NCBI GenBank assembly: GCA_020073585.1
Contig: JAIQEV010000002.1
Coordinates: 62,001-126,000 of the forward strand
Length of the DNA stretch: 64,000 nt
Direction of reading: 5' to 3'
Source: Terriglobia bacterium
Lineage (GTDB): Bacteria; Acidobacteriota; Terriglobia; Acidiferrales; UBA7541
The position numbers were made by a program, and so were the translations under genes. Positions 1 through 64,000 of this stretch are shown in pieces (the first letter of the stretch is position 1; each line of letters opens with the position of its first letter). The notes below the pieces were generated by a model that was not told the origin of the DNA, did no database searches, and saw only the letters and a list, made by a program, of their open reading frames with translations.

Positions 1-2737
1 TCGAGAATCGCTTCTCCGCGCGCACCTGTAGGGAGTTGTAATTCGAATGGCCCGTGGACTGGATGTTGGCGATGGAGCTGTCAATCTGTGGAAACGGCCG
101 CCGGGGCGCCCACGGCAGGTTGGGATTCTTGTCGGGGGCAGCCTGGTTGGCGTTAAAGAACAGATACTGATTGCTGCCCTTGGAGCCCGCATAACCGATC
201 TCGAGCAGCGTCTGCCCCGGCAACTGATACTGCGTCGAAAGGTGCCATTGCTGCATGTACGGGGTGCGCAGGTTGGGAGCAATCGAAAACAGGAATGGCG
301 TGTTGGGGTCGGTCAGGGAGTTGGCCGGAAAACCCGCTGAGAGCGTGGGAATTCCCGCGAGGCTGCAATCCAGCGTGAGGGGATTGGCCGAAGCCGCACC
401 ACACGGATTGTTGAAGTTCTGAATTGTGAAGAAGGGCGGGTTGAAGCCCATGCTGGGGTTGGACCACGGCCCGGATTCATTCCCTCCGTAGAAGATGCCG
501 TAGCCGGTGCGCACCACCAGTTTCGGCGTGGCCTGATAGGCCAAGCCCACGCGCGGCGCGAAATTGTTCAGGTCAGGCTTGATCAATCCCGGAGTGCCGG
601 TCGCGCTCAGCGGAATGAGACTGGAAATGTACGGAGTGAGCTGCGCCGTCACGCCCTGAGGCACGATGAGGCTGCCGGTGGCCAGATCAAAAGTGGCCAT
701 CTGGTTATGGCGCTCCTTGATGGTCGTGAAGAGTTCATAGCGTACACCGAGGTTCAACGTGAGTTTGGAAGTGAGCTTCCAGTCGTCCTGCGCGTAGAAG
801 GCATACACCGGGCGATGGTAGTCGATGTTGTGCATGTTGTTGATCGTACCGCCGTCGCTGAGCCCGATCAGAAACGAAGCAAAGCCGGAGCCGCCGCTGC
901 CGATGGCCGCGGGGTTGTCGGTAAAGATCGATCCGAAATTCAGCGCTCCGCGGGGAGCCGCCGGCTGAAAGATGGTGAACTCTTCCAGACGGATTTCCGT
1001 GCCGAACTTCAGGGAGTGCTTGCCGCGCAACCAGGTCAGGTTATCGAGGAAGTTGAAGGTGTTCTGGATTTCATGTGACGGCAGGAAGGTCGGGCTGCCA
1101 ATGGTGGACACGTCACTAAAATAGAGCTGCGGCAGACCGCCGTTCATGGGCACGTTGGGCACGCCCGGGAAGCCGCCCGGATAGCTCAGGATCTGTTCGC
1201 TGGTCTTGTCCGAATTCAACTGCAGGCGCTGGGAATTGACGCGGTTGTAGCCCAGGCGGAATTCGTTGACCAGTTGGGGCCGGAACGTATGCGTCCAGCT
1301 GGCGGCGAAGCTGCGGTAGGCGTTGTCCTCCACGCCGGTGAAGAAGCCGCCGCCGTCGCCGCCGGTCGGGAAGGGGCCGGGAAGCACGCTGGGCTGGTCT
1401 TCATAGCTGAAGCGGAAGAAGCCATAGTCCTTGTCGGTGAACTTCTGGTCCACGCGCACGTCGAAGTTATTGCGGTTCTGCGAACGCACCGGATTGGACA
1501 CGTAGTTGTATCCGAAGCCGTTGGCGTTGGGCATCGGAAAGAGGTTGGTGATGGCCAGAGACAGTGGATCCAGCTGTCCTGCGGGGATGATGTTCAGAGG
1601 GTTTCCAAAACTATCGTATTGAAAAGGCACGCCGCAGCCAACCCCGGCCTGACGGCTGTTGAAAATCTCACCGACGTAAGTGGCAGCCCCGTTGCAGTCC
1701 GTCCCGTTCGGCTGGGTGTAGTCAATCAGCGAGGAGAAATCCCCGGCGCGCATGGCGGTCGTGGGAACCGTGGAGGTCCACGTCTGGGCCTGGCGGATAC
1801 GCAGTCCTTCATAGTCCGCGAAGAAGAAAGTATTGTTCTTCACTACCGGCCCGCCCAAGGTCACGCCAAACTGATTCTGCTTGTAGGGAGCAATGGGCTG
1901 GCCCGCGGGATCGAAAAAGTTCTTGGCGTCGAATTTCTCGTTGCGCAGAAACTCGTAGACGCTGCCGTGCAACTGGTTGGTGCCGGATTTGATCGTGGCG
2001 TTGATGATGGCCCCGTTGCCGCGGCCGAATTCCGCGCTGTAGGCGTTGGTCTGGACCTTGAATTCTTCGAGGGCCTCGACGGAGGGCTGGATCACGTAGT
2101 TGGTTTCGTTGAGCAGGTCCGGAAGATTGGAGTTGTTGTCTACGCCGTCGAGCAGGAAATTGTTCTGCAAAGAGCGGGCGCCGTTGGCGCTGAAACCGTA
2201 GCCCCCTTCATCGCGGGCACCGGGCTCGCTGGGAGCGGTTCCGGCGGTCAGCAGAGCGAGTTGCGCGAAGTTGCGTCCGTTCAGCGGCAGGTTGGCCACG
2301 CGCTTGTTGTCCACCACCTGGCCGAGTCCAGAGGTTTCGGTTTCCAGCAGAGGAGCGGCGCCGGAGACGACAACCTGTTCGCCAACTTGTCCGATCTCAA
2401 GAACGACGTTGACCGCGATGCGCTGCTGCACATCCAGCGAAACCGGCACGGAAACGGCTTGCTTGAAACCCGGATGCTCCACCGTGACCGTGTAGCGGCC
2501 CACGCGCAGCGGACTGGCCACGTACTCGCCGGCTTCGTCAGTGGCGCTCGTAAAGGTAATTCCGCGATCCACGTCGGTCACGACGACCTTGGCTCCGGGC
2601 ACGACAGCGCCGGTGACGTCCTTAACCGTGCCGACGATGCTGCCGGTGTCTTTCTGCGCCCAGGCGCTGCCGGCAAACGCCAGTGTCAGAAGGGACAGCA
2701 GGATGATTCGCAAGCGAACTACGGTGAAGCTTTCCAT
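1..2737 (-). CDS. TonB-dependent receptor with carboxypeptidase-regulatory-like domain (Oar-like), 3' end off the window
   Basis: Outer-membrane receptor for TonB-driven uptake of large substrates, probably oligosaccharides given the adjacent glycosidases. The reading frame is open from an ATG at 2737 to the left edge (about 912 codons); the stop lies outside. A signal peptide covers residues 1-28 (ends AGSAWAQ). Residues about 30-115 form a carboxypeptidase-regulatory-like beta-sandwich (GSIVGTVKDVTGAVVPGA). A plug-like part with LPLNGRNF and a SANGAR/LDGVDNN stretch follows, then a long beta-barrel region rich in aromatic and Asn residues. This layout is typical of the expanded receptor families of Acidobacteriota. 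A GGAG ribosome site precedes the ATG. It is divergent from the alpha-galactosidase gene with 227 bp between them. The family is certain; the substrate is inferred from context. Confidence 0.93.
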   Translation of the reverse strand, partial: MESFTVVRLRIILLSLLTLAFAGSAWAQKDTGSIVGTVKDVTGAVVPGAKVVVTDVDRGITFTSATDEAGEYVASPLRVGRYTVTVEHPGFKQAVSVPVSLDVQQRIAVNVVLEIGQVGEQVVVSGAAPLLETETSGLGQVVDNKRVANLPLNGRNFAQLALLTAGTAPSEPGARDEGGYGFSANGARSLQNNFLLDGVDNNSNLPDLLNETNYVIQPSVEALEEFKVQTNAYSAEFGRGNGAIINATIKSGTNQLHGSVYEFLRNEKFDAKNFFDPAGQPIAPYKQNQFGVTLGGPVVKNNTFFFADYEGLRIRQAQTWTSTVPTTAMRAGDFSSLIDYTQPNGTDCNGAATYVGEIFNSRQAGVGCGVPFQYDSFGNPLNIIPAGQLDPLSLAITNLFPMPNANGFGYNYVSNPVRSQNRNNFDVRVDQKFTDKDYGFFRFSYEDQPSVLPGPFPTGGDGGGFFTGVEDNAYRSFAASWTHTFRPQLVNEFRLGYNRVNSQRLQLNSDKTSEQILSYPGGFPGVPNVPMNGGLPQLYFSDVSTIGSPTFLPSHEIQNTFNFLDNLTWLRGKHSLKFGTEIRLEEFTIFQPAAPRGALNFGSIFTDNPAAIGSGGSGFASFLIGLSDGGTINNMHNIDYHRPVYAFYAQDDWKLTSKLTLNLGVRYELFTTIKERHNQMATFDLATGSLIVPQGVTAQLTPYISSLIPLSATGTPGLIKPDLNNFAPRVGLAYQATPKLVVRTGYGIFYGGNESGPWSNPSMGFNPPFFTIQNFNNPCGAASANPLTLDCSLAGIPTLSAGFPANSLTDPNTPFLFSIAPNLRTPYMQQWHLSTQYQLPGQTLLEIGYAGSKGSNQYLFFNANQAAPDKNPNLPWAPRRPFPQIDSSIANIQSTGHSNYNSLQVRAEKRFS

Positions 2738-2964
2738 GTCGGGACTCCTTCGATTGAGACTGTTCTTTTGATCCGGAATTGCGAGGGCTTCTGTCCGGCT
2801 TGGTACCGCAACCGGCGCCTGTTCGTTCCTTGCCATCTCCCTCAAGAACAAAAATACCTCTTTACAGGACCATTTACGAACAGTTACTTTTACTTTCGTT
2901 CTGGTGCGTCTGTCAAGCAGGAAGTTCTGCCGCTCCAGCGCGGCACAGTCCATAGGGAGGACCT

Positions 2965-5478
2965 ATGCAATTCAGCATCATGCACAAATCCCTGCTCCAG
3001 CTCGGAATCGTCTTTCTGCTGCTGACGGCTTTCTGCGGCAGCCTGCCGGCTGCCTCCAGGGAGCCGGCTTCGGCGCTCACGGGCAAGGACATCTCCATCA
3101 CCCCAGAAAAAGACGGTTCTTACTCCGTGCGCGCCGTAGACCAGGTCAAGCCGGTCCTGCGCGCCGGGGTCGCGGCTCAGGTGGATCATCATTGGCTTCG
3201 CTCATCGGATTATCCCCGGCATACCGCCGCGGAATCCTCGTTTCAGGACGAATGGGGAGAAGGCAAGCAGCTCACCGTGCTGCACACAGGGCTGGCCGGG
3301 CAGCCGGATCTAGCTGCCATTTTCCGCCAGCACACACAGGCGGGATTCATTGAGGTCTCCGTGGAAGTGCGCAACGCCGCCAGCAAGCCTGTGACCGTGC
3401 AGTCGATTCGCGTCCTTGAGGTGGCCCCGGGGAAACCCGCAGTAGATCTCGGCGGAACCGAAGCCGCTGACCGCGTGCTTTCCGACAGCTTCAGTGAGGA
3501 CCGGCCGGCCATGATCATCCACGACCTCGGCGACGAACTGGGCATGCACCGCGCCGTGGGCAGCCAGCTGATCTACAACCGGGAAAGTAAGAAGAGCCTC
3601 TTCCTCGCTGCGCTAACTTCGCAGCGCTGGCTCACGATCCTGAGGCTGCGCACCGAAAAGACAAAGGTAAAGGACAAGGAAATCGTCCGCATCACAGGTT
3701 ACGAAGTCGACTCGGCCGGCACAACCGAACTGACCAAGGAGAACTCCTTGCGGGAAGCTCCGGCCGAAGACCAGATCGAACTGAGCCTGCCGGTGACAGC
3801 GGGTGCGAATCTTGCTTCCGAGCGCCTGCTGATCAGCTTCGGCGGAGATTACCACGCGCAACTAGAATCTTACGGTGACATCATCCGCCGTATGCACCAT
3901 GCGCGCGTGATCGCTCCGACGCCCGTGGGTTGGTGGAGCTGGACGGCCTACTACTTCGGTCTTAGCCAGGAGACCGCCGCAACGAACATCCAGTGGCAGG
4001 CCGAGCATCTCAAAAAGCTCGGCTACACCTTCTTCCATCTCGATGAAGGCTATCAGTACGCGCGCGGTGAATATACCACCGCCGATGCGGCACTATTCCC
4101 AGGCGGAATGAAGGCTGCCGGCGACGGCATCCGCAACCACGGCCTGACCATGGGCATCTGGACTGCTCCCTTCGAAGTCTCCGAGCGCGCCTGGGTCTAT
4201 GAAAACCACAAAGACTGGCTCGTGCACAATGCCAGCGGCAAACCGATCCACGCCGGCTACGTCACGGACAAGAAGGACAAACTCTATGTACTCGATACCA
4301 CCAACCCCGGCGCGCAGGAATACTTGCGCAAGACCTACACCACCCTGGCGAAGGACTGGGGAATTCGCTACATCAAGATGGACTTCATGGAAGACACCGC
4401 GATCGAAGGCTGCTACTACAAGCCAAACACCACGGCACTGGAAGCGCAGCGTCTCGGCCTGCAGATCATCCGCGAAGCCGTCGGCGAGGATGTGCTCCTC
4501 GACAAGGACGGCAGCGTCATGCTCAATCCCGTTGGCATCGTGGACACCGGGCGCATCTCCGTAGACACCGGGCACATGTTCGACGCCACCAAGGAAGCCG
4601 GTCCCGGCGTCGCCGCACGCTATTACATGAACCGCAACTTCTACGTCAGTGATCCCGACGCCTTCTCGGTTTCCCGTCAGACGGTCGAGGAACACGAATG
4701 GCACGGTGGCAAGCGCCCGCTGACCCTGGACGAGGCCAAGGCTTCGATCGCTCTCTCAGCGGTATCCGGTGGGATGTACGAAATCGGTGACGATCTGCCG
4801 ACCCTGGGCATGGACCCTGAGCGCGTAGCGCTGGTGGAAAACCGCGACCTGCTCAACATGGCCCTGCTCGGCAAGGCAGCACGGCCACTCGACCTCATGA
4901 GCTACGCGCCGGAAGACGGCTTGCCCAGCGTGTTCCTGCTGCAGGAAACCCCGCGGCAGGCCATCCTGACGGTATTCAACTGGACGGAGAAGCCGCGGAC
5001 ACATAACTTCACGTTCTCCGAACTCGGCCTCTCCGCGAAGGGGCAGTACCAGGTGTTCGATGTTTTCGAGGCGGGTAAGCCGACCGGCATGAAACAGGAG
5101 GCAATCCAGGTGGAGCAGCCTGCGCATTCCGCCCGGATCTTCAAGATCGTGGACGCCTCAGTGGCCGCAGCGCCGCCTTCCGTGCAGGAGACAATCCCCG
5201 GCAACGTGGAAACCGGAAAACCCGCCGCTTTCTCCGCCCATGTGAAGGAAAACGGCGTTCCTGCCCTTTCCTATCACTGGGAGTTTGGCGACGGGACGAG
5301 TGCCGACGGCGCAGCCGTCACGCACACCTACACACGGCAGGGTTCTTACAAGGTCCGCCTGACTGCGGAGGGAGTGGATGGCGAGGCTTTCGAAAAAACC
5401 TTTTCCGTCGAAGTCAGCGGCACGATCGATACGCTGTTTACACCGGCGAATAAACAGCGCCTAGCCGAGAAAAAATAA
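2965..5478 (+). CDS. Secreted alpha-galactosidase-like glycoside hydrolase (clan GH-D) with C-terminal PKD domain
   Basis: Predicted to release terminal alpha-galactosyl residues outside the cytoplasm. The 837-residue product has a signal peptide (hydrophobic core about residues 10-28), an N-terminal beta-supersandwich, and a (beta/alpha)8 barrel with GWWSWTAYYFG near residue 320. The barrel carries YIKMDFM with the nucleophile candidate Asp473, the GH-D counterpart of KWDxN. A PKD-type beta-sandwich (WEFGDG, about residues 772-777) follows near the C-terminus, which is unusual for this enzyme and may bind carbohydrate or a surface. The start is set by GGGAGG six bases before the ATG; Met6 is an alternative. 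GH36-like is the best match, and related GH27/GH97-type activities are possible. Confidence 0.85.
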   Translation: MQFSIMHKSLLQLGIVFLLLTAFCGSLPAASREPASALTGKDISITPEKDGSYSVRAVDQVKPVLRAGVAAQVDHHWLRSSDYPRHTAAESSFQDEWGEGKQLTVLHTGLAGQPDLAAIFRQHTQAGFIEVSVEVRNAASKPVTVQSIRVLEVAPGKPAVDLGGTEAADRVLSDSFSEDRPAMIIHDLGDELGMHRAVGSQLIYNRESKKSLFLAALTSQRWLTILRLRTEKTKVKDKEIVRITGYEVDSAGTTELTKENSLREAPAEDQIELSLPVTAGANLASERLLISFGGDYHAQLESYGDIIRRMHHARVIAPTPVGWWSWTAYYFGLSQETAATNIQWQAEHLKKLGYTFFHLDEGYQYARGEYTTADAALFPGGMKAAGDGIRNHGLTMGIWTAPFEVSERAWVYENHKDWLVHNASGKPIHAGYVTDKKDKLYVLDTTNPGAQEYLRKTYTTLAKDWGIRYIKMDFMEDTAIEGCYYKPNTTALEAQRLGLQIIREAVGEDVLLDKDGSVMLNPVGIVDTGRISVDTGHMFDATKEAGPGVAARYYMNRNFYVSDPDAFSVSRQTVEEHEWHGGKRPLTLDEAKASIALSAVSGGMYEIGDDLPTLGMDPERVALVENRDLLNMALLGKAARPLDLMSYAPEDGLPSVFLLQETPRQAILTVFNWTEKPRTHNFTFSELGLSAKGQYQVFDVFEAGKPTGMKQEAIQVEQPAHSARIFKIVDASVAAAPPSVQETIPGNVETGKPAAFSAHVKENGVPALSYHWEFGDGTSADGAAVTHTYTRQGSYKVRLTAEGVDGEAFEKTFSVEVSGTIDTLFTPANKQRLAEKK

Positions 5479-5521
5479 CCCACCTCTGCGAACCATTCGC
5501 GGAGAGCAGGAAAACAGTAAG

Positions 5522-5555
5522 AAGGCCGGCGAGTTCATTGCGACTCGCCGGCCTT
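5522..5555. terminator. Bidirectional intrinsic terminator
   Basis: A perfect 13-bp inverted repeat (5522-5534 with 5543-5555, GGCCGGCGAGT core, 8-nt loop) sits between the convergent ends of the alpha-galactosidase gene and the DeoR-family gene. A short A/T flank lies on each side, so it can serve both directions. Confidence 0.8.
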
Positions 5556-5594
5556 TACTATCGGGGAGCTTTCCAGATTCCTGCGTTCTTCGAA

Positions 5595-6356
5595 CTAAGC
5601 CACTGTCATTTCGATCCGGGCCTTCTTGAGCGCTTTCAGATCGGTCTTGGGAATCCCCCGGTCGGTGATCACCCCATGGATGGCCGAAAGCGGCACGATA
5701 TGCGAAAGGCTGCGGCGGCCGAACTTGCTCGAGTCGCACACGGCCACCGTGCGCTTGGCGCCTTCAACCATCATGCGGTTCACCTTGGCCTCGAGCAGGT
5801 TCGGCGTGCTCAATCCATAGTGCACGTCAATCCCATCCACCCCCAGGAACAAGATGTCGGCGTTCAGGTGCCGCAGCGTCTCCTCGGCCATCGGCCCCAC
5901 CAGCGAAAAGGAGTTTTTCCGCAGCGTGCCGCCGGTGAGGATGACCTCCACTTCCGTGCCCGCCAGCTCCGCCGCGATATTCACGGCGTTCGTCACAATC
6001 GTCAGCTTCCGGAAGTTTCGCAAGGCTCGCGCGATCGCCGTCGTCGTCGTGCCGGAATCGAGGATCACCACCTGGCCTTCCTTCACCATTGCCGTGGCGG
6101 CCTCCGCAATCCGCAGCTTCTCCTTCCGATGCAGCTTTTCCTTCTCCCGCAGCGTCGGATCCTCGAGCGCACCCTCCCGCGCAGGCAGCGCCCCGCCGTG
6201 CGACCGGTGCACAAGTCCCTGCCCGTGCAGCACGTCCAGATCCTTGCGGATGGTGACCTGCGATGTCTTGAACTTCCGGGCCAGTTCGCTGACCAGCAAG
6301 CGGCCTTCCCGGTTCAGGATGTCCAGAATCGCTCTTCGCCGTTCTTCATTCAGCAT
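5595..6356 (-). CDS. DeoR-family transcriptional repressor
   Basis: A 253-residue sugar-phosphate-responsive regulator. Residues about 6-57 form a DeoR-type winged HTH (RRRAILDILNREG, then SQVTIRKDL). The rest is the DeoRC sensor domain, with a phosphosugar-binding loop DSGTTTTAIA and the typical C-terminal TDRGI segment. The ATG at 6356 is followed by the expected MLNEERR start of the family. It lies between the alpha-galactosidase and the divergent GH2 enzyme and is the obvious local regulator. An AgaR-like repeat is in its upstream region. The inducer cannot be read from sequence; a galactose- or amino-sugar-derived phosphate is inferred from the neighbours. Confidence 0.92.
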   Translation of the reverse strand: MLNEERRRAILDILNREGRLLVSELARKFKTSQVTIRKDLDVLHGQGLVHRSHGGALPAREGALEDPTLREKEKLHRKEKLRIAEAATAMVKEGQVVILDSGTTTTAIARALRNFRKLTIVTNAVNIAAELAGTEVEVILTGGTLRKNSFSLVGPMAEETLRHLNADILFLGVDGIDVHYGLSTPNLLEAKVNRMMVEGAKRTVAVCDSSKFGRRSLSHIVPLSAIHGVITDRGIPKTDLKALKKARIEMTVA

Positions 6357-6407
6357 GGAGGCTCTCCCTGGGAAAGTATGCCACGGGCGAAATCGGCTAT
6401 TGACAGC

Positions 6408-6450
6408 TCTTTCGTTGTCTGTTTCTCTTTATAACGTTTCATTTCGTTTG
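6408..6450. promoter_or_regulatory. Candidate DeoR/AgaR-type operator
   Basis: TTTCGTT-type repeats occur between the divergent deoR-like and GH2 genes. The element GTTTCATTTCGTTTG (6436-6450) matches the TTTCRTTTCR pattern known for AgaR-like regulators, and CTTTCGTTG lies at 6408. A TATAAC box (6430-6435) overlaps the array. A related CTTTCGTTC is found upstream of the alpha-galactosidase gene near 2893. Binding is inferred. Confidence 0.45.
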
Positions 6451-6611
6451 TCCACCGGGAAATGGCGGTCCCCCGGTGAACGGCGGCTCCCGGCCTTTCG
6501 AAGACAGGTCGCTGCCTCCGTTCTGCCGTATGAAGTTCTGAGCGCGATCCCTATGCTTGCTGCCGTATCTATTTCCGGGGCGATCACCCGCCGCCCAAAG
6601 GAAGCTTCCCG

Positions 6612-9365
6612 ATGAAACGTCATCTTCTGCCCGCTTGCGTTCTATTCTCTTCCCTCTTGGTGCTGTTCCTGCCGCAGGCCTCCGCCTCGCCCCATTCTCC
6701 TAATTTGCTGGAGCTGCAGAGCGGCTGGCGGATGACTTCCGCCAAAAACGTCTCAGGCGACGATGCCCTGGTCTCCCAGGCGGCCTTCGACGATTCCCAC
6801 TGGTATCCCATCCAGCGCATGCCCGCCACCGTCCTGCAGGTCCTGGAGGACAACGGCGTCTCTAAAAACCTCTACCAGGGCATGAACCTCGCCACTCCCG
6901 GCGACCTCTGGAAGCAGGACTGGTGGTACCGCACCACTTTTGCGGCGCCGCCCGGGCACACCGCCTATTCGCTGATCTTCAAAGGCATCAACTACCGCGC
7001 CGAGATCTGGCTCAACGGACACCGGGTGGCCCGCCGCGACCAGGCCGTCGGGATGTACGGCCAGTTCGAATTCAACGTGACCGAGTTCATCGTGCCTGGC
7101 GGCGCGAACGTCCTGGCAGTGAAGATCACGCCGGAACAAGCCGTCCTCGGAGAAGACGGCGTCGAGCTGGCCGATAGCTGGTTCGACTGGATCAACTGGA
7201 AGTACATCGGCTTCCACAATCCGAAAAAGAATCTCGATGTCTCGTTCGTGCCGGACCGCAACGCTGGCGTCTGGAAGCGCGTCTATCTGAGCAGCACCGG
7301 CCCGGTCGCCATCCGCAACCCGTACGTCTCCACCGATCTGCCCCTGCCCGCCACCAGCCCCGCCGCTCTCACCGTTTATTGTGATTTGCAGAACAACACC
7401 TCCAAGCCGGTTTCCGGTACGCTCACTGGAGAAATCTCTCGCCCCGGCAAGCCCATCATCGCATTTCAAAAGACCGTCACTCTCCTCCGCGACGAGCTCA
7501 AGGAAGTGGCCCTGACGCCCGCGGACTTCGCTCAGCTTTCCGTATCCGATCCCGACCTCTGGTGGCCCTACCGCTGGGGCCAGCCAAACCTGTACCACCT
7601 CCAGCTCGACTTCAAGATCCTCGACCATGTTTCCGACACCCAGGCGATCGATTTCGGCATCCGCAAGATCACGCAGCATCGCGACACCGACAATCAATTC
7701 CCCGAGGTCGGCACGGGCGGCAACTTCTATCTGAAGATCAACGGCCGGGATTATCTCATCCGCGGCGGCGTTTACTCCCCCGACCTGCTCTACAGAAACG
7801 ACCCCGAACGCGACGCCGCCACCATGCGCTACGTCAAGGACCTCGGCCTCAACCTCCTCCGCTGGGAATCCAAAATCGCCGACGACTCCATGATTGACCG
7901 GGCCGACCGCGAAGGCGTGCCCGTCATGCTGGGCTGGATGTGCTGCCAACAGTGGGAACACTGGGAGGACTGGAGCGCCGAGGATCACTGGGTTGCCCGC
8001 GCCAGCCTGCGCGCGCGCATTCGCGAGCTGCGCTCGCACGCCTCCGTGGTTCTCTGGGCCAGCGGAAGCGACGGCCTGCCGCCCGATCCCGTCCTCAATG
8101 ACTACACGCAGATTCTCAAGGAACTGCATTGGCAGAATGCCGTTGTGGACACCGTCGCCGCGGGCAACCGCACCTGGAGCGGCATTCAGATGATCGGCCC
8201 GTACGTTTGGCGCCCTCCCTACTACTGGTTCAGCGAAAAATACGCCACGTCACGCGGCTCCTCGGCCGAAGAAGGCGACAACGAAACGATTCCACCCGTC
8301 GAATCCCTGAAGAAGTTCATCCCGCCCGACAAGCTCTGGCCGATCAACGAATACTGGTTTTTCCACTCCGGCGCCAACGAGGGAAACAACACACTGGAAA
8401 ACGTCCAAAGGGTCCTCGAGAAACGCTACGGCCCTTCCCATAGCGTCGAGGAGTTTTCGAAGAAGGCGCAACTCGCGCACTACGAAGATGTCCGCGCGCA
8501 ACTCGAAACCTACGCCACCCATTGGTCCAATCGAAAAATGACGGTCCACTGGATGATGAATAACCCGTGGCCTTCCCTCTTCGGCCATCTCTTCGACTAC
8601 TACTTCAAGCAGGGCGGCGGCTATTTCGGCGCGAAGAAGGCCCTGCGCCCACTCGCCATTGTCTGGGACTACTACGCGACCGGTGACCGTAGCACCGCGA
8701 AGCTTCACGTCGTCAATCAGACGCTCGAGCCCCGCGAACACCTGACCGTCTCCGTCGCCTACTACAGCCTCGACGGCAGCCGCAAATATTCGAATGAAGT
8801 GAAGGATTTCCGCATCGCCGCAAGCAGCTCGGCCGAAGCCATGTCCATCCCCCGCATTCCGGACACCACCTCCACCTACTTCGTGCGCTGCGAACTGCGC
8901 GATGCAGCCGGCTCGCTCCTCGCCCAGAACGCCTACTGGGCCTCCACCACCGATGACGATCTCGGCGATCCGAAGAATGAAACGCAGTTCAAGACCGACC
9001 TCGCCAAGTGGGCCGACCTCTCCGCCCTGAACACGATGCCACGCACCACCATCAAAGCTTCCGCAACATTCACCGAAGCCAACGGAGAAGGTACAGCCAC
9101 CATCACCCTCACAAATCCAACCAATCGCATAGCCTTCTTCCTGCGCGCAGAGATTACGCAGGGCGCCGATGGAGAGGAGATTTTGCCTATCACCTACGAC
9201 GACAATTACGTGACCCTGTTCCCCCGCGAGACGCGGACGATTGTCGCCATATTTCGCACGCCGGCGCTGGCCAGCCACGCTCCTGCCCTGCGCCTCGAAG
9301 GCTACAACGTGGACAAGCAGACTCTGCCGCTAAAAGCTTTGCCCAGCGTGATGTCGACCAACTGA
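6612..9365 (+). CDS. Secreted GH2 exo-beta-D-glucosaminidase-like enzyme
   Basis: Likely removes non-reducing beta-linked glucosamine or a similar sugar from oligosaccharides. The 917-residue product has a signal peptide (about 1-25), GH2 sugar-binding and immunoglobulin-like domains, a TIM barrel (RGGVYSPDLLYRND, NLLRWESK), and C-terminal beta domains. The acid/base position reads ASGSDGLP with Asp487 instead of the NE pair of ordinary GH2 enzymes, a mark of CsxA-type exo-beta-glucosaminidases. GPYVWRPPYYWF and the nucleophile region SSAEEGDNE (Glu553/Glu554) agree. It is divergent from the DeoR-family regulator and probably belongs to the same regulon. Beta-mannosidase is the main alternative. 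Confidence 0.82.
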   Translation: MKRHLLPACVLFSSLLVLFLPQASASPHSPNLLELQSGWRMTSAKNVSGDDALVSQAAFDDSHWYPIQRMPATVLQVLEDNGVSKNLYQGMNLATPGDLWKQDWWYRTTFAAPPGHTAYSLIFKGINYRAEIWLNGHRVARRDQAVGMYGQFEFNVTEFIVPGGANVLAVKITPEQAVLGEDGVELADSWFDWINWKYIGFHNPKKNLDVSFVPDRNAGVWKRVYLSSTGPVAIRNPYVSTDLPLPATSPAALTVYCDLQNNTSKPVSGTLTGEISRPGKPIIAFQKTVTLLRDELKEVALTPADFAQLSVSDPDLWWPYRWGQPNLYHLQLDFKILDHVSDTQAIDFGIRKITQHRDTDNQFPEVGTGGNFYLKINGRDYLIRGGVYSPDLLYRNDPERDAATMRYVKDLGLNLLRWESKIADDSMIDRADREGVPVMLGWMCCQQWEHWEDWSAEDHWVARASLRARIRELRSHASVVLWASGSDGLPPDPVLNDYTQILKELHWQNAVVDTVAAGNRTWSGIQMIGPYVWRPPYYWFSEKYATSRGSSAEEGDNETIPPVESLKKFIPPDKLWPINEYWFFHSGANEGNNTLENVQRVLEKRYGPSHSVEEFSKKAQLAHYEDVRAQLETYATHWSNRKMTVHWMMNNPWPSLFGHLFDYYFKQGGGYFGAKKALRPLAIVWDYYATGDRSTAKLHVVNQTLEPREHLTVSVAYYSLDGSRKYSNEVKDFRIAASSSAEAMSIPRIPDTTSTYFVRCELRDAAGSLLAQNAYWASTTDDDLGDPKNETQFKTDLAKWADLSALNTMPRTTIKASATFTEANGEGTATITLTNPTNRIAFFLRAEITQGADGEEILPITYDDNYVTLFPRETRTIVAIFRTPALASHAPALRLEGYNVDKQTLPLKALPSVMSTN

Positions 9366-9501
9366 TTGCTGGAGAAGAAGTTGGCTTCCCATGCTTCTCC
9401 TCCTGTGGCGCGGCGCTAGCGAGGAAGGGATGGGCTGGCACTCGTTCAAACGGTTCCGCAAGACATGGTTGCGTGGCCGTCGCTGTTTGAGGGTAAAGTT
9501 C
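9366..9501 (+). other. Short intergenic tail of the GH2 gene
   Basis: No gene is evident. A weak 7-bp inverted repeat (GGAGAAG 9371-9377 with CTTCTCC 9394-9400) could be a terminator for the GH2 gene. This is the last chromosomal stretch before the island boundary. Confidence 0.4.
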
Positions 9502-9549
9502 TGGTGGACGTGAGGGGGCTCGAACCCCTGACCCCCTGCTTGCAAAGCA
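9502..9549 (-). pseudogene. Displaced 3' half of tRNA-Ala(TGC): left attachment site of the island
   Basis: Read on the minus strand this is the 3' half of a tRNA-Ala: anticodon loop with TGC, variable loop, an intact T-arm (AGGGGTTCGAGCCCCCT), the acceptor 3' strand CACGTCC and an encoded ACCA. The 5' half is missing. The segment 9530-9549 is identical to 25958-25977 in the complete tRNA-Ala, while the T-arm differs. This is what is left when an element integrates in the anticodon region and supplies a new 3' half. The acceptor strand still pairs with the 5' strand GGGCGTG of the tRNA 16.4 kb away. Confidence 0.85.
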
Positions 9550-9682
9550 CGAAACTCTACTCCAACAATTCTACCGATCATCTTAACTACTAACGTTTCC
9601 AACCAATCGGGGACTCTGCTTTTCGCTCAAAGCTAACCCCAATCGACTGAAAACGTTCGATTCGTGCACACTTCGTGCACAG
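9535..9682 (+). repeat. Element-end repeat, copy 1
   Basis: About 145 bp, starting at the attachment core CTGCTTGCAAAGCAC, are clearly similar to 19125-19273 with many matched blocks (TACTAACGTTTCCAAC, ATCGGGGA, TTCGCTCAA, GCTAACCCCAAT). The end holds the imperfect dyad TGCACACTTCGTGCACA (near 9665). The block near 9608-9628 resembles part of the excisionase gene at 27335-27355. Confidence 0.8.
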
Positions 9683-10017
9683 GCAGGCCTCAATAGAAAT
9701 CCTGCGGAGTGAACCCTGGTTGCGACAAATTCTTGGGTACACTGTTCCTTTAGCTACCCCAGACAATAGGCATTCGCCGTTTGTCTCCGCTTCGACGTTC
9801 TGTCTTTCCTGTATTTCAGCGTCACAGTCTCGGACGAGAAGCCACATCTGCGCGTGCGTCTCGCCGCCACCGCCTAACACCCAGAGCATCCCGATCTTCT
9901 CGGTCGAAAGAGACTCGTAGTTTGACGGGGCAAGAGATATGCACCCTCAAAAGTACTCCCCAAAATAATTTCGCTAAACTCTCGTGGAGCACCTAGCATC
10001 GATCCTAGGAGATTCCC
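9683..10017. other. Intergenic region upstream of the HTH-domain gene
   Basis: Open frames here are short, overlap each other and lack a plausible ribosome site. The only motif noted is AGGAGATTCCC just before the GTG start at 10018, the ribosome site of the next gene. I see nothing else. Confidence 0.5.
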
Positions 10018-11178
10018 GTGAGCCAAACTCGCACACTAACTCGCAACGATCTTTACGAACGGGTGTGGTCCACACCAATGCGAAAGCTGGCGTCGGAATT
10101 TGGGGTTTCCGATGTAGGCCTCGCCAAAATCTGCCGAAAAAATGGGATCCCGCTTCCCGGCATGGGTTATTGGCGGCTCGTGGAAACAGGCCATGCTCCA
10201 GAACGGAAATCACTCCCAGCGATACAACCTGGAGAGAGCGAAGCGATAGCCATTACAGCGCGTGAACCAAAACCGTATGATCTGCCCAGAAAAGCTGATC
10301 TGGGCCTTGTGCCCAAAGTTGAGGTGAGAGACGATCGGGAAATCACTCATCCCTTGGTAGTCCGAACGAAACGAGTCTTCCAACCGACATCGAAGGACGA
10401 CCGTGGAGCGGTAGTTCCAAAGGTGGTGAAAGCTCCGCATATCAGAGTTTCAGCTGGCGCGCTTCAGAGGGCCTTATGCATTCTCGATGCGCTTTTCTGT
10501 GCAGTGGAGAGACAAGGCTATTCGATGAGTTGGGAAACAAGTCCAGACGCAAAGCTGAAGATATTAGTCGACGGCGAAGAAATTAGCTTCGGCATTATGG
10601 AACTTTTCTCCCGGAAACCACATGCTCCCACGCCGGACGAAATCGCGCGCCGCAAGAAAAATCTTTACGTGTATGCTCCAAATTGGGATTACGTTCCAAC
10701 CGGCGAACTGCGCCTCTCAATCGAGCACCTGCCCTATGAACTCAGGCACATTCGCAGCTCTTGGAGCGATGGTAAAACACGGCGCGGGGAGAACTGTTTA
10801 GGCGAACTCGTGGCTATTCTTCCTCACGTCGCCAAAGCATTAAAGCTAATACGGGAAGAGAACGAGCGCGAACGCCTACGGAGAGAAGAAGAGCGGAAGC
10901 AAGCAGAGGAGGAGCGCCGTAGACAAGAAGAATATGACCGCAAAGCGAAAGCCGTAGGTGAGTTTCTTCGAAGGTGGAAGGAGAGCAAGGCTTTTCGCGA
11001 CTTGGCGGCCGCCATTGAAGAAAAGGCCGAAAGCTCACCTGTTCGGGACGGCCAGAAGCAGGAAATTCTGGCAATAGCACAGTGGATCGCTCAACACGCG
11101 GACAACATGAATCCGTTGGCGGATTTCGGCTGGATGATCGACGAGTTCAACGATCCTCCATGGCAATACAGTTGGTAG
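10018..11178 (+). CDS. HTH-domain protein of unknown function with coiled coil
   Basis: A 386-residue protein starting at GTG 10018 behind an AGGAG site. Residues about 8-55 form a homeodomain-like helix-turn-helix (LYERVWSTPMRKLASEFGVSD, then KICRKNGIPLPGMGYW), a signature often seen in uncharacterised mobile-element proteins. A middle domain (about 150-275) is alpha/beta with no motif I can name. Residues about 280-320 are a highly charged Arg/Glu coiled coil. The C-terminus ends in a Trp-rich WMIDEFNDPPWQYSW. It stands alone on the plus strand at the left end of island unit A. DNA binding is likely; its role in the element is unknown. Confidence 0.75.
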   Translation: MSQTRTLTRNDLYERVWSTPMRKLASEFGVSDVGLAKICRKNGIPLPGMGYWRLVETGHAPERKSLPAIQPGESEAIAITAREPKPYDLPRKADLGLVPKVEVRDDREITHPLVVRTKRVFQPTSKDDRGAVVPKVVKAPHIRVSAGALQRALCILDALFCAVERQGYSMSWETSPDAKLKILVDGEEISFGIMELFSRKPHAPTPDEIARRKKNLYVYAPNWDYVPTGELRLSIEHLPYELRHIRSSWSDGKTRRGENCLGELVAILPHVAKALKLIREENERERLRREEERKQAEEERRRQEEYDRKAKAVGEFLRRWKESKAFRDLAAAIEEKAESSPVRDGQKQEILAIAQWIAQHADNMNPLADFGWMIDEFNDPPWQYSW

Positions 11179-11209
11179 TTTTGCCTCTTGGAAAAGAGTG
11201 TGCATCATC

Positions 11210-11238
11210 AAACTGCCTCACTCTAGGGGTTCACTCCA
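11210..11238 (+). repeat. Direct repeat flanking the toxin-antitoxin pair, left copy
   Basis: 29 bases beginning AAACTGCCTCACTC match 13184-13212 in the same orientation with 3 mismatches. A shared AAGAGTGTG lies just upstream of each copy. The two copies bracket the AbiE-like operon. Confidence 0.65.
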
Positions 11239-11262
11239 GCCATCAGTATGCCGCGGCTAAGA

Positions 11263-12045
11263 TTATTGCAGGTGGAAATAAACTTGGATCGCTCTAATCA
11301 AATCGTCCTGTTTAAGGTTGATGCCGGAAAAAGTCGTTTTCAATGAGCCTAGGATTGCCGGCCACTCAGGGTTGTCAGCGGGAAAAGCGGCAAGAAACGA
11401 TTTTAGGTCGCTCTGGATCGACTCGTGCAACTTCGGCCCTGGTTCGCCCGGGAGCGTATTCGCGATCCGGAAAGCGTCAGTTCGGTGTTTGGCGATATCC
11501 TTAGCGTCAACTTTTTCGCCTTTTTTATTTCGTGCCGATAAATCAAGCCAGGCGCGCGCCTTAAGCGGGATCAGCGCAGCGGGGTTTACAAATGGCAAGT
11601 TCTTCTCTTCCGTACGCTGTTCCCGAATCAGATTGTAGTAAGCGTCGTCGAGAAGGATTGCGGAAAGGCTTGCGGAACCTTCATCAACTTGCACGGGCAC
11701 GACGTGCTGTCCCGCACCGAGTTCGATCCCTTCCGGTTTTCTGCTGAATATTTCCATCATCACCGGGTACGAGTCGTCTTGTGGTTTTGAAAATCGATAA
11801 AGTTCTCGCCCACCGGTTGCCTTCTCTCTGAGTTGATATTTCCCCGCTTCGACGAACTCCCAGAACCGCTTCACAAATGCTTGATCGAGAGCTTCGATCA
11901 CCAGCACAACATCCATGTCCTTTGTAGCGCGGAATTCGAGATCGAGAGTTGCCAACCATTCGTGACAGGCAACGCCCCCGATTAAGACGAACGCATTCCT
12001 GTAGTCCGCGAAGTGTTCTCGAAACCGATCTAGTCCCCGTATCAT
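11263..12045 (-). CDS. AbiEii-like nucleotidyltransferase toxin
   Basis: Probable toxin of a type IV-like AbiE toxin-antitoxin pair. The 260-residue product has the nucleotidyltransferase signature: VLIGGVACHEWL followed by TKDMDVVLV, giving the GG and DxD-type metal-binding elements near the N-terminus. Its C-terminal half is helical. It overlaps the upstream regulator gene by four bases (12042-12045), so translation is coupled with antitoxin first, as in AbiE operons. Family knowledge: AbiEii-type enzymes transfer nucleotides to RNA and can arrest phage-infected cells. The length and second domain differ from classic AbiEii, so it may be a related NTase subfamily rather than true AbiEii. 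Confidence 0.75.
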   Translation of the reverse strand: MIRGLDRFREHFADYRNAFVLIGGVACHEWLATLDLEFRATKDMDVVLVIEALDQAFVKRFWEFVEAGKYQLREKATGGRELYRFSKPQDDSYPVMMEIFSRKPEGIELGAGQHVVPVQVDEGSASLSAILLDDAYYNLIREQRTEEKNLPFVNPAALIPLKARAWLDLSARNKKGEKVDAKDIAKHRTDAFRIANTLPGEPGPKLHESIQSDLKSFLAAFPADNPEWPAILGSLKTTFSGINLKQDDLIRAIQVYFHLQ

Positions 12046-13040
12046 TGCGGCAGCCCCTCTATCAGGAATCGAATCTCCTTTTGAACACGCTCATCTGCAG
12101 ATTGCCGGAGACTGAGGTAAAGCGAACATCGGTCGGCAATATCGTTATCCGCAAGGATCCAAGGGTCGTATTTCCAGGATTCTAGTCGCGCCTCCGCTTC
12201 TTCCTGGCCTCCGCAGCCGATGATTTCGCCCTTTTCCAACGCCTTACGCAAATCCCTATCGCGCATTGCGTAAGTTGGAATGGGATCATCCGTCAGCATA
12301 GAAGCATTGCTCAAAGCTGTAATTCCAGCACTCACTGCGCGCGCGCGCGGTTGGCCCCATCGAATCCATTGCGTCCGTCGTACAGGTGTTGTTAACAAGG
12401 GTTCAGCTTGTTCCCATAAGGCTTTCCCGCGCGCCGCGAACTGAAGGGAAACTGTCCTTCCCGTGCGAACGACCTCACACAGCTGTGCCGTTTGCAGTTC
12501 GTCCTGGGCTTTGCTCATTGCCATCGCCGAATAACCGAGGCGCGTTGCAACCTTCCCAAGAGGGATGTCGCTAAGCGATCCTTTCAGGATTTGATAGATG
12601 ACCACGAGTTGGGAAACCGCTGATAGCGGTGGCCGAGTTCCGGCCCTCGACTTCGGAAACTGCTCCCGCAGGTCAATCATGAGCATCGGCAGGAACATCT
12701 GAGTGCCAGGAACGATGAACGGAACACATTGCTTCACTAGGCGGTTGCGAACGTAGGATGGAACTTTCGTTAGGACAAGAACGACATCCGCACGCAACCG
12801 CTGCCTCAGTTGCGTTACGTCACGGCCGTATTCAGTAGGCGTTAGTTCTCCTGTTCGACTGTTTTCGGTCGCGAGAATGCATTTCTTACCGAACAAATCG
12901 GCACGAGAAAACTGGTACCGTTGGCGCAAAAATAGCGGCAGATTCGCGGTCAGGTGTTCCGGCATCCGCTCAATCCACGGCTTATCGCCCGTGATTGTTG
13001 CGAGGTATTCAATTAGGATTGCGTCGTTCGTCGCCCTCAT
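12042..13040 (-). CDS. AbiEi-like winged-helix antitoxin/regulator
   Basis: A 332-residue partner of the NTase toxin. I start it at ATG 13040 (MRATNDAILIEYL); a TTG seven codons upstream would overlap the operator. The central part holds a winged HTH (IPLGKVATRLGYSAMAMSKAQDEL, then a beta wing), and the C-terminal half is an alpha/beta domain typical of AbiEi-like regulators. A perfect 10-bp inverted repeat lies 17-61 bases upstream of the ATG, fitting autoregulation. The toxin gene overlaps its 3' end by four bases. Antitoxin function is inferred from operon position and architecture. Confidence 0.72.
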   Translation of the reverse strand: MRATNDAILIEYLATITGDKPWIERMPEHLTANLPLFLRQRYQFSRADLFGKKCILATENSRTGELTPTEYGRDVTQLRQRLRADVVLVLTKVPSYVRNRLVKQCVPFIVPGTQMFLPMLMIDLREQFPKSRAGTRPPLSAVSQLVVIYQILKGSLSDIPLGKVATRLGYSAMAMSKAQDELQTAQLCEVVRTGRTVSLQFAARGKALWEQAEPLLTTPVRRTQWIRWGQPRARAVSAGITALSNASMLTDDPIPTYAMRDRDLRKALEKGEIIGCGGQEEAEARLESWKYDPWILADNDIADRCSLYLSLRQSADERVQKEIRFLIEGLPQ

Positions 13041-13056
13041 TGCTAAACAAGCATAG

Positions 13057-13101
13057 CACAATAAACTGTCATTGTATATTGAGCATTCTCTGTTTATTGT
13101 G
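13057..13101. promoter_or_regulatory. Inverted-repeat operator of the toxin-antitoxin operon
   Basis: CACAATAAAC (13057-13066) and GTTTATTGTG (13092-13101) are perfect inverted copies separated by 25 AT-rich bases containing TATATT. The site sits directly upstream of the antitoxin ATG. AbiEi proteins are known to bind paired inverted repeats at their own promoter. Confidence 0.65.
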
Positions 13102-13459
13102 TGGTTAGAATCCTTCCAAACCTATAAAAACAAATATCTTAACGAATGACAAGAGTGTGTTTTCGCTCAAAGTGCGAATTACGAAACTGCCTCACTCCAG
13201 AGGTCCACTCCAAATACTGTAACGGGGTGAATTTGTAATCGCTGCCACACGCTAATGGATCGCTTCCGAGTGTGCCTTCATCCGCCAGGAATCGGCGTCA
13301 TTCGCCTTGGTCCTGCAACCCGATCCCAATGCGCCACGCATCTAATTCACGATCATCCAAAGTTGACGCGACTGCGAGTCGGATCCAAAGTGCGCCGACC
13401 GGTTCGGCGAAATCCCTCTCCGACCTCGACGACCCAGAACCAAATCGGTTGTCACGCAG
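13102..13459. other. Gap between the TA operon and the Ubl operon
   Basis: No convincing gene; the open frames in 13255-13650 are shadows or lack start signals. It contains the right copy of the TA-flanking repeat (13184-13212), a TTTCGCTCAAAG block like that in the element ends, and a 22-base segment (13270-13291) that recurs at 52575-52596 with one mismatch. Confidence 0.5.
13184..13212 (+). repeat. Direct repeat flanking the toxin-antitoxin pair, right copy
   Basis: Partner of 11210-11238 (26 of 29 bases identical, same orientation). Confidence 0.65.
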
Positions 13460-13837
13460 TCAGCATCCGAACAGAGTCGCATTTTCGCCAGAGGACAATC
13501 GCTCGCACCAGAGCAGCTCCCCCTTTTCAACAAAGAAATGCGCGCCACAGCTTTCCGTCTCCCAGATCGAAGGAGCAAGGGTCGGACGGCGAAGCAGATC
13601 GACTTTGACGGACCACCTTGTCGTCCCCACGAGCGGCAACTGGATGTGATCACCGCATTTAGGGCATGACAAATGAGCCCACTTCAAGTACCCGCCGCGA
13701 ATCTCGAGAACCATCAGGTTCGGCCGCAATTCCTCCAGTGACGGAGACTCAGGTGCCGCCAGCGCGAGGAATCGCGGCCTGCGCATGAAGGGCAGACAGA
13801 AAATCCGCTCAATCAGCGAAAGAGGGAGGCGGCGCAT
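13460..13837 (-). CDS. DUF6527-type predicted metal-binding protein of the Ubl operon
   Basis: A 125-residue protein starting at ATG 13837, whose A is shared with the TAA of the E1-JAB gene. It shows LSCPKCGDHIQLPL, RPTLAPSIWETESCGAHFF and KGELLWC, matching the DUF6527 pattern of paired Cys and Cys/His ligands for one metal ion. Family members are found repeatedly as the last gene of bacterial ubiquitin-like operons with multiubiquitin, Prok-E2_E and ThiF-JAB proteins. Its biochemical job is unknown; a ligase-like or structural role has only been suggested. It is coupled to, and probably works with, the three upstream genes. Confidence 0.75.
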   Translation of the reverse strand: MRRLPLSLIERIFCLPFMRRPRFLALAAPESPSLEELRPNLMVLEIRGGYLKWAHLSCPKCGDHIQLPLVGTTRWSVKVDLLRRPTLAPSIWETESCGAHFFVEKGELLWCERLSSGENATLFGC

Positions 13838-15243
13838 TAGCTTTGGTTCAGGAACGGCGTCATGTCCCCCCGGCCATCGTACTTCCGCAGTCCGCAAAGC
13901 GGGCAGCCGGGGTTGCGCTTGCCGCCTGGGATACTGTCTGCATCCTTGATCCAATCGAAGCGCCGTAGGCGCTCTGCACAGTGTCCGTTGGGACCTCGGA
14001 AGCCGGTAAGGCGATGCAGGAATTCGTTCACGGCCACTGCAGCAATTTCGGTGGTGAACGTCACCACCACTGGACTCGGATCCGTCCCGCCCTCGACATA
14101 TCCGGCACGGCGGTACTGCTCATATAGCTGCGGGTCACGCCGATGCATGCTCTCCTCGAGCATCCGCTGCGGACTTATCAGCTGGCGGCACACTTGACAG
14201 GGGTAGCCTGGCTGCACAACCGTCACGCGTCCGTCGAAGCTGTCGTAGCCGCCTTGGCCATTCGGGTCAATCAGGATCCCAAGGTCGATCACCGGAATTA
14301 AGTAAAAATGGGCTAGGCGGTTGAGGAAGTTACGTCCCAAATGGTCGTCCGTGCAGCCGAAAATGACGTCACACGCGCGAAGCGCGTCGCGACATTCCGG
14401 CGCGTCGACGAAGCAAATCATTCGCACCACCGATCGCGCAAGCCCGATCGCGGCGATCGCGTCACCTACGACATCGACCTTGTAGCGGCCCGCGATGGCA
14501 TCGGCTCGTGTAGAAAAATGCAGGCGGTTCAGGTTTGTTTCGTCGACTCGGTCTGCATCGATAAGCACCAATCGCGACACGCCGATCCGGGCTAATAAGC
14601 TGGCGACCGCCGAGCCCGTGCCTCCGCAACCAACGATCCCCACGCGGAGCTGCGCCAAGTCTTCCACCGTTCGGGCGCCAAACACACGGGTCTGGCGGTC
14701 GAACTCCGCCTGCGGAATGCCCTGGCCGCGGCCTGGATAGCGAGTCTCTAGGCGGTCGCCGAGGACTCTCGTCAGCTTCACGGGCTGCGGTTTAAGGTCC
14801 GGACCATATGCTCGAACCAAGAATTCACCCTCATTGTCCATGACCATCGCGAAATGCGGCCGTTCGATTTCCATGCGACCGAAGACGATCTCGAAGGATT
14901 CTTTATCTGCTACTTCGTCGAAGTCCGAAAAAAAAAGGCCGCCACGCGGATGCGAGTGCGCAACACAAATGGCATAGTCCCTCGACATCGCCGCCTTCGC
15001 GAGCCTGAAAAGAGGCGTTGTGGACCAGGTCATCGAGATAGGCGTTCTCTTTAGGAAAGCTTCCTCCGGTACCTCTATCACTTCGCGAACGAGCGCTCGC
15101 TCCTCCAGCACTCCAGTCCACGGGTCCACTTGTTGCGAGCGGCCACATAGAATGAGGGCGCCGTACTCGTTTTCATCGCGAAAGAGCGAGCGGCGCAGCT
15201 GCTTGTAGTGCTCATCGAGTATTGTGAAGGTGAGGCGAACCAT
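13837..15243 (-). CDS. JAB/JAMM peptidase fused to E1-like ThiF adenylyltransferase
   Basis: A 468-residue fusion expected both to process and to activate the ubiquitin-like protein. The N-terminal half is a JAMM isopeptidase: Glu26 (NEYGALILCG), His96-Ser-His98-Pro, Ser106 and Asp109 fit HxHPx6SxxD exactly. The second half is an E1/ThiF fold: GIVGCGGTGS (about 202-211) for ATP, LIDADRVDETNLNR after it, and zinc-type CxxC pairs (CQVC, CPLC) near the end. I start it at ATG 15243, coupled (ATGA) to the E2-like gene. Nine consecutive T on the coding strand encode the FF between the JAMM His and Ser, a possible slippage site. Fused E1-JAB proteins are a hallmark of predicted bacterial Ub-conjugation operons. 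Confidence 0.9.
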   Translation of the reverse strand: MVRLTFTILDEHYKQLRRSLFRDENEYGALILCGRSQQVDPWTGVLEERALVREVIEVPEEAFLKRTPISMTWSTTPLFRLAKAAMSRDYAICVAHSHPRGGLFFSDFDEVADKESFEIVFGRMEIERPHFAMVMDNEGEFLVRAYGPDLKPQPVKLTRVLGDRLETRYPGRGQGIPQAEFDRQTRVFGARTVEDLAQLRVGIVGCGGTGSAVASLLARIGVSRLVLIDADRVDETNLNRLHFSTRADAIAGRYKVDVVGDAIAAIGLARSVVRMICFVDAPECRDALRACDVIFGCTDDHLGRNFLNRLAHFYLIPVIDLGILIDPNGQGGYDSFDGRVTVVQPGYPCQVCRQLISPQRMLEESMHRRDPQLYEQYRRAGYVEGGTDPSPVVVTFTTEIAAVAVNEFLHRLTGFRGPNGHCAERLRRFDWIKDADSIPGGKRNPGCPLCGLRKYDGRGDMTPFLNQS

Positions 15244-15662
15244 CACGCGTTCCGCAGCTCGCCGCGGATGTAACTGAGGTACGTGCGCAGGCCATCGATT
15301 TCCACGCGCCATTCCTTGTCATCCAGGTGGCGCGACCAGAATTGCCACGCCTTCTTGAAGAGTGCGGTCTCCCCATTGGCGGCTTGGGGATCGCCTCCGT
15401 CAGGACGCTTAAGCCGCGGTAGCGTATAAAAACTGTCGAGTTTGGTGGTAGCGTAGCCGTCCGGTACCAACACGAGAAGATCGCAGCTCTCGCACACCAC
15501 CAACGCGCCCTCCTTCTGCATCCGCAGGTTGCCGTCGAAGGCAAACCCGGGGAAGAGTACGCCGCGACGTTCGGCACCATCGGAGCTCTTCTCGGTCAGT
15601 AGCTCGTATTTGATGCCATTGCTGTCGAGGAACTCCTGGTCCTCTTCAGGGAGAAAACTCAT
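15243..15662 (-). CDS. Prokaryotic E2-like protein (Prok-E2_E family)
   Basis: A 139-residue protein with the family pattern LLVLVPDGYATTKLDSFYTLP and then WQFWSRHLDDKEW. It belongs to the E2/UBC fold group found beside multiubiquitin and ThiF-JAB genes. No HPN tripeptide is visible, and the only cysteines are Cys57 and Cys60 in CESC, upstream of where a canonical E2 cysteine would fall, so the transfer chemistry is either non-canonical or absent. It overlaps both neighbours through ATGA junctions (15659-15662 and 15243-15246), indicating one transcript. The fold assignment is firm from sequence pattern; enzymatic activity is an open question. Confidence 0.82.
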   Translation of the reverse strand: MSFLPEEDQEFLDSNGIKYELLTEKSSDGAERRGVLFPGFAFDGNLRMQKEGALVVCESCDLLVLVPDGYATTKLDSFYTLPRLKRPDGGDPQAANGETALFKKAWQFWSRHLDDKEWRVEIDGLRTYLSYIRGELRNA

Positions 15663-15901
15663 GATCCCGGATTCGTCTTCGGCTTACGGGTCTGGAATCT
15701 CTTCACACCATGCGGTTCCGCCTGCAGGTCGAGGTCGACCGATTGTGCCGGCCCGATCTCCGGGTCCACGCCGCTGCCCGGGACCAACTGGTTGACGACC
15801 CAATCGGACGGGCTGCCGGCCAACTCAAGGATCTGCGCTCCCTTGATGTAACGATCCGGCCAATTCTTCTCGACTTTGTTGACGATCAGTTTATGGTCCA
15901 T
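15659..15901 (-). CDS. Single-domain ubiquitin-like modifier (multiubiquitin-type)
   Basis: An 80-residue beta-grasp protein (LIVNKVEKNWPDRYIKGAQ, then VVNQLVPGSGVDPEIG) ending GVKRFQTRKPKTNPGS. This fits one repeat of the multiubiquitin family, whose repeats normally end in a KPKTNPG-like motif. Here there is only one repeat and one extra Ser follows the Gly, so removal of Ser by the JAB domain would expose the C-terminal Gly. The start is ATG 15901 with AGGAGAAGGA upstream; a longer frame to 15982 is unlikely. It overlaps the E2-like gene by ATGA. It is the probable modifier conjugated by the downstream E1. Confidence 0.82.
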   Translation of the reverse strand: MDHKLIVNKVEKNWPDRYIKGAQILELAGSPSDWVVNQLVPGSGVDPEIGPAQSVDLDLQAEPHGVKRFQTRKPKTNPGS

Positions 15902-16092
15902 CTTGTCCTTCTCCTGTGGAGTGCGGTCATCCTTCTTCGAAAGCGGCCGAGCCCGCCAAAACTGAACTACGCTCGCATCCATCTCAACTGGCTCGTGAGG
16001 TCATCGAGGTCGGACGACCCTATAATTTCTCCTCGCCGCAAATATCTCGTACCTTCGGCGGATCCAGTGTGTTGCCTTTACCCAACCGACTT

Positions 16093-16404
16093 CTATCGCC
16101 AACTGCAATCTCTCAATTCCAATAGATTGTCTTTCTTTGTGTCGTCGGGCGTCGTGGCTATGACATCGTGATGGCCCGTGCAGTGAGGGCAGCGGCGGAC
16201 GATCACACTGGCCTTCGAATTATCGGAACCCTGGACATAGTACCGATCACCGGAAGCCGACTTGATATTGCTGATGACCGTGGCCACGTCGAGCTTCTGG
16301 GACGCCGCCGCCGGGTCCGTGCCCACACCCACGTGCGTGATCCGGTGATATCGGTCTTGATGAGTCGGATGTTTAGTGATGCAGACAATCCTATGTGTCG
16401 CCAT
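16093..16404 (-). CDS. DUF3892-family small protein
   Basis: A 103-residue protein starting at ATG 16404 with AGGAGG upstream. It follows the DUF3892 pattern: an N-terminal ITKHP/HVGVG strand region, a middle YYVQGSDNSKASVIVRRC segment, and a C-terminal DNLLELRDC. The family is small, of unknown function, and scattered among mobile and defence loci. It lies nine bases after the 70-residue gene and 191 bp before the Ubl gene on the same strand, so it may be in the same or a neighbouring transcript. Confidence 0.7.
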   Translation of the reverse strand: MATHRIVCITKHPTHQDRYHRITHVGVGTDPAAASQKLDVATVISNIKSASGDRYYVQGSDNSKASVIVRRCPHCTGHHDVIATTPDDTKKDNLLELRDCSWR

Positions 16405-16413
16405 CAGTTCCTC

Positions 16414-16626
16414 CTACCTTCTTCGGCGCAGATATTCGCGCAGCGAATTCACGCCTTCCTGTTTGAGGAAAGTTTCCAGCTTCATGTCGCTCCTCGTACC
16501 AGGAGCAAAGTCCGGGCCATACTCGCGGCGCAACGTCCCTACGAGTGTGTCGCCTCTCTTTCTTCGTATGCTTCCATCGTCGTCGCGACAGCGATCATCA
16601 AGACCTGATTGGCACTGTTTACTCAT
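16414..16626 (-). CDS. Small charged protein of unknown function
   Basis: 70 residues, very basic, with KRGDTLVGTLRREYGPDFAPG and a C-terminal EYLRRRR. It has a strong AGGAGGAAACG site before ATG 16626. I do not recognise a named domain, but the RGDTLVGTLR..YGPDFA pattern looks like a conserved small family. It is followed nine bases later by the DUF3892 gene, suggesting a coupled pair. Confidence 0.6.
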   Translation of the reverse strand: MSKQCQSGLDDRCRDDDGSIRRKRGDTLVGTLRREYGPDFAPGTRSDMKLETFLKQEGVNSLREYLRRRR

Positions 16627-16710
16627 CCACGTTTCCTCCTTTGGAATCGGGCATCATTCACCTGTCAGACTGCTCAACGGGCTCCATCGAATCCCATCAG
16701 TGAAGAGATC

Positions 16711-17067
16711 TCACGCCCACGGCAACCCCTTCGGCGTTTGGGCATCGGCCACGAGATGACTCATGAATCCTAGCGATGCCAGGTGAATCGCAGTGCGCGT
16801 CTCCGCCCGAAGATTTGCATTCTGGGAAACGTGATGATTGGCCCCCGTCAACAGGCCAGCGGCCAGATAGCTATGAAAGAACTGTCGATGATTGAGATGA
16901 ATGGCGGGTTCAAATAGGTCTGGCACTAACCCCCCGATCAACCCGACGCCTGCTGCCAAAACGATTTCCCCGAGGTCCAAGGGACGCTCCACAATCTTGC
17001 AGTACAACATCCACCCGACCGCCGCAACGCCCGCGCCAATCAACATATGTTCCTTCGCAGATGCCAT
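16711..17067 (-). CDS. YdjM-like membrane-associated metal-dependent hydrolase
   Basis: 118 residues from ATG 17067. It has two hydrophobic segments (about 6-22 and 31-44), then PDLFEPAIHLNHRQFFHSYL and MSHLVADAQTP. The PD, NHR..FHS and SHLVAD elements match the YdjM/LexA-regulated inner-membrane hydrolase family with a metal centre of Asp and His residues. It is located between the HNH gene (16 bp upstream) and the small basic gene in the minus-strand array. The role is unknown; in enterobacteria the family is linked to the SOS response, which fits the adjacent XRE/ImmA pair. Confidence 0.68.
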   Translation of the reverse strand: MASAKEHMLIGAGVAAVGWMLYCKIVERPLDLGEIVLAAGVGLIGGLVPDLFEPAIHLNHRQFFHSYLAAGLLTGANHHVSQNANLRAETRTAIHLASLGFMSHLVADAQTPKGLPWA

Positions 17068-17083
17068 GCCCGCATCCCCCTTG

Positions 17084-17440
17084 TTATTGCACCGCGACGA
17101 CAGCGCAACTCCAGCCGATAGAGCTTTCGCCCTTGCTGCGATTGTTCTGCCATTGCAAGGGCTGTAAATTTGAAATATGGTCTGTGCCGCCTTTCGAAAC
17201 TGATACGATGTGGTCGATTTCCCAGCCCTTTCCATTCACGGTGATTTCACCGTAGCAATTCCGATCCGTCCAGGCTCCGCACGCATCCTTACGTAATCGC
17301 CGTGGATCCACTCTAGGCACCACAAAGCCCCTTTGCCAGACCGCTTCGACTGCTGCTTCGTCGAAGGAAGCCCCAGACCGCGAAGTGCTTATACGCCTCA
17401 CGTTCGAGAACACGCCCCCTTTTTTCAGGATAACGAACAT
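17084..17440 (-). CDS. HNH endonuclease
   Basis: 118 residues from ATG 17440 (a GTG about eight codons later is an alternative). The C-terminal half shows the HNH fold: CGAWTDRNCYGE, GWEIDHIVSVSKGGTDHISNLQPLQW and NNRSKGE, with the EIDHI, NLQPL and NN elements in the expected spacing. The N-terminal part has FDEAAVEAVWQRG, common in this subgroup. It is the first gene of the minus-strand array, divergent from the XRE regulator, and its start lies inside a double palindrome that probably controls both directions. It could be a defence effector or an element-maintenance nuclease. Confidence 0.8.
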   Translation of the reverse strand: MFVILKKGGVFSNVRRISTSRSGASFDEAAVEAVWQRGFVVPRVDPRRLRKDACGAWTDRNCYGEITVNGKGWEIDHIVSVSKGGTDHISNLQPLQWQNNRSKGESSIGWSCAVVAVQ

Positions 17441-17458
17441 ATTCGTTATACCGAATAT
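17431..17458. promoter_or_regulatory. Overlapping palindromes, candidate XRE operator
   Basis: TAACGAA-CATA-TTCGTTA (17431-17448) and ATATTCG-TTATAC-CGAATAT (17439-17458) are two perfect 7-bp dyads sharing one half-site. They lie between the divergent HNH/Ubl array and the XRE-ImmA pair, the expected place for a shared repressor site. Confidence 0.6.
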
Positions 17459-17539
17459 CCACAGGCAATGCAATCCCTAATTTACGAATCTTCTCGCTTC
17501 TGCTATTCTTCGCGAGCAGCAACCTTATCGGGGGGTTGA

Positions 17540-17959
17540 ATGGCGACTGTAGGCGAACGTATCAAGCAGGTTCGCGAGGCCAGGGATTGGACACAGGAGA
17601 AGCTCGCGGACCAATCGGGTATCAGTAAGAGTTTTCTAAGCGAAGTCGAAAACAAGGGCAAGAACATTGGCTTGGAACTGTTGCTTAGCATCGCACAAGC
17701 GCTAGGTGCTTCCGTGCAGTACCTGGCGACGGGCGAAGGCGAAGAACCAATCGTCCGAAAACCCATCCTCATCCCTGTTGAGTTATCGCGGGCTGCCGAG
17801 GAACTGCACTTGACGCATAAGGAGACGATGGATTTGTTGGAAGCTTACAATTCCGTGGTCGCCCGAAGAAGCACACGATTAAAAGGCATTGTATCCGTCG
17901 AGGAATGGAAGGATTTGCACAAAGCTCTGAAAAACGTCTTGAAGAAAACCTACGGATGA
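17540..17959 (+). CDS. XRE-family HTH repressor
   Basis: 139 residues with a canonical N-terminal XRE HTH (about 4-64: IKQVREARDWTQEKLADQSGISKSFLSEVEN). A helical C-terminal part follows that could be the dimerisation or cleavage region. ATG 17540 follows a GGGGG tract. The next gene, an ImmA/IrrE metallopeptidase, overlaps by ATGA. Such pairs act as stress switches in which the peptidase cleaves the repressor, as known for ImmA-ImmR and DdrO-IrrE. The double palindrome 80 bp upstream is its likely operator, giving control over the divergent HNH-Ubl array. Confidence 0.88.
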   Translation: MATVGERIKQVREARDWTQEKLADQSGISKSFLSEVENKGKNIGLELLLSIAQALGASVQYLATGEGEEPIVRKPILIPVELSRAAEELHLTHKETMDLLEAYNSVVARRSTRLKGIVSVEEWKDLHKALKNVLKKTYG

Positions 17960-18966
17960 GCCGCCTCGATACCAAACCGCAGATCGGCAAACTGGCCAAT
18001 GACCTTGGGTTGAAGAAATCGGGCAAGCCGGTATCCGAAATTGTTCGCTATGTCCGTCGGAAAATCCGATCGATCGCCAAGAACTACAATTGCCGATCTC
18101 TGACCGCATTGCTAAACGCGGCTGCCGGTAACGCCGGCACCATTTTCCGAGAAATACACTCGGACAGCGACCTCGACAAGATCATCGAGGAGTTTGTGTC
18201 AAAGGGCGAGGCGATTTTCGCGAACCTTCGCAACGAGCTTCGTGAACAGGATTATGCGATAACCATCAAGAGACAGCATGCCCAAAGCTGGGAACCCCCT
18301 TTTGTTTCCGTCATCGATTGCCGAGGAGACAAGGTCTTTCGCGCCTATTTTTCAAAGTGGCATGAACTCGCTCACCTCTTCACGCTTACACCTCAAATGC
18401 GGCTCATGTTTCGGAGAACACACGGGGCCGCCCTGCAAGACCCCGAAGAAGCGCTAATGGACGTGATTGCCGGCGAGCTCGGATTCTTGTCAGATTTGCT
18501 CAAGCTTGATGGCCGTGAAGAAATCTCATTCGAGACGATTGACCGTATCCGGTCGGAATTCTGCCCCGAAGCAAGCGTTCAGGCATCGATTATTGGGATC
18601 GTAAAAGCTTTGCCCCAGGCATGCATTTTGCTGGATGCTAAACTCGGTCACAAAAGGGGTCAACGAACGAACCCACGGCAGACTCCGTCGCGCGATCCCC
18701 AGGGAGTCGTACCGGTGCTCAGGGCCGTTCACGTTACAGTCAATCAGGCTGCGCGCGATGCCGGAATCCGCATGTACCCGAATTGGCGCGTGCCCGACAA
18801 GTCTGTCATCCACCAGGTGTTCGACCGGCAAGAATACGGTGAAGCTGTCGAGAATCTGAATTGGTGGACTACCAGCGATGGGAGCCGACTTGCTGACTGC
18901 TCGGTTGTTGTTAAGGCGAAAGCTTCGCTCCAGTCCGTCATAGCTCTTGTGATCCCTGAAGATTAG
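17956..18966 (+). CDS. ImmA/IrrE-type zinc metallopeptidase
   Basis: 336 residues from ATG 17956, coupled to the XRE gene; an upstream in-frame ATG at 17905 lies inside the XRE gene and is less likely. The zinc site is WHELAHLF (HELAH, residues 136-140), with a further acidic ligand candidate in DPEEALMDVIAGE about 30 residues later. Family knowledge: ImmA/IrrE peptidases cut their partner XRE repressor after DNA damage or signalling. The region after about residue 215 (RTNPRQTPSRDPQGVVPVL onward) forms an extra C-terminal domain and may be the sensor. It is predicted to de-repress the divergent array. Confidence 0.85.
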   Translation: MSRLDTKPQIGKLANDLGLKKSGKPVSEIVRYVRRKIRSIAKNYNCRSLTALLNAAAGNAGTIFREIHSDSDLDKIIEEFVSKGEAIFANLRNELREQDYAITIKRQHAQSWEPPFVSVIDCRGDKVFRAYFSKWHELAHLFTLTPQMRLMFRRTHGAALQDPEEALMDVIAGELGFLSDLLKLDGREEISFETIDRIRSEFCPEASVQASIIGIVKALPQACILLDAKLGHKRGQRTNPRQTPSRDPQGVVPVLRAVHVTVNQAARDAGIRMYPNWRVPDKSVIHQVFDRQEYGEAVENLNWWTTSDGSRLADCSVVVKAKASLQSVIALVIPED

Positions 18967-19542
18967 TGCGCACCGACCCTCGGTTGCATTCTGTAGAGTC
19001 CTAGCGTGCCATTCCTGACATAACCGCCTCTGTCGATCTTCCTCATCAGACCGGGGGGAGCGCCTGTCTGCCCGCGCGCAGATGCTTGATAGTTCCTACG
19101 TTTCCATCAATTCCATACAGTACTTCTGCTTGCAAAGCACGGCACTCAATTCCAACAACTTCAACACTCATTGTAAGTACTAACGTTTCCAACAAATCGG
19201 GGAATCTGCTTTCGCTCAAAAGCTAACCCCAATGAACTGAAAGCGTTTGATTCGCGCACAGTTCGTGTACAGTGGCCGACCACCCCAGAAGCTGGCCAGA
19301 CCAGTCAATACAAGCGCGTTTTCGGGGACCTATCTTGCCTCCAGCGCGTAAGGCTTGGTCAATTAGTGGGTTGGCATGAAGTCAAGAGTTGAGGTGGAAA
19401 CTTCCGAGTTGGCGTTCTTTCGTCCGGCACCGGCCAAATGAACAACACAGGCCGATCCACTGATACGATTGGGCTATGGCGAGCGTACGCGGGAAGAAGA
19501 ACATAAACTTGGCAGATGAATTGAGGACCGGTCATCATCAGG
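18967..19542. other. Junction region between island units A and B
   Basis: No gene is apparent. It holds the second copy of the element-end repeat (19125-19273) with the attachment core at 19126-19139, so it is best read as the joint between two stacked elements. Confidence 0.6.
19125..19273 (+). repeat. Element-end repeat, copy 2, with internal att core
   Basis: The segment starts with CTGCTTGCAAAGCAC, the same core as at both island ends, and continues for about 145 bp in parallel with 9535-9682. A 21-base block at 19199-19219 is identical to 27335-27355 inside the excisionase gene. The end carries the dyad-like GCGCACAGTTCGTGTACAG. No tRNA half precedes the core here. Confidence 0.75.
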
Positions 19543-20292
19543 GTGTTCATTGATGATACCGGGTCACCTGGTTTGGGTACTCCTGGTCTTCATACGCAGA
19601 GGAAAACTTGGATTGCAGTAGTTGTCCCGCCGCATTTAGTTCCTGATCTCATGGATCAATTGCCAGATGCTCTGGCGCTTCTTAGCGAACTTGGGCTCAA
19701 AGATCCCGAATTCCACTTTGCTGACATTTGGGCGGGCAAGGGTGAGTATAAAAAGCTAGATCTGCAGCAACGACTGGCCATCTTTCGCTGCATGTCAGAG
19801 ATTTTTGTGACGTGCCGATTCAAAGTGTTTGTGCAGACCTTTGATCCAGAGAATGCATCTGTTGTACGTGGTCAGGCCAATTGGCCTGAAGGTCTCGGCC
19901 CACTAAAGTGTAGCAACCACGAAGACCTCGCGTTGATCTTCCTTCTATCGCGAGTGCATGCGCACCTGAACGAAGGTAACGCAACCGCTTGCGTGATAGT
20001 GGATGAGGGAAGACTCAAAAGCGGAAGTGCGATTATTGCGCCGCAGTTAGCACCCACTTTCCACGCAGGCGGCATACTGTTCGCCAACTCACGGCTCGTT
20101 CGGCTGATTCAACTTGCAGACTTTGCGGCCTACATACTCAACCGCTGGCAGTTACTCCGAGTAAAAGATAGACTTAACGATGTCGACAAGACACTGCTTC
20201 GGACCATTTCATCGACGACCGAGTGCTTCATTAACGTTAGTTCACGGAAATTCAGAACCCTTCAATCATTACGAGTCTTCCCCAAGGGTTGA
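19543..20292 (+). CDS. DUF3800-family protein
   Basis: 249 residues from GTG 19543. The N-terminus MFIDDTGSPG is the DUF3800 signature (an FIDxxG strand, RNase H-like fold), followed by the middle FHFADIWAGKG and VIVDEG strands and the C-terminal VRLIQLADFAAYILNR helix, both typical of the family. The conserved Asp residues (FIDD, VIVDEG, LADF) could bind metal, so nuclease activity has been proposed, but the function is unproven. It is the first gene of unit B, not tightly linked to the next gene (229 bp gap). Confidence 0.8.
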   Translation: MFIDDTGSPGLGTPGLHTQRKTWIAVVVPPHLVPDLMDQLPDALALLSELGLKDPEFHFADIWAGKGEYKKLDLQQRLAIFRCMSEIFVTCRFKVFVQTFDPENASVVRGQANWPEGLGPLKCSNHEDLALIFLLSRVHAHLNEGNATACVIVDEGRLKSGSAIIAPQLAPTFHAGGILFANSRLVRLIQLADFAAYILNRWQLLRVKDRLNDVDKTLLRTISSTTECFINVSSRKFRTLQSLRVFPKG

Positions 20293-20521
20293 TCCAGTAA
20301 AGGACTTTTGCTCTTCAATAGGCTGGGAACGGGCGGCTACGCGTCGTGATAGAGAGAATGAATCTGTTCTTTTTCAGAAGCGCGGACATGGGGCACCAAA
20401 TCTCCTGCTTGATTAAATATGGAGTCTGGGCCTGGGGCACCAGCACTTTTGTTTAGCACCGCTCCTGATTGCCCCGTCCTCGCTCCCGCCATGCTAACCT
20501 AGTTTCGCCGAAGAGGTTGAT

Positions 20522-21640
20522 ATGGCGAACTGGTATAGCTCCTCCTGTGAATGTTGCGGCGATGAAATGCGGGTTTGTGAGGATTGGTCCAACCCTCCGC
20601 GCATCTGCAAGACTTGCAGGGACCGGAAAGCGGCCGAGTGGTATGACGTGTACTGCGCTTCGTGCGGCACCGCAATCAAGGCTCACCGCGATTGGGATCA
20701 CCCTCCCAAATATTGCAAGCCGTGTAAGGAGCACAACGAAGCAAAGTGGTACGAGGTTCATTGCTCATCCTGTGGCACAACTATCCAGGCTCACCGGGAT
20801 TGGGATCATCCGCCAAAACTTTGCAAACCCTGCAAACATCGCAAAGAAGCTGAGTGGTATGACGTCCGCTGCACGGACTGTGGGTCGACGATTCACGCCA
20901 ACAGAAATTGGGATGCCCCGCCCAAGTTATGCAAGTCTTGCAAGCAAGTCCGTCAAGCGAAGATGTATACGGTAACCTGCAAGATTTGCACTGCCAGCAT
21001 TCCTGCTTCGCGCGACTGGGATAAACCACCACGGTACTGCAAGGATTGCCGTGAAAAATGTGCTCCGCGGTCGATTCCCTGTTCTCAATGCGGAAAGTCG
21101 ATGGAATTTGCGACAGGTTTTCAGTTGAAGTGCAAAGAGTACGGCTGGGAGCTTCCGACGCGCTGCCAGGAATGCAAGCACGACGCTTTGCTCCTGAAAG
21201 GAGCAATCGGCGCGCTCAGAGATGAATTCAAGTTTGCATTAGAGGCGACCATCGAACAACGAGGCATCATCTTCACCGATAAGGTTGCGGTGGTGCGCTC
21301 GAAGAAAACCGGGGAGATTGTAGCCGAAGTGAAAATGACCGAGAAAGGCATCCTTTCTACCACGCGAGTGGCAGTTGCAACACGCAAGGATGACGGTGCG
21401 GTCATTGGCGAAACTCATGACGGATCGCGAGGCATCTTTTTCCCGAAGCGGACGGCAGATACCTACCAAGGTGGTGATCGGACGCATCGTACAGAGGCGG
21501 TGCAACGTGGACTCCTCTTCCCGCGAACATCGATTGAGACGACCAGAAGCGATGGTTCCAGAGTGGCAAAGGTCGTGGAACGGCAGAAGGGCATGTTCTT
21601 CCCGAAGCGCACTATCGAACCCCGGTCCACGAACGATTAA
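20522..21640 (+). CDS. Tandem zinc-ribbon repeat protein with C-terminal beta-repeats
   Basis: A 372-residue protein whose first 183 residues contain five head-to-tail 36-residue units (nt 20531-20638, 20639-20746, 20747-20854, 20855-20962, 20963-21070). Each has WY..xCxxCG, then DW..PP..CKxCK, giving one four-Cys zinc site per unit; a diverged sixth unit (CSQCGKSM..CQECK) follows. From about residue 235 there are 4-5 copies of a roughly 27-residue unit with RGIxFPxR and a DG turn, like stacked beta-hairpins. I know no family with this combination. Multiple ribbons suggest nucleic-acid or protein binding. The ATG at 20522 follows GAAGAGG. Confidence 0.8.
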   Translation: MANWYSSSCECCGDEMRVCEDWSNPPRICKTCRDRKAAEWYDVYCASCGTAIKAHRDWDHPPKYCKPCKEHNEAKWYEVHCSSCGTTIQAHRDWDHPPKLCKPCKHRKEAEWYDVRCTDCGSTIHANRNWDAPPKLCKSCKQVRQAKMYTVTCKICTASIPASRDWDKPPRYCKDCREKCAPRSIPCSQCGKSMEFATGFQLKCKEYGWELPTRCQECKHDALLLKGAIGALRDEFKFALEATIEQRGIIFTDKVAVVRSKKTGEIVAEVKMTEKGILSTTRVAVATRKDDGAVIGETHDGSRGIFFPKRTADTYQGGDRTHRTEAVQRGLLFPRTSIETTRSDGSRVAKVVERQKGMFFPKRTIEPRSTND

Positions 21641-21669
21641 GTTGGTTTCGCGCTGGGCCCTTTACGGTG

Positions 21670-21696
21670 GCGTCGAAAAAGCAAATTCCTATCAGT
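21670..21696 (+). repeat. Direct repeat flanking the radical SAM gene, left copy
   Basis: 27 bases (core AGCAAATTCCTATCAGT) match 22981-23007 in the same orientation with 2 mismatches. Together they bracket the AT-rich radical SAM gene. Confidence 0.7.
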
Positions 21697-21712
21697 AAAG
21701 GAGATCGACACG

Positions 21713-22945
21713 ATGTCAAACCTGAAATTGCACGTTCATAGTGCTGAGCCTATTACACCGAATCAGATAAGAATCGCTACCGAATCTTTTGAGCAAAGCG
21801 CCGCTAATATCGAGGAGTGCGCTACTAAGTATGGATACGAAACTTGGCGTGTAAGAGTGATGGACGCGCAGCGAGCATCGGTCAACTTTGTCAATTCGGT
21901 TGGTAAGACTGCTTCCCAGATGGAAGCAGCAACGTTACTCCATCAAGCAAATGGATATTCTTTTTCTGCGGCGCATAATGCCCTTTTAGGCGATAAAACT
22001 GCAAAGATCGTCACTCCCTACTCCGTGTCTGTTGAAGGAGATAAAGACACCCCTTTGAGAAAACAGACTGCGCAACTTTTCTACGAGGCCGAACCTATCC
22101 GTGTGTTTGAGAGCTTTAGGCTCTACGACATCATGTCGGCTGTTTCGCCATGGTACCTTGAAAGAAGGGAATATGATGGCACGCCCCTTCCTGAAAAAGT
22201 ATTCGTCAATCCCGTCCTTGGTTGTAGTCTTCGTTGCAAGTCTTGCTCGCGGCTTCTTTTTTTGAATAAACCCACTGATTATGTGGATAATCTTGAAAGA
22301 ATTACCAGCGAAATATGTGAAAAACTTCAACACAAAGATGAGTTAAAGGTGGTAAACATCTCTACAGGGACGCTACCGACTCCAGAGGAAGACTTTGTAC
22401 TTTTTGTGGCAATCATTGATTCTTTTCGGCGAAAGGAATTCAAAAGTGCGAGATTCAGTATTCAAACGTCTACAGTGTTTGACGATTCTCAATTGTTGAA
22501 GCTTAGATCCCTTGGGGTTGATAGGTTTTCAGTCACCATGGATGGCACTTCAGACGAAGTGCTAAACCGCATGTATGGTAAGGGACCCAGAACTATCGAT
22601 GGTTATTTTAAAATGATCAGGAAGTTAGAGGATGTGTTCCCAAAGGTCGGGATTCACATCATTCTGGGTCATGATTCGAGCGACACAATAAAGAGAACCT
22701 CGGAACGATTAGCCAAGCACGGAAAAGCAGCTGTTCATCATTATATACCAAGAATTTTTATTCCGAGTCAGTACGCCTTACTGCACCCTGAGGCAACAAA
22801 GACAGGGCTCGAATACTATGTTGGGTTGAAGCGATTCATTGATGATTTGAATGATGCCCGCATGTCAAAATGGGAGTTGCTAAATCCTTTCTATGGTTTG
22901 CAACCAAATGAATTTAGTAATCAAGGCGTAAGACCTCTCGGATGA
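21713..22945 (+). CDS. Radical SAM protein of unknown substrate
   Basis: 410 residues from ATG 21713, with AAAGGAG 10-16 bases upstream. The cluster motif is GCSLRCKSC: Cys171, Cys175, Cys178 (Cx3Cx2C). It sits after an unusually long N-terminal extension of about 165 residues with no motif I recognise. VVNISTGTLPTPEEDF and FSVTMDGTSDEVLNRM fit the SAM barrel. The gene is distinctly AT-richer than everything around it and lies between 27-bp direct repeats, so it was probably acquired separately. No maturase partner or peptide substrate gene is visible nearby. The chemistry is certain only to the level of the superfamily. Confidence 0.85.
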   Translation: MSNLKLHVHSAEPITPNQIRIATESFEQSAANIEECATKYGYETWRVRVMDAQRASVNFVNSVGKTASQMEAATLLHQANGYSFSAAHNALLGDKTAKIVTPYSVSVEGDKDTPLRKQTAQLFYEAEPIRVFESFRLYDIMSAVSPWYLERREYDGTPLPEKVFVNPVLGCSLRCKSCSRLLFLNKPTDYVDNLERITSEICEKLQHKDELKVVNISTGTLPTPEEDFVLFVAIIDSFRRKEFKSARFSIQTSTVFDDSQLLKLRSLGVDRFSVTMDGTSDEVLNRMYGKGPRTIDGYFKMIRKLEDVFPKVGIHIILGHDSSDTIKRTSERLAKHGKAAVHHYIPRIFIPSQYALLHPEATKTGLEYYVGLKRFIDDLNDARMSKWELLNPFYGLQPNEFSNQGVRPLG

Positions 22946-22980
22946 AATAGGCCCTCGAGAAAACTCGGATCTACTGCGGA

Positions 22981-23007
22981 GCGTCGAGAAAGCAAAGTCC
23001 TATCAGT
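22981..23007 (+). repeat. Direct repeat flanking the radical SAM gene, right copy
   Basis: Partner of 21670-21696 (25 of 27 identical). Both copies encode a VEKAxSYQ-like string in one frame, hinting at a duplicated gene end. Confidence 0.65.
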
Positions 23008-23012
23008 TGGCC

Positions 23013-23198
23013 ATGAAGAAATTCATCAACGATCCCAAGACTCTGGTGAAGGAATTGCTTGATGGTTTTGCCATCGCGCGCGTCACGGTGAAACCAGACA
23101 AGATCGTCTGCCGTATTCAGCCCAAGCCAGCAAACAAGGTAGCGCTGGTCACGCCGCAAGAACTCCCGGTAAAAGGCATTGATGGTCGACAATATTGA
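23013..23198 (+). pseudogene. Truncated dihydroxyacetone kinase subunit (DhaK) N-terminus
   Basis: The frame from ATG 23013 reads MKKFINDPKTLVKELLDGFAIA, then DKIVCRIQPKPANKVALVT. This follows the DhaK N-terminus up to the point where the family has its GGGSGHEP substrate-binding loop. Here the similarity stops and the frame ends after 61 residues, running into the inositol-phosphatase-family gene. About 85% of a normal DhaK is missing, so no kinase activity is possible. It is best explained as a remnant left by recombination. Confidence 0.6.
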
Positions 23199-24093
23199 AG
23201 CGCTCATCGACGCAGCGACAACGGCCGGGCAAGCTGCGATACGGTGGCGCGAGGCACAGCCGGCGAACCGCAAAGATGTCCCCACGACAACCAATCCAGA
23301 CGGGAGTAGCGTAACCGAAGCAGATCGAATTGCGCAGCATGAAATCCAACGGATGCTGGTGCCATTGGATCGAGACGCTGTGTTTTTTGGTGAAGAAGGC
23401 GAGTGCAGCAAAGCAAATCTAGACGCTTTTCCGCTCGACACACGCGTCTTCGTCGTGGACCCAATCGACGGTACGAACTCGTTTCTTGACAGAAAGCCCA
23501 ACTGGTCTGTTTCGATTGCCTATGCGAAGATTGTGGCGGATGAAAATCTTGGGAAGATCCTGCAAACGTGCATGGCTGTCGTATCTGCGCCAGCCAAGGG
23601 CAGCCTCTACTACGCCGATAAAAGCGGTGCCGCGTTGAAGACGGGCCGCAAACGAGAATCACTCTACGTGCTACCCGACACGACGGGTTTGCCGACGATG
23701 ACATTTTATTGCAAAAAGATATCAGATACGGACGAAACAAAACCCCGCCGGTTAGCGATGAAACGGGCATCGGAAGACACCAGCGCATACATTCAGGATG
23801 GCGAGAAAGGATCGCCCGCGCTGTCTCTTGCCGCAGCGTCGACTCGCCCTAACAATATTGTCGTCACACGCGAGGACGATCCGTTTCAGCCAATTACAGG
23901 GGGTGTGTTCGGTCCGTGGGACTCACTGGCGGGGCGGTTTATCTATGAAACAGCTGGAGGCACATATCCCTCGAATGCGGATCGGCACAGGAATATGAGG
24001 ATAATAGGAAACCTGATCATATCCATCATGGCGCCGTCCCAGCGCCTTGCAGACAACGCTGCCGGGGCCTTAATGAGAGCTGCGAGAACGTAG
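23182..24093 (+). CDS. Inositol monophosphatase-family phosphatase
   Basis: 303 residues from ATG 23182. The lithium-sensitive phosphatase motifs are present: FFGEEGE, VVDPIDGTNSFL (metal-binding DPIDGT) and the C-terminal FGPWDSLAGRFIYETAGG. Metal-dependent hydrolysis of a sugar or nucleotide phosphate (IMPase, CysQ or fructose-bisphosphatase-like) is expected in the cytoplasm. The start overlaps the end of the dhaK remnant. The middle (CKKISDTDETKPRRLAMKR) is longer than in housekeeping IMPases. The substrate is unknown; position in a mobile unit suggests an accessory role. Confidence 0.85.
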   Translation: MVDNIEALIDAATTAGQAAIRWREAQPANRKDVPTTTNPDGSSVTEADRIAQHEIQRMLVPLDRDAVFFGEEGECSKANLDAFPLDTRVFVVDPIDGTNSFLDRKPNWSVSIAYAKIVADENLGKILQTCMAVVSAPAKGSLYYADKSGAALKTGRKRESLYVLPDTTGLPTMTFYCKKISDTDETKPRRLAMKRASEDTSAYIQDGEKGSPALSLAAASTRPNNIVVTREDDPFQPITGGVFGPWDSLAGRFIYETAGGTYPSNADRHRNMRIIGNLIISIMAPSQRLADNAAGALMRAART

Positions 24094-24297
24094 TAGGAAG
24101 CTAATCCCCGGCAACTGGATAGGATTTGCACACAGCAACTCGGCTCGTGCATCAGTCGCAACTGGGTGTAAAACCGGCTGCTCGGACAAGTGATTGTTGC
24201 CGATTAACTCGCTACGGCTTTTTCGATGAGCGCATTATCGCCAAGTCGCTAACTACCCTCAGTCTATTTCGCAATCTGGGCCAGCAGCGCGCGGGAT
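24094..24297. other. Intergenic stretch before the unit B integrase
   Basis: Between convergent genes; no gene or clear terminator seen. Confidence 0.4.
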
Positions 24298-25257
24298 CTA
24301 CGGAGATCCCGGCGCGTCAGGTTCCAGCCCGATCCGATCATTCACCGCGTTGCGGAATCGCTGTTTGCAACCTAGGTATCGCTCTGTCGTTTGCACGGAG
24401 ACATGTCCCAGCAGGAACTGAATCTGCTCCAGTTCACCGCCAGCCTGATGGCAGAGGCGAGCGCAGGTCCTGCGAAGGTCGTGCGGTGCGAGAGACGGAA
24501 TCTGACAGTCCTCTGCTTTCTGTTTCACGACACCCCAAATAACCTTCGGGCTGAATCCGGTGCCCCATATCTTGCCAGCCTTGTTGATCGAACGAAGTAG
24601 AGTTCCCGTTGTGATTTCAGAGGCCGTCATCCAATCGTCAATTCCAGATTTGACCCAACCCGGAACCGGAACAGTCCGTATGTGGCCTCCCTTGCCAACA
24701 AGGTTGACTATGACCCAGTGCTCCTCTCTCTGCTGTATGTCTTCAACGCGCAATCCAGTCAATTCCGCCCTTCGTAGCCCGCATCCAAGCAGGATTGCTA
24801 AGGTGGCATAGTCACGCTTGCCTCGCAGACTTGATCCATTTGCCGTCAACAATAATTGCTTGCCTTGTTCGGCCGTCAGCCAATTGCCGACAGGCATCCC
24901 CAGCCGTTTTGCGCCCTTAACGCGCCGGATGCCGGCAGCCAGATCTGCGCTGAGCAGACCGCAGTCGGCAGCCTCGTAGGCCAGCCGCCGAACCGCAGCC
25001 AGACGCAGGTTGATCGTGGTTGAAGCGTAGTGCCGCTGCTCGAGGGAAATTCGGTAGCGTGTGACCACAGTCTTGTTGAAGGCGAGCCTGGGTTCCGAAC
25101 AGTACCATTCGATGAACTCTCTGATCGCATGATCATAAGTTCGCTGTGAACTTCGAGACGTCAGGCTGTTCAAAACGGCCGATTTCGATTGCTCAAGGTC
25201 CGGAAGCTTCAGAACGTGCTTGGGTGCCCGATTGTGCTTTGTCCTGCTCTTTGCCAT
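24298..25257 (-). CDS. Tyrosine recombinase/integrase of the tRNA-Ala island
   Basis: 319 residues from ATG 25257. The SAM-like N-terminal DNA-binding domain (SQRTYDHAIREFIEWY) is followed by the catalytic domain: Arg in GCGLRRAEL, HDLRRTCARL (HxxR), LGHVSVQTTERYLG (His and Tyr nucleophile). All core residues are present, so it should be active. It lies about 670 bp inside the right boundary of the island, at the tRNA 3' side, as usual for elements using a tRNA att site. It is the only recombinase within 9.5-25.9 kb and may serve both stacked units. Confidence 0.92.
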   Translation of the reverse strand: MAKSRTKHNRAPKHVLKLPDLEQSKSAVLNSLTSRSSQRTYDHAIREFIEWYCSEPRLAFNKTVVTRYRISLEQRHYASTTINLRLAAVRRLAYEAADCGLLSADLAAGIRRVKGAKRLGMPVGNWLTAEQGKQLLLTANGSSLRGKRDYATLAILLGCGLRRAELTGLRVEDIQQREEHWVIVNLVGKGGHIRTVPVPGWVKSGIDDWMTASEITTGTLLRSINKAGKIWGTGFSPKVIWGVVKQKAEDCQIPSLAPHDLRRTCARLCHQAGGELEQIQFLLGHVSVQTTERYLGCKQRFRNAVNDRIGLEPDAPGSP

Positions 25258-25336
25258 GGGTACGGTCTCCATTTGCCGTGGCAAACAGCATCTCCACAAT
25301 TTCCGCCTTGGTCTATCCTTTCGTGAGCGCTTTCAA

Positions 25337-25573
25337 TTAGTTAGAAGCACTCGGACGGATCAGTAATGAAAAGTCGGCTTGTGGGAAGTGATCTTTGCGG
25401 TTGGCATCGATTCTGGACGGATTACGTGCGACTCGGAGTAATTCCGATTCTGCTCGGGGTTTTCGTCGAATCGTCCAGGTGATCAGGTCGGACGCGAATA
25501 GCACGGCCAGGAACAAGACAAACATCAGGACGCCGAGCAAGACTTTGATGCCGCTTCGCGAGGAACTTGCCAA
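25337..25573 (-). CDS. Possible small single-pass membrane protein
   Basis: 78 residues with one hydrophobic helix near the N-terminus followed by a basic, disordered tail. The start would be TTG at 25573 with only a weak purine stretch upstream. No family recognised. It may be a chance frame. Confidence 0.25.
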   Translation of the reverse strand: MASSSRSGIKVLLGVLMFVLFLAVLFASDLITWTIRRKPRAESELLRVARNPSRIDANRKDHFPQADFSLLIRPSASN

Positions 25574-25858
25574 CTCGCCTCGCTAAGAAGACGTCGAAGC
25601 GAATTCCGTCGCGTTTGCATTCAAGTCAGCTAGGAACACCGACAAACTTTTGTATCTAGCTCGATCAGCGCTGTAAATTCGCCTTTGGAATCGGCCGGGC
25701 AGGTCGGAATTCTTGGAACTCTTGGTAGGACGAACGCACCTGCTTTTTAAGCATCGGTCCTCCATTTCCAGCAATTCCAATATGGCAAAGACGCTCCGTG
25801 TTTTCAGCGATCTTGGTTTCTGAATGATTGTGCACAGTGGCTACGATGAGCGCTATTT

Positions 25859-25875
25859 TGCACACTTCGTGCACA
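25859..25875. repeat. Dyad repeat TGCAC-ACTTC-GTGCA, right copy
   Basis: The same dyad as near 9665 and a diverged form near 19256. In all three cases it lies about 100-125 bp inside the element from the att core, the distance expected for integrase arm-type sites. Confidence 0.5.
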
Positions 25876-25929
25876 GCAGAAGAAATAAATGAGGTACGAG
25901 TCCTGTAAGTCTTTTGCAGTCAAAAGGAT

Positions 25930-26005
25930 TGGTGGACGTGGCCGGGATCGAACCGGCGACCCCCTGCTTGCAAAGCAGGTGCTCTCCCAGCTGAGCTACA
26001 CGCCC
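25930..26005 (-). tRNA. tRNA-Ala(TGC)
   Basis: A complete 76-nt cloverleaf with encoded CCA. The acceptor GGGCGTG/CACGTCC pairs fully, the D-arm is AGCTCAGCTGGGAGAGCA, the anticodon loop CTTTGCAAG carries TGC, and the T-arm is CGCCGGTTCGATCCCGGC. The 3' half from the anticodon on was probably supplied by the island (see the displaced half at 9502-9549). Confidence 0.97.
25958..25977. repeat. Attachment core in the tRNA anticodon region (right att site)
   Basis: Identical over 20 bases to 9530-9549; the central CTGCTTGCAAAGCA also occurs at 19126-19139. The core spans the anticodon stem-loop, a classic tyrosine-recombinase crossover site. Confidence 0.8.
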
Positions 26006-26077
26006 ACAGAGGGAACTTGTAATGATTTTAAAGCATTTGCACGCGTTCGCAAACTCCGAAAACCCACTGTTTACCCC

Positions 26078-27250
26078 TTACTGTGTCAGAACTGTGTCAA
26101 AACCCCTGTCACCAGAACCGTGCTGTGTCAAAACTCCTGACATTTCGTTGGCCCGGCGATTGATTTTGTCCAGCGCTTCCCTCTTCATCTGTAGCTTCAT
26201 TTGCGAATACTTCTTGAACACTTGAGAGTCTCCCTGGCGAAGCATTTGTATGACCCACTCGTCCGCAACGCCTCCGGCACTGAGCCGTGTCGCGTAGGTG
26301 GAGCGCAGGTCATACAGCCTGAAATAAGGAACTCCGGCTCTTTTCAGAGCCTTTCTCCAGGCAGTCCGCAGGGACCTCAAGTGTCCTTCTTGGTTTAGAT
26401 CGCTGGGAAAGAGGAACTCTCTGTTCCCAGAGATTGCAGCTTGGTCACGGAACGCTTCCAATGCGGGCTTCGACAACGGGATTTCCGCGACGCCGTTCGG
26501 TGTCTTGGAATCCGGAATCCAGAGGACCGCGTTGATGAAGTCGATCTGGTTTTTCTTCATCGGAAGTAGTTCCTTCTTCACTCGCAAGCCGGTTTCCGCG
26601 ATGATGCGAATCGCATTCCGCAGGTGCGGCATTGCATTCTTTTCGATTCGCTGCTGTTCGGACCACGTGACGTAGTGCGGGCGGAAAAGCCCCTTAAGGG
26701 AAACTGGGAATTCCACCATCGCGCACGGATTCGATGTCAGCAGCCTCTTCCGAACCGCTACATTCAACATACGTCGAAGCACCCGAAACTCCTGGTGAAC
26801 CGTGGTAGCTTTGATCGGACCCTGCTCACGGTAGCCTTTGCTGAGCCTCACCTTGACGCGTTGACGAAGCCTTTCACGAAGGTACAGCTCGACTTCGTCA
26901 GGTCCTACGTCAATCAGGCGTCTAGTAGCGAAGACCTTCTTCAAATGCTGAACGCAACGCAAGTTCGCATTGTGTGTCCCTAGCTGACGGACGGGCGGCT
27001 TCGAATAGTTTTCCAGAAAGAAATCCGCCCATTCACCAAAGCTCAGACTTTCTCCTTTGCGAACAACCTGCAAAACGTTGCCATCCCTGGCTTCAAGCCG
27101 CGCACGTAACATCTTGTGCGCTTCCTGCCAGTCTTCGGTGAAGGATGATTCCCTCTGGCGCTTCCCGGCCCTATCCCGGTAACAGATCCACCAGAATTTT
27201 GATCCTTCACGACGATAGACAACGCCGTCGTGCTCTACTGGTCTACTCAT
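26078..27250 (-). CDS. Tyrosine recombinase/integrase of the conjugative element
   Basis: 390 residues from ATG 27250. An AP2-like or SAM-like N-terminal part (FWWICYRDRAGKRQRESSF) precedes the core-binding domain (FGEWADFFLENY) and the catalytic domain: Arg in ETGLRVKKELLPM, YDLRSTYATRL and the Tyr in FKKYSQM. Two histidines of the classical RHRY set are replaced (YDLR instead of HxLR; RQGD instead of LGH), a variant I associate with a mobile-element subgroup, so activity is likely but not certain. It overlaps the excisionase gene by eight bases and ends 72 bp from the tRNA-Ala 5' end. Confidence 0.88.
   Translation of the reverse strand: MSRPVEHDGVVYRREGSKFWWICYRDRAGKRQRESSFTEDWQEAHKMLRARLEARDGNVLQVVRKGESLSFGEWADFFLENYSKPPVRQLGTHNANLRCVQHLKKVFATRRLIDVGPDEVELYLRERLRQRVKVRLSKGYREQGPIKATTVHQEFRVLRRMLNVAVRKRLLTSNPCAMVEFPVSLKGLFRPHYVTWSEQQRIEKNAMPHLRNAIRIIAETGLRVKKELLPMKKNQIDFINAVLWIPDSKTPNGVAEIPLSKPALEAFRDQAAISGNREFLFPSDLNQEGHLRSLRTAWRKALKRAGVPYFRLYDLRSTYATRLSAGGVADEWVIQMLRQGDSQVFKKYSQMKLQMKREALDKINRRANEMSGVLTQHGSGDRGFDTVLTQ
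26082..26136. repeat. Three direct repeats of TGTGTCARAAC
   Basis: TGTGTCAGAAC, TGTGTCAAAAC and TGTGTCAAAAC occur at about 26083, 26093 and 26124, within the end of the integrase gene next to the tRNA. They may be arm-type binding sites or simply encode the repetitive C-terminus. Confidence 0.4.
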
Positions 27251-27479
27251 TCTCCATCTCCTGTTTGAACGACGCGCGGAAGGGTTCGAGATCCGACCTG
27301 AGAAACCGGATATTTCGACCCATCACGCGGAGATGGGGAATCTGCTTTCGCTCAACCCAAAGATACACCGTCTGCGGACTGACACCAAGATACTTTGCCG
27401 CTTCTTTCACTGTTAGAGGGCATTCTTCGAGACGTGCGGAAACATTTTGTTGAGGCTCAATGAAGATGTTTTGATTCAT
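27243..27479 (-). CDS. Excisionase-like HTH protein (HTH_17/AlpA type)
   Basis: 78 residues from ATG 27479. LTVKEAAKYLGVSPQTVYLWVERKQIPHLRVMGRNIRFLRSDLEPF is a complete MerR/excisionase-type HTH with wing. It is coupled upstream (ATGA) to the primase gene and overlaps the integrase by eight bases. It likely acts as recombination directionality factor or transcriptional regulator. A 21-base part of it (27335-27355) recurs exactly at 19199-19219, where it looks like debris of a related gene. Confidence 0.85.
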   Translation of the reverse strand: MNQNIFIEPQQNVSARLEECPLTVKEAAKYLGVSPQTVYLWVERKQIPHLRVMGRNIRFLRSDLEPFRASFKQEMENE

Positions 27480-28399
27480 GGAGTCTTACCCCGGTCGTGC
27501 TCTTGTTCATCAGCCTCCGCCACGTGTGTGCGAAGGCGCTCGTTGGGAACTACCTGAGGCTGGAGGTCGGCCTGAGCTTTGGTGACTGTGTGCCGGGCGT
27601 AATACGCGGGATCGTGCTTGTCAATGGCGCGGTAGTCAGCGATTCGGCGGATGACTTCTTCGGGGTCGTCCCCACGCGCCAGGGCTCGTTTTGCGTAGGC
27701 CCAATCGTGCTCAGATTGGCTCAGGGTGCTACTTGGAGCCGATTGTTTGCGGGCAGCCTCTTCATGGTAATGGCGGGGAGCGTCCTGTGAGTCGATTTGG
27801 AGCTTGAAGTCGCGGAGGTGGTAAGTCTGGATTGATTCGGTGCGGGCCTGAACATAGAAATCTTCGTTGTACTTCTTGTTTGCGAAGCCAGGCAGGCGCA
27901 ATACGCGTGTTGAATCCGTTGCTGCCTGGTCGCCATCGAATTCCCTGACCATGGCCTGATTCAGGGCCTCGGCCTCCTCGACGGTCATTCCTTCGACTTT
28001 CCAAACTACTTGGAATTTGTCCGGCGACGTATTCAAGACGTAGTTCGGACGCGGAACGAGGTCGCTGTTCTCTAGCGCTTCAAGGGAGGCGGTTCCGCCG
28101 TGGTCCAGGTCAAGGTAAACATGGCTGATCTTTTCGATGTCGTCTTTGGTGCGGGTTGAGGCGTCACGTCTGAGGGGGTTCATTCCCACATAAATGTCGG
28201 CTCCATTGGCGTTCTTGTAGCGAAGCCAGGCTTGAAACTCGGGACTTGCGGCTTTTTGTGCTGTCGTAATCCTTTGCGTGGTTTCGCTTCGCTGCCGGTT
28301 GAGAACCAGGACAGCAATGCGGTCGTCCGGCTGGAAGTTGTCGAGGATGTATTCCGACGCCGATGGTGCCGGGGGCGTAGGTTTTTCAGGGGCGTTCAT
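27476..28399 (-). CDS. RepB-like DNA primase domain protein
   Basis: 307 residues. The central region (HVYLDLDHGG, RPNYVLNTSPDKFQVVWKVEGM, ATDSTRVLRLPGFANKKY) matches RepB/AEP-type primases: a catalytic DxD-like pair in YLDLD and the strand that aligns the nucleotide. The C-terminus is polar. Its probable role is priming of replication of the element after excision or of the transferred strand. It is coupled by ATGA to the VirB11 gene upstream (28396-28399) and to the excisionase downstream, an arrangement that ties replication, excision and transfer to one transcript. Confidence 0.78.
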   Translation of the reverse strand: MNAPEKPTPPAPSASEYILDNFQPDDRIAVLVLNRQRSETTQRITTAQKAASPEFQAWLRYKNANGADIYVGMNPLRRDASTRTKDDIEKISHVYLDLDHGGTASLEALENSDLVPRPNYVLNTSPDKFQVVWKVEGMTVEEAEALNQAMVREFDGDQAATDSTRVLRLPGFANKKYNEDFYVQARTESIQTYHLRDFKLQIDSQDAPRHYHEEAARKQSAPSSTLSQSEHDWAYAKRALARGDDPEEVIRRIADYRAIDKHDPAYYARHTVTKAQADLQPQVVPNERLRTHVAEADEQEHDRGKTP

Positions 28400-29367
28400 G
28401 GCTGCTCCTGGCGGCTCTGATAGATCGCGCCGAAGTCGTACTCGTCCGCATCGGGGTCGTAGCCATGGATTTCGACGACTTCAGAAACAAAGCGCCTGCC
28501 GGGCCGTCGTTCGAGTTGCACAACAACATTCAGAGAATCCCCGATGTTGGTTTTGATGGCGCGATAGGGCAGGTCAATTCCGCTTTGGAGGACGCAACTG
28601 GTGAATCTTGCGAGGCCCTGCTTGGCCGATGTCGCGTGGACGGTCGAAAGACTTCCTGAATGGCCCGTATTGAGGAGTTGCAAGAGATCGAATGCCTCAC
28701 CGCCGCGTATCTCGCCGAGGATGATCCGGTCTGGGCGATGGCGGAGGGCTGCTTTCAAGAGGTCACGGATGCTCACTGCCGGCAGGCCGTTTTGTGGCTG
28801 CCGGGCTTCGAAGCGGACGAGGTTGTCCTGGTCCATGTGGATTTCGGAGGTGTCTTCGATGAGGAGGATTCGTTCATCCGGGGGAATGAATTTCCCAAGG
28901 ATATTCAGGAGCGTTGTTTTCCCGGTTCCTGTGCCCCCGGCGATCAGGATGTTCTTCCGCGCGAGAACATAGTTCTCAAGCTGGTTCGCCAGCCATCGCT
29001 CCAGCGTACCGGCCTTGATGAGATCCTCGATGCCGAAGTGCCGGGAGTTGAATTTGCGGATGGTCAGCGTGACGCCATTCAAACTGCAGGGTGGAATGAC
29101 AGCGGCAACCCGGCTTCCATCCGGCAGACGTGAGTCGAGGATCGGCTTGGACTCCGAAAGATCGTCGCCCAGGCGGCGCGCGATGTTTTTCACCGCAACC
29201 ATCAGCGCTTTCTCACCTATCGAGAGACCGCGGACCTCTTCGACAAAGCCAGCCTTCTCGACAAACACACGATTAGGGCCATTCACCATGACCTCGCTGA
29301 TCGAGTCGTCGAGGATGAGGTGTTCGATGGGCTTCAGGAATGGCAGGATCGTTTCGAATCCGTTCAT
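28396..29367 (-). CDS. virB11: VirB11/TrbB-type secretion ATPase
   Basis: 323 residues. This hexameric ATPase powers pilus assembly and DNA export at the cytoplasmic face of the type IV secretion system. Walker A is GGTGTGKT (about 144-151). An Asp box (LIEDTSE), Walker B-like RIILGEIRGGEA and the His box TGHSGSLSTVHATS follow in family order. The start ATG 29367 overlaps the T4CP stop by one base. Unusually, it lies with virD4 and the primase rather than with the other virB genes. Confidence 0.93.
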   Translation of the reverse strand: MNGFETILPFLKPIEHLILDDSISEVMVNGPNRVFVEKAGFVEEVRGLSIGEKALMVAVKNIARRLGDDLSESKPILDSRLPDGSRVAAVIPPCSLNGVTLTIRKFNSRHFGIEDLIKAGTLERWLANQLENYVLARKNILIAGGTGTGKTTLLNILGKFIPPDERILLIEDTSEIHMDQDNLVRFEARQPQNGLPAVSIRDLLKAALRHRPDRIILGEIRGGEAFDLLQLLNTGHSGSLSTVHATSAKQGLARFTSCVLQSGIDLPYRAIKTNIGDSLNVVVQLERRPGRRFVSEVVEIHGYDPDADEYDFGAIYQSRQEQP

Positions 29368-31364
29368 CAGAGTTCTCCGTCGGCGAGTTGCCGGAAGTAG
29401 GATTTGTTGGGGTCGTTGAAGTACGGCTTCAAGTAGCAGAACATCGGCGGCATCGGGTTCGTGCCGTCGTAGGCGATGGTTACGGACTGCGCGTTGCGCA
29501 GTTCCGTGAAGGTCTTCATGTCGAAGCGAAAATCGGTGTGTGTGTTGTAGCTCTTGGAGGCAGTGATGTTGGACTTGTGGGACAGGGCCTTTCCAGTGAG
29601 CAGGCTAATTCGCGCATCGTGGCCGCTCTCGGAGAGGTTATAGCTGACCTTGAGATTGTCCTCGCGCCCGCAGAGTTCACTGGCGGTTTTGGCCGAGAAG
29701 TCGTCTGACAGAGCCAGGAAAATCTTGGTGCGGAATGTCTGGAGCAGCGTGCGCCAGGTGTCACCGGGGAGCGCGGACTTCAGGGAACTGATGCTTTGGG
29801 TAGCGATGATCGGTATGCATTTCGGCTGGCGGGAGAGGCTGAAGAATTTTTCATCCCCGGTGGGCTCGCTTTCGCCCACGGTAGCGAAATGCTGATACTC
29901 GTCACAGATGAACATGACCTGCCTGAAATAGTGGTCAGGATGAGCCTCCATCTGAGGCACGCGGTTTAAAACCGCTCGCTCGAAGTCGAGCTTCATCATT
30001 ACCCCGATGGCCTTGGCCAGGCCCGCGTTCATGGCTATCGGAAAATTGAGTGCGCAGACCTTTCCGTTCTCGATGAGCCATGTGAAGGAAGGCAAAGGCT
30101 TGCCGAATTTGAAATCAGCATTGGCATGGGGGTCGTAGCATTCCGGTGGAGGGCAGAAGGTCCGCTTTACCGATGGATTGTCGTCGAAGAGAGACAGAAA
30201 GACGGAAATACCCTCAACAATGGAGGTGCGTAGTTTTGGCTCAATCCGCCGCCAATCGTAGTTGAACCAGCGCTTGACTGCTTCGAGCTGGTCCTTTTTG
30301 TCTTGTGGAACGGGCTTCTTCCCACTCACATTCTCCGCTTCCCACTGAATGGCCTTGTCCTTCAATACAGCGGCAAGGCCTGGGGTGAGAGGGGCTGTGT
30401 AGCGTCTCGATTCTTCGTCGAGCCGAAACTTGAACGGTTCCAGGTCACGAGGGTGCTTGAGATACTCCTCCTCCCAAAGCAACACGGAATCGGTCTCGGT
30501 GAGTCTGCGTTCCGCTTCATTGATTTTTCTTTCGAGTGTGGCATTGTCGATCGCACACTCGTAAACATCGAACAGGGTCACATAATCGAACGCAACCTTA
30601 TGAAGAAGGATGATGAACTTCACCAGGTTCGTGTAGGCCTGCTGCCAGAATGGTTCCTTGCCCCGCCCGAAGAGGTTATTCAAGAGCGAGGCGATGTTGT
30701 AGGCCAGAGCGTAGGCGTCGAGGTCGTTGTGCAGGGGGTTGTAGCGATACTGGGAATCGAGGCTGATCTCGACGTAGTCTTCGGCCCTGCCGTGGCGTGC
30801 GAGGATTTCTCTTACCCGGTGGCAGAAGTCTCCTTTCACTTCAAGGACGAGGCCGCCGATCCTCTTCTCCGTGTCGCCCGCGCGGTAGGCCAGAATCTGC
30901 TCCGCGAACGGATACATGCAGCAGCTCGTTTTTCCTGATCCGATTGCTCCGAGGATAGCAACGCCGGTGAACAAGCCCCTCTCGGGGATCACGAGCCATT
31001 GAGGGTTTTCTGCGGGGACTTGCTTGCGAGGATTGTGAACCTCTCCGACGACGAGGAAAAGACTGTCTCTTTTCCGGGGGTCGGGAAAGAGGGGCAATCG
31101 GCCGGCTCGGATGCGCTGCTTCGCCTTGAGCGCAAAAATGTACAGGCCAGAGAGCGCGACGGAATAGCCAATGTATGGGGTCGAGAACAGGAATAAGGTG
31201 TACGAGTATTTCAAAACCTGAAAAGCAGACGGCGACCGCAGAGCCATGACCTGCAGAAAGATATTGCCCTCGGGAAAGGGCACCAGAAGATAGAGGGTCA
31301 TGCCCGTGGCCGCCGCCAGGACGGATGCAACAAGGTTCTTCGAGTTGAGGATTCTCTGCATCAT
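29367..31364 (-). CDS. virD4: VirD4-type coupling protein
   Basis: 665 residues from ATG 31364, coupled (ATGA) to the small upstream gene. The inner-membrane ATPase brings the relaxosome to the secretion channel. Two N-terminal membrane helices (about 10-30 and 45-70) precede the motor domain: Walker A GAIGSGKTS (139-147), Walker B VMFICDEYQHFA, then a TraD/TraM-recognition-like end (FSLSRQPKCIPIIATQSISSLKSAL). The family is clear; the long insert rich in charged residues between the Walker motifs is larger than in VirD4 of Agrobacterium. Confidence 0.9.
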   Translation of the reverse strand: MMQRILNSKNLVASVLAAATGMTLYLLVPFPEGNIFLQVMALRSPSAFQVLKYSYTLFLFSTPYIGYSVALSGLYIFALKAKQRIRAGRLPLFPDPRKRDSLFLVVGEVHNPRKQVPAENPQWLVIPERGLFTGVAILGAIGSGKTSCCMYPFAEQILAYRAGDTEKRIGGLVLEVKGDFCHRVREILARHGRAEDYVEISLDSQYRYNPLHNDLDAYALAYNIASLLNNLFGRGKEPFWQQAYTNLVKFIILLHKVAFDYVTLFDVYECAIDNATLERKINEAERRLTETDSVLLWEEEYLKHPRDLEPFKFRLDEESRRYTAPLTPGLAAVLKDKAIQWEAENVSGKKPVPQDKKDQLEAVKRWFNYDWRRIEPKLRTSIVEGISVFLSLFDDNPSVKRTFCPPPECYDPHANADFKFGKPLPSFTWLIENGKVCALNFPIAMNAGLAKAIGVMMKLDFERAVLNRVPQMEAHPDHYFRQVMFICDEYQHFATVGESEPTGDEKFFSLSRQPKCIPIIATQSISSLKSALPGDTWRTLLQTFRTKIFLALSDDFSAKTASELCGREDNLKVSYNLSESGHDARISLLTGKALSHKSNITASKSYNTHTDFRFDMKTFTELRNAQSVTIAYDGTNPMPPMFCYLKPYFNDPNKSYFRQLADGEL

Positions 31365-31606
31365 GCTCTTGCCAGTGGTTTTTGGGTGGCTGTGGCGGGG
31401 GCATCTTTCCGCGCGGCCTGTTGTTGCTGCTTTCTCCAGTTCATAAAGTGCCTGTCCTTCCACAGCAGCATCTTCAGAGCCGAATTGACGACATGATTAG
31501 GGGTGCTGTCGATGAACGTTGCGTACTTCTCGACCACGAGTGCGACGGGTTCTTCCAACTCGTACTCGCGCTTCACGTGCTGCGGGGGCTTGTTAATGAT
31601 GGACAT
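31361..31606 (-). CDS. Small relaxosome-accessory-like protein (possible ribbon-helix-helix)
   Basis: 81 residues from ATG 31606 with a strong AGGAGGAAAC site. The core KREYELEEPVALVVEKYATFIDSTPNHVVNSALKMLLW has the strand-helix-turn-helix layout of RHH DNA-binding proteins (TPNHVVNSAL as helix B). The C-terminus is basic. It lies directly before virD4 and after a large inverted repeat, as expected for an oriT-binding or autoregulatory protein. The fold is inferred from pattern only. Confidence 0.6.
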   Translation of the reverse strand: MSIINKPPQHVKREYELEEPVALVVEKYATFIDSTPNHVVNSALKMLLWKDRHFMNWRKQQQQAARKDAPATATQKPLARA

Positions 31607-31640
31607 GTGTTTCCTCCTTTTCTCCTCTTTGTCTTCACTG

Positions 31641-31774
31641 GACGCGGGCAAAACACTTCACAAACAGAGCGTTTCCCTGTTTGCGGGGCTGGAGCGACCC
31701 CACGAAGTGTTGGCCAGCCGAAGGCAGCCAAAAGTGGGGTCGCTCCAGCCCAACCCGGTGTTTTGCCGACGTCC
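31641..31774. repeat. Nested inverted repeats, candidate oriT or structured leader
   Basis: Inner arms 31686-31702 and 31735-31751 are a perfect 17-bp inverted repeat (GCTGGAGCGACCCCA core). Outer arms 31647-31656 and 31758-31767 (GGCAAAACAC/GTGTTTTGCC) are perfect over 10 bp. TTGGC/GCCAA lies in the centre. The array fills the gap between two transfer gene blocks upstream of the RHH-like gene. Confidence 0.6.
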
Positions 31775-31802
31775 AAATTGATTGTCGCGCCATGCGCAAC
31801 CT

Positions 31803-32894
31803 CTATGCTCCCAACAACTTCGCGTCACCCTCGGGGTGACGCGAACCGTGACGCCAACGGTGATTTGTGTCTTTCATGCATCCGTCACCGTGTCGAGAAG
31901 CCACAGCGAGCGGAGAACCATGCGGATGCACCAGAAACGTGTGGAAAAACACCGCGCGCTCCGGCCTGAGCTGGGAGAATTCCAGCCGCAGGTCCCGCTC
32001 GTTGAGTTCACCTAAATGCCATGTCTGATAGAGGCTCTCGAACTTGTCGCCGTGGAACCGCCGCCGCGCCTCATTCAGAAATTCGAGGTCGGGGGTCACG
32101 GGGATCACATACTCGTGGTTGTCCCATTTCCTCCGAATCTCGAAGTAACGGAGAATCTCGCTCGATACATCGGATTCCAAGGGCCGTTTCACGAGGGAAC
32201 GGAAGCGCTCTTCCGCTTTTTCAAAATAGGCCTGCTTGGCCGCGATATAGAGAAACCGGAAACAGTTCAGTTGCCGGAAGAGACCCTGATAGGCCGCAAG
32301 GTGCGAGACAAAATGCGATGGTGCTTCAAACCCCGAATCCACATAACTCAAGGTGACCACAGGGGGAGCCCCCGAGAGAGGAGAGGCGAGAAAGAGCGGG
32401 AACTTGTCGACGAAATAGCGAATGGTTGGCTGGCAGCGGGAAGATCCCTCGTAAACCTTGGCGGGGAGGAAGTCCTTGGAGACCCCTAGTTGGTCACAGA
32501 AGAAACAGACCTTCTCCTGTTCGGTCTCGAAATAGGCCAGTTCTTGGTTGGCCAAAATGAAGTCCAAGAGGACCAGCCGTGTGCGCATGAAATCGAACGA
32601 GTGCTTTTTGCGGTTGCGGAGGTTGTCCTTTTCGATTTGGCCGTAGATGGTCCTGGAAAAAAGGTGGAAGATGGAGCCTCTTCGCATGTAGTCGCGGACC
32701 GAGGCGTGGCCTTGCTTGAGAAGTTTCTGAGCAAAAGAGGACGCACGCTTCCCGTACCGGCTTCCCGTGAATACCCGGAACTGTCCCAGGGTGAAGTAGC
32801 CGGAGAAAACAGCCACGATATAGAGAAAGCGGGCTTCGGATTCGGTGTAGCCGAGTGACTTGATCCGTTCGATGTGCTCAGTTGGAATCTTCAT
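31803..32894 (-). CDS. Conjugation-associated protein of unknown function
   Basis: 363 residues, coupled by ATGA to the gene before it. The N-terminus looks like a winged helix (IERIKSLGYTESEARFLYIVAVFSGYFTLGQF), and the next block (RASSFAQKLLKQGHASVRDY) continues it. The rest is alpha/beta with many aromatic residues (FFCDQLGVSKDFLPAKVYEG) and no motif I can name. Position among transfer genes, next to a palindromic array, suggests relaxosome or mobilisation. No HUH relaxase motif is visible. Confidence 0.7.
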   Translation of the reverse strand: MKIPTEHIERIKSLGYTESEARFLYIVAVFSGYFTLGQFRVFTGSRYGKRASSFAQKLLKQGHASVRDYMRRGSIFHLFSRTIYGQIEKDNLRNRKKHSFDFMRTRLVLLDFILANQELAYFETEQEKVCFFCDQLGVSKDFLPAKVYEGSSRCQPTIRYFVDKFPLFLASPLSGAPPVVTLSYVDSGFEAPSHFVSHLAAYQGLFRQLNCFRFLYIAAKQAYFEKAEERFRSLVKRPLESDVSSEILRYFEIRRKWDNHEYVIPVTPDLEFLNEARRRFHGDKFESLYQTWHLGELNERDLRLEFSQLRPERAVFFHTFLVHPHGSPLAVASRHGDGCMKDTNHRWRHGSRHPEGDAKLLGA

Positions 32895-33823
32895 AGGGAG
32901 AAAATCTCCGCTGTTAATTCGCGCTGGTCCAAGACGCGGCGGAGACCAGCGGCGTCCTGCGCGGCGGCATAGATCGAGAATCCGGCGCGCACCTTGTCGG
33001 CCAGGTTGCGCCCGCGGTAGTGCTCGGTCGCAAGTTCAAGGTCTACGCGGGCCATTTCACCGTCACGGGTTTCGTACTCGATGCGAAGGTCGGGGAGCGG
33101 AATCTTTCCGCGAACGAGCTGGAGCCCGTGCCTTTCCGCGATCTCTTTTTTCTTTGCGGTGGATTCCCGGTGAGGTCCGAGCCTCGCGAGGTCGTGGTAA
33201 ACGCGCTTTTTCAGTTCGTAGTCAAGCATTACGCGAAGATTTCGCCCGCCCTGGCCTTCGATATTGTCGGCTGCCGTGTAATAGAGCCGGTACAAGTCGG
33301 CATCGTGATGGGCCTCACGGGGCTTGGTAAATCCGTGATAGATAGCCTGGTTCTTGGGAACGCTCTTCGTGGCAGTCAATACCAGATGACCCCGCTTCGT
33401 CAGGGTAAGGAGGCGGCGCGGACTGATTTCCGGATGGGGGATTTCCTTCACTGCGACAAGTCCCTGGCGGATAAGGTTCTGCACCTCCGTTCCGGTGTGG
33501 TCTTTGTCTCCGTGGTAGGCGAACTCTTCCAAATCCTTGCTTGCAACGGCGCGAAACTTGCCAATCTCGGTGAGCGTGTCAATTTCGGAAGAGCGAAGCC
33601 AGTAGGTCTTTCCGCGAACTTCGTATTTCTCGCGCTGGTCGTTCGGTCGCGCCTGCGTTGATTCAGCGGCGCGTCCCGGGCCCAGCCGAGCATCCTCTTG
33701 CGTGGTAGTTCCCTGGCCCTGCTCCCGTGAGGGCGAGGAGTTGCCCGGACGCCGGGGATCTGCGCTCGTTTCCGCGACTTCTCGCGGATTGAGATATTCG
33801 TCGGGACCGTGGCCGCGGGACAC
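32891..33823 (-). CDS. Winged-helix protein, replication-relaxation-like, possible relaxosome component
   Basis: 310 residues from GTG 33823. The first about 65 residues are disordered (Pro, Gln, Arg rich). A winged helix (SEIDTLTEIGKFRAVASKDLEEFAYHGD) and a nuclease-like C-terminal part (LPDLRIEYETRDGEMARVDLELATEHYRG) follow. The D..E..D-x-E spacing recalls a PD-(D/E)XK core as in Replic_Relax-type proteins, so it could be a non-canonical relaxase or accessory factor. It is coupled to the 363-residue gene downstream. The assignment is tentative. Confidence 0.6.
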   Translation of the reverse strand: MSRGHGPDEYLNPREVAETSADPRRPGNSSPSREQGQGTTTQEDARLGPGRAAESTQARPNDQREKYEVRGKTYWLRSSEIDTLTEIGKFRAVASKDLEEFAYHGDKDHTGTEVQNLIRQGLVAVKEIPHPEISPRRLLTLTKRGHLVLTATKSVPKNQAIYHGFTKPREAHHDADLYRLYYTAADNIEGQGGRNLRVMLDYELKKRVYHDLARLGPHRESTAKKKEIAERHGLQLVRGKIPLPDLRIEYETRDGEMARVDLELATEHYRGRNLADKVRAGFSIYAAAQDAAGLRRVLDQRELTAEIFSL

Positions 33824-33824
33824 G

Positions 33825-34118
33825 TTATTCGGCCTCCTCTTCGAGTGATGGGGCGCGCACTTCGGTCTGGCCCACGTGCAACTGTTTGTCGAGGTGAGAG
33901 AGTTTTCGGCCCGTGTCCTTGAGGAAGAACTTGCGATTGAGGGCGAATGCTGCGGCGAAGAGATTGAGGAAGAGGGTACCGATGTAGGCGAAAATCACGG
34001 TCCCGTACTCATGGAGAAGAACGGTCTTATAGGGGATGAAGAACTTGAGTTCGCCCATGAGCCAGAATCCAAGCGCCAGGAGAATGGCGATGGTCAGGAA
34101 GAGTGAATTCGCGACCAT
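33825..34118 (-). CDS. Small membrane protein of the transfer region
   Basis: 97 residues from ATG 34118 behind GGAGGATCACC; a longer frame to 34169 is unlikely. Two hydrophobic segments (about 4-19 and 36-58) and a charged tail rich in Glu. One base separates it from the next gene. No family recognised; probably an inner-membrane component of transfer or regulation. Confidence 0.65.
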   Translation of the reverse strand: MVANSLFLTIAILLALGFWLMGELKFFIPYKTVLLHEYGTVIFAYIGTLFLNLFAAAFALNRKFFLKDTGRKLSHLDKQLHVGQTEVRAPSLEEEAE

Positions 34119-34380
34119 TGGTGATCCTCCATTGAGTGCATCGGGGGTTGGCTCGCCAACAAATGGCATCCTGTATTGCCGGCGCGGAGCGGAAAGCCGG
34201 TGAAGCCCGAAGGCTCTCCCGAAGCGCGCCGTTCTTGATGAGGAGCAAAAACGTCATGGCCTGGGCTGTGGCGTCTGGTGGTGGCGCGGTCACCAGAGAA
34301 AGCACGATGTGGCGCGGTGAGGTTGGGCCGAGGGTCAGGCGCCGCTGCCGCGCCGGCTTTTGCTTGTGTTCTCATCGGAG
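34119..34380. other. Gap within the transfer array
   Basis: 262 bp with no convincing gene; probably carries the promoter for the 34118-31.8 kb block. Confidence 0.4.
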
Positions 34381-34644
34381 TCAGTCACCCATTCCACAAA
34401 ACAGACGGGCGTACCACGGTCTCGCTGCGAACTCTTCGAGTCGTACTCTCCTGGGCACTGGAGGAAAGAGGTCGGTTACACAGGCGTTCAAGGCTTCCGC
34501 GATGTCGTAAGCCAATAAGAGACCGGGATCGCAGTGCTCGTTTTCGATTGCCTTGATGGTGGCCGTCGTTGCTCCGACGCAGGCGGCCAATTCAGAGGGT
34601 GTGTATCCCTTTTTCTCGCGCAGCGCTGTCAGATGGTTTCTCAT
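34381..34644 (-). CDS. XRE-family HTH regulator inside the transfer operon
   Basis: 87 residues: LREKKGYTPSELAACVGATTATIKAIENEHCDPGLLLAYDIAEALN is a full XRE HTH, followed by a short tail (RPWYARLFCGMG). It is coupled to virB8 through ATGA (34641-34644), so it is made with the secretion genes. It resembles YgzD/Cro-like stand-alone regulators (VTDLFPP). It likely gives feedback control of transfer. Confidence 0.85.
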   Translation of the reverse strand: MRNHLTALREKKGYTPSELAACVGATTATIKAIENEHCDPGLLLAYDIAEALNACVTDLFPPVPRRVRLEEFAARPWYARLFCGMGD

Positions 34645-35312
34645 TTGAACGCCTGGTCCTCGCGGAAATAAGTGATCGCAACTCCCAAAGGGTTGATGGG
34701 GATTAGCTCGTTTGGAACTTTGCTCTTAAAAACGAACACGAAAGTCGCGGTATAAAGATCGCGCTTGAGCTCGCTGTGGTCAGCGGGCGAGTAATAGACC
34801 ATGTAGAAGTCCACGCGGGCCTTGTAGGGCGGTGACTGCATGTCTTCGAGGGCCACTTTCTTCACTTCAATGTCGATCTCAGGGGCGGAGGTATTGGTAA
34901 TGAATTTCTTGATGATATCGTCCTTGCGGTAGGCGTCCAGAATTCCATCCGCGAGCTTGCCGTCGAGGAAATAGAGAGCCTTGGAAAAGTCGTCCTGAAT
35001 CGTGTAGCGGTTGCGTCGGTAATAGAGCGAGCAAAACTGGCTCAGGAAATATTTCGCCTCGGCGTCCTGGGGTTTGTACTCGAAGTGGTGGTAGTTGATG
35101 GCCTCGGCCCGGCCCAGATCGTCGATGCGGATGACGAGGGGCCGGAAGTCTTCGAAGGTTCGGATCGTCTTCAGGTCGAGCACGAGGAGGCCCACGGCAA
35201 TGAGGGAGACGAGAGCGAGAGCAATTTTCAAATAGGTATTGGTCACCATAGGATCGCCATACTGTTCGAGATAGAGCCTCTTGGCATCTTGGAAGCTCGC
35301 GTCCTTGTTCAT
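34641..35312 (-). CDS. virB8: VirB8/TrbF-type inner-membrane protein
   Basis: 223 residues from ATG 35312; the longer frame to 35648 runs inside virB6 and is rejected. One N-terminal membrane helix (LKIALALVSLIAVGLLVL, about 28-45) precedes a periplasmic NTF2-like domain (YFLSQFCSLYYRRNRYTIQDDFSKALYFL and VDFYMVYYSP). It is an assembly factor that links VirB9 and VirB10 to the channel. It overlaps virB6 by four bases. Confidence 0.85.
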   Translation of the reverse strand: MNKDASFQDAKRLYLEQYGDPMVTNTYLKIALALVSLIAVGLLVLDLKTIRTFEDFRPLVIRIDDLGRAEAINYHHFEYKPQDAEAKYFLSQFCSLYYRRNRYTIQDDFSKALYFLDGKLADGILDAYRKDDIIKKFITNTSAPEIDIEVKKVALEDMQSPPYKARVDFYMVYYSPADHSELKRDLYTATFVFVFKSKVPNELIPINPLGVAITYFREDQAFK

Positions 35313-36139
35313 GGGAGAAGCCCTCCCAGGATTGCTGCGGAAGATCCGCCCGAAGTGCCGCTGAAGATGTGGTTCGTGAGCGCGGGAATTTTCAGAAGCG
35401 CATAGATCGAGGCGAGGAAAGTGATAAACAGGACGGGGAACGCTTCTATGAGCTGGACTGTCGAGATCGTGCCCCTGGGCTGCAAGCCCAGGATTCCCAG
35501 GATGAGATTCGCGATGATGTAGACGACTGCCGCCGCAATGACCTGGTAGAAGGCGTATTGGATGAAGCACTTGAACCAGCCCCAGAAAAGCCACTCCAGC
35601 TTGGGCACGATGAAAAACGGAATGAAGATCGGCCCGACGAGGACGCATACGGCCGTGGCGATAAATCCAAAGGCGATGACGACGATGGCGATGGCCTGGG
35701 CTGCCGCAAGCAGGATGATGATGACCGCGTAGATGACTACGCCCAGGATGTCCGTTACGCCCGGCGCGTTCATGCGTGTTTCGAAGTCCGCGATTCTCTC
35801 TTCGACGGTTTGCAGCTCGGTCTGATTGATCCTGTTCGCCAGGAATTGGGACTCGTCCGTGATGAGGTTATGGAAGCCGACGCCGAAGCCCGGAATCGGC
35901 GTGCTGTAGTAGTTCACCATCGTGAAGCCGAAACTGATGGTCAGGAGAAGGCTTGCGAAGTGGTCAAAGTTGAGGAGGTGCCTGCCGCCTGCGGCGGAGA
36001 GGGCTGATTTCACTCCATACCAAACCACAAGGATTGTGGCAAAGGCGCGGAAGAGGTTCTGGCCCATCGCGTCGAAGAAGCCGAGATTCTGCGTGAGGAG
36101 ATTGTTGATGGCCTGGAAGATAAATTGCAGGTAGTCCAT
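35309..36139 (-). CDS. virB6: VirB6/TrbL-type polytopic channel protein
   Basis: 276 residues with about six hydrophobic segments (about 30-45, 63-80, 128-148, 150-180, 190-215, 235-255) and a Gly/Ser-rich C-terminus. ATG 36139. The size and the layout, with a long loop between helix 2 and helix 3 (FHNLITDESQFLANRINQTELQ), fit VirB6/TrbL, the inner-membrane pore component. The position between virB8 and virB5 supports it. Confidence 0.85.
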   Translation of the reverse strand: MDYLQFIFQAINNLLTQNLGFFDAMGQNLFRAFATILVVWYGVKSALSAAGGRHLLNFDHFASLLLTISFGFTMVNYYSTPIPGFGVGFHNLITDESQFLANRINQTELQTVEERIADFETRMNAPGVTDILGVVIYAVIIILLAAAQAIAIVVIAFGFIATAVCVLVGPIFIPFFIVPKLEWLFWGWFKCFIQYAFYQVIAAAVVYIIANLILGILGLQPRGTISTVQLIEAFPVLFITFLASIYALLKIPALTNHIFSGTSGGSSAAILGGLLP

Positions 36140-36183
36140 GGTGATAGCTCCTTCGGCGCGACAGGCAGTTTGAAGTGTTGGGC

Positions 36184-37008
36184 CTACGGCATCCGGAAAC
36201 GCTGAAGCGAATCCGTTAGTGTGCTGGTGACTTGGGCCATGTTGCCGGCGAGACTTGCGCGGCGCGCGATCTCGGCATTGATGGCGTTGGTTGTAGCCTC
36301 GCGCTGCTGCTTGGCCAGGATGGTCTGTTGCTCAAGCAGCGAGGCGAGCAGCTTATTGGAATCTTGGACCGTGCGGAGAGTCAAAACGTTCGCCGCGTTG
36401 ATCTTGTTGAGGACGGACACTTCCGTATTCAGATTGGGATCGCCGGAAAGGGAGTCCTGTTCGAGGTTGGTGATCCGGCTCTCGATGGTCTGGGCATTGC
36501 CACGGATAGAGCCAATGGTGGCCATCGCCGTGGTGTTGGCGCCGTCAGAGAGTTCAACGGATGCATACTGCGACTTGACCCGCTCAAGCTCCTCGGGAGT
36601 CATCCCCGCTAGGGCTGTGGGGTTGTACTGAAGGAGTTGGGTTGTCGCCCGCTGGTAGCCGGTGGTGATGGTAGGAAACTGCCCCGAGTTGATGCCAGTC
36701 ACCCACGTTCCTGTGTTGCTGTAGATGTCCTGGGCGGCCGTGTTTCTCCACTGCGAAAACAGAGCACGGTAGCGGGAAGGCATGTTCTGGATGTTCCGAG
36801 CCATGCGGACGGCAAGGTTGTACTGCGAGACCAGTTGGGTGTAGCTATTCCTGAGTTGAATGAGCTGCTGCTGGAGTTGGAAGTACCGCAGCAGGGCGTT
36901 GTGATAGTTCGTCGGGTCGTAGACGATCCCGCCGAAACCGAATTGCGCGGAAACGGTTCCCGCGCATAGGGTGAGGACCAGCAAAACTGCCAGAACTTTC
37001 TGTTTCAC
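36184..37008 (-). CDS. trbJ: VirB5/TrbJ-type pilus-tip or assembly protein
   Basis: 274 residues from GTG 37008 with GGAGAAGAAG upstream. A signal peptide (about 1-21, ends TVSA) is followed by a long helical coiled-coil body (YFQLQQQLIQLRNSYTQLVSQYN; LLEQQTILAKQQREATTNAINAEIARR), the hallmark of TrbJ/VirB5. It is exported to the periplasm and involved in pilus assembly and mating contacts. Confidence 0.87.
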   Translation of the reverse strand: MKQKVLAVLLVLTLCAGTVSAQFGFGGIVYDPTNYHNALLRYFQLQQQLIQLRNSYTQLVSQYNLAVRMARNIQNMPSRYRALFSQWRNTAAQDIYSNTGTWVTGINSGQFPTITTGYQRATTQLLQYNPTALAGMTPEELERVKSQYASVELSDGANTTAMATIGSIRGNAQTIESRITNLEQDSLSGDPNLNTEVSVLNKINAANVLTLRTVQDSNKLLASLLEQQTILAKQQREATTNAINAEIARRASLAGNMAQVTSTLTDSLQRFRMP

Positions 37009-37053
37009 GCCTTCTTCTCCTTTTCCCGATAACGGGATTTGCTGCCGGGACCT

Positions 37054-38355
37054 TCAGAGGTCCGAGGGGACTTTGTGGTTGTTGTAGTCGGGCAGAGCCA
37101 GGTCGCCCGAAAGGTAGACTTTGACGCGGTGGCCCTCGCGGATCGTCACCGTGGGCATGATGTTCAAGAATTTGTCGAGGATCTGCGCCGAGGATTGCGC
37201 CGCGCTTTGGGCGAACCCTTGGCGCATAACGTCAGTACCCGACGCTGTTAGCGGACCCGCCGTGCCGGCTTGTGCAACGGCTCCGAGAGCGCCAACGGCA
37301 AGCGACACGCCGAAGATGCGGAGATAGTGATTGTTGACCTGATCGCGGAGACCGGTGTCGCCAGTCTGGTTAAGTCCCTTGAATTGGTCGAGACTCAAGG
37401 AATAGCCGTCCGGCATGATTAGGCGGTGGAATAAAACGGCGAGACGCGTCTGGCCAAAGGCGTCCACCTTTTTGGTCTCGCCGAGGACCTTCGACCCTGC
37501 CGGGATGAGAAGGTGCTGGCGGTCATGGGAGTAGATGTCGTTCGTTAAGAGGCATTCGACAGGGCCGGAAAACTGCCCGTCGAGCCGATTGATGAGAACG
37601 GACTCAAGAACCGTTCCTTCGAAGAGGATGTAGGTCTTCCCTGCCGCCGCGGGGGACGTGTTTATCTGCGCGGCGGCAGGGCTGTTTGCCTCCTTTGCTT
37701 GACGGCTGGCTTCGGCTGCGTTCACCGAAGGGTTGCGGGTTTGGGTCGAAGGTACAACATTGGGTTGACTGGCCGAGAGAGGCTGCGAGGGAACGCCAAG
37801 CTGTGCATCTTTTAGCATCTGCGACAAGAGCGCAGCTTCCGTAGAGGTGCTCGCAAGAGATTCCGGTTGCTGAGATTGCGATTCGGGCAGGCCGGGCTGT
37901 GGCGCAGATGGAGCCTTTCGATAGCTCAAGGCAATGTTGGAAGCAAATAGCGACAGGTACTCGCGTTTCCTCCGCTCGGCCTTGATGGGGTCCTCGGTGT
38001 GTTCACCCGATGAATTGCCAGTGGCATAGTTCGGTTGCGCCTGTTGCTGGTCGGGAGATACCGCGCCCAATAGGCGGCTCTGTTGCGCAAGGGCACTCTG
38101 CGCGGCGAGTTGCTCCCGCTGAAGTTCTTGAATCCGATTCTGGAGATCGGCAATCTTGGTCTCGTTGACTTCGGCTGGCAGTGGCTGTTGCACAACAGGC
38201 CCACTTGCCCTGGCAGGGGCCGGCTGTTTCTTGCCTCCCGTCAGCCACATAATCAGGACCATCAGCACGGCAAGTCCCAGGATGATCCACGACTGGACGT
38301 GCTTCGGAAGAAGACCGGGCGGTTGCGGCGCTTTTTCTTGAATTGGCTCGTTCAT
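37054..38355 (-). CDS. virB10: VirB10/TrbI-type core-complex protein
   Basis: 433 residues. One membrane helix (about 22-40), a Pro/Gln-rich periplasmic linker with a coiled coil (IADLQNRIQELQREQLAAQSAL), and the conserved C-terminal TrbI/VirB10 domain (ILFEGTVLESVLINRLDGQFSGPVECLL; HRLIMPDGYSLSLDQFKGLNQTG; IREGHRVKVYL). It spans both membranes and forms the outer-membrane cap with VirB9. ATG 38355. Confidence 0.93.
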   Translation of the reverse strand: MNEPIQEKAPQPPGLLPKHVQSWIILGLAVLMVLIMWLTGGKKQPAPARASGPVVQQPLPAEVNETKIADLQNRIQELQREQLAAQSALAQQSRLLGAVSPDQQQAQPNYATGNSSGEHTEDPIKAERRKREYLSLFASNIALSYRKAPSAPQPGLPESQSQQPESLASTSTEAALLSQMLKDAQLGVPSQPLSASQPNVVPSTQTRNPSVNAAEASRQAKEANSPAAAQINTSPAAAGKTYILFEGTVLESVLINRLDGQFSGPVECLLTNDIYSHDRQHLLIPAGSKVLGETKKVDAFGQTRLAVLFHRLIMPDGYSLSLDQFKGLNQTGDTGLRDQVNNHYLRIFGVSLAVGALGAVAQAGTAGPLTASGTDVMRQGFAQSAAQSSAQILDKFLNIMPTVTIREGHRVKVYLSGDLALPDYNNHKVPSDL

Positions 38356-38393
38356 GTGTTTTCCTCTCGTCCTATTCGTTTCGTTCGTGGTTT

Positions 38394-39230
38394 TCAGTTG
38401 TGCCGCTTGAAGGTCACTTTCTTCTTTCCGACGACAAGGTATCCGTCGTCGATGACCTTCGGAGCGATGTAGACGCTGTTTTCCACCTGGAAGTTGATAA
38501 GGTTCGGCTTGCCGTCTTTGACTTCATAGAGGGCAGGTTTTTCTGGGGCGGCGCACTTGATGTAGGTAAACGCCTCGTCGTGATAGATCATCGAGACGAG
38601 GAAGGGCGCGCGGGCAGCTTTCTTATCCAGTTCATAATCGAACTGGAGCTTCTTCTGGTAGTCGGCTTTGTACTTATTGACCTGCTCGGCCGCGCGCGCA
38701 TCGGCGGCGCGAATCTGGCTGTTCGCCTGAGCGTGAAGAGCCTCCAATTCCTTTTTGTAGGCTTCCGCCTCGCCGGCCCGGACGTAACCTTGCAAGGCGG
38801 TCGCGCCCCCGATGCTCGACTCTTCCTTGGGCTCGACGAACAGCTTGAGGTCAGGTTCGGCGGAGGAATCATTGCTGATCTCCGTTAGCAGAAAGGAATA
38901 GACGCGTCCGGTGGAGGTGATCAGATGAAGGTCGCTGCGAATCCCGGCCTGGGCGGGATGCACGTAGCACAGATTATGCGCCCCGTTGATAATCCAAAAC
39001 TCCTTGTCGCCGGTGGCAAAATCGAGAATTTCCTCGTTTTGCGGCAAGACTATCAGGGTGGAAAAGCGAAGCTTCGCCCGCACAGGAATGATCTCCTGCT
39101 GGGAATACTTCACCGTCCTTGCGCCCCCTGGGTCCGCGAGGACGGGTGTCGCCTCCGTCCAAATGAAGCAGAGGGCTGCCAGAAAGAGACTGACTCTAAG
39201 AACGAACTTCGCTTTCGAGAGAGTTGTCAT
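38394..39230 (-). CDS. virB9: VirB9/TrbG-type outer core protein
   Basis: 278 residues from ATG 39230 with AGGAG upstream; the longer frame to 39458 overlaps other genes. A signal peptide (about 1-32) precedes an N-terminal beta-domain (STLIVLPQNEEILDFATGDKEFWII; NLCYVHPAQAGIRSDLHLITSTGRVYSFLL) and the C-terminal VirB10-binding domain (FTYIKCAA; VENSVYIAPKVIDDGYLVVG). A central charged coiled coil (about 150-195) is longer than usual. Confidence 0.88.
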   Translation of the reverse strand: MTTLSKAKFVLRVSLFLAALCFIWTEATPVLADPGGARTVKYSQQEIIPVRAKLRFSTLIVLPQNEEILDFATGDKEFWIINGAHNLCYVHPAQAGIRSDLHLITSTGRVYSFLLTEISNDSSAEPDLKLFVEPKEESSIGGATALQGYVRAGEAEAYKKELEALHAQANSQIRAADARAAEQVNKYKADYQKKLQFDYELDKKAARAPFLVSMIYHDEAFTYIKCAAPEKPALYEVKDGKPNLINFQVENSVYIAPKVIDDGYLVVGKKKVTFKRHN

Positions 39231-39480
39231 GCTTTTTCTCCTGGATTGAATTTGTTTGTCGATGGGTCCTTGGAAACAACCAGAAAGTGGGCATTGAGAA
39301 CGGCTCCAGCCAAAAAGGTCCGCATACCATCGCAAAGATGCATGAGGCCAGAGCCAGGAAGGTGGAAGTGATATACACGGCTGGAATGCGCGCCGCGAGA
39401 AACGTAAAGATGAGGAACATGGCAACCGCAGCAGGCACGGCAAACATCCAAATCGCAAAACACACGATAAGTGTTTTCAT
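39196..39480 (-). CDS. Small membrane protein between virB4 and virB9
   Basis: 94 residues, coupled to virB4 by ATGA at 39477-39480. It has two long hydrophobic helices (about 3-27 and 32-55) and a polar tail. Its 3' end overlaps virB9 by 35 bases in another frame. The position would suit a VirB7-like or entry-exclusion protein, but there is no lipobox and no family match that I can see. Confidence 0.6.
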   Translation of the reverse strand: MKTLIVCFAIWMFAVPAAVAMFLIFTFLAARIPAVYITSTFLALASCIFAMVCGPFWLEPFSMPTFWLFPRTHRQTNSIQEKKHDNSLESEVRS

Positions 39481-41924
39481 CGCGGCGTCTCCGCCAGCAC
39501 TTCGAGACCCCGTTCGAAGCCGTAGGTGTCAAAAGCCTCTTTGCGCTTCTTGTTGTCGTAGGGGTCGTTGGTGTAGAGCCAGTAGCTTTTGGCGTCCACG
39601 GTGAGATTCGCGACCTTACCAAGTTCGGGCGTTTTGATGAGGAATTGCTGCTTGGGGACGAGGCCCGAGATCAGTTCCACTTCGTTTTCATTCAAGTGGA
39701 ACTGGCGCCGGTAGAGGTCGCGGTCCATATCAGGGTTGGCAAGAAAAATCTTCGTGGCGCAGCTTTCGATGATGACGTCGAGGATGTCGGAGCGCTTGAG
39801 TTCGTCGAGCGACTGCGTCGATAAAACCATGGCGGCGTTGTGCTTCCGCCAGGTTTTGAGGGCCTCGACGACGTAGCGCTGGATGCTGGGGTTCTTGAGA
39901 AAGACCCAGGCCTCGTCGATGAAGAATGCTTTGAAGACCGAGGTGATCTGCCGGTCGGCGATGACTGCATTGGCGCGGTGCAGGATGTAGAAGAGCAGCG
40001 GTTCGAGAAGTTCCGGGTACTGGCTCATCCGCTGGAAGTCGAAGCACTGGAAGCGGGAAAACGAGATCATGTCCTCGGCATTGTCGAAGAGGAATCCGAA
40101 CTGTCCGCCGCGCGTCCATTTGGCAAGGCGGCTGCCGAGGTCATGCCCGAGTGTGTTCGCGAGCACGCCCAGGGTGCGCAGCGCAGGGTCAATGGCGTAG
40201 AGATTTTCGATCTGGTGGTAGAGGTCGCGCTCGATGGCGGGGTCGAGTTCCCCGGCCCTCGTTCCCTGGATCAGGACCTTCAGGAAGAGAGCCAGGAAGT
40301 CGAGGTTTTCCTTGGTCGGCGGGAGCGAAAACGGGTTGATTTGGAAATCCGATGATTCGAGGCCCACGCGGACGTAGGAGCCTCCAAAGAGCTGCGTCAG
40401 GCTCTCGAAGCTCCCGCCCAGGTCGAAGATGAAGGTGTGCGGGTCATACTTCTGGAGATTCGTGATGAGGAAATTGAGCAGGAACGATTTTCCCGCGCCC
40501 GTCCGGCCCAGGATCATGGTGTGGGCCACATCGCGATAGTGAAGGTTCAGGAAGTACGGCGTGTGGTGGTTGGTCTCCAGCACCGCCAGATATTCCTGCC
40601 GGAGATGGCGGTTGCGCGGCTCGCCACCGTCGAGGGTGAAGAGAAACGAGAAGTCCGCGTAGTTGGTGTTGAGCAGATACAGATAACGCAGGTTGAAGGC
40701 GTGGTTGCCGGGCACCGCGGCGAGGAACGCGTTCAGGAGGTTGTAGTTCTCTTCGTAAAGCTGGGCGTCGTGGACGCTGAAGACTTTATAGAACTCGGCG
40801 CAGGCGCGGTCCACCTTGGCCAGGTCGAGGTCATGGATCACGACGGTCAGTGAAAACTGGCCGAAGTAGTTTCCGTGCAACTCGATCTCCTTGATGCTTT
40901 CGCCCAGTTCCCGAACCTGCGACTCCTTCGAATCGTCGAGCAGCACATCCTGCGCGGGAGCGTCATTCATATTGACCTGAGTGAAAAATGACCGCTTGGT
41001 GTTATGGAAGTGGCGGCGCTTCATCTGAATGGCGCGCCGGGTCTTGCCAGAATCTTCCCGCTTCCATTCGGTCACGACGGTATAGCTGGCCTCGACTTCG
41101 AGCAGGCGCTTGAAGACCAGAGGCCAGCTTCGCGAGGAAGGCTCCTTGAGGGTCAGCACCTTGACGTAGTAATTGTCCACACGGAGATGGCCGCGATGGC
41201 ATTCGAGATGGGATTCGCAGAGGTAGTAATCGAGAAAGGTGTCGTGTTTGAGCCGGGCGAGTTCAAGTTTGTCGGGATGGAAGTTGAGGGTCTTCTTGAG
41301 GACGCGGAAGGCTTCCTGCTTACCGAGAAGGCGCACGGGCAGGAAATCGCTGACCTGGAGGATAAAGCTTCGCACCTTTAGAAGAAGAGTCTCTGCGGCC
41401 CTGTCGATTTCCTGCCCAAGTACAACGGTTTGTTTGTTCACGAAGAAAAGCGCCCACAACGCGGCGAGGGCTTTCCTGGGATTCTTCGGAAACTCCGCAA
41501 GGGCGGTTCCCAGCGTGTGTTGAATCCTCGGCCCCTTGTAGAGGATCACGTAGTAGAGGGAGAGGGAGAAGAGCGAGTCCGCTTTCTTGCCCAGGTAGGC
41601 GATACGGTTGCAGATGGCTGTGTCCACGACCGGGTTGCCGTAGAGTTTGTAGGGAATGGTCTCGTTGTTGCGTTTGAAGAGGTACTGGTAGACGCGATAG
41701 TCGTCGCCAAAGAGTTTCAGGGCTGATTCGAGGCGCTTGGTCAGTCCATCAATGGCTGCTCCATCGAGACACTCGTAGTCCACGCCGCGAACTTCGAGGA
41801 TGACACCGGCTTCCCCTGTTTTCGTGAGAAACACTTCAGGGCCGATGAAGCCGTAGAGGTTCACCATCTCGTTGAGCGAGCCAGTCTCCTCGTAGTTCTT
41901 GAAGATGCGTTTAAGACTGAGCAT
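39477..41924 (-). CDS. virB4: VirB4/TrbE-type secretion ATPase
   Basis: 815 residues. The N-terminal VirB4 domain (FGDDYRVYQYLFKRNN; LYYVILYKGPR) is followed by the RecA-like motor: Walker A GRTGAGKS (473-480), Walker B AFFIDEAWVFL, and the later STQSLDEL motif. It is the largest energy-supplying ATPase of the channel and binds VirB3. ATG 41924, overlapping virB3 by 14 bases. Confidence 0.95.
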   Translation of the reverse strand: MLSLKRIFKNYEETGSLNEMVNLYGFIGPEVFLTKTGEAGVILEVRGVDYECLDGAAIDGLTKRLESALKLFGDDYRVYQYLFKRNNETIPYKLYGNPVVDTAICNRIAYLGKKADSLFSLSLYYVILYKGPRIQHTLGTALAEFPKNPRKALAALWALFFVNKQTVVLGQEIDRAAETLLLKVRSFILQVSDFLPVRLLGKQEAFRVLKKTLNFHPDKLELARLKHDTFLDYYLCESHLECHRGHLRVDNYYVKVLTLKEPSSRSWPLVFKRLLEVEASYTVVTEWKREDSGKTRRAIQMKRRHFHNTKRSFFTQVNMNDAPAQDVLLDDSKESQVRELGESIKEIELHGNYFGQFSLTVVIHDLDLAKVDRACAEFYKVFSVHDAQLYEENYNLLNAFLAAVPGNHAFNLRYLYLLNTNYADFSFLFTLDGGEPRNRHLRQEYLAVLETNHHTPYFLNLHYRDVAHTMILGRTGAGKSFLLNFLITNLQKYDPHTFIFDLGGSFESLTQLFGGSYVRVGLESSDFQINPFSLPPTKENLDFLALFLKVLIQGTRAGELDPAIERDLYHQIENLYAIDPALRTLGVLANTLGHDLGSRLAKWTRGGQFGFLFDNAEDMISFSRFQCFDFQRMSQYPELLEPLLFYILHRANAVIADRQITSVFKAFFIDEAWVFLKNPSIQRYVVEALKTWRKHNAAMVLSTQSLDELKRSDILDVIIESCATKIFLANPDMDRDLYRRQFHLNENEVELISGLVPKQQFLIKTPELGKVANLTVDAKSYWLYTNDPYDNKKRKEAFDTYGFERGLEVLAETPR

Positions 41925-42216
41925 GGCCTTCCTTGCGAACGACGATGGGGGTGAACTTCATCGGGTCGTATTGGGTGCGCAGTTTGGGCGACGTGAGCAG
42001 GATGCGGAGGATCTGCGGGTCTGTTTCGGTGGCCCACCGCGCAAAGAAGTAGAGCAACAGAAACATCAGGACCCCGCCAAGCAAGCTATCCAGGAGGTTG
42101 AACGTCCCTGCGCCGACGCACATGGCGAAGAAGAAAAGCTTCCTCTCCGCCCCGAGAATCGTCAGAGGCCGCGAAATCGACCTATAAACTGGGTTCACTC
42201 GCCTGCCGTTTGCCAT
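41911..42216 (-). CDS. virB3: VirB3/TrbD-type membrane protein
   Basis: 101 residues. NPVYRSISRPLTILGAERKLFFFAMCVGAG is the conserved VirB3/TrbD start with its first helix; a second helix (about 42-60) and the C-terminal PQILRILLTSPKLRTQYDP follow. It overlaps virB4, its known partner. Confidence 0.9.
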   Translation of the reverse strand: MANGRRVNPVYRSISRPLTILGAERKLFFFAMCVGAGTFNLLDSLLGGVLMFLLLYFFARWATETDPQILRILLTSPKLRTQYDPMKFTPIVVRKEGHAQS

Positions 42217-42254
42217 GGCGCGCTCCTGTCAGAAGGTTTGGCCTGACGCTCGCC

Positions 42255-42572
42255 TCACGGAAAAAGCCAGGCCATGAAGTTGACGGCGGCGATGGCCATG
42301 CCAACCCCGAAGAGAACACCGGCGAGCACTCGCTTCGACCCGCCTTCTCCAAAGGCGAACGTGAGGCCGGATACCACGATTGCGACCAGGGAAAGGCCGC
42401 GGGCGATGGTGCTGGTGAACGCCTGCTGCAGGACGTTAACCGCGTTCTCCCAAGGGGAGTTTCCTGTCGCCTGGGCAAAAGCGGGTGCCGCGAGCAGCAG
42501 TCCCGTCGCGGCGACGATCAGTTGCCGGAATGCGTTCTTAAAGCGAAGCGCCTTGTTCCAAAGTGGTCTCAT
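42255..42572 (-). CDS. virB2: VirB2/TrbC-type pilin
   Basis: 105 residues. A long signal segment (about 15-34, cleavage near AFAQA) is followed by two hydrophobic helices separated by a short basic loop (GGSKR), the pilin layout. It is the first gene of the virB array and lies downstream of the divergent promoter region. Confidence 0.9.
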   Translation of the reverse strand: MRPLWNKALRFKNAFRQLIVAATGLLLAAPAFAQATGNSPWENAVNVLQQAFTSTIARGLSLVAIVVSGLTFAFGEGGSKRVLAGVLFGVGMAIAAVNFMAWLFP

Positions 42573-43014
42573 TGCTGGTTATCTCCTTTGTTCGCGTAAT
42601 CGCGTTTCGATTAGTTGCGGAGAGTTCTCGCCAAAGGTCTTGCCCCCAGAAGAGGCCGAGACGCGGGAAGGCAGAACCGTGTCCCTGCTTTAAACTGCTT
42701 GGCCGGTGCCAAGACACACTTGGAGCATTAGCTCCATGCAGTAGGTTTCTACCTTCGCGTCCGGCGCGTCGTCCCTCGGCCGTCCACGACTGCCGGCGGT
42801 TTACCCGGCTGAATCGGTTCCGCCAAGCCCCCAGGGGAACATTCGGCGAGAACTCCCCTCATATATAAAGAGGCTTTGAGAAAGGAAAAAGTAAGAAACA
42901 ATCTTTATTAGAAGAATGCAGGGGTGGCTTTGCCATGCTATTGACATCGCAAGCAACCCAATGGCAGGCTTTGCATACCCATTCCATCGGGCGGGCCGTA
43001 TATACGAGGAGCCA
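42573..43014. promoter_or_regulatory. Divergent control region between the virB array and the sigma-factor gene
   Basis: 442 bp without a convincing gene. It should hold promoters for virB2 leftward and the sigma-like gene rightward. TTGACA occurs near 42944, and GGCTTTGC is repeated at about 42926 and 42972. An in-frame ATG at 42916 exists, but the strong GAGGAG site favours the start at 43015. Confidence 0.5.
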
Positions 43015-43653
43015 ATGGAGAAACCTGACCCCTACGGCGAATGGGTACTCCGCAAGATTCAGCAAGAGGCCGCCGGGAATCCAGGTCCACTCCCAGAAGA
43101 GGTATTAACCGCTGCTAGGGCGGCTTGGCCCCGTGTTGTGGCTCATGCCGCACATGAACTGAAGCAGGAAGGTTCAAATCGAGAATCCGAGGCTCTTGCA
43201 GCAGACATTTGGGAGGCCGTATTGAGGTCTGTCGCCAGGGCGCTTCAGCGGAAGGGCGAGTACGCATCCTCTATCGAAGACTTTGAGTCCTATCTCCTCG
43301 CTGCTTTCCACCACAGGTTTCATAGATTCCTAAAGACAGAGCACGAACGGCGAGAACTGTTTCAATCTGCTTCGGAAGGCCTTGACTTGGATCTAGTTGA
43401 GAGCGCCCAGGACGCGGGGTGGGCCGAAGAACTGGAAGAGGCCATTACGATCAGAGAGATTACTGACCGTATGGATGCCTGGACCAAAAAAGTATGGCAG
43501 GCACGGCAATATGGCTATTCTTGGAAAGAGATTGCATTGTGGCAAGGCGTTAGCGAGCCACAAGCAAAAATGAAATTCCAGTACGGATTGGAGAAGACCC
43601 GCCAGAGCATTGTGCGATTGCTTAAGGGAGCTAAACCGAAGAAGCCCGGTTGA
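43015..43653 (+). CDS. Sigma-70-like (ECF-type) factor
   Basis: 212 residues from ATG 43015 (GAGGAG upstream). The region-2-like part (AADIWEAVLRSVARAL; DFESYLLAAFHHRFHRFLKTEHERR) and the region-4 HTH (ITDRMDAWTKKVWQARQYGYSWKEIALWQGVSEPQAKMKFQYGLEKTRQSI) are visible, though region 2 is diverged. It is followed by a zinc anti-sigma gene 57 bp on and faces the virB array, so it is likely the activator of transfer genes. It could also be a sigma-like regulator that does not bind core polymerase. Confidence 0.72.
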   Translation: MEKPDPYGEWVLRKIQQEAAGNPGPLPEEVLTAARAAWPRVVAHAAHELKQEGSNRESEALAADIWEAVLRSVARALQRKGEYASSIEDFESYLLAAFHHRFHRFLKTEHERRELFQSASEGLDLDLVESAQDAGWAEELEEAITIREITDRMDAWTKKVWQARQYGYSWKEIALWQGVSEPQAKMKFQYGLEKTRQSIVRLLKGAKPKKPG

Positions 43654-43710
43654 GGCCGGCTGGGTGTATCTTGTCACTGAAGGCGGAGAAAGCTGCCAAG
43701 GGAGGCGGAT

Positions 43711-44376
43711 CTGAACGCGAAGGGATACTCGGAGAGAGATGAAAAACGCATCCTGGATGCGCTGGGCCGTGGTCTGCTCAAAGAGTTTCCGAATCCCGAC
43801 CGTACCGGGTGTCCCGGTTCTGAGGTTCTCAAGAGAATCGCGTCTCGAACGATACCGCTCGCGGAGGCGGAGAAGTGGCTCGATCACCTTGGCTCATGCA
43901 GCCCATGTTTCAGCGAGTTTTCTCAGGTCCGAAAAGTCCATGAACTCCGCCGACAGCGCACTCTCCTTGCCGTTGCTGCGAGCATTTTGATTGTCGCAAG
44001 CATTGCCGGTTGGGCGTTGCTCCGGAGGCATAGCGAAGGCCTGGACGCTCAGATCGCAGTATTGGACTTGAGGAATCGCTCTGTCGCCCGTGGTACGGAG
44101 ACGAATCCAGCAGAGCCGCCGCTGGAAGTCAACCGCACGGCCACGCACTTGAATATTTATCTCCCTTTGGGGAGCAGTGAGGGACCTTACGAAGTGCGGA
44201 TTCTCACACTCTCGGGAGAATCACTGGTGGCAACCAGCGGCACAGCTAGCCTAAAAGACCACATTACTTCACTTCGCGCCGCGGTCAGGCTATCCCATGC
44301 GGTTTCGGGTCGCTACGTTCTGCAGGTCCGCAAAGCTGGAGCAGAGTGGAATTCTTACCCTCTGCTTTTGCGGTGA
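43711..44376 (+). CDS. Zinc anti-sigma membrane protein with probable CTG start
   Basis: 221 residues. The frame opens after a stop at 43678 and has no ATG, GTG or TTG before the conserved part. CTG 43711 lies five bases after AGGGAGG and is the best start. Residues 59-66 (HLGSCSPC) form the HX3CX2C zinc anti-sigma motif. A membrane helix (about 84-101, LLAVAASILIVASIAGW) and a periplasmic C-terminal beta-domain (LNIYLPLGSSEGPYEVRILTLSG) follow. It probably holds the adjacent sigma factor inactive until a surface signal arrives. Confidence 0.78.
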   Translation: MNAKGYSERDEKRILDALGRGLLKEFPNPDRTGCPGSEVLKRIASRTIPLAEAEKWLDHLGSCSPCFSEFSQVRKVHELRRQRTLLAVAASILIVASIAGWALLRRHSEGLDAQIAVLDLRNRSVARGTETNPAEPPLEVNRTATHLNIYLPLGSSEGPYEVRILTLSGESLVATSGTASLKDHITSLRAAVRLSHAVSGRYVLQVRKAGAEWNSYPLLLR

Positions 44377-44507
44377 AGAATACAACGAGATTATTGGTAT
44401 TCGAGGCTTTTGGTTCGTTTCCGCACAATTGATTGCAATAATACTTGCAGGAGCCGACGGCTACCGAAGGGTTTCACTGAGTGCGGCCATCAATCTCTCC
44501 CCTACCC

Positions 44508-47174
44508 TCAGACTGTCGAATCCTGTAGCCGACACTCCGCCAAGCGGATAATACGCGCTCCCGAACTAAGGTAATCGCGTTCGTGGCAAGTTAGCACAAT
44601 TACCTGAAGGTTCGTGGCCGCTTTGGCCAGAATCAGGAGCATGTTCTGAAAGCGCTCCTCGTCTGCGTACACGATGGCGTCATCGAGAATGACGGCGGCT
44701 GGCTGGCCCTTTTCGCGCAGAAGGTCGGCGAACGCGAGCCGCGCTAGCACCGCCAACTGCTCCCGCGTGCCCAAGCTTAAATCCTGGAAAGATTCCAGCA
44801 CTGCTCCCCGCCGCAGACCGGTGATTTCGATGTTTTCGTCAAGCACGAGTTCCGCTTCGGGCAGCAGCATCCGGAGGTAGGGCTCAACGCGTTTGGTAAC
44901 CGGACTCAAGAAAGTCTCCTTCGCCTCTTTCTCCGCCTGCGTCAGCACCTGATGGAGGAGTTTGATGGCCCTCGCTTCGCGTTCCAGACGCTCCGATTCC
45001 CTGTTCGCGACGTCAAGCTTTGCCGCTAGTTCCTCCTCTCTCTCTCCGAGCCCGATCTGCCCAAGAGTGCGGAGTTCCGTCTGGAGGTCCCGGATTCCCT
45101 GGTTTGCAGTATCCTGGTCGCGCTCGATCTCCATCACAGCCTTTCCCGCCTGCTGAAGACGCAGTTGGGTCTTCTCTGGCTGCGCATCCTCCCATTCCTG
45201 CTCCAACCTTCGGGCCACAATCCGCGCAGATTCTTCCTTGGTAATGGCCGCCTCATATTCCTTTTCTAGAACCTCGTCCGCTTTCTTCCTCCGATTGCTG
45301 TCCAATTGCTCTTTAGCCTGGGTGAAATGTTCCTGGGATTGCTTCAGCTCACCTTCCAATCTGGAGGTCTTCTGCTGAACCTCGGCAAGTTGAGCGCGTA
45401 CTTCTGCCTCCTGAGCCGCAACCACACGGAACTCCTTCTGTTCTTTTTCCCGGGTGGAGCGGAGATCTTCCAACCTGTTCTCGGCGTCCGATACGGGAGG
45501 CAAATGCTTCCTCTGTTCAGCCGAAAGATCTTTGAGGATGGCTTCTTGGAGGCTGAGTTCCGCTTCAAGCGCCTCAAGTCCATCGGGTGCATGAACGGAA
45601 ACAAGTCCCGCCTGCGTTTCTGCTTCACCGAGCAGCCTCTTTCTTTCTTCGACTTGTCCCTCACCCTCAGCCAGATTTTTCACCCCATACCGGCTGAGAG
45701 TATCCCCTAGTTTTTGCGCAGTCTTCCGCTGTGCGTCACGAAGCTGGTCAAGATCGCCGCCGGGCGTTACCGTAATCTGACAGACATCCTTGATTTCGAT
45801 TTCAGCGACATCCGTAATCCGCCGGGATGCTTCAGCAGGGAGTTTCACTCCGTCGAGGGTCGCGGTTTTCCCGGAACGTGTGATTATCTTAAGGCCGGTC
45901 GCAACTCCCTCAAGCATGACGCGAGCGTCCTCCGCTTCTTTGTCGAGCTTTTTCATTCCTGCAAGAGCTCGGGCGTCGAGCAAGATTGCTTTGGCCTGGG
46001 CCCCAAAATCCTTTTCCTTTTCATTCGCGCGGCGGGCCTTGCCAAGGCGCTCTTTCAGTTCGCCGATCACTGCTTTTGCTCGCGCATGACGTACTTCCTG
46101 CTCGACACGCACGAGTTGTGCCTGCACCTTGGATAGCGTAGTTTCTGCTTCGTTCCTGGCACTGGTGAAGCGTGCCAAATTCGATTCGAGTTCGGAGATG
46201 GTCGGTCGAAGCTCGGTGAGCTGCTCCGTGAATGACTTGACCGCAGACGTTGCTGACTCGATGCCTTGAATTTCCTCCTTCCGCTTCTTCCAGGCAACCG
46301 ATGCAGTCTCGCATTCGGCCTGAGCCACCCTTTGATCCGCCAAGCATTTATTGCGCTCCTTCTCAAGTTGCTCGATCTTCCGGCTGACCTCCTGGGCGCT
46401 CGCGAGGGCTTCCCGTGCCTTTTCGAGAATCTTTTCTGATTTGTATTTGGAGAGACGGTCCAGCTTGGCCTGGAGGTCTCCCACTTTGCCCTCATAGGAG
46501 ACCAGCCTATTTCTTACATCCGTCAGTTCGGATTCGAGGGGCTCTTTTTCCTTGATGGCTCTCGCATAGTCGCCCGTCGGCTTACCGCCAGTCGTAAATG
46601 TCTTCTCGTATTGCCGGGTAATAGAGGCCAGGATCTTCGACCCTCGTTTTCCGCCGAGGACATCGCCCACTTCGCTTTCGAGAGTCGCCCTTATCGCACT
46701 CCGGCTGTCGTCATTGGGGTCCAGCGCTCTGAAGGAGCGTCCCTGTTCGACCCAGAAGAGTCCCCAAATCCCCCGGTGCCTGTCGTCACCGCCGCCCCTT
46801 CCGGGTGGCTTGAACTTCAGCAGTTCTTGAAGTTTTTCCTCTACTACAGGCCCGCTCCAGTTTCCATCGGGTCCGGAGAGTTCCGCCTCGGGATGCTGGC
46901 AAAACGCTTTAGAAAGACGGTAGTTCTTTCCGTGCAGCTCGAACGACAGCTTGATGACGGGCCGGACAGAGGAATTGTAAGGAAGAAGGGCTGTTGCCAC
47001 GTCGCCGGTGATATTGTGGCGGACAAAAAGAACGGTTCGGAGGGCATCGAGAAGCGTGGACTTTCCCTCTTCGTTGTCTCCCACGATGACCGTGAGACCC
47101 GGGTCGATCTCATTGATCGCAACCGGTTTCATAAACTTTCGGAAATTACGCACCTCGATGGACTTGACGATCAT
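44508..47174 (-). CDS. SbcC/Rad50-like ATPase
   Basis: 888 residues. N-terminal Walker A GDNEEGKST (32-40), long coiled-coil arms (about 200-400 and 520-690) with a small beta-rich insert between them (TATLDGVKLPAEASRRITDV), and the C-terminal ABC signature LSLGTREQLAVLARLAF with Walker B VILDDAIVY. No CxxC zinc hook is present, so the arms may be joined by the insert instead. It is coupled to the SbcD-like gene by ATGA and works with it as a nuclease complex. Both differ from housekeeping SbcCD and sit in a cluster with proteases, suggesting an immune function. Confidence 0.88.
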   Translation of the reverse strand: MIVKSIEVRNFRKFMKPVAINEIDPGLTVIVGDNEEGKSTLLDALRTVLFVRHNITGDVATALLPYNSSVRPVIKLSFELHGKNYRLSKAFCQHPEAELSGPDGNWSGPVVEEKLQELLKFKPPGRGGGDDRHRGIWGLFWVEQGRSFRALDPNDDSRSAIRATLESEVGDVLGGKRGSKILASITRQYEKTFTTGGKPTGDYARAIKEKEPLESELTDVRNRLVSYEGKVGDLQAKLDRLSKYKSEKILEKAREALASAQEVSRKIEQLEKERNKCLADQRVAQAECETASVAWKKRKEEIQGIESATSAVKSFTEQLTELRPTISELESNLARFTSARNEAETTLSKVQAQLVRVEQEVRHARAKAVIGELKERLGKARRANEKEKDFGAQAKAILLDARALAGMKKLDKEAEDARVMLEGVATGLKIITRSGKTATLDGVKLPAEASRRITDVAEIEIKDVCQITVTPGGDLDQLRDAQRKTAQKLGDTLSRYGVKNLAEGEGQVEERKRLLGEAETQAGLVSVHAPDGLEALEAELSLQEAILKDLSAEQRKHLPPVSDAENRLEDLRSTREKEQKEFRVVAAQEAEVRAQLAEVQQKTSRLEGELKQSQEHFTQAKEQLDSNRRKKADEVLEKEYEAAITKEESARIVARRLEQEWEDAQPEKTQLRLQQAGKAVMEIERDQDTANQGIRDLQTELRTLGQIGLGEREEELAAKLDVANRESERLEREARAIKLLHQVLTQAEKEAKETFLSPVTKRVEPYLRMLLPEAELVLDENIEITGLRRGAVLESFQDLSLGTREQLAVLARLAFADLLREKGQPAAVILDDAIVYADEERFQNMLLILAKAATNLQVIVLTCHERDYLSSGARIIRLAECRLQDSTV

Positions 47175-48307
47175 TGCTTCCCCTCTCCCGACACGTGCTC
47201 GAAGTAGATGCGGCGCAGGGCATCCTCTGCGTACGCGCGTTCCGGGTGGGTCGAATCCTTCTGAATTGTTCGCAGGCGCTCGACAGCGGTACGGACAAAT
47301 CCGGATAGATCGATCCGGTCAAAATCGTCTTCGGTCGGCTCCGTGAGAAGATTCTCGTCGGAAACGGAAAGGTAATGGAATTTAGCGACCCATTCAGCAA
47401 GAAGTTCATCGAGGTCGCCGCGGCTCGCGAGATCCAATACTCCCGAGAGACGGAGTTGGACAATTTGCCGATCCGACGGCTCCGGCAGCGCGGTAAACTC
47501 CCTCGTCAGATGCGAAATGGCCCCGGTCCCATGAAGAGAGATCTCGATCCTATGCCAGAAAAAATGGCCCACCGAAATCTTCTCAACGTGCGGAAGTGCG
47601 CCGGGAGCGTCCAATGTCACCAGGAGGACGTTCCCCGTGTCGTTTTCTTTGAAGCTATCGGGCTCCGGAGTGCCAGCATACCAAGTGCGATCGTTTACTC
47701 GGAAGGTCCCGTGCCAATCTCCGAGCGCGAGATAGTCGAGCTTCGCCAACGCAGCCCGGTCGGGAGCAATAGGATTCTTGGCATCCCATTCCCCAGGTAG
47801 AATGTTTTGAACGGACCCGTGCGCCAGTCCAACCCTGATTACGCCATTGGGCGTTTCCATGCTCCCAAAGGACTCCGTCAGATCTATCACTTCTTGCTTG
47901 CGATGGAGCGGAGCTGGCAGCACGACCAGATTCTTGCCGGGGATAAAAATGGGCTCTTCCGAAGTCGCCGCAACAATGTTATCGGGGATTCCAATGCGCT
48001 CCAGGCGTGTCCAAGCAGACTCAGCAGCAGCCGGGTCATGATTTCCTGGCAACAGAATCCACTTCCCATCCTTGAAGTGGCGCATCGCTTGGAGAGTCCT
48101 TCGAAGTGTTTCGTCGGAGAGAGTATTGTTCTCAAACACGTCACCTGCAACAACGACAACATCAACACGGCGCTCCATGGCAAGTTTCGCGATATTTTCC
48201 ATCGTCTTCAGGCGCTGGGTTCGGACGCCAGCACCGGCATCTTGGGTGATGAATCCGAACTGCTTCCCGATCTGCCAGTCGGCGGCATGAAGTATCTTGA
48301 TGGCCAT
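47171..48307 (-). CDS. SbcD/Mre11-like metallophosphoesterase nuclease
   Basis: 378 residues. Phosphoesterase motifs in order: HAADWQIGK (Asp10, with Gln12 where many relatives have His), VVVAGDVFE, LLPGNHDP, VGLAHGS, and GDWHGTF. A dimanganese DNA nuclease of the Mre11 type is expected. The C-terminal capping region is acidic. It overlaps the Rad50-like partner. The S41 gene lies 59 bp upstream, on the same strand. Confidence 0.88.
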   Translation of the reverse strand: MAIKILHAADWQIGKQFGFITQDAGAGVRTQRLKTMENIAKLAMERRVDVVVVAGDVFENNTLSDETLRRTLQAMRHFKDGKWILLPGNHDPAAAESAWTRLERIGIPDNIVAATSEEPIFIPGKNLVVLPAPLHRKQEVIDLTESFGSMETPNGVIRVGLAHGSVQNILPGEWDAKNPIAPDRAALAKLDYLALGDWHGTFRVNDRTWYAGTPEPDSFKENDTGNVLLVTLDAPGALPHVEKISVGHFFWHRIEISLHGTGAISHLTREFTALPEPSDRQIVQLRLSGVLDLASRGDLDELLAEWVAKFHYLSVSDENLLTEPTEDDFDRIDLSGFVRTAVERLRTIQKDSTHPERAYAEDALRRIYFEHVSGEGKQ

Positions 48308-48366
48308 GAGCCTCTCTCCAAAACAGCGTTGTCTGCAGCAGTGACCTTCTACACTGGCAACGCGAA

Positions 48367-49599
48367 TTACATATGCTTGGCAAACTCTAATGCTCTCTGT
48401 ATTTGAACATCCTGACCGGCGATTAGGTCGTGGGGCGATAGTTCAACGGGGATGCTCGGCGATACGCCTTTACCCTCGATCAATCTTCCCTGCCATGTGA
48501 GGTACGCAGCCACAGGCAAACCCAGGATGTACCCTTCGCCTACTCTAAATGTAGTTCCGCTGAGCAACCGGCCAGGCGTTTTCTTGCCGACAATGGTTGC
48601 GAGCTGATTCTCCTCCGCAAATGCGGCAACCATTTCGCCGGCACTGGCGGTGTGTTCGTTCACGAGTATAACCACGCGGCCGTGGAATCGTTGCGGGCCG
48701 AGCCCTTCCGTGACGACGAGAATCGACTTGTCAATGAAGCCGTAGCGGAGCGCCAGCCAGAAAAGAGTGGCCTTATGCGAAGGTATGCGGCCAAATCTCG
48801 GCAACTCTTCTCTTTTATATCCCTTCTCTTTTCGCGCGCGGGTGAGGCTATAGCCGACTTCCTTTTTTCCGGGTGTCAGATAGCTCATCAGCCGCAAGCC
48901 ACCGATGCCGCCTCCGGTGTTTCCGCGAAGGTCCACAATCAGCCGGGTCAAATCTTTCAAGTGAGCGAAGGCTGCGTCGAGCATTTTGGCAAGGTCGATC
49001 CCAACGGCTCCGGGAAACATGGTCACCTTGAGCCAACCAATCCCGTCGGGTAGCTGTGAGCACAGAACTGCTTTGGGAACGATCACGGGGTGACTCTTCG
49101 ACTTTGGAGAGGGGACGTTCAAGGTGCCCATGATTCGCTTACCGTCCGGCTTCTGGACCGCATATTGGGAGTCCTCCCATACAGGGAAGATCGGCGGGTC
49201 GGGCGGCCTGAGTTCTTGATTTCGAACCTGGAGAAGGATATCGCCTGGGCGCAAGCCCGCGACGTGCGCCGGGCCTCCTTCGTGAACGTCCTGGAACATC
49301 CATCGCTCTTCGCCGTCGAGGGTACAGCGCATGAACGTGGCGCAGATCGCATGGCGGCCCGGAACATTCGGGCTCTTGGAGTGGCGGAACCCTGTATGGC
49401 TGGTCTTCAGTTGGTTCAGCAGGTCTTGCATCTGCTTTTCGAACTCTTCGTCACTGCCGCTTCGCAGGATTTGGTCCTTTCTGGCCGCGGACAACTCCTC
49501 CCAATTCGCCCCATTCATTGCCGGATCGAAATGCTTCCGTGCAACGAGATCGCACACGCGGGAATAAATCTTTTCGCGGGTTTGCGTGTCGAGACTCAT
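48367..49599 (-). CDS. S41-family (C-terminal processing) peptidase with PDZ domain
   Basis: 410 residues from ATG 49599. A helical N-terminal domain (YSRVCDLVARKHFDPAM), a PDZ domain (VHEGGPAHVAGLRPGDILLQV) and the S41 catalytic domain: LIVDLRGNTGGGIGGLRLMS, then NEHTASAGEMV with nucleophile Ser319, and VGKKTPGRLLSGTTF. There is no signal peptide, so it probably acts inside the cell, unlike most tail-specific proteases. It is coupled by ATGA to the CHAT gene. Candidate effector or activator in the four-gene cluster. Confidence 0.87.
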   Translation of the reverse strand: MSLDTQTREKIYSRVCDLVARKHFDPAMNGANWEELSAARKDQILRSGSDEEFEKQMQDLLNQLKTSHTGFRHSKSPNVPGRHAICATFMRCTLDGEERWMFQDVHEGGPAHVAGLRPGDILLQVRNQELRPPDPPIFPVWEDSQYAVQKPDGKRIMGTLNVPSPKSKSHPVIVPKAVLCSQLPDGIGWLKVTMFPGAVGIDLAKMLDAAFAHLKDLTRLIVDLRGNTGGGIGGLRLMSYLTPGKKEVGYSLTRARKEKGYKREELPRFGRIPSHKATLFWLALRYGFIDKSILVVTEGLGPQRFHGRVVILVNEHTASAGEMVAAFAEENQLATIVGKKTPGRLLSGTTFRVGEGYILGLPVAAYLTWQGRLIEGKGVSPSIPVELSPHDLIAGQDVQIQRALEFAKHM

Positions 49600-52328
49600 T
49601 GGACTCCCAAAGGGATCGGAGACCCTCCGTCTCCGGCCAGAACAAACGCTCCCCAATAGTAGGGTGGAACCTGTTTACCGTATTTTGCGAGTAAGTCAAG
49701 TTTGGCGTGCCGCAATGCCCCGGCCTTGTCCTGGCCCTCCGCGATGTGGGTGTAGAACCGCTCCATCAGAGCGAGCGTGTACGTATCGTCGGCACTCCAG
49801 AGGCTGGCGACGACCGCCTTCGCGCCGCTGACCAGGAATGCCTCGACCAGACTCGTAACGCCCTCTTCTCCTTGCAGCTTGCCAACCCCCGTATTGCAGG
49901 CCGAGAGCGTCACCAGATGGGCATTAAAGCGCAGGCGAATGATCTCCCGGATCTGCAATAAGCCGTCGTCGTGGGAAGCCGGGTCCAGTCCTAGTACCAA
50001 GCCCGACCGTTCCGGAAACTGAGTGTCCGCGAAGCCGTGGGCGGCAAGATGAACAATCTTGAAATCCGCCAAAGGCTCGGATTTGAAAGCGGTTTCGGTC
50101 GCGCTTGGACCGAGCAGGAGAACGGAGTCCTTGCCGACAATCTTGCTGACCGTGAGGATCTCCTCGCGGGTCTGCGGCAAGTCATACAGAGTTGCGCCAA
50201 ACATGTCTGAGAAACCGCGCTCAAGCCTTTGTTCAACTCCACTTGGCTTATCGAGTTTCGCGGAGACATGGCCCTGATTCTGGTAGGGCACATCCCCTAC
50301 ACCCAAGAATGTCTGCCGCGGAAGCTGCGTGTCCTTGGCGGTCCTCAGAACAGTCAGGACTGTAGACGCTGGCACGTAGCTTATGGTGCGGGTCTCCAGC
50401 AGGAAGGCGCCTGTCGAATCGCGGAGAGTATCGAATGGCAGAAGATTCAGAATTCCGTCTGGTACGACGATCAGGCGTTCGCGGTTTGCTTCCGTGGGCA
50501 GGGAGCCCAAAAGGACACCGTAGAGTTGTTTCGCCAGGTCAATGTCATCGTGCTTGGCCCGCATTTCCGCCAAGTATTCGCGTGTTAGCTCTTCAATTCG
50601 CTGGCGTCCGGCAGGCAGCGTTTGTATACCCGCGTGCTTCTGGGAAATCCAAACGCAATGTGCGCGCGGCTCGCTGAGCACGTATTCCAGCACAACCTCG
50701 TCAGGCCGCAGGCTTGCCTGGATTTCCTTCAGAGGCGCTGGCTTCTCAAACCATCCGGGCCTCGATTCTTTCCCATTCGTTCTCGTCCATTCCAGCCGGC
50801 GCTCGTACTCAACCAGTTGATCGAGCAAACCTGCTCGCTCCTGTTCGCTCTCCGAGCGCATCAATCGAAGTTGTAGGTCGGAGACTTCGTCTTCGAGTGC
50901 TCGCACACTTTCAGATTCGTTCTTGTTGAACCTAACTTTGTTTTCCAGAAGAACCGCCGCCGTGCGCCCTCGCACTCGTTCCAGTACGTTAAGTGCCCGC
51001 TCGACATTTCCTTGCCGTGCCTCCAGTTCGAAGTGGCGAAGGTACGTGTCGCTCATCGCCCCAGCGAGCGAACTGCCCCAATACGCCTCATGCAAGTTCA
51101 CGAGCATCCCGTCAATGACATCCTCGGCGTTCTGATAGAGTGCTTCGGCCTCAGAGGAAGATCCTCGCAGGGTTTTGAGGTCCGCCAAAATCGTCAGATC
51201 CCGTGGCAGGTAATACCTGTCTCCGACGCGCCTGCTGGCATCAACGCCCACGGCAGCACGTTCCTCGGCAGATTTCAGGTCCCCTGCATCGCGATACAGG
51301 CCTGCGAGATCGATCATTGCCTGCCCCACAGTGCGATAGAATTTGTATTTCCGCGAGATGTCAGCCGCCTGCTCAAGGTGCTTTATTGCCCCTGAGCGAT
51401 CTCCCGTTTGCAACGCTAGTTCGCCGAGGGAGAGAAGAATCATGGCTTCATGGCCACGCTTTTGATTTGCTCGGGCCATCGTCAAAGCCTGCTCCAACTT
51501 GTCCTCCGCTTCCGACACCTTGCCCTGAGCTACCAGCGCCTGTGACTCACCTTCATACGCCATGAACGGAAACCCCGCATCGGGATTGGCGCTGCTTGTC
51601 TTTATGGCTCGCTCGAAAAACGCGAGGGCCTCACCATATCGCTTCGCTTCATTGAAGCCATTGCCAAGCATTTCCAGGAGTCGAACTTGGCCGCCCACAT
51701 CGCCACTCGCCTTGGCAGACAAGAATGCGTCGCCAACCATTGTCGCGGCTCGTCGGCTATCCCCCTCCAGAAAAGCGATGATTCCGAGTTCTCCTTTTGC
51801 CCGTGCTTCCCAATCCACTTCTCCCAAATCGCGCGCAATTGTTTGAGCTTCCGTCCAGGCTCTCTTCGCCGAAGCTGGATTGATCTCCAGGTCCGTGTAT
51901 CCCTTTGCCGCTAGGCACCAAAGCCGCAATTGCGGGTCACTCTTCACAACCGGGATCTCTAGCTGCTTCCCGAGCATCTCGGATACATCAACCCAAGACA
52001 TGGTCTCCGACTCCGCGCGAATTCTGCCGACGCGGGCATAGATTTCATTCCGCGTGTCGCCTCTCTCCCGGAAAAGCTCCTCTGCGCGAGCGTAGAGAGG
52101 TCCGGCTTTGGGCCAATTGAAAAGCCACGCGAGACGGTTCGCTTCCGCAAGCAGCATTTCGGGATTCTTGGACGCTTCAACATCATGCAATAGATCGGCG
52201 ACTGGCGGCCTCGGGTCAGGCCTTCGTGATACGTACAACCAAATGTACTTTCGCGCAATTACGGCTGCGGCGACAAGAATGATAAGAACCAAAAGGAGAG
52301 CAACTCGCCAGCGTTTGGAAATATGCAT
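49596..52328 (-). CDS. Membrane-anchored TPR-CHAT protease
   Basis: 910 residues from ATG 52328 (a TTG 18 codons upstream is possible). One N-terminal membrane helix (about 8-28), a long array of tetratricopeptide-like helices (about 60-440), a coiled-coil linker, and a C-terminal CHAT protease of clan CD: LPFDTLRD, VHLAAHGF with His764, LSACNTGVG with Cys811, and SGAKAVVASLWSADD. Known bacterial TPR-CHAT proteins are activated by bound partners and cut other proteins; here the partner could be the adjoining S41 peptidase or SbcCD-like nuclease. First gene of the minus-strand cluster. Confidence 0.9.
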   Translation of the reverse strand: MHISKRWRVALLLVLIILVAAAVIARKYIWLYVSRRPDPRPPVADLLHDVEASKNPEMLLAEANRLAWLFNWPKAGPLYARAEELFRERGDTRNEIYARVGRIRAESETMSWVDVSEMLGKQLEIPVVKSDPQLRLWCLAAKGYTDLEINPASAKRAWTEAQTIARDLGEVDWEARAKGELGIIAFLEGDSRRAATMVGDAFLSAKASGDVGGQVRLLEMLGNGFNEAKRYGEALAFFERAIKTSSANPDAGFPFMAYEGESQALVAQGKVSEAEDKLEQALTMARANQKRGHEAMILLSLGELALQTGDRSGAIKHLEQAADISRKYKFYRTVGQAMIDLAGLYRDAGDLKSAEERAAVGVDASRRVGDRYYLPRDLTILADLKTLRGSSSEAEALYQNAEDVIDGMLVNLHEAYWGSSLAGAMSDTYLRHFELEARQGNVERALNVLERVRGRTAAVLLENKVRFNKNESESVRALEDEVSDLQLRLMRSESEQERAGLLDQLVEYERRLEWTRTNGKESRPGWFEKPAPLKEIQASLRPDEVVLEYVLSEPRAHCVWISQKHAGIQTLPAGRQRIEELTREYLAEMRAKHDDIDLAKQLYGVLLGSLPTEANRERLIVVPDGILNLLPFDTLRDSTGAFLLETRTISYVPASTVLTVLRTAKDTQLPRQTFLGVGDVPYQNQGHVSAKLDKPSGVEQRLERGFSDMFGATLYDLPQTREEILTVSKIVGKDSVLLLGPSATETAFKSEPLADFKIVHLAAHGFADTQFPERSGLVLGLDPASHDDGLLQIREIIRLRFNAHLVTLSACNTGVGKLQGEEGVTSLVEAFLVSGAKAVVASLWSADDTYTLALMERFYTHIAEGQDKAGALRHAKLDLLAKYGKQVPPYYWGAFVLAGDGGSPIPLGVQ

Positions 52329-52711
52329 AGGAACGCCTGCGCCCTGCCTTCTTCTTCGCGGAAGATTCGCACTAAATGTCAAAGCCCGGAGATGGCCGGC
52401 AGTTGCCTCTGCGGGTACTTGCTGCTTGCGGTTATGAGTCTAGGACAGATTGAGACTGACCAACAGAACAAAAAATAACGCGTTGACCCATTCTTTGAGA
52501 CCTGGCAGTTAAACGGAACCACTTGCGGAATCCGGTTTCATGGCACCAGACTGCTGGACCGGAACAGCTCCCATGTGTGCCATCATCCGCCAGGAACTAA
52601 CATTCGCCTATTCGACCCCGTCCCGCGCTGGCGCTGAAAATTGAATTGGGTGTAATGTGTACTTGGTACATTTCAGATTGTCCGCCAATCGGAACGAGGG
52701 AGCGCAGGGCG
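52329..52711. other. Divergent intergenic region between the CHAT and PHP-SMC operons
   Basis: No gene is seen. It carries a 22-base segment (52575-52596) repeated at 13270-13291 with one mismatch, and the palindrome TGTAC-TTG-GTACA (52658-52670) that could be an operator for the rightward operon. Confidence 0.5.
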
Positions 52712-52909
52712 ATGAGCGAGTGGGACATGCGCATTCGCGAGCACCGCGTCTGGGACGAGATGCGGTCGCTCGGGCCAGTGATTGACAGTGCAGCCGGCAT
52801 TGAGGAGATCGAGCCAGAAGCGTTCGCCGGGCTGGAGCGGATTCAAGCGATCCTGGCATTCTGTGGCAAGCGACTCGCGGCTGCGGAACCGTGGAGAAAA
52901 GCAGTATGA
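52712..52909 (+). CDS. Small helical protein preceding the PHP-SMC ATPase
   Basis: 65 residues from ATG 52712 (MSEWDMRIREHRVWDEMRSL), amphipathic and helical, overlapping the next start by ATGA. No domain recognised. The tight coupling suggests a partner or antitoxin-like subunit of the ATPase. Confidence 0.6.
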   Translation: MSEWDMRIREHRVWDEMRSLGPVIDSAAGIEEIEPEAFAGLERIQAILAFCGKRLAAAEPWRKAV

Positions 52910-55791
52910 ATGATCCGAGGGGTTCACTGTGGCGCAGGTGGGACCTGCATTTCCACACGCCAAGTTCCTTCGACTATGAGCACCCTGGCATCAACGACAA
53001 CCAGATCGTGGATTCTTTATTGGAATCCGGAATCGCAGCTATCGCAATAACAGACCACCACGTTATTGATATTCAACGAATTCGAAATCTGCAAGCGATC
53101 GGAAACGGCAGGCTTACCGTCTTTCCGGGCATCGAACTTCGCAGCGACCAAGGTGGCGAGCCGATCCACTACATCGCCATTTTTCCTGAAGACTGTGACC
53201 TTGATCATGTGTGGACGACACTCCAGGGCCGTCTCGGCCTGACTCCCACTGCCATCAAGGAAAAGGGTGGAGATAACGCGGTCTATGTGCCTATAGAAGA
53301 CGGTGCCAATGTCACCCGCGAGTTGGGCGGTATCGTGTCGATCCATGCCGGTGCGAAGAGCAACTCCATTGAAGGAATCAGCAACCGAGAGCAATTCCAA
53401 CAGCGAATCAAGTACGACATAACCAGCAAATATGTTGATCTCATGGAAATCGGCCAGCTTCGTGATATTGACCGGCACCTAAAGATAATCTTCGCGGATA
53501 CGGGTTTGGACAAACCTCTTGTCCTTTGTTCGGACAACCATGACGCCAGCAAGTACACCGTCAAAGCGCCTTTGTGGCTACGTGCCGACCCAACTTTTCG
53601 CGGTTTATTGATGGTCCTCAAGGAGCCACGGGACCGGATATTCATCGGCGACCGTCCACCGGAACTCATCCGTGTCCAGCAAAATCCAACCAAATACATC
53701 CGCAGCATTTCCTTTACACGCAAAGGTAGTGCTCCCGCGACGGAGCGGTGGTTTAGCGGGAGTATCCCGTTCAACACCAGCTTAGTTGCCATCATCGGAA
53801 ACAAGGGAAGCGGCAAAAGCGCGCTTTCGGATACGCTTGGGCTTCTCGGCGCCACGAAAAACGCTGGTGCCTTTTCCTTTTTGAGTGCAGAGCGATTTCG
53901 CCATCCCAATCCCTGCCTCGCTGAGCACTTCGACGCCACGATTGAGTGGATGGCGGGAGATACAAGCACGAAATGTTTGGCAGACTTGATCAAACCGGAA
54001 GAACTTGAGCGACTGAAGTACCTCCCCCAAAACCACGTCGAGACCGTGTGCAATGAATTGGCCAGGCCCGGAGCCGAATCCTTCGAACAGGAACTTAAAG
54101 CCGTCATATTTTCACATGTTCCCGACACTGAGCGATTGGGCCAAACCGCGCTCGATGAACTCGTTCGATTCCGCACAGGCGAGAAGCAGAAACGCATCGA
54201 CTCCCTGCTGAAGCTGCTCCGTGAATCCAGCAGATCACGGGGGTTATTGGAGGCTCAAGCCGATCCGGTCGTCAGACAGAAGTTGACCGAGGAAATTAAC
54301 CGCCGGAACCTCGAGCTTGAAGCTCATGAGAAGAACAAACCAGCCGAAGTGGACAACCCGGCGGCCCGCGATGAGGGCACGACGCCGGATTCAACTCTCC
54401 TCGCGGAGATAGGGACCGCCGAAGCAGAACGAAAGAGATTGACAGATGAAATCGCTACCGCGACCGGGAAACTTGGCGCTGCCCAACGTCGGCAGGCGGT
54501 TGCGCACCGGGTACTTGAAAAACTGACCAACTTTGAGAAAGACTTCGAAGCGTTCCGAACATCGCTGGAGGAGGATGCCACAGAGCTAGGATTACGTGCC
54601 GATGAATTGGTGACACTGACCGTCGCAAATTCGAAACCGACAGAGATCCGGGACCAATCGCAAAACGAAATCGCCGGTACGAATGAGGCTCTTGACGCTG
54701 TCGATCCGCCCGGCTTGCGTCGGCGGCTTGCCTCCATAGAAGCGAGAATCAGTGAGCTTCAATCTAAGCTCGATGCACCGAACCGTGCTTACCAGGCGTA
54801 CCTAGGCGCCCTGGCAGAGTGGCAGGTCAAACGGGAGTCAATTGAAGGCACCGAGGAAGAGCCTGAATCTCTGAATGGCCTCAAGAGCCGCTTGGCCGCC
54901 TTAGACCAGCTTCCAAGCAAGATCGCCAAGGCCATGGACGACCAAGCGGAGCTAGCTCTCCAGATTCACAGCGAGAAGCTCTCCCAAGCGGCCGTCTACC
55001 GCGAACTCTACGGTCCCGTGCAGAATTTCATTAATTCCCATCCACTGGCAAGGAACAAACTCAGACTGGAATTCCGCGCGGAATTGACAAATGAAGATTT
55101 TGCTGCCCGTTTTCTTGAGTTGCTCGCACTCAACCGGAAGGGAAGCTTCATGGGTATCGACGAAGGGCGAGCCAAGGTCGAGGTGCTCACGCAGCCGGTT
55201 GATTGGGAGAGCCGAGACGCGATCCGGCGATTCCTCACGGCTGTAGATACCGCACTTCACGTCGATGAACGGCCCGGACAAGGGGGCGACGTGCAACTCA
55301 AAGACCAGCTCCCGAAGGGGAGGAAACCGGAGGAAGTCTTTAACCTCCTCTACGGTCTGGAGTATATCCGCCCCCGCTACGTCTTGCGCTGGGAGGGCAA
55401 GGAGCTCTCAATGCTTTCGCCAGGCGAGCGTGGCACACTCCTCCTCGTCTTTTACTTGCTCATCGAAAAAGGCGACATGCCGCTCATTATCGACCAGCCT
55501 GAGGGAAACCTAGACAACTTTACAGTGGCCAAGGTGCTTATAGAATGTATCAAAGAGACTCGGAAGCGACGGCAGGTCCTCATCGTAACTCACAATCCTA
55601 ATCTTGCGGTTGTAAGCGACGCCGATCAAGTAATCTACGCGAGCATGGACAAGGCGAATGGCAACGCAATCAGCTACGAAACCGGGGCGCTAGAAAACCA
55701 GGCCATGGGCCGGTACGTCACGGACGTTCTTGAAGGTACACGCTGGGCGTTCGGCGTCCGCGACGCGAAATACAGCGTTACAGATGAATGA
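52906..55791 (+). CDS. PHP-domain/SMC-type ATPase (TrlF-like)
   Basis: 961 residues from ATG 52906. The N-terminus is a PHP phosphoesterase: WDLHFHTPSS (His15, His17), ITDHHV, FPGIEL, VSIHAG, LCSDNHD. The rest is an SMC/RecN-like ATPase: Walker A GNKGSGKS (298-305), long coiled-coil arms (about 420-660), and the C-terminal LSPGERGTLLLVFYLLIEKG signature with Walker B LIIDQPEGNLDN and the switch VTHNP. This is the architecture of TrlF-like proteins found in defence and tRNA-linked loci. ATP binding probably controls nucleic-acid or nucleotide hydrolysis by the PHP part. Confidence 0.88.
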   Translation: MNDPRGSLWRRWDLHFHTPSSFDYEHPGINDNQIVDSLLESGIAAIAITDHHVIDIQRIRNLQAIGNGRLTVFPGIELRSDQGGEPIHYIAIFPEDCDLDHVWTTLQGRLGLTPTAIKEKGGDNAVYVPIEDGANVTRELGGIVSIHAGAKSNSIEGISNREQFQQRIKYDITSKYVDLMEIGQLRDIDRHLKIIFADTGLDKPLVLCSDNHDASKYTVKAPLWLRADPTFRGLLMVLKEPRDRIFIGDRPPELIRVQQNPTKYIRSISFTRKGSAPATERWFSGSIPFNTSLVAIIGNKGSGKSALSDTLGLLGATKNAGAFSFLSAERFRHPNPCLAEHFDATIEWMAGDTSTKCLADLIKPEELERLKYLPQNHVETVCNELARPGAESFEQELKAVIFSHVPDTERLGQTALDELVRFRTGEKQKRIDSLLKLLRESSRSRGLLEAQADPVVRQKLTEEINRRNLELEAHEKNKPAEVDNPAARDEGTTPDSTLLAEIGTAEAERKRLTDEIATATGKLGAAQRRQAVAHRVLEKLTNFEKDFEAFRTSLEEDATELGLRADELVTLTVANSKPTEIRDQSQNEIAGTNEALDAVDPPGLRRRLASIEARISELQSKLDAPNRAYQAYLGALAEWQVKRESIEGTEEEPESLNGLKSRLAALDQLPSKIAKAMDDQAELALQIHSEKLSQAAVYRELYGPVQNFINSHPLARNKLRLEFRAELTNEDFAARFLELLALNRKGSFMGIDEGRAKVEVLTQPVDWESRDAIRRFLTAVDTALHVDERPGQGGDVQLKDQLPKGRKPEEVFNLLYGLEYIRPRYVLRWEGKELSMLSPGERGTLLLVFYLLIEKGDMPLIIDQPEGNLDNFTVAKVLIECIKETRKRRQVLIVTHNPNLAVVSDADQVIYASMDKANGNAISYETGALENQAMGRYVTDVLEGTRWAFGVRDAKYSVTDE

Positions 55792-55882
55792 GGCGAGGCG
55801 TATTGCTCGGGCAGCTCTCTTTATGCGGGACGAGCTGGCGCGGGCTTGAGTACAATTCAGGGGAATCCGTCAAGGGGGGAAA

Positions 55883-56023
55883 ATGGCAGATGGACTGGAG
55901 ATCGGCCCGGACAAGATTCTTTTTCAGGATGACTACATTACGGTAAGAATCGCACGTTTTGATCCGCAATCCGCGTGCGGACAGCGCTGGTGTCCGCAAC
56001 CAAGAACGCGTACCCTCGATTAA
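55883..56023 (+). CDS. Small ORF before the caspase-like gene
   Basis: 46 residues from ATG 55883 with a strong AAGGGGGG site (MADGLEIGPDKILFQDDY). It ends 16 bases before the caspase-like gene. No family recognised. It may be a small subunit, a leader peptide, or the start of a once longer gene. Confidence 0.4.
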   Translation: MADGLEIGPDKILFQDDYITVRIARFDPQSACGQRWCPQPRTRTLD

Positions 56024-56039
56024 GCATGAATCCAAACTC

Positions 56040-56672
56040 ATGCCCAACAAAACGACCAATGCACCGATTCTCCTACTTCAGTGGCTAGACACGGCGGAGT
56101 ACAAGGAGACCAAATCTGCTTTGAGAGCATTCGGCAGAAAGGTGAAAATCCTGCATGCCGATGTTAGAACTAAGCTGGAAGCCATCGCGGCAATCGAGAG
56201 ATGGCTCCAAGGCAATCCAAACGCACAGTTTCTATTTATTGGCACACACGGAGATGAGGACGGTCTTGGCCCAACCGTGCAGAATGGAATTCATTGGTCC
56301 GAGTTGTGGTCCGTACTGAAGAAGGCCGTCAGACCAGTTGCCCTCTGGCTCGGCGCGTGCAATTCGGCATGTGCAGCAAAAGCTTGGTCGCCCGTCCAAG
56401 GACATGCCCCAGTTGACTACATCGTGGGGTTTCCAGTTGCGATCAAGGCCGACGAGATCGAGAAAGTACTCCACGAACTGCTCAAAATGACGGGCATAGA
56501 CCCTGTAACTTTCGTTGATGAGGAAATCCCGAAACTTCGGAGGGCTCTTCCCAAAACCACTGTCGTGATGCACTACAAAGCGCCCACGAAGGCGGGGCCG
56601 GTGGAGTATGTTGACAACGATGACTTCCCAGACCGTGTCGGCATGAAGCTGAGAGAGTACTTGCAGAAATGA
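56040..56672 (+). CDS. Small caspase-like (clan CD) cysteine protease
   Basis: 210 residues from ATG 56040. The core follows the caspase-fold order: strand NAPILLLQW, FLFIGTHGDEDG with His70, then ALWLGACNSA with Cys107, giving the His-Cys dyad of clan CD. A helical and beta C-terminal region follows (DYIVGFPVAIKADEIEKVLHELL). It is a stand-alone catalytic domain with no sensor, so a partner must supply recognition; the PHP-SMC ATPase immediately upstream is the likely one. Specificity is unknown. Confidence 0.72.
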   Translation: MPNKTTNAPILLLQWLDTAEYKETKSALRAFGRKVKILHADVRTKLEAIAAIERWLQGNPNAQFLFIGTHGDEDGLGPTVQNGIHWSELWSVLKKAVRPVALWLGACNSACAAKAWSPVQGHAPVDYIVGFPVAIKADEIEKVLHELLKMTGIDPVTFVDEEIPKLRRALPKTTVVMHYKAPTKAGPVEYVDNDDFPDRVGMKLREYLQK

Positions 56673-56725
56673 ATCTGAGCCCTTCACTTGACCGTCTAAG
56701 ACTTTCCGTGCACTGACAAATAACT

Positions 56726-56760
56726 GAAAAAAGGCTCCGGTAACACCAGAGCCTTTTTTC
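56726..56760. terminator. Bidirectional terminator between the caspase-like gene and ssb
   Basis: A perfect 12-bp inverted repeat (GAAAAAAGGCTC with GAGCCTTTTTTC) with an 11-nt loop, having an A-tract on one side and a T-tract on the other, at the meeting point of convergent genes. Confidence 0.85.
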
Positions 56761-56770
56761 CAAGAGCTGG

Positions 56771-57184
56771 TCAGAACGGCACCTCCTCCGGCTGCGCGTC
56801 GACCGGCGCGTTGTCCGGCACCTGCTCTTTCCGAGCGCGGTTGAGCTTGCGGATGGAATCCGCCTTCACCTGCCAAGCCTTGAACGGCACGGTGATCTTG
56901 CTCTTGCCTTTGCCGAACTCCTTCTCGAAGGTGCTGCTCACCAGCGTGCCCTCGACGTAGATGTGGTCGCCTTTCCGCAGCTTCGTCGCGGCGTACTCGC
57001 CGAGGCCGTTCCAGGCAACGACGCGATGCCACTCCGTCTTGGAGTGCCATTCTTCGTCGGCGCCCTTCCAGGACCGCTGAGTCGCCAGCGAAAGAACCGC
57101 GTATTTGCGGTCTGTCGCCTTGACGGACTTGTGCTCCGGGTTTTTGCCGAGATAACCGATCAGATGAACTACGTTGATATGCAT
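56771..57184 (-). CDS. ssb: Single-stranded DNA-binding protein
   Basis: 137 residues from ATG 57184 (GGAGAAAC upstream); longer frames are spurious. The OB-fold pattern is clear: MHINVVHLIGYLGKNPEHK, YAVLSLATQRSWKG, TEWHRVVAWNGLGEYAATKLRKGDHIYVEG. The tail lacks the full DDDIPF but ends EEVPF, the usual acidic tip that recruits partners. Its location near ArdC points to an element-borne copy used to protect transferred DNA. The leader contains two hairpins. Confidence 0.95.
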   Translation of the reverse strand: MHINVVHLIGYLGKNPEHKSVKATDRKYAVLSLATQRSWKGADEEWHSKTEWHRVVAWNGLGEYAATKLRKGDHIYVEGTLVSSTFEKEFGKGKSKITVPFKAWQVKADSIRKLNRARKEQVPDNAPVDAQPEEVPF

Positions 57185-57731
57185 GATGTTTCTCCGTTTC
57201 TGCCCTTGGTATTGGGGCACCCCGAAGCGAGTGGATACTGCTCCCAAAGCGAGCGGCTGCTTTTTGGGAGGGACACAAGAAATCTTCGGCGCTGTTTCAG
57301 AAGATTTGTTGGGAGGAACCGGAAAAGCAGAAGCCGCGAAGTGCGGTGTGTGCATCCCGGACCCTTCCGGGACTGCGGGCGCAGGAATTATCCCGAAGCC
57401 GTGCCCAATGGAGAGGGTAGGAACGGAGACAATGCATCGAAACGGGTTCAACCGGTGCTTTCGAGGACCGGAGCCACAGGACAAAAGGGAGACAGACCGC
57501 GCGGGCTTTCCTGCCGATCGCGATCATGGTGCCGCGAAGAATCACTCGATGATGGCACTCGCTCGATGTAAGCCGCGGCGAAGAATGCGGAATCCCACTC
57601 TCGTCGAAGGCTGGTGAGACCAAGAGAAGCTACGGCAAAGGTGGACATAAAGGAGCAAGTTGAGTGCTCTATCGTGCCCGGACATGAGTGGAACTTGCAT
57701 CGTTTGGGTTAGCATTGCAGAGAGCGCGACT
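57185..57731. other. Structured leader region upstream of ssb
   Basis: Longer frames here are shadows. Two inverted repeats stand out: CTCCCAAA/TTTGGGAG (57241-57248 and 57263-57270) and AAATCTTC/GAAGATTT (57280-57287 and 57300-57307); CCCGGA/TCCGGG is near 57357. They lie 55-125 bp before the ssb start. Confidence 0.5.
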
Positions 57732-58520
57732 ATGTCGGTGGAAACAGAATCGGAAAAAACGTTTGAGCGATATCTGGACAGCCAGAATCTTGCATGGACA
57801 AGATTTCCAGATATTCGGCAGAAGCACCCAGACTACAAGGTTGAACACGGCCAACTGACGTGCGTGTTTGAAATTAAGGAGTTCGAGGACCCGGCGATTA
57901 AGCCGGTCGGTGGATTTAGTCCCTGCCCTGCGATACAGGAGAAGATTACTCAGGCAAGAAAGCAATTCAAGGGATATCGAGAAAAGTGTTGCGTCCTAGT
58001 TCTCTGGAACAGTAAGAGCATCTATCGAAGTGTTCTGCCTGACGTGGTTGCCTCTGCTGCTTTCGGACAATATGTTGTCACTGATGCGAATTCCGCTGCC
58101 AACCTTCGCGCTGATCCTCCAAAGTATCAGTTTTCTGGACCCGCAGAACTGAGTCCAACACACAACACCACCATCAGTGCGATTGCGATCCTGAGCCCCT
58201 ATAGGCTGAACCACTTATGGCTTGAAACGTGGCGAATACTGTACGCCAAGCACCAGCGAGGAGAGGAAATCACTCCATGGCTTCAGTTTGAGGTTCTTGA
58301 GCAGCTCTCGACCGAACAGGCCCCCACTTTCTCGTATGAAGGAACGATCCGGACGGTAGTTGTGGAAAATCCTTACGCCAGAATCCCATTCCCGACTGAC
58401 CTGTTTGCCGGTCCCTTTGACCAAAGATGGCGTATGCAATCAGGCTGGCTAAGCTTGGCCTTCATGGGCTCAGAACTCACGAAGCTAAAGCAATCTAGTG
58501 TGCCATTTATCTACCTGTGA
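57732..58520 (+). CDS. PD-(D/E)XK nuclease-like protein of unknown function
   Basis: 262 residues from ATG 57732. Near the N-terminus FPDIRQKHPDYKV and CVFEIKEF give Pro33-Asp34 and Glu47-x-Lys49, a compact PD-ExK core. A nucleotide- or protein-binding alpha/beta body follows (KCCVLVLWNSKSIYRSVL). It ends with a Trp-rich segment. Single gene between terminators. A restriction- or repair-type role is inferred from the motif only. Confidence 0.6.
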   Translation: MSVETESEKTFERYLDSQNLAWTRFPDIRQKHPDYKVEHGQLTCVFEIKEFEDPAIKPVGGFSPCPAIQEKITQARKQFKGYREKCCVLVLWNSKSIYRSVLPDVVASAAFGQYVVTDANSAANLRADPPKYQFSGPAELSPTHNTTISAIAILSPYRLNHLWLETWRILYAKHQRGEEITPWLQFEVLEQLSTEQAPTFSYEGTIRTVVVENPYARIPFPTDLFAGPFDQRWRMQSGWLSLAFMGSELTKLKQSSVPFIYL

Positions 58521-58540
58521 AAACGTAGGCCTGAATATAA

Positions 58541-58570
58541 GCGGGAGGCCCGTTCTGACGGGCCTCCCGC
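58541..58570. terminator. Bidirectional terminator after the PD-(D/E)XK gene
   Basis: A perfect 13-bp GC-rich hairpin (GCGGGAGGCCCGT stem, 4-nt loop TCTG) between convergent genes. Confidence 0.85.
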
Positions 58571-58578
58571 GAAAATAT

Positions 58579-59379
58579 TCAATCGGTTGGCATGATCGCC
58601 GCGAGGATCTCCGCGCTGGTGCGTTGAACATGCTCAAGGGATTCCGCCAATGTTTCCTTGTCGCCAGAATAGAGTTGGATGTAATCAGCGGAATTCTGGG
58701 CTTTGAGGCCGATAGCCTCGCAAACGACAAAGGCGACGGCCTCCGCCTCGGTCTCACGGACGCGCTTCGTGGTCCCGGCGCGGCGCTCCTGAAAGTGAAG
58801 AATCGCATGCGCCGTCTCGTGGGCCAGGGTGGCGTACTCCTCCGCCGCGGACTGCCCGGGCAGGAGCACGATCTTTCCAGCCGAGCACAGCCCCTGCGCG
58901 GGATAGATGGTGCCCGAATATTCGAGTTGAATACCGCGCACTGCGATGAATTGCTTTAGCCTTTCCGTGTATCCGGCCGGGTCACCCTGCGCGGAGCTAA
59001 GCTCGGAAATCGGTTCCCCTTCCGTGTCAATCTGATCGAAGACGTAAACCACGCGGAAGCCCACAGCGGTCTTGCTCTCGTTTTCTTCGGAAGCGGCTTC
59101 TTCCCGGCTCTTGCGAAGCACCACAGGCGCAAGGATCATGATTCCCTTCGCGCCTTTCTTGACGTTCCTGCCAAGTTGCTTCCACGTCTGGAAGCCGGCG
59201 ACGCGGGTCGCGTCCGGTCTCTGCGATGCGATGAGCATGATGTTGTGCAACGAATAGCGATGAAACATCGCCATCGCCGCAAGGTACTTTCTCAACGTCT
59301 CACTGTGGCCCCTTTCCAGAGCCTCGCTGAGCTGTTCGATGGCTTTGCTGGCGATTTGTTTTGCTTGCTCGACTTTCAT
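58579..59379 (-). CDS. ardC: ArdC-like antirestriction protein (ssDNA-binding plus metallopeptidase)
   Basis: 266 residues from ATG 59379 with AGGAGGACAACC. The N-terminal ArdC ssDNA-binding domain (AMFHRYSLHNIMLIASQRPDATRVAGFQTWKQLGRNVKKGAKGI) and a C-terminal zincin-like domain with HETAH at 187-191 are both present. ArdC proteins protect incoming conjugative DNA from restriction. Its presence with SSB indicates the leading-region part of a conjugative element. The leader is an extended hairpin that covers the ribosome site. Confidence 0.92.
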   Translation of the reverse strand: MKVEQAKQIASKAIEQLSEALERGHSETLRKYLAAMAMFHRYSLHNIMLIASQRPDATRVAGFQTWKQLGRNVKKGAKGIMILAPVVLRKSREEAASEENESKTAVGFRVVYVFDQIDTEGEPISELSSAQGDPAGYTERLKQFIAVRGIQLEYSGTIYPAQGLCSAGKIVLLPGQSAAEEYATLAHETAHAILHFQERRAGTTKRVRETEAEAVAFVVCEAIGLKAQNSADYIQLYSGDKETLAESLEHVQRTSAEILAAIMPTD

Positions 59380-59388
59380 GGTTGTCCT

Positions 59389-59449
59389 CCTGTTTCGGGG
59401 AGTCCTTGCTCCCTTCACCCACAGCGAGGGAGCAAGGACGCGAAACAGG
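59389..59449. promoter_or_regulatory. Nested hairpin overlapping the ardC ribosome site
   Basis: Outer arms CCTGTTTCG/CGAAACAGG (59389-59397 and 59441-59449) and inner arms GTCCTTGCTCCCT/AGGGAGCAAGGAC (59402-59414 and 59427-59439), both perfect. The outer arm includes part of the AGGAGG site of ardC. It may act as a translation switch or, in single-stranded DNA, as a promoter fold. Confidence 0.6.
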
Positions 59450-59765
59450 GGACATCAGCGGAGAGATTGCCGCGTCCAGGTCGGAACGGGTCGCACGCTT
59501 GAGTGACACAGCCTTTCGTGGCGCGAAAGATGCTAGTGGAGACAGGAGGCGTGTGGTCTCACACGCCGGGACGCGGCCATCTCGTAGCGGCACTACCAGG
59601 AGAGCAAGCCAAATCTTCTGCGAGGCAAGGATCGAACGAATCGGAGCGCAAAGATGGAGTAGCCGTGAATTGCTCGAACAAAGGAGTGCGGGGCTTGGAA
59701 ACCTGAGGAGACTGAAAATCAAATAGGGGTCTGCTCAATGGTTTGCCCGAGGGTGACGGGTTACA
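59450..59765. other. Gap between ardC and the nuclease pair
   Basis: About 316 bp with no convincing gene. One further hairpin, GGCGTGTG/CACACGCC (59548-59567), precedes ardC. Nothing else was seen. Confidence 0.45.
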
Positions 59766-60353
59766 ATGCGGACTTCAGTGAACAGCGCACTGATTAGGTT
59801 AGCTTCAAGACGAAAGGGAGAGGATTTCGATTTGAAGAAATCGCGCGCAATGCCTGACCAGGAACGGTTTCTGGCCCTGCTCCGGCAGGCCCTAGAAAGC
59901 ATTCGGGAGAAGCGCTTTTTTCAAGATGAACGGGGCTTTCAAGGCGCTCTCCTTCAAGAATTGAGCCAGCGCCTGGCGCATGGCGCGTTTCCCAGAGATC
60001 CCATTATTGAGCAGGAATATCAGAAGCGCTTGGCTCTGCATAAGATCAGGATTCGGCCAGATATCATCATTCATGTTCCGTTTGAGAGGGGCGTTGCGGA
60101 TGGGCGAGACGAGGGGAATTGTGTTGCGATGGAGCTGAAACGGCGTGCCACAGTCAAGAAAGCCAAAGAGGCGTTTGCAAACCTGGCGGAAATGAAGAAA
60201 GCGCTCAAATATCCTCTCACTATCTTCATCAACATCGATTCCGACCAAACACACGTTGCGCTGTGCCCGAAGAGCATTGCTGGCCAGACTGCCTGTTTCG
60301 CCGTTCGGTTTGAAGGCAGAAGATCCGTTGTACGGTTGGAAGAGCATGCGTAG
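59766..60353 (+). CDS. PD-(D/E)XK-fold nuclease candidate, first gene of a pair
   Basis: 195 residues from ATG 59766 (ATG 59850 is an alternative). A helical N-terminus (FLALLRQALESIREKRFF) is followed by IRPDIIIHVPFE with Asp99 and NCVAMELKRRA with Glu123-x-Lys125, then an even helix-strand pattern (ALKYPLTIFINID). This is a restriction-endonuclease-like core. It overlaps the next gene by eight bases. Its target is unknown. Confidence 0.65.
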   Translation: MRTSVNSALIRLASRRKGEDFDLKKSRAMPDQERFLALLRQALESIREKRFFQDERGFQGALLQELSQRLAHGAFPRDPIIEQEYQKRLALHKIRIRPDIIIHVPFERGVADGRDEGNCVAMELKRRATVKKAKEAFANLAEMKKALKYPLTIFINIDSDQTHVALCPKSIAGQTACFAVRFEGRRSVVRLEEHA

Positions 60354-61239
60354 CCCTACCGTGAATCTGACTGCGGACGACATAGCGTGGGTTAAAGCTC
60401 ATGCTGCGGAAGTGACGCAAACGTTCGGGGCCGAGTTCGCTGCCGCGAGGGACCGATTCAAGGAAGGTCAGCTATTGCTCAACCGTTTCAATACGGCAAT
60501 CGAATCGGTTCTGAAAAACGGCAGAGGGCATTTCAGCCCCGTTGACGAAGCCCACAACGAGATCTGTATCGCAAGCGCGCTGCTTGCCAATACGCGACTG
60601 CGATTCATCCGCCTGGAGTACGAGCCTCCCCTGCCCGGCTGCGCCAAAACCATTGATTTCCGTGCGACGGCAGATAACGGACAGATCGTATATGTTGATG
60701 TGAAAACGATAAAGTCGCAGGCTGCCGATAGATGGGATCAGTTCGAGAAGGCAACGAAGGAGGGTTGGATCGCCGACAACGTGCATGTGGTCATTTCCCA
60801 AGATTGGCTCGGAGGGGAAATCTGGCATGCGTGGTTTGCAGCGAGAGCCAGGATGCTGGAATACACGCTCGAACTCGAGCAAAAGATTGCCGAGGGCAAC
60901 CTAGCCGGGGAAAATACGCCGTTCGTGCTGGCGCTGTGCGGCGATGGGTTCGGCTGGCAGCAGGACGGGCTGGAGGACTTCGTCAGCTTCTATTACAGCG
61001 GCATCCACCGCGCGGACGACGCATTTTCCAAAGTCGAGTTGAGGTACATATCGGACAAGAAGATAACGATCAATCGGACGATTTCGCAGTTCGCATACAT
61101 GAAGCGCCCGCAGAGTCAGATACGACCGATCCGGCTCAATTGGAACGTCAGACCGCCACGCGATTCTTTTTTTAAGCGCCATCCAAGTTTTCCGCCGCTC
61201 AGATGTAGTGGCCGAAAGGCAGTGGAGGAACGTCCTTGA
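60346..61239 (+). CDS. Second PD-(D/E)XK-type nuclease candidate of the pair
   Basis: 297 residues from ATG 60346; a longer frame to 60256 overlaps the first gene. KTIDFRAT (Asp104) and IVYVDVKTI (Asp118-x-Lys120) give a D..DxK core, preceded by a helix with Glu (DEAHNEICIAS). The C-terminus runs 41 bases into the convergent Argonaute gene. Together with the first gene it may form a two-component nuclease. No match to a named defence system is apparent to me. Confidence 0.62.
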   Translation: MRSPTVNLTADDIAWVKAHAAEVTQTFGAEFAAARDRFKEGQLLLNRFNTAIESVLKNGRGHFSPVDEAHNEICIASALLANTRLRFIRLEYEPPLPGCAKTIDFRATADNGQIVYVDVKTIKSQAADRWDQFEKATKEGWIADNVHVVISQDWLGGEIWHAWFAARARMLEYTLELEQKIAEGNLAGENTPFVLALCGDGFGWQQDGLEDFVSFYYSGIHRADDAFSKVELRYISDKKITINRTISQFAYMKRPQSQIRPIRLNWNVRPPRDSFFKRHPSFPPLRCSGRKAVEERP

Positions 61240-62710
61240 TGGGACCGGCTGTCAGTATCTCTCCTACAGCATCCGCGAATTTCAGCGTGATCGGCATCCC
61301 GTCGCCAAAAATGCAGGTGTTGTAATTGAGTTTGGTGAGGGCAAGAATGTCCTTCAGCACCACGTTGATGTCCGCGTCACCTTTATTAATGTCGATGATC
61401 AGGGGATTGGGAACTTCCCGCCCTGGGTAGGTTTGAATGCGCGGCGTCCAGCCGCGCGTCCAGAGATGGGCGCTACGCTCGCCCCGGATGTTTGCCAGTC
61501 CGCGCAGCACGGGATTCTGGCCTTTGCGGTAGAGCTTCAGGTTTTTCTCTTCCCGGATGCGGACGCCGACCATGCTCGTTGCAGTACCGGCCGCATCGCT
61601 GAATCCCTGCCATTCGTTAGGCTCAAAACGCACTTTGCCGTGGATGAACATTTCCTTGGGCGGCCCGCCCGCTTTCCTGGTGTAGGACTTGATTGCCAGC
61701 TCCCCCAGCGCCTTGGCCGCCGCATAGCTCAAATGAAAATCGCCGGTCTCGTCGTTGTACCAGGGACCGAGCGCTCCCTTGAAGACCACTCCGTCGCCGG
61801 AGTCGAGAAACATCTGCGCCGCGCAGCAGGCATTCTTGGAGGTTCCGGTGGTCTCATCCTTCTTAAACACCAGGCCGACATAGCACACGCCGTCGCGGAT
61901 ATCCGCCACTTTCCATGGTCGCCCTCCCACCTTGTAGAAGATGGCGGTGCAAAGATTCCAGGCGATCTCCGATTGGCGCGCTGCGGCGCGCGCGTCAAAG
62001 TCGCTGTCGCTGGGCTTGCGGATATTGGAAAGCGTGCTCTCCTTGACGATTTGCGTCAGCACCATGTCATCCAGAAGTCTGGCCTTGAGCTGATTGTGGA
62101 ACTGCTCCTCGTAGACGTAGGGTTCCGCCTCGCGGTCCATCTCCGGGAACAGGGAACGTGTTTCATAGAAGGTCTTCGCCTGCTTTGCCTGCTTGAAGGC
62201 TCTCAGGGCCTGCTGCCGAACCTCGGGCTCGACAACGGAATTGGGGCGGCAATACTTCCACACCCGGTCAGGAACCACGACAAACCACAGCTCGGGCTTC
62301 TCCGTCTCCTCGCGTATCGCCTCAAGAATGCGCTTTGCAAACACGCTCACGGTTCCGTACACGCGCAGGTGCGGCTCGTCGAGATAGAGATGTTCGTCAA
62401 TCTCGGCGTCCGTTACCGTGAGCGTGAGCAGGGGTTTGGTATTCCAGCGCGAGCGGAACACGGTCTCAAAGCCGGGAAACGGCGGACGCCCGAGCAGCGG
62501 TGTTGCGTTGAAGACAGGGCGCTGTACCCATTCCACCCAGCGCTCAAAGCACTTGATGCCGGTTTCCGTGCCGATCACGCCCGCCTTGATTCCATACGGT
62601 TTGCTTTCGTCGAGGGGTCCGAACAGGGTCAGGCCATCGCGCGGATCCTCCATCGCCTGACCGTGCCTGAAGAGCAGACGCGGCTCCGGAATGTAAATGA
62701 GGTCTTTCAT
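61199..62710 (-). CDS. Short prokaryotic Argonaute (MID-PIWI), SPARTA-type
   Basis: 503 residues, the size of short pAgos that have only MID and PIWI domains. MID-like start: KPYGIKAGVIGT and PPFPGFE. PIWI-like part: WNLCTAIFYKVGGRPWKVADIRDGVCYVGLVF, where the first catalytic Asp is replaced, and the family-typical end TLKFADAVGEILTAGP. Catalytically dead PIWI is expected, used as a guide-directed sensor. It overlaps the TIR-APAZ gene by ATGA (62707-62710). SPARTA systems of this kind deplete NAD after sensing invader nucleic acid. Confidence 0.87.
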   Translation of the reverse strand: MKDLIYIPEPRLLFRHGQAMEDPRDGLTLFGPLDESKPYGIKAGVIGTETGIKCFERWVEWVQRPVFNATPLLGRPPFPGFETVFRSRWNTKPLLTLTVTDAEIDEHLYLDEPHLRVYGTVSVFAKRILEAIREETEKPELWFVVVPDRVWKYCRPNSVVEPEVRQQALRAFKQAKQAKTFYETRSLFPEMDREAEPYVYEEQFHNQLKARLLDDMVLTQIVKESTLSNIRKPSDSDFDARAAARQSEIAWNLCTAIFYKVGGRPWKVADIRDGVCYVGLVFKKDETTGTSKNACCAAQMFLDSGDGVVFKGALGPWYNDETGDFHLSYAAAKALGELAIKSYTRKAGGPPKEMFIHGKVRFEPNEWQGFSDAAGTATSMVGVRIREEKNLKLYRKGQNPVLRGLANIRGERSAHLWTRGWTPRIQTYPGREVPNPLIIDINKGDADINVVLKDILALTKLNYNTCIFGDGMPITLKFADAVGEILTAGPIKDVPPLPFGHYI

Positions 62711-64000
62711 TGCTCCCCGCCTTCCGGTGCGCCGTCCTCAAAAGCGTCGTCGTCGCGGGAGTCCCGCCCGTAGTCATCGGCGGTTTCGTCATCCTCCGAG
62801 AATCGCAGTAGCTGCGGATCGGTGTAGGACACCGGGCTGCAGAACGGCAATGGAGTCGGTGGGATCGACAGGCTGGCCTTGCTTCCGAGCTTCACCGTGA
62901 TTTTATCCGCGCCGTCGCACAGATACGTGGCGGCGGCAAGCGTGCGGTCGCGCCATTCGTCATTCCACCAGGATTTGCACTGGCTGCGCCGGGCGGAGGC
63001 CAGCTTTTTCTTGCTCTCCCAGATGGTGGTGCCGTCGTTCGTAAACAGGACATGCGATTTGAATATGTAGGCAAGCATGGGATGGACAAGCGGCCGTGCC
63101 TGCACTGCATAGTGCCAGAGCCGCTTGACGCTCACTCCGGTCGTGGGGTTTGTCCTGGTGCTGTATCCGACCATCGCGCGGTAGGTTCTCTCGCCGTCCA
63201 CGCCCGTGAAGAAAACCTTGTCATTGGGCACGCGGTCTTTGGGGAAGTAGAAGCATTTGACCTTGTTCGCCAGCTCATACACCGGCAGCTTGCGCTCGGC
63301 GAGCATCTGCTCCCAGGCAACGCGCAGAAGCTGAAACAAATGTTTCCCGAAGGTGGATTTGGGTTCCGCCAGCAGGCCCGCCACTTCGAGCGGATCGCCC
63401 GCCTTGGTAATGTACATTTCCGGGCCGAGTTTTCCGTCGAAGTCCGAGGCTTCGGCGAAGGTGATCAGAAACATCCCGTCCTGCACTGCCGGGTATGGAA
63501 GCGTGGGAGCTACTTCCAGTACGCCGATGCTTTTTCGCGAGAGCGAGTGGAAATAAATATGTGTGGGCAGCGTAATCGGAAACCAGTTGGAGAGGTACTC
63601 CTCGGGCTCCTTACGCAATCCCTGCTCGGCGCTGAACTGCGTGCGCCACCACTCGTTGACTGCCGTCCGGTTGAATTTCGGGTCCTTGGGAACTTTGTCT
63701 TCTTCGAGTTTTTCTAGCAGCTTGGCAAGCCCAGCACCCCAGGATGGCGCGCACGGGACGGTATTGATCCGGGTGATTTCGATGGTGGTATCACCGTGCG
63801 GCAAATCGTCGATGTGCAGCGGGATGACGAAGTCCTTCAGTTTTTCCTTTTTGGCTACGCCTTGCGCGAAATGCAGCTCCTTGAGCGGGCCGTCCTTGGC
63901 ATTCGATGTCCGGGAGAGAACGTAGAGCACCTTGACCGCGCGGGTTTTGATCACCTCTTCGATATCGTCCCAGAACACCTCGCCGCCAAGAAGCTTCGTA
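62707..64000 (-). CDS. TIR-APAZ protein of the SPARTA system, 5' end off the window
   Basis: At least 431 codons are in view; the frame is open to the right edge, so the N-terminus is missing. The visible N-terminal part is a TIR domain (VKVLYVLSRTSNAKDGPLKELHFAQG) in which the Glu of KELHFA is the likely NADase catalytic residue. The following APAZ-like region (WFPITLPTHIYFHSLSRKSIG; YEIFKSHV-type strand LAYIFKSHVLF) binds the short Argonaute. The acidic C-terminus is DDDAFEDGAPEGGEQ. Coupled to the pAgo gene. A GTG at 63978 exists but would delete part of the TIR fold, so the true start lies beyond the edge. Confidence 0.85.
   Translation of the reverse strand, partial: TKLLGGEVFWDDIEEVIKTRAVKVLYVLSRTSNAKDGPLKELHFAQGVAKKEKLKDFVIPLHIDDLPHGDTTIEITRINTVPCAPSWGAGLAKLLEKLEEDKVPKDPKFNRTAVNEWWRTQFSAEQGLRKEPEEYLSNWFPITLPTHIYFHSLSRKSIGVLEVAPTLPYPAVQDGMFLITFAEASDFDGKLGPEMYITKAGDPLEVAGLLAEPKSTFGKHLFQLLRVAWEQMLAERKLPVYELANKVKCFYFPKDRVPNDKVFFTGVDGERTYRAMVGYSTRTNPTTGVSVKRLWHYAVQARPLVHPMLAYIFKSHVLFTNDGTTIWESKKKLASARRSQCKSWWNDEWRDRTLAAATYLCDGADKITVKLGSKASLSIPPTPLPFCSPVSYTDPQLLRFSEDDETADDYGRDSRDDDAFEDGAPEGGEQ

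Follow-up and report, generated by a model that had tools for sequence, protein, structure and literature searches.

A very rare DUF6642 relative with a predicted clan CD fold shares a cargo slot with a TrlF-family gene in a probable bacterial defence island

A TrlF-family gene and a gene for a 210-residue caspase-like protein lie together in one cargo slot of what looks like the defence island of an integrative conjugative element, within the stretch of 64,000 nucleotides from a Terriglobia bacterium that we analysed (the window). The reading that we favour, at a probability of roughly 0.6, is that TrlF is a self-sufficient nuclease and ATPase resembling Ppl, and that the protease is a separate defence effector that was mobilised along with it, as part of one load of cargo in the island. 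The distinction matters for what the locus represents. If TrlF uses the caspase-like protein, the pair would show a new way in which bacteria couple nucleic-acid sensing to proteolysis; otherwise the protein simply adds to the orphan effectors that travel in mobile cargo.

The slot was delimited against a sister element, G429, whose DNA is homologous to the window from 48452 to 52558 at 80% identity and again from 56684 to 57478 at 86%, with the homology interrupted across a segment of about 4.1 kb (52559-56683, plus strand). This segment contains only four open reading frames (ORFs), all on the same strand: a gene for a 65-residue protein (52712-52909), the TrlF gene (52906-55791), a 46-residue ORF of doubtful coding status (55883-56023), and the gene for the 210-residue protein (56040-56672), 12 bases past whose stop codon the homology resumes. 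In G429 the corresponding slot, between the TPR-CHAT and single-strand binding protein (ssb) genes, holds a PadR regulator and a MacB-like permease in place of the TrlF cargo, and the backbone of VirB4, S41, TPR-CHAT and ssb is kept at 77-86% DNA identity. The conserved right flank of the slot is the ssb gene (56771-57187, minus strand), part of the backbone conserved in the sister genome. Nothing else argues as strongly for a joint cassette of TrlF and protease as this shared slot; its edges, 52558 and 56684, were set from the one sister element that spans both, and stepwise insertion is also compatible with it.

The surroundings of the slot are those of a mobile element. The window holds a tRNA-Ala, an integrase and type IV secretion genes, and downstream a class I short pAgo (647 bits) with a TIR-APAZ partner (418 bits), an arrangement like that of SPARTA; past the window, on the same contig, there is a type III Mod/Res restriction-modification pair. 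It is because of the pAgo pair, the type III Mod/Res genes, the integrase, the tRNA-Ala and the type IV secretion genes that the segment looks like cargo in a defence island carried by an integrative conjugative element. We looked on the far side for a second copy of the end of tRNA-Ala and saw none, nor did we find the far border of the element. A DrmD-like helicase gene and a DUF1016-like gene can be read from the sequence alongside the type III Mod/Res pair. The host is a soil-type bacterium.

By profile match, the 961-residue product of the TrlF gene belongs to the known TrlF family. It scored 586.9 bits against the NCBIfam model NF045780, for which the cut-off is 350, over residues 5-956 of 961. 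The protein has an N-terminal PHP phosphoesterase domain and an ABC/SMC-type ATPase with a coiled coil, and on inspection of the sequence the motifs of both appear intact (HFHT, TDHH, PGIE, IHAG and SDNH for PHP; GNKGSGKS, LSPGER, LIIDQPEGNLD and THNP for ABC). The ABC motifs are moreover invariant across an alignment of seven TrlF proteins. The stop of the 65-residue gene overlaps the TrlF start in an ATGA, and with the family score this bears out the initial annotation, which had described a 65-residue gene coupled to a TrlF-like PHP/SMC protein. The small gene carries a coding signal (codon log-odds of +0.177 per codon). That annotation had also placed a 46-residue ORF on the same strand as the protease; both ORFs are indeed there, but the smaller one, preceded by a purine-rich run resembling a ribosome-binding site, shows no codon signal (-0.022 per codon). 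Neither the 65-residue protein nor the 46-residue ORF gave any family match. A homologue of the former, 52% identical over 42 residues, occurs in another genome (G440), where TrlF is not nearby, and none was found beside TrlF among the TrlF loci examined elsewhere.

Two known systems invite comparison with this gene. The first is trlRFG, the temperature-restriction locus of Photorhabdus (PMC7554251), which likewise combines a full-length PHP and ABC/SMC ATPase with a small gene directly upstream, the latter likeness being one of position. Downstream the two loci differ, as trlG follows in Photorhabdus, whereas no trlG (Alba_2/HATPase) adjoins TrlF at our locus, where the 46-residue ORF, the protease gene and ssb are found instead. 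Beyond the work in Photorhabdus, we found nothing in the functional literature on TrlF and DUF6642. The second is Ppl, an anti-phage system reported to be a single-gene PHP 3'-5' exonuclease that requires 3'-OH ends and NTP depletion (PMC12904381). TrlF shares with it the PHP domain and a related C-terminal ABC ATPase, but the score of 126.7 bits against the Ppl model NF042955 (cut-off 1000) makes TrlF a relative rather than a member, with the similarity mostly limited to the ends of the ATPase.

The 210-residue ORF has a codon signal of +0.145 per codon, with the five other frames at -0.004 to -0.435 and all containing stops. Its product had no match in Pfam, NCBIfam, PADLOC, PHROGs or PDB sequences, and at E-values up to 10 it matched neither Pfam CHAT (PF12770) nor Pfam DUF6642 (PF20347, gathering cut-off 27 bits). 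Searches of 396 genomes from the phylum, 399 from the class and the 61 closest ones turned up no homologue save a weak match in one class genome (G722, E 0.004 over 71 residues), and plasmids, phages, viral contigs and genome contigs yielded none either, the viral contigs having been queried with either the protein itself or its alignment. Comparison of profiles, for which DUF6642 proteins were taken from ten related genomes, nevertheless points to a relationship: hhalign aligned 81 columns, 28% identical and including the HG and C motifs, at a score of 42.8, versus 22.2 for the best of 200 shuffled queries. As a further control, 74 pieces of window proteins served as decoys, and only CHAT-domain pieces scored above noise. 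With more DUF6642 rows the score came down to 34.2, which is still far higher than that of shuffles, at 22.4. Nine columns are invariant between the protein and DUF6642, His70, Gly71, Gly105 and Cys107 among them. By this comparison, the 210-residue protein is a new, very divergent and very rare relative of DUF6642, a family whose name carries no function. The two are alike in their length of about 200 residues, their strand order and their invariant HG and C motifs; they differ in that the C-terminal region of the 210-residue protein diverges and the Pfam model does not detect it, and DUF6642 has no known link to TrlF.

A single-sequence AlphaFold model of the protein was unusable (pLDDT 41), and a model built with DUF6642 rows was used instead (pLDDT 63, pTM 0.62). 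In this predicted alpha/beta caspase fold, His70 and then Cys107 each close one of two adjacent beta-strands, which is the order typical of clan CD. The model matches SAVED-CHAT (8tl0) with a Z-score of 11.6 over 162 residues at an rmsd of 3.4 Å, caspases at about 10, and the TPR-CHAT protein of Craspase (7y85) at 9.7, although with DUF6642 sequences included such fold matches speak more for the whole family than for the 210-residue query by itself. Because the model was itself built with these rows, it is the profile match, with its shuffle and decoy controls, that provides independent evidence. Profile, model and invariant residues thus agree with the earlier assignment of a stand-alone clan CD protease with His70 and Cys107: the protein is a clan CD protein of predicted fold and predicted dyad, and we infer that it is proteolytically active. 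It resembles SAVED-CHAT and the Craspase TPR-CHAT in its predicted fold and His/Cys dyad. Unlike them it stands alone, with no SAVED, TPR or CARD sensor domain and beyond the reach of the Pfam CHAT model. DUF6642 and a very rare relative are in this way tied to the caspase/CHAT fold, and the relative is placed in a probable defence island beside TrlF.

Whether the two genes belong together can be judged from TrlF loci in other genomes. We surveyed 29 loci from the same phylum, those of the closest relatives, nine annotated plasmid loci and 80 named genome loci, the last spread over many phyla with flanks of up to 8 kb. A DUF6642, CHAT or TPR-CHAT gene was found beside TrlF at none of the 80 named loci and at none of about 42 others. 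The linkage of TrlF and protease is not recurrent in these loci; as the protease has no homologue to follow, its linkage to PHP-SMC genes elsewhere was checked from the TrlF side, which gave no sign of it. TrlF is usually solitary, and plasmids from many different genera carry it as a lone gene. Its nearest relatives, on an IMG/VR contig (69%), in a Deltaproteobacterium (65%) and in a Spartobacterium (54%), are all housed in DrmD-TrlF-Mod-Res restriction operons without a protease; L170, L176 and L186 have the same DrmD-TrlF-Mod-Res gene set. ORFs near TrlF that matched a clan CD motif were rejected as spurious, except an unrelated C14 caspase in L068; between it and a PHP-less SMC gene there are 3.1 kb with HATPase, response-regulator and toll/TIR-like genes. 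The stricter clan CD pattern recovered six of seven positive controls, and a pattern scan of this kind would miss unusual caspases.

An autonomous DNA-sensing nuclease is the most likely role for TrlF because Ppl is reported to act as a single gene and shares with TrlF its domain plan and part of its ATPase. The ABC/SMC-type ATPase of TrlF would clamp or sense DNA, either ends or non-host structures, and this would free the PHP domain to break down the DNA of an invader, much as has been reported for Ppl. Translational coupling ties the 65-residue protein to TrlF, for which it probably serves as a small accessory or a regulator, and the 210-residue protease is probably a separate defence or abortive-infection effector with a trigger other than TrlF. 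The autonomy of TrlF is consistent with its occurrence as a single gene on many plasmids, with the restriction operons of its nearest relatives, and with the survey described above. A separate effector is suggested by the clan CD assignment, which profile, shuffle control and fold have in common, and by the richness of the island in defence genes. Nevertheless, a slot with exactly four ORFs on one strand has the look of a functional cassette, the resemblance of TrlF to Ppl is concentrated at the ATPase ends and falls below the Ppl cut-off, and a single sister element spans both edges of the slot.

Alternatively, the 210-residue protein might regulate or maintain the element on its own, or be a toxin that acts alone; it would then have reached the slot by stepwise insertion and have no role in defence. 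We consider this unlikely. Dependence of both slot edges on one element leaves room for stepwise insertion, and the DUF6642 loci that we sampled lacked evident defence genes within 1.5 kb, but the island is otherwise rich in such genes, and the retained dyad residues argue against decay.

The sensor-protease module suggested in the initial annotation is, in our view, improbable. According to this proposal, TrlF would detect invading nucleic acid, and an ATP-driven change of conformation would activate the 210-residue caspase-like protease, leading to cell arrest; the target would be a host protein or one associated with TrlF, perhaps the product of the 65-residue gene or of the 46-residue ORF. 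The slot speaks for it, holding these same-strand ORFs and nothing else, as do the intact dyad and the predicted clan CD fold. Protease partners of defence ATPases and nucleases are also known in principle, for example in Craspase (PMC10028731), and pairs of a trypsin-like protease with an MBL nuclease recur in Canu, Hachiman and AVAST (PMC12799240). There, too, a nuclease and a protease travel together, but the pairing of TrlF with a protease has been seen once, with no second occurrence in the 80 named or about 42 other loci, and the closest TrlF relatives carry restriction genes instead. Moreover, 248 bp separate the TrlF gene from the 210-residue gene with no overlap, in contrast to the ATGA coupling of the 65-residue gene to TrlF. 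The more specific proposal that the 65-residue protein, TrlF and the DUF6642-like caspase make up a defence cassette of a new kind, with a DNA-sensing PHP/SMC ATPase that switches on a minimal stand-alone caspase, is slightly more doubtful still.

On the other side of TrlF, and divergent from it, stand two genes that were absent from the initial annotation, encoding a membrane-anchored TPR-CHAT protease-like protein of 928 residues (49596-52382, minus strand; Pfam CHAT 229.5 bits) and a PDZ-S41 protease (48367-49656, minus strand; Pfam S41 98.9 bits) that always adjoins TPR-CHAT in relatives. It is very improbable that this pair and the 210-residue protease act together around TrlF as a two-protease cascade: the genome encodes no CHAT protein besides TPR-CHAT, whose gene is 330 bp from the 65-residue/TrlF operon, but the pair belongs to the backbone, outside the cargo, and TPR-CHAT orthologues are 70-83% identical within the genus, conserved where the slot has other cargo or lacks TrlF. 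Hence the apparent significance of a sole CHAT protein adjoining TrlF was rejected on the basis of synteny. A further feature overlooked earlier is a hairpin resembling an intrinsic terminator (56726-56760, minus strand) past the 210-residue gene; shared with the convergent ssb gene and conserved in G429, it is part of the conserved ssb region of the element backbone.

The true recurrent partners of TrlF appear to be the genes for a DrmD-type helicase, a type III methyltransferase and Res, sometimes joined by RhuM. TrlF, a DrmD-type SNF2 helicase, a type III methyltransferase and Res, at times with RhuM, form an operon-like array at six loci (L070, L145, L157, L170, L176 and L186), and the array of TrlF, helicase, methyltransferase and Res spans several phyla. 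A comparable set, consisting of a DrmD-like helicase, a DUF1016-like gene, a type III Mod and Res, lies on the same contig as the window's TrlF (52906-55791, +), although outside the window (L203:4294-12608). Compared with their counterparts flanking the closest TrlF relative, at L070, identity is 53% for its helicase, 45% for Mod and 37% for Res. Unlike the arrangement at L070, however, TrlF on this contig is sited apart from that set.

In two genomes (L050 and L052), paired TrlF-family genes lie near each other on the same strand. At L068:2782-11755, a type III Mod/Res pair is followed immediately by a PHP-less SMC ATPase, downstream of which are HATPase, response-regulator, TIR-like and C14 caspase genes.

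The 65-residue protein encoded at 52712-52909 (+), overlapping the start of TrlF, shares 52% identity over 42 residues with a homologue at L105:5840-6178, which appears to sit in a broken ORF. No TrlF match was found in the genome carrying this homologue.

Upstream, a membrane-anchored TPR-CHAT gene and a PDZ-S41 protease gene (48367-52382; also L116 and L118-L122) constitute a conserved two-protease module, and the two genes adjoin in all seven homologous pairs on related elements. An SbcCD-like nuclease pair (44508-48307, -) lies within a second variable slot, which is filled by different cargo in the sister element, a related integrative element. At the window's end, a SPARTA-like pair, in which the class I short pAgo scores 647 bits and its TIR-APAZ partner 418 bits, occupies 61199-64000 (-) and continues approximately 135 bases past the edge (L107:5200-8135).
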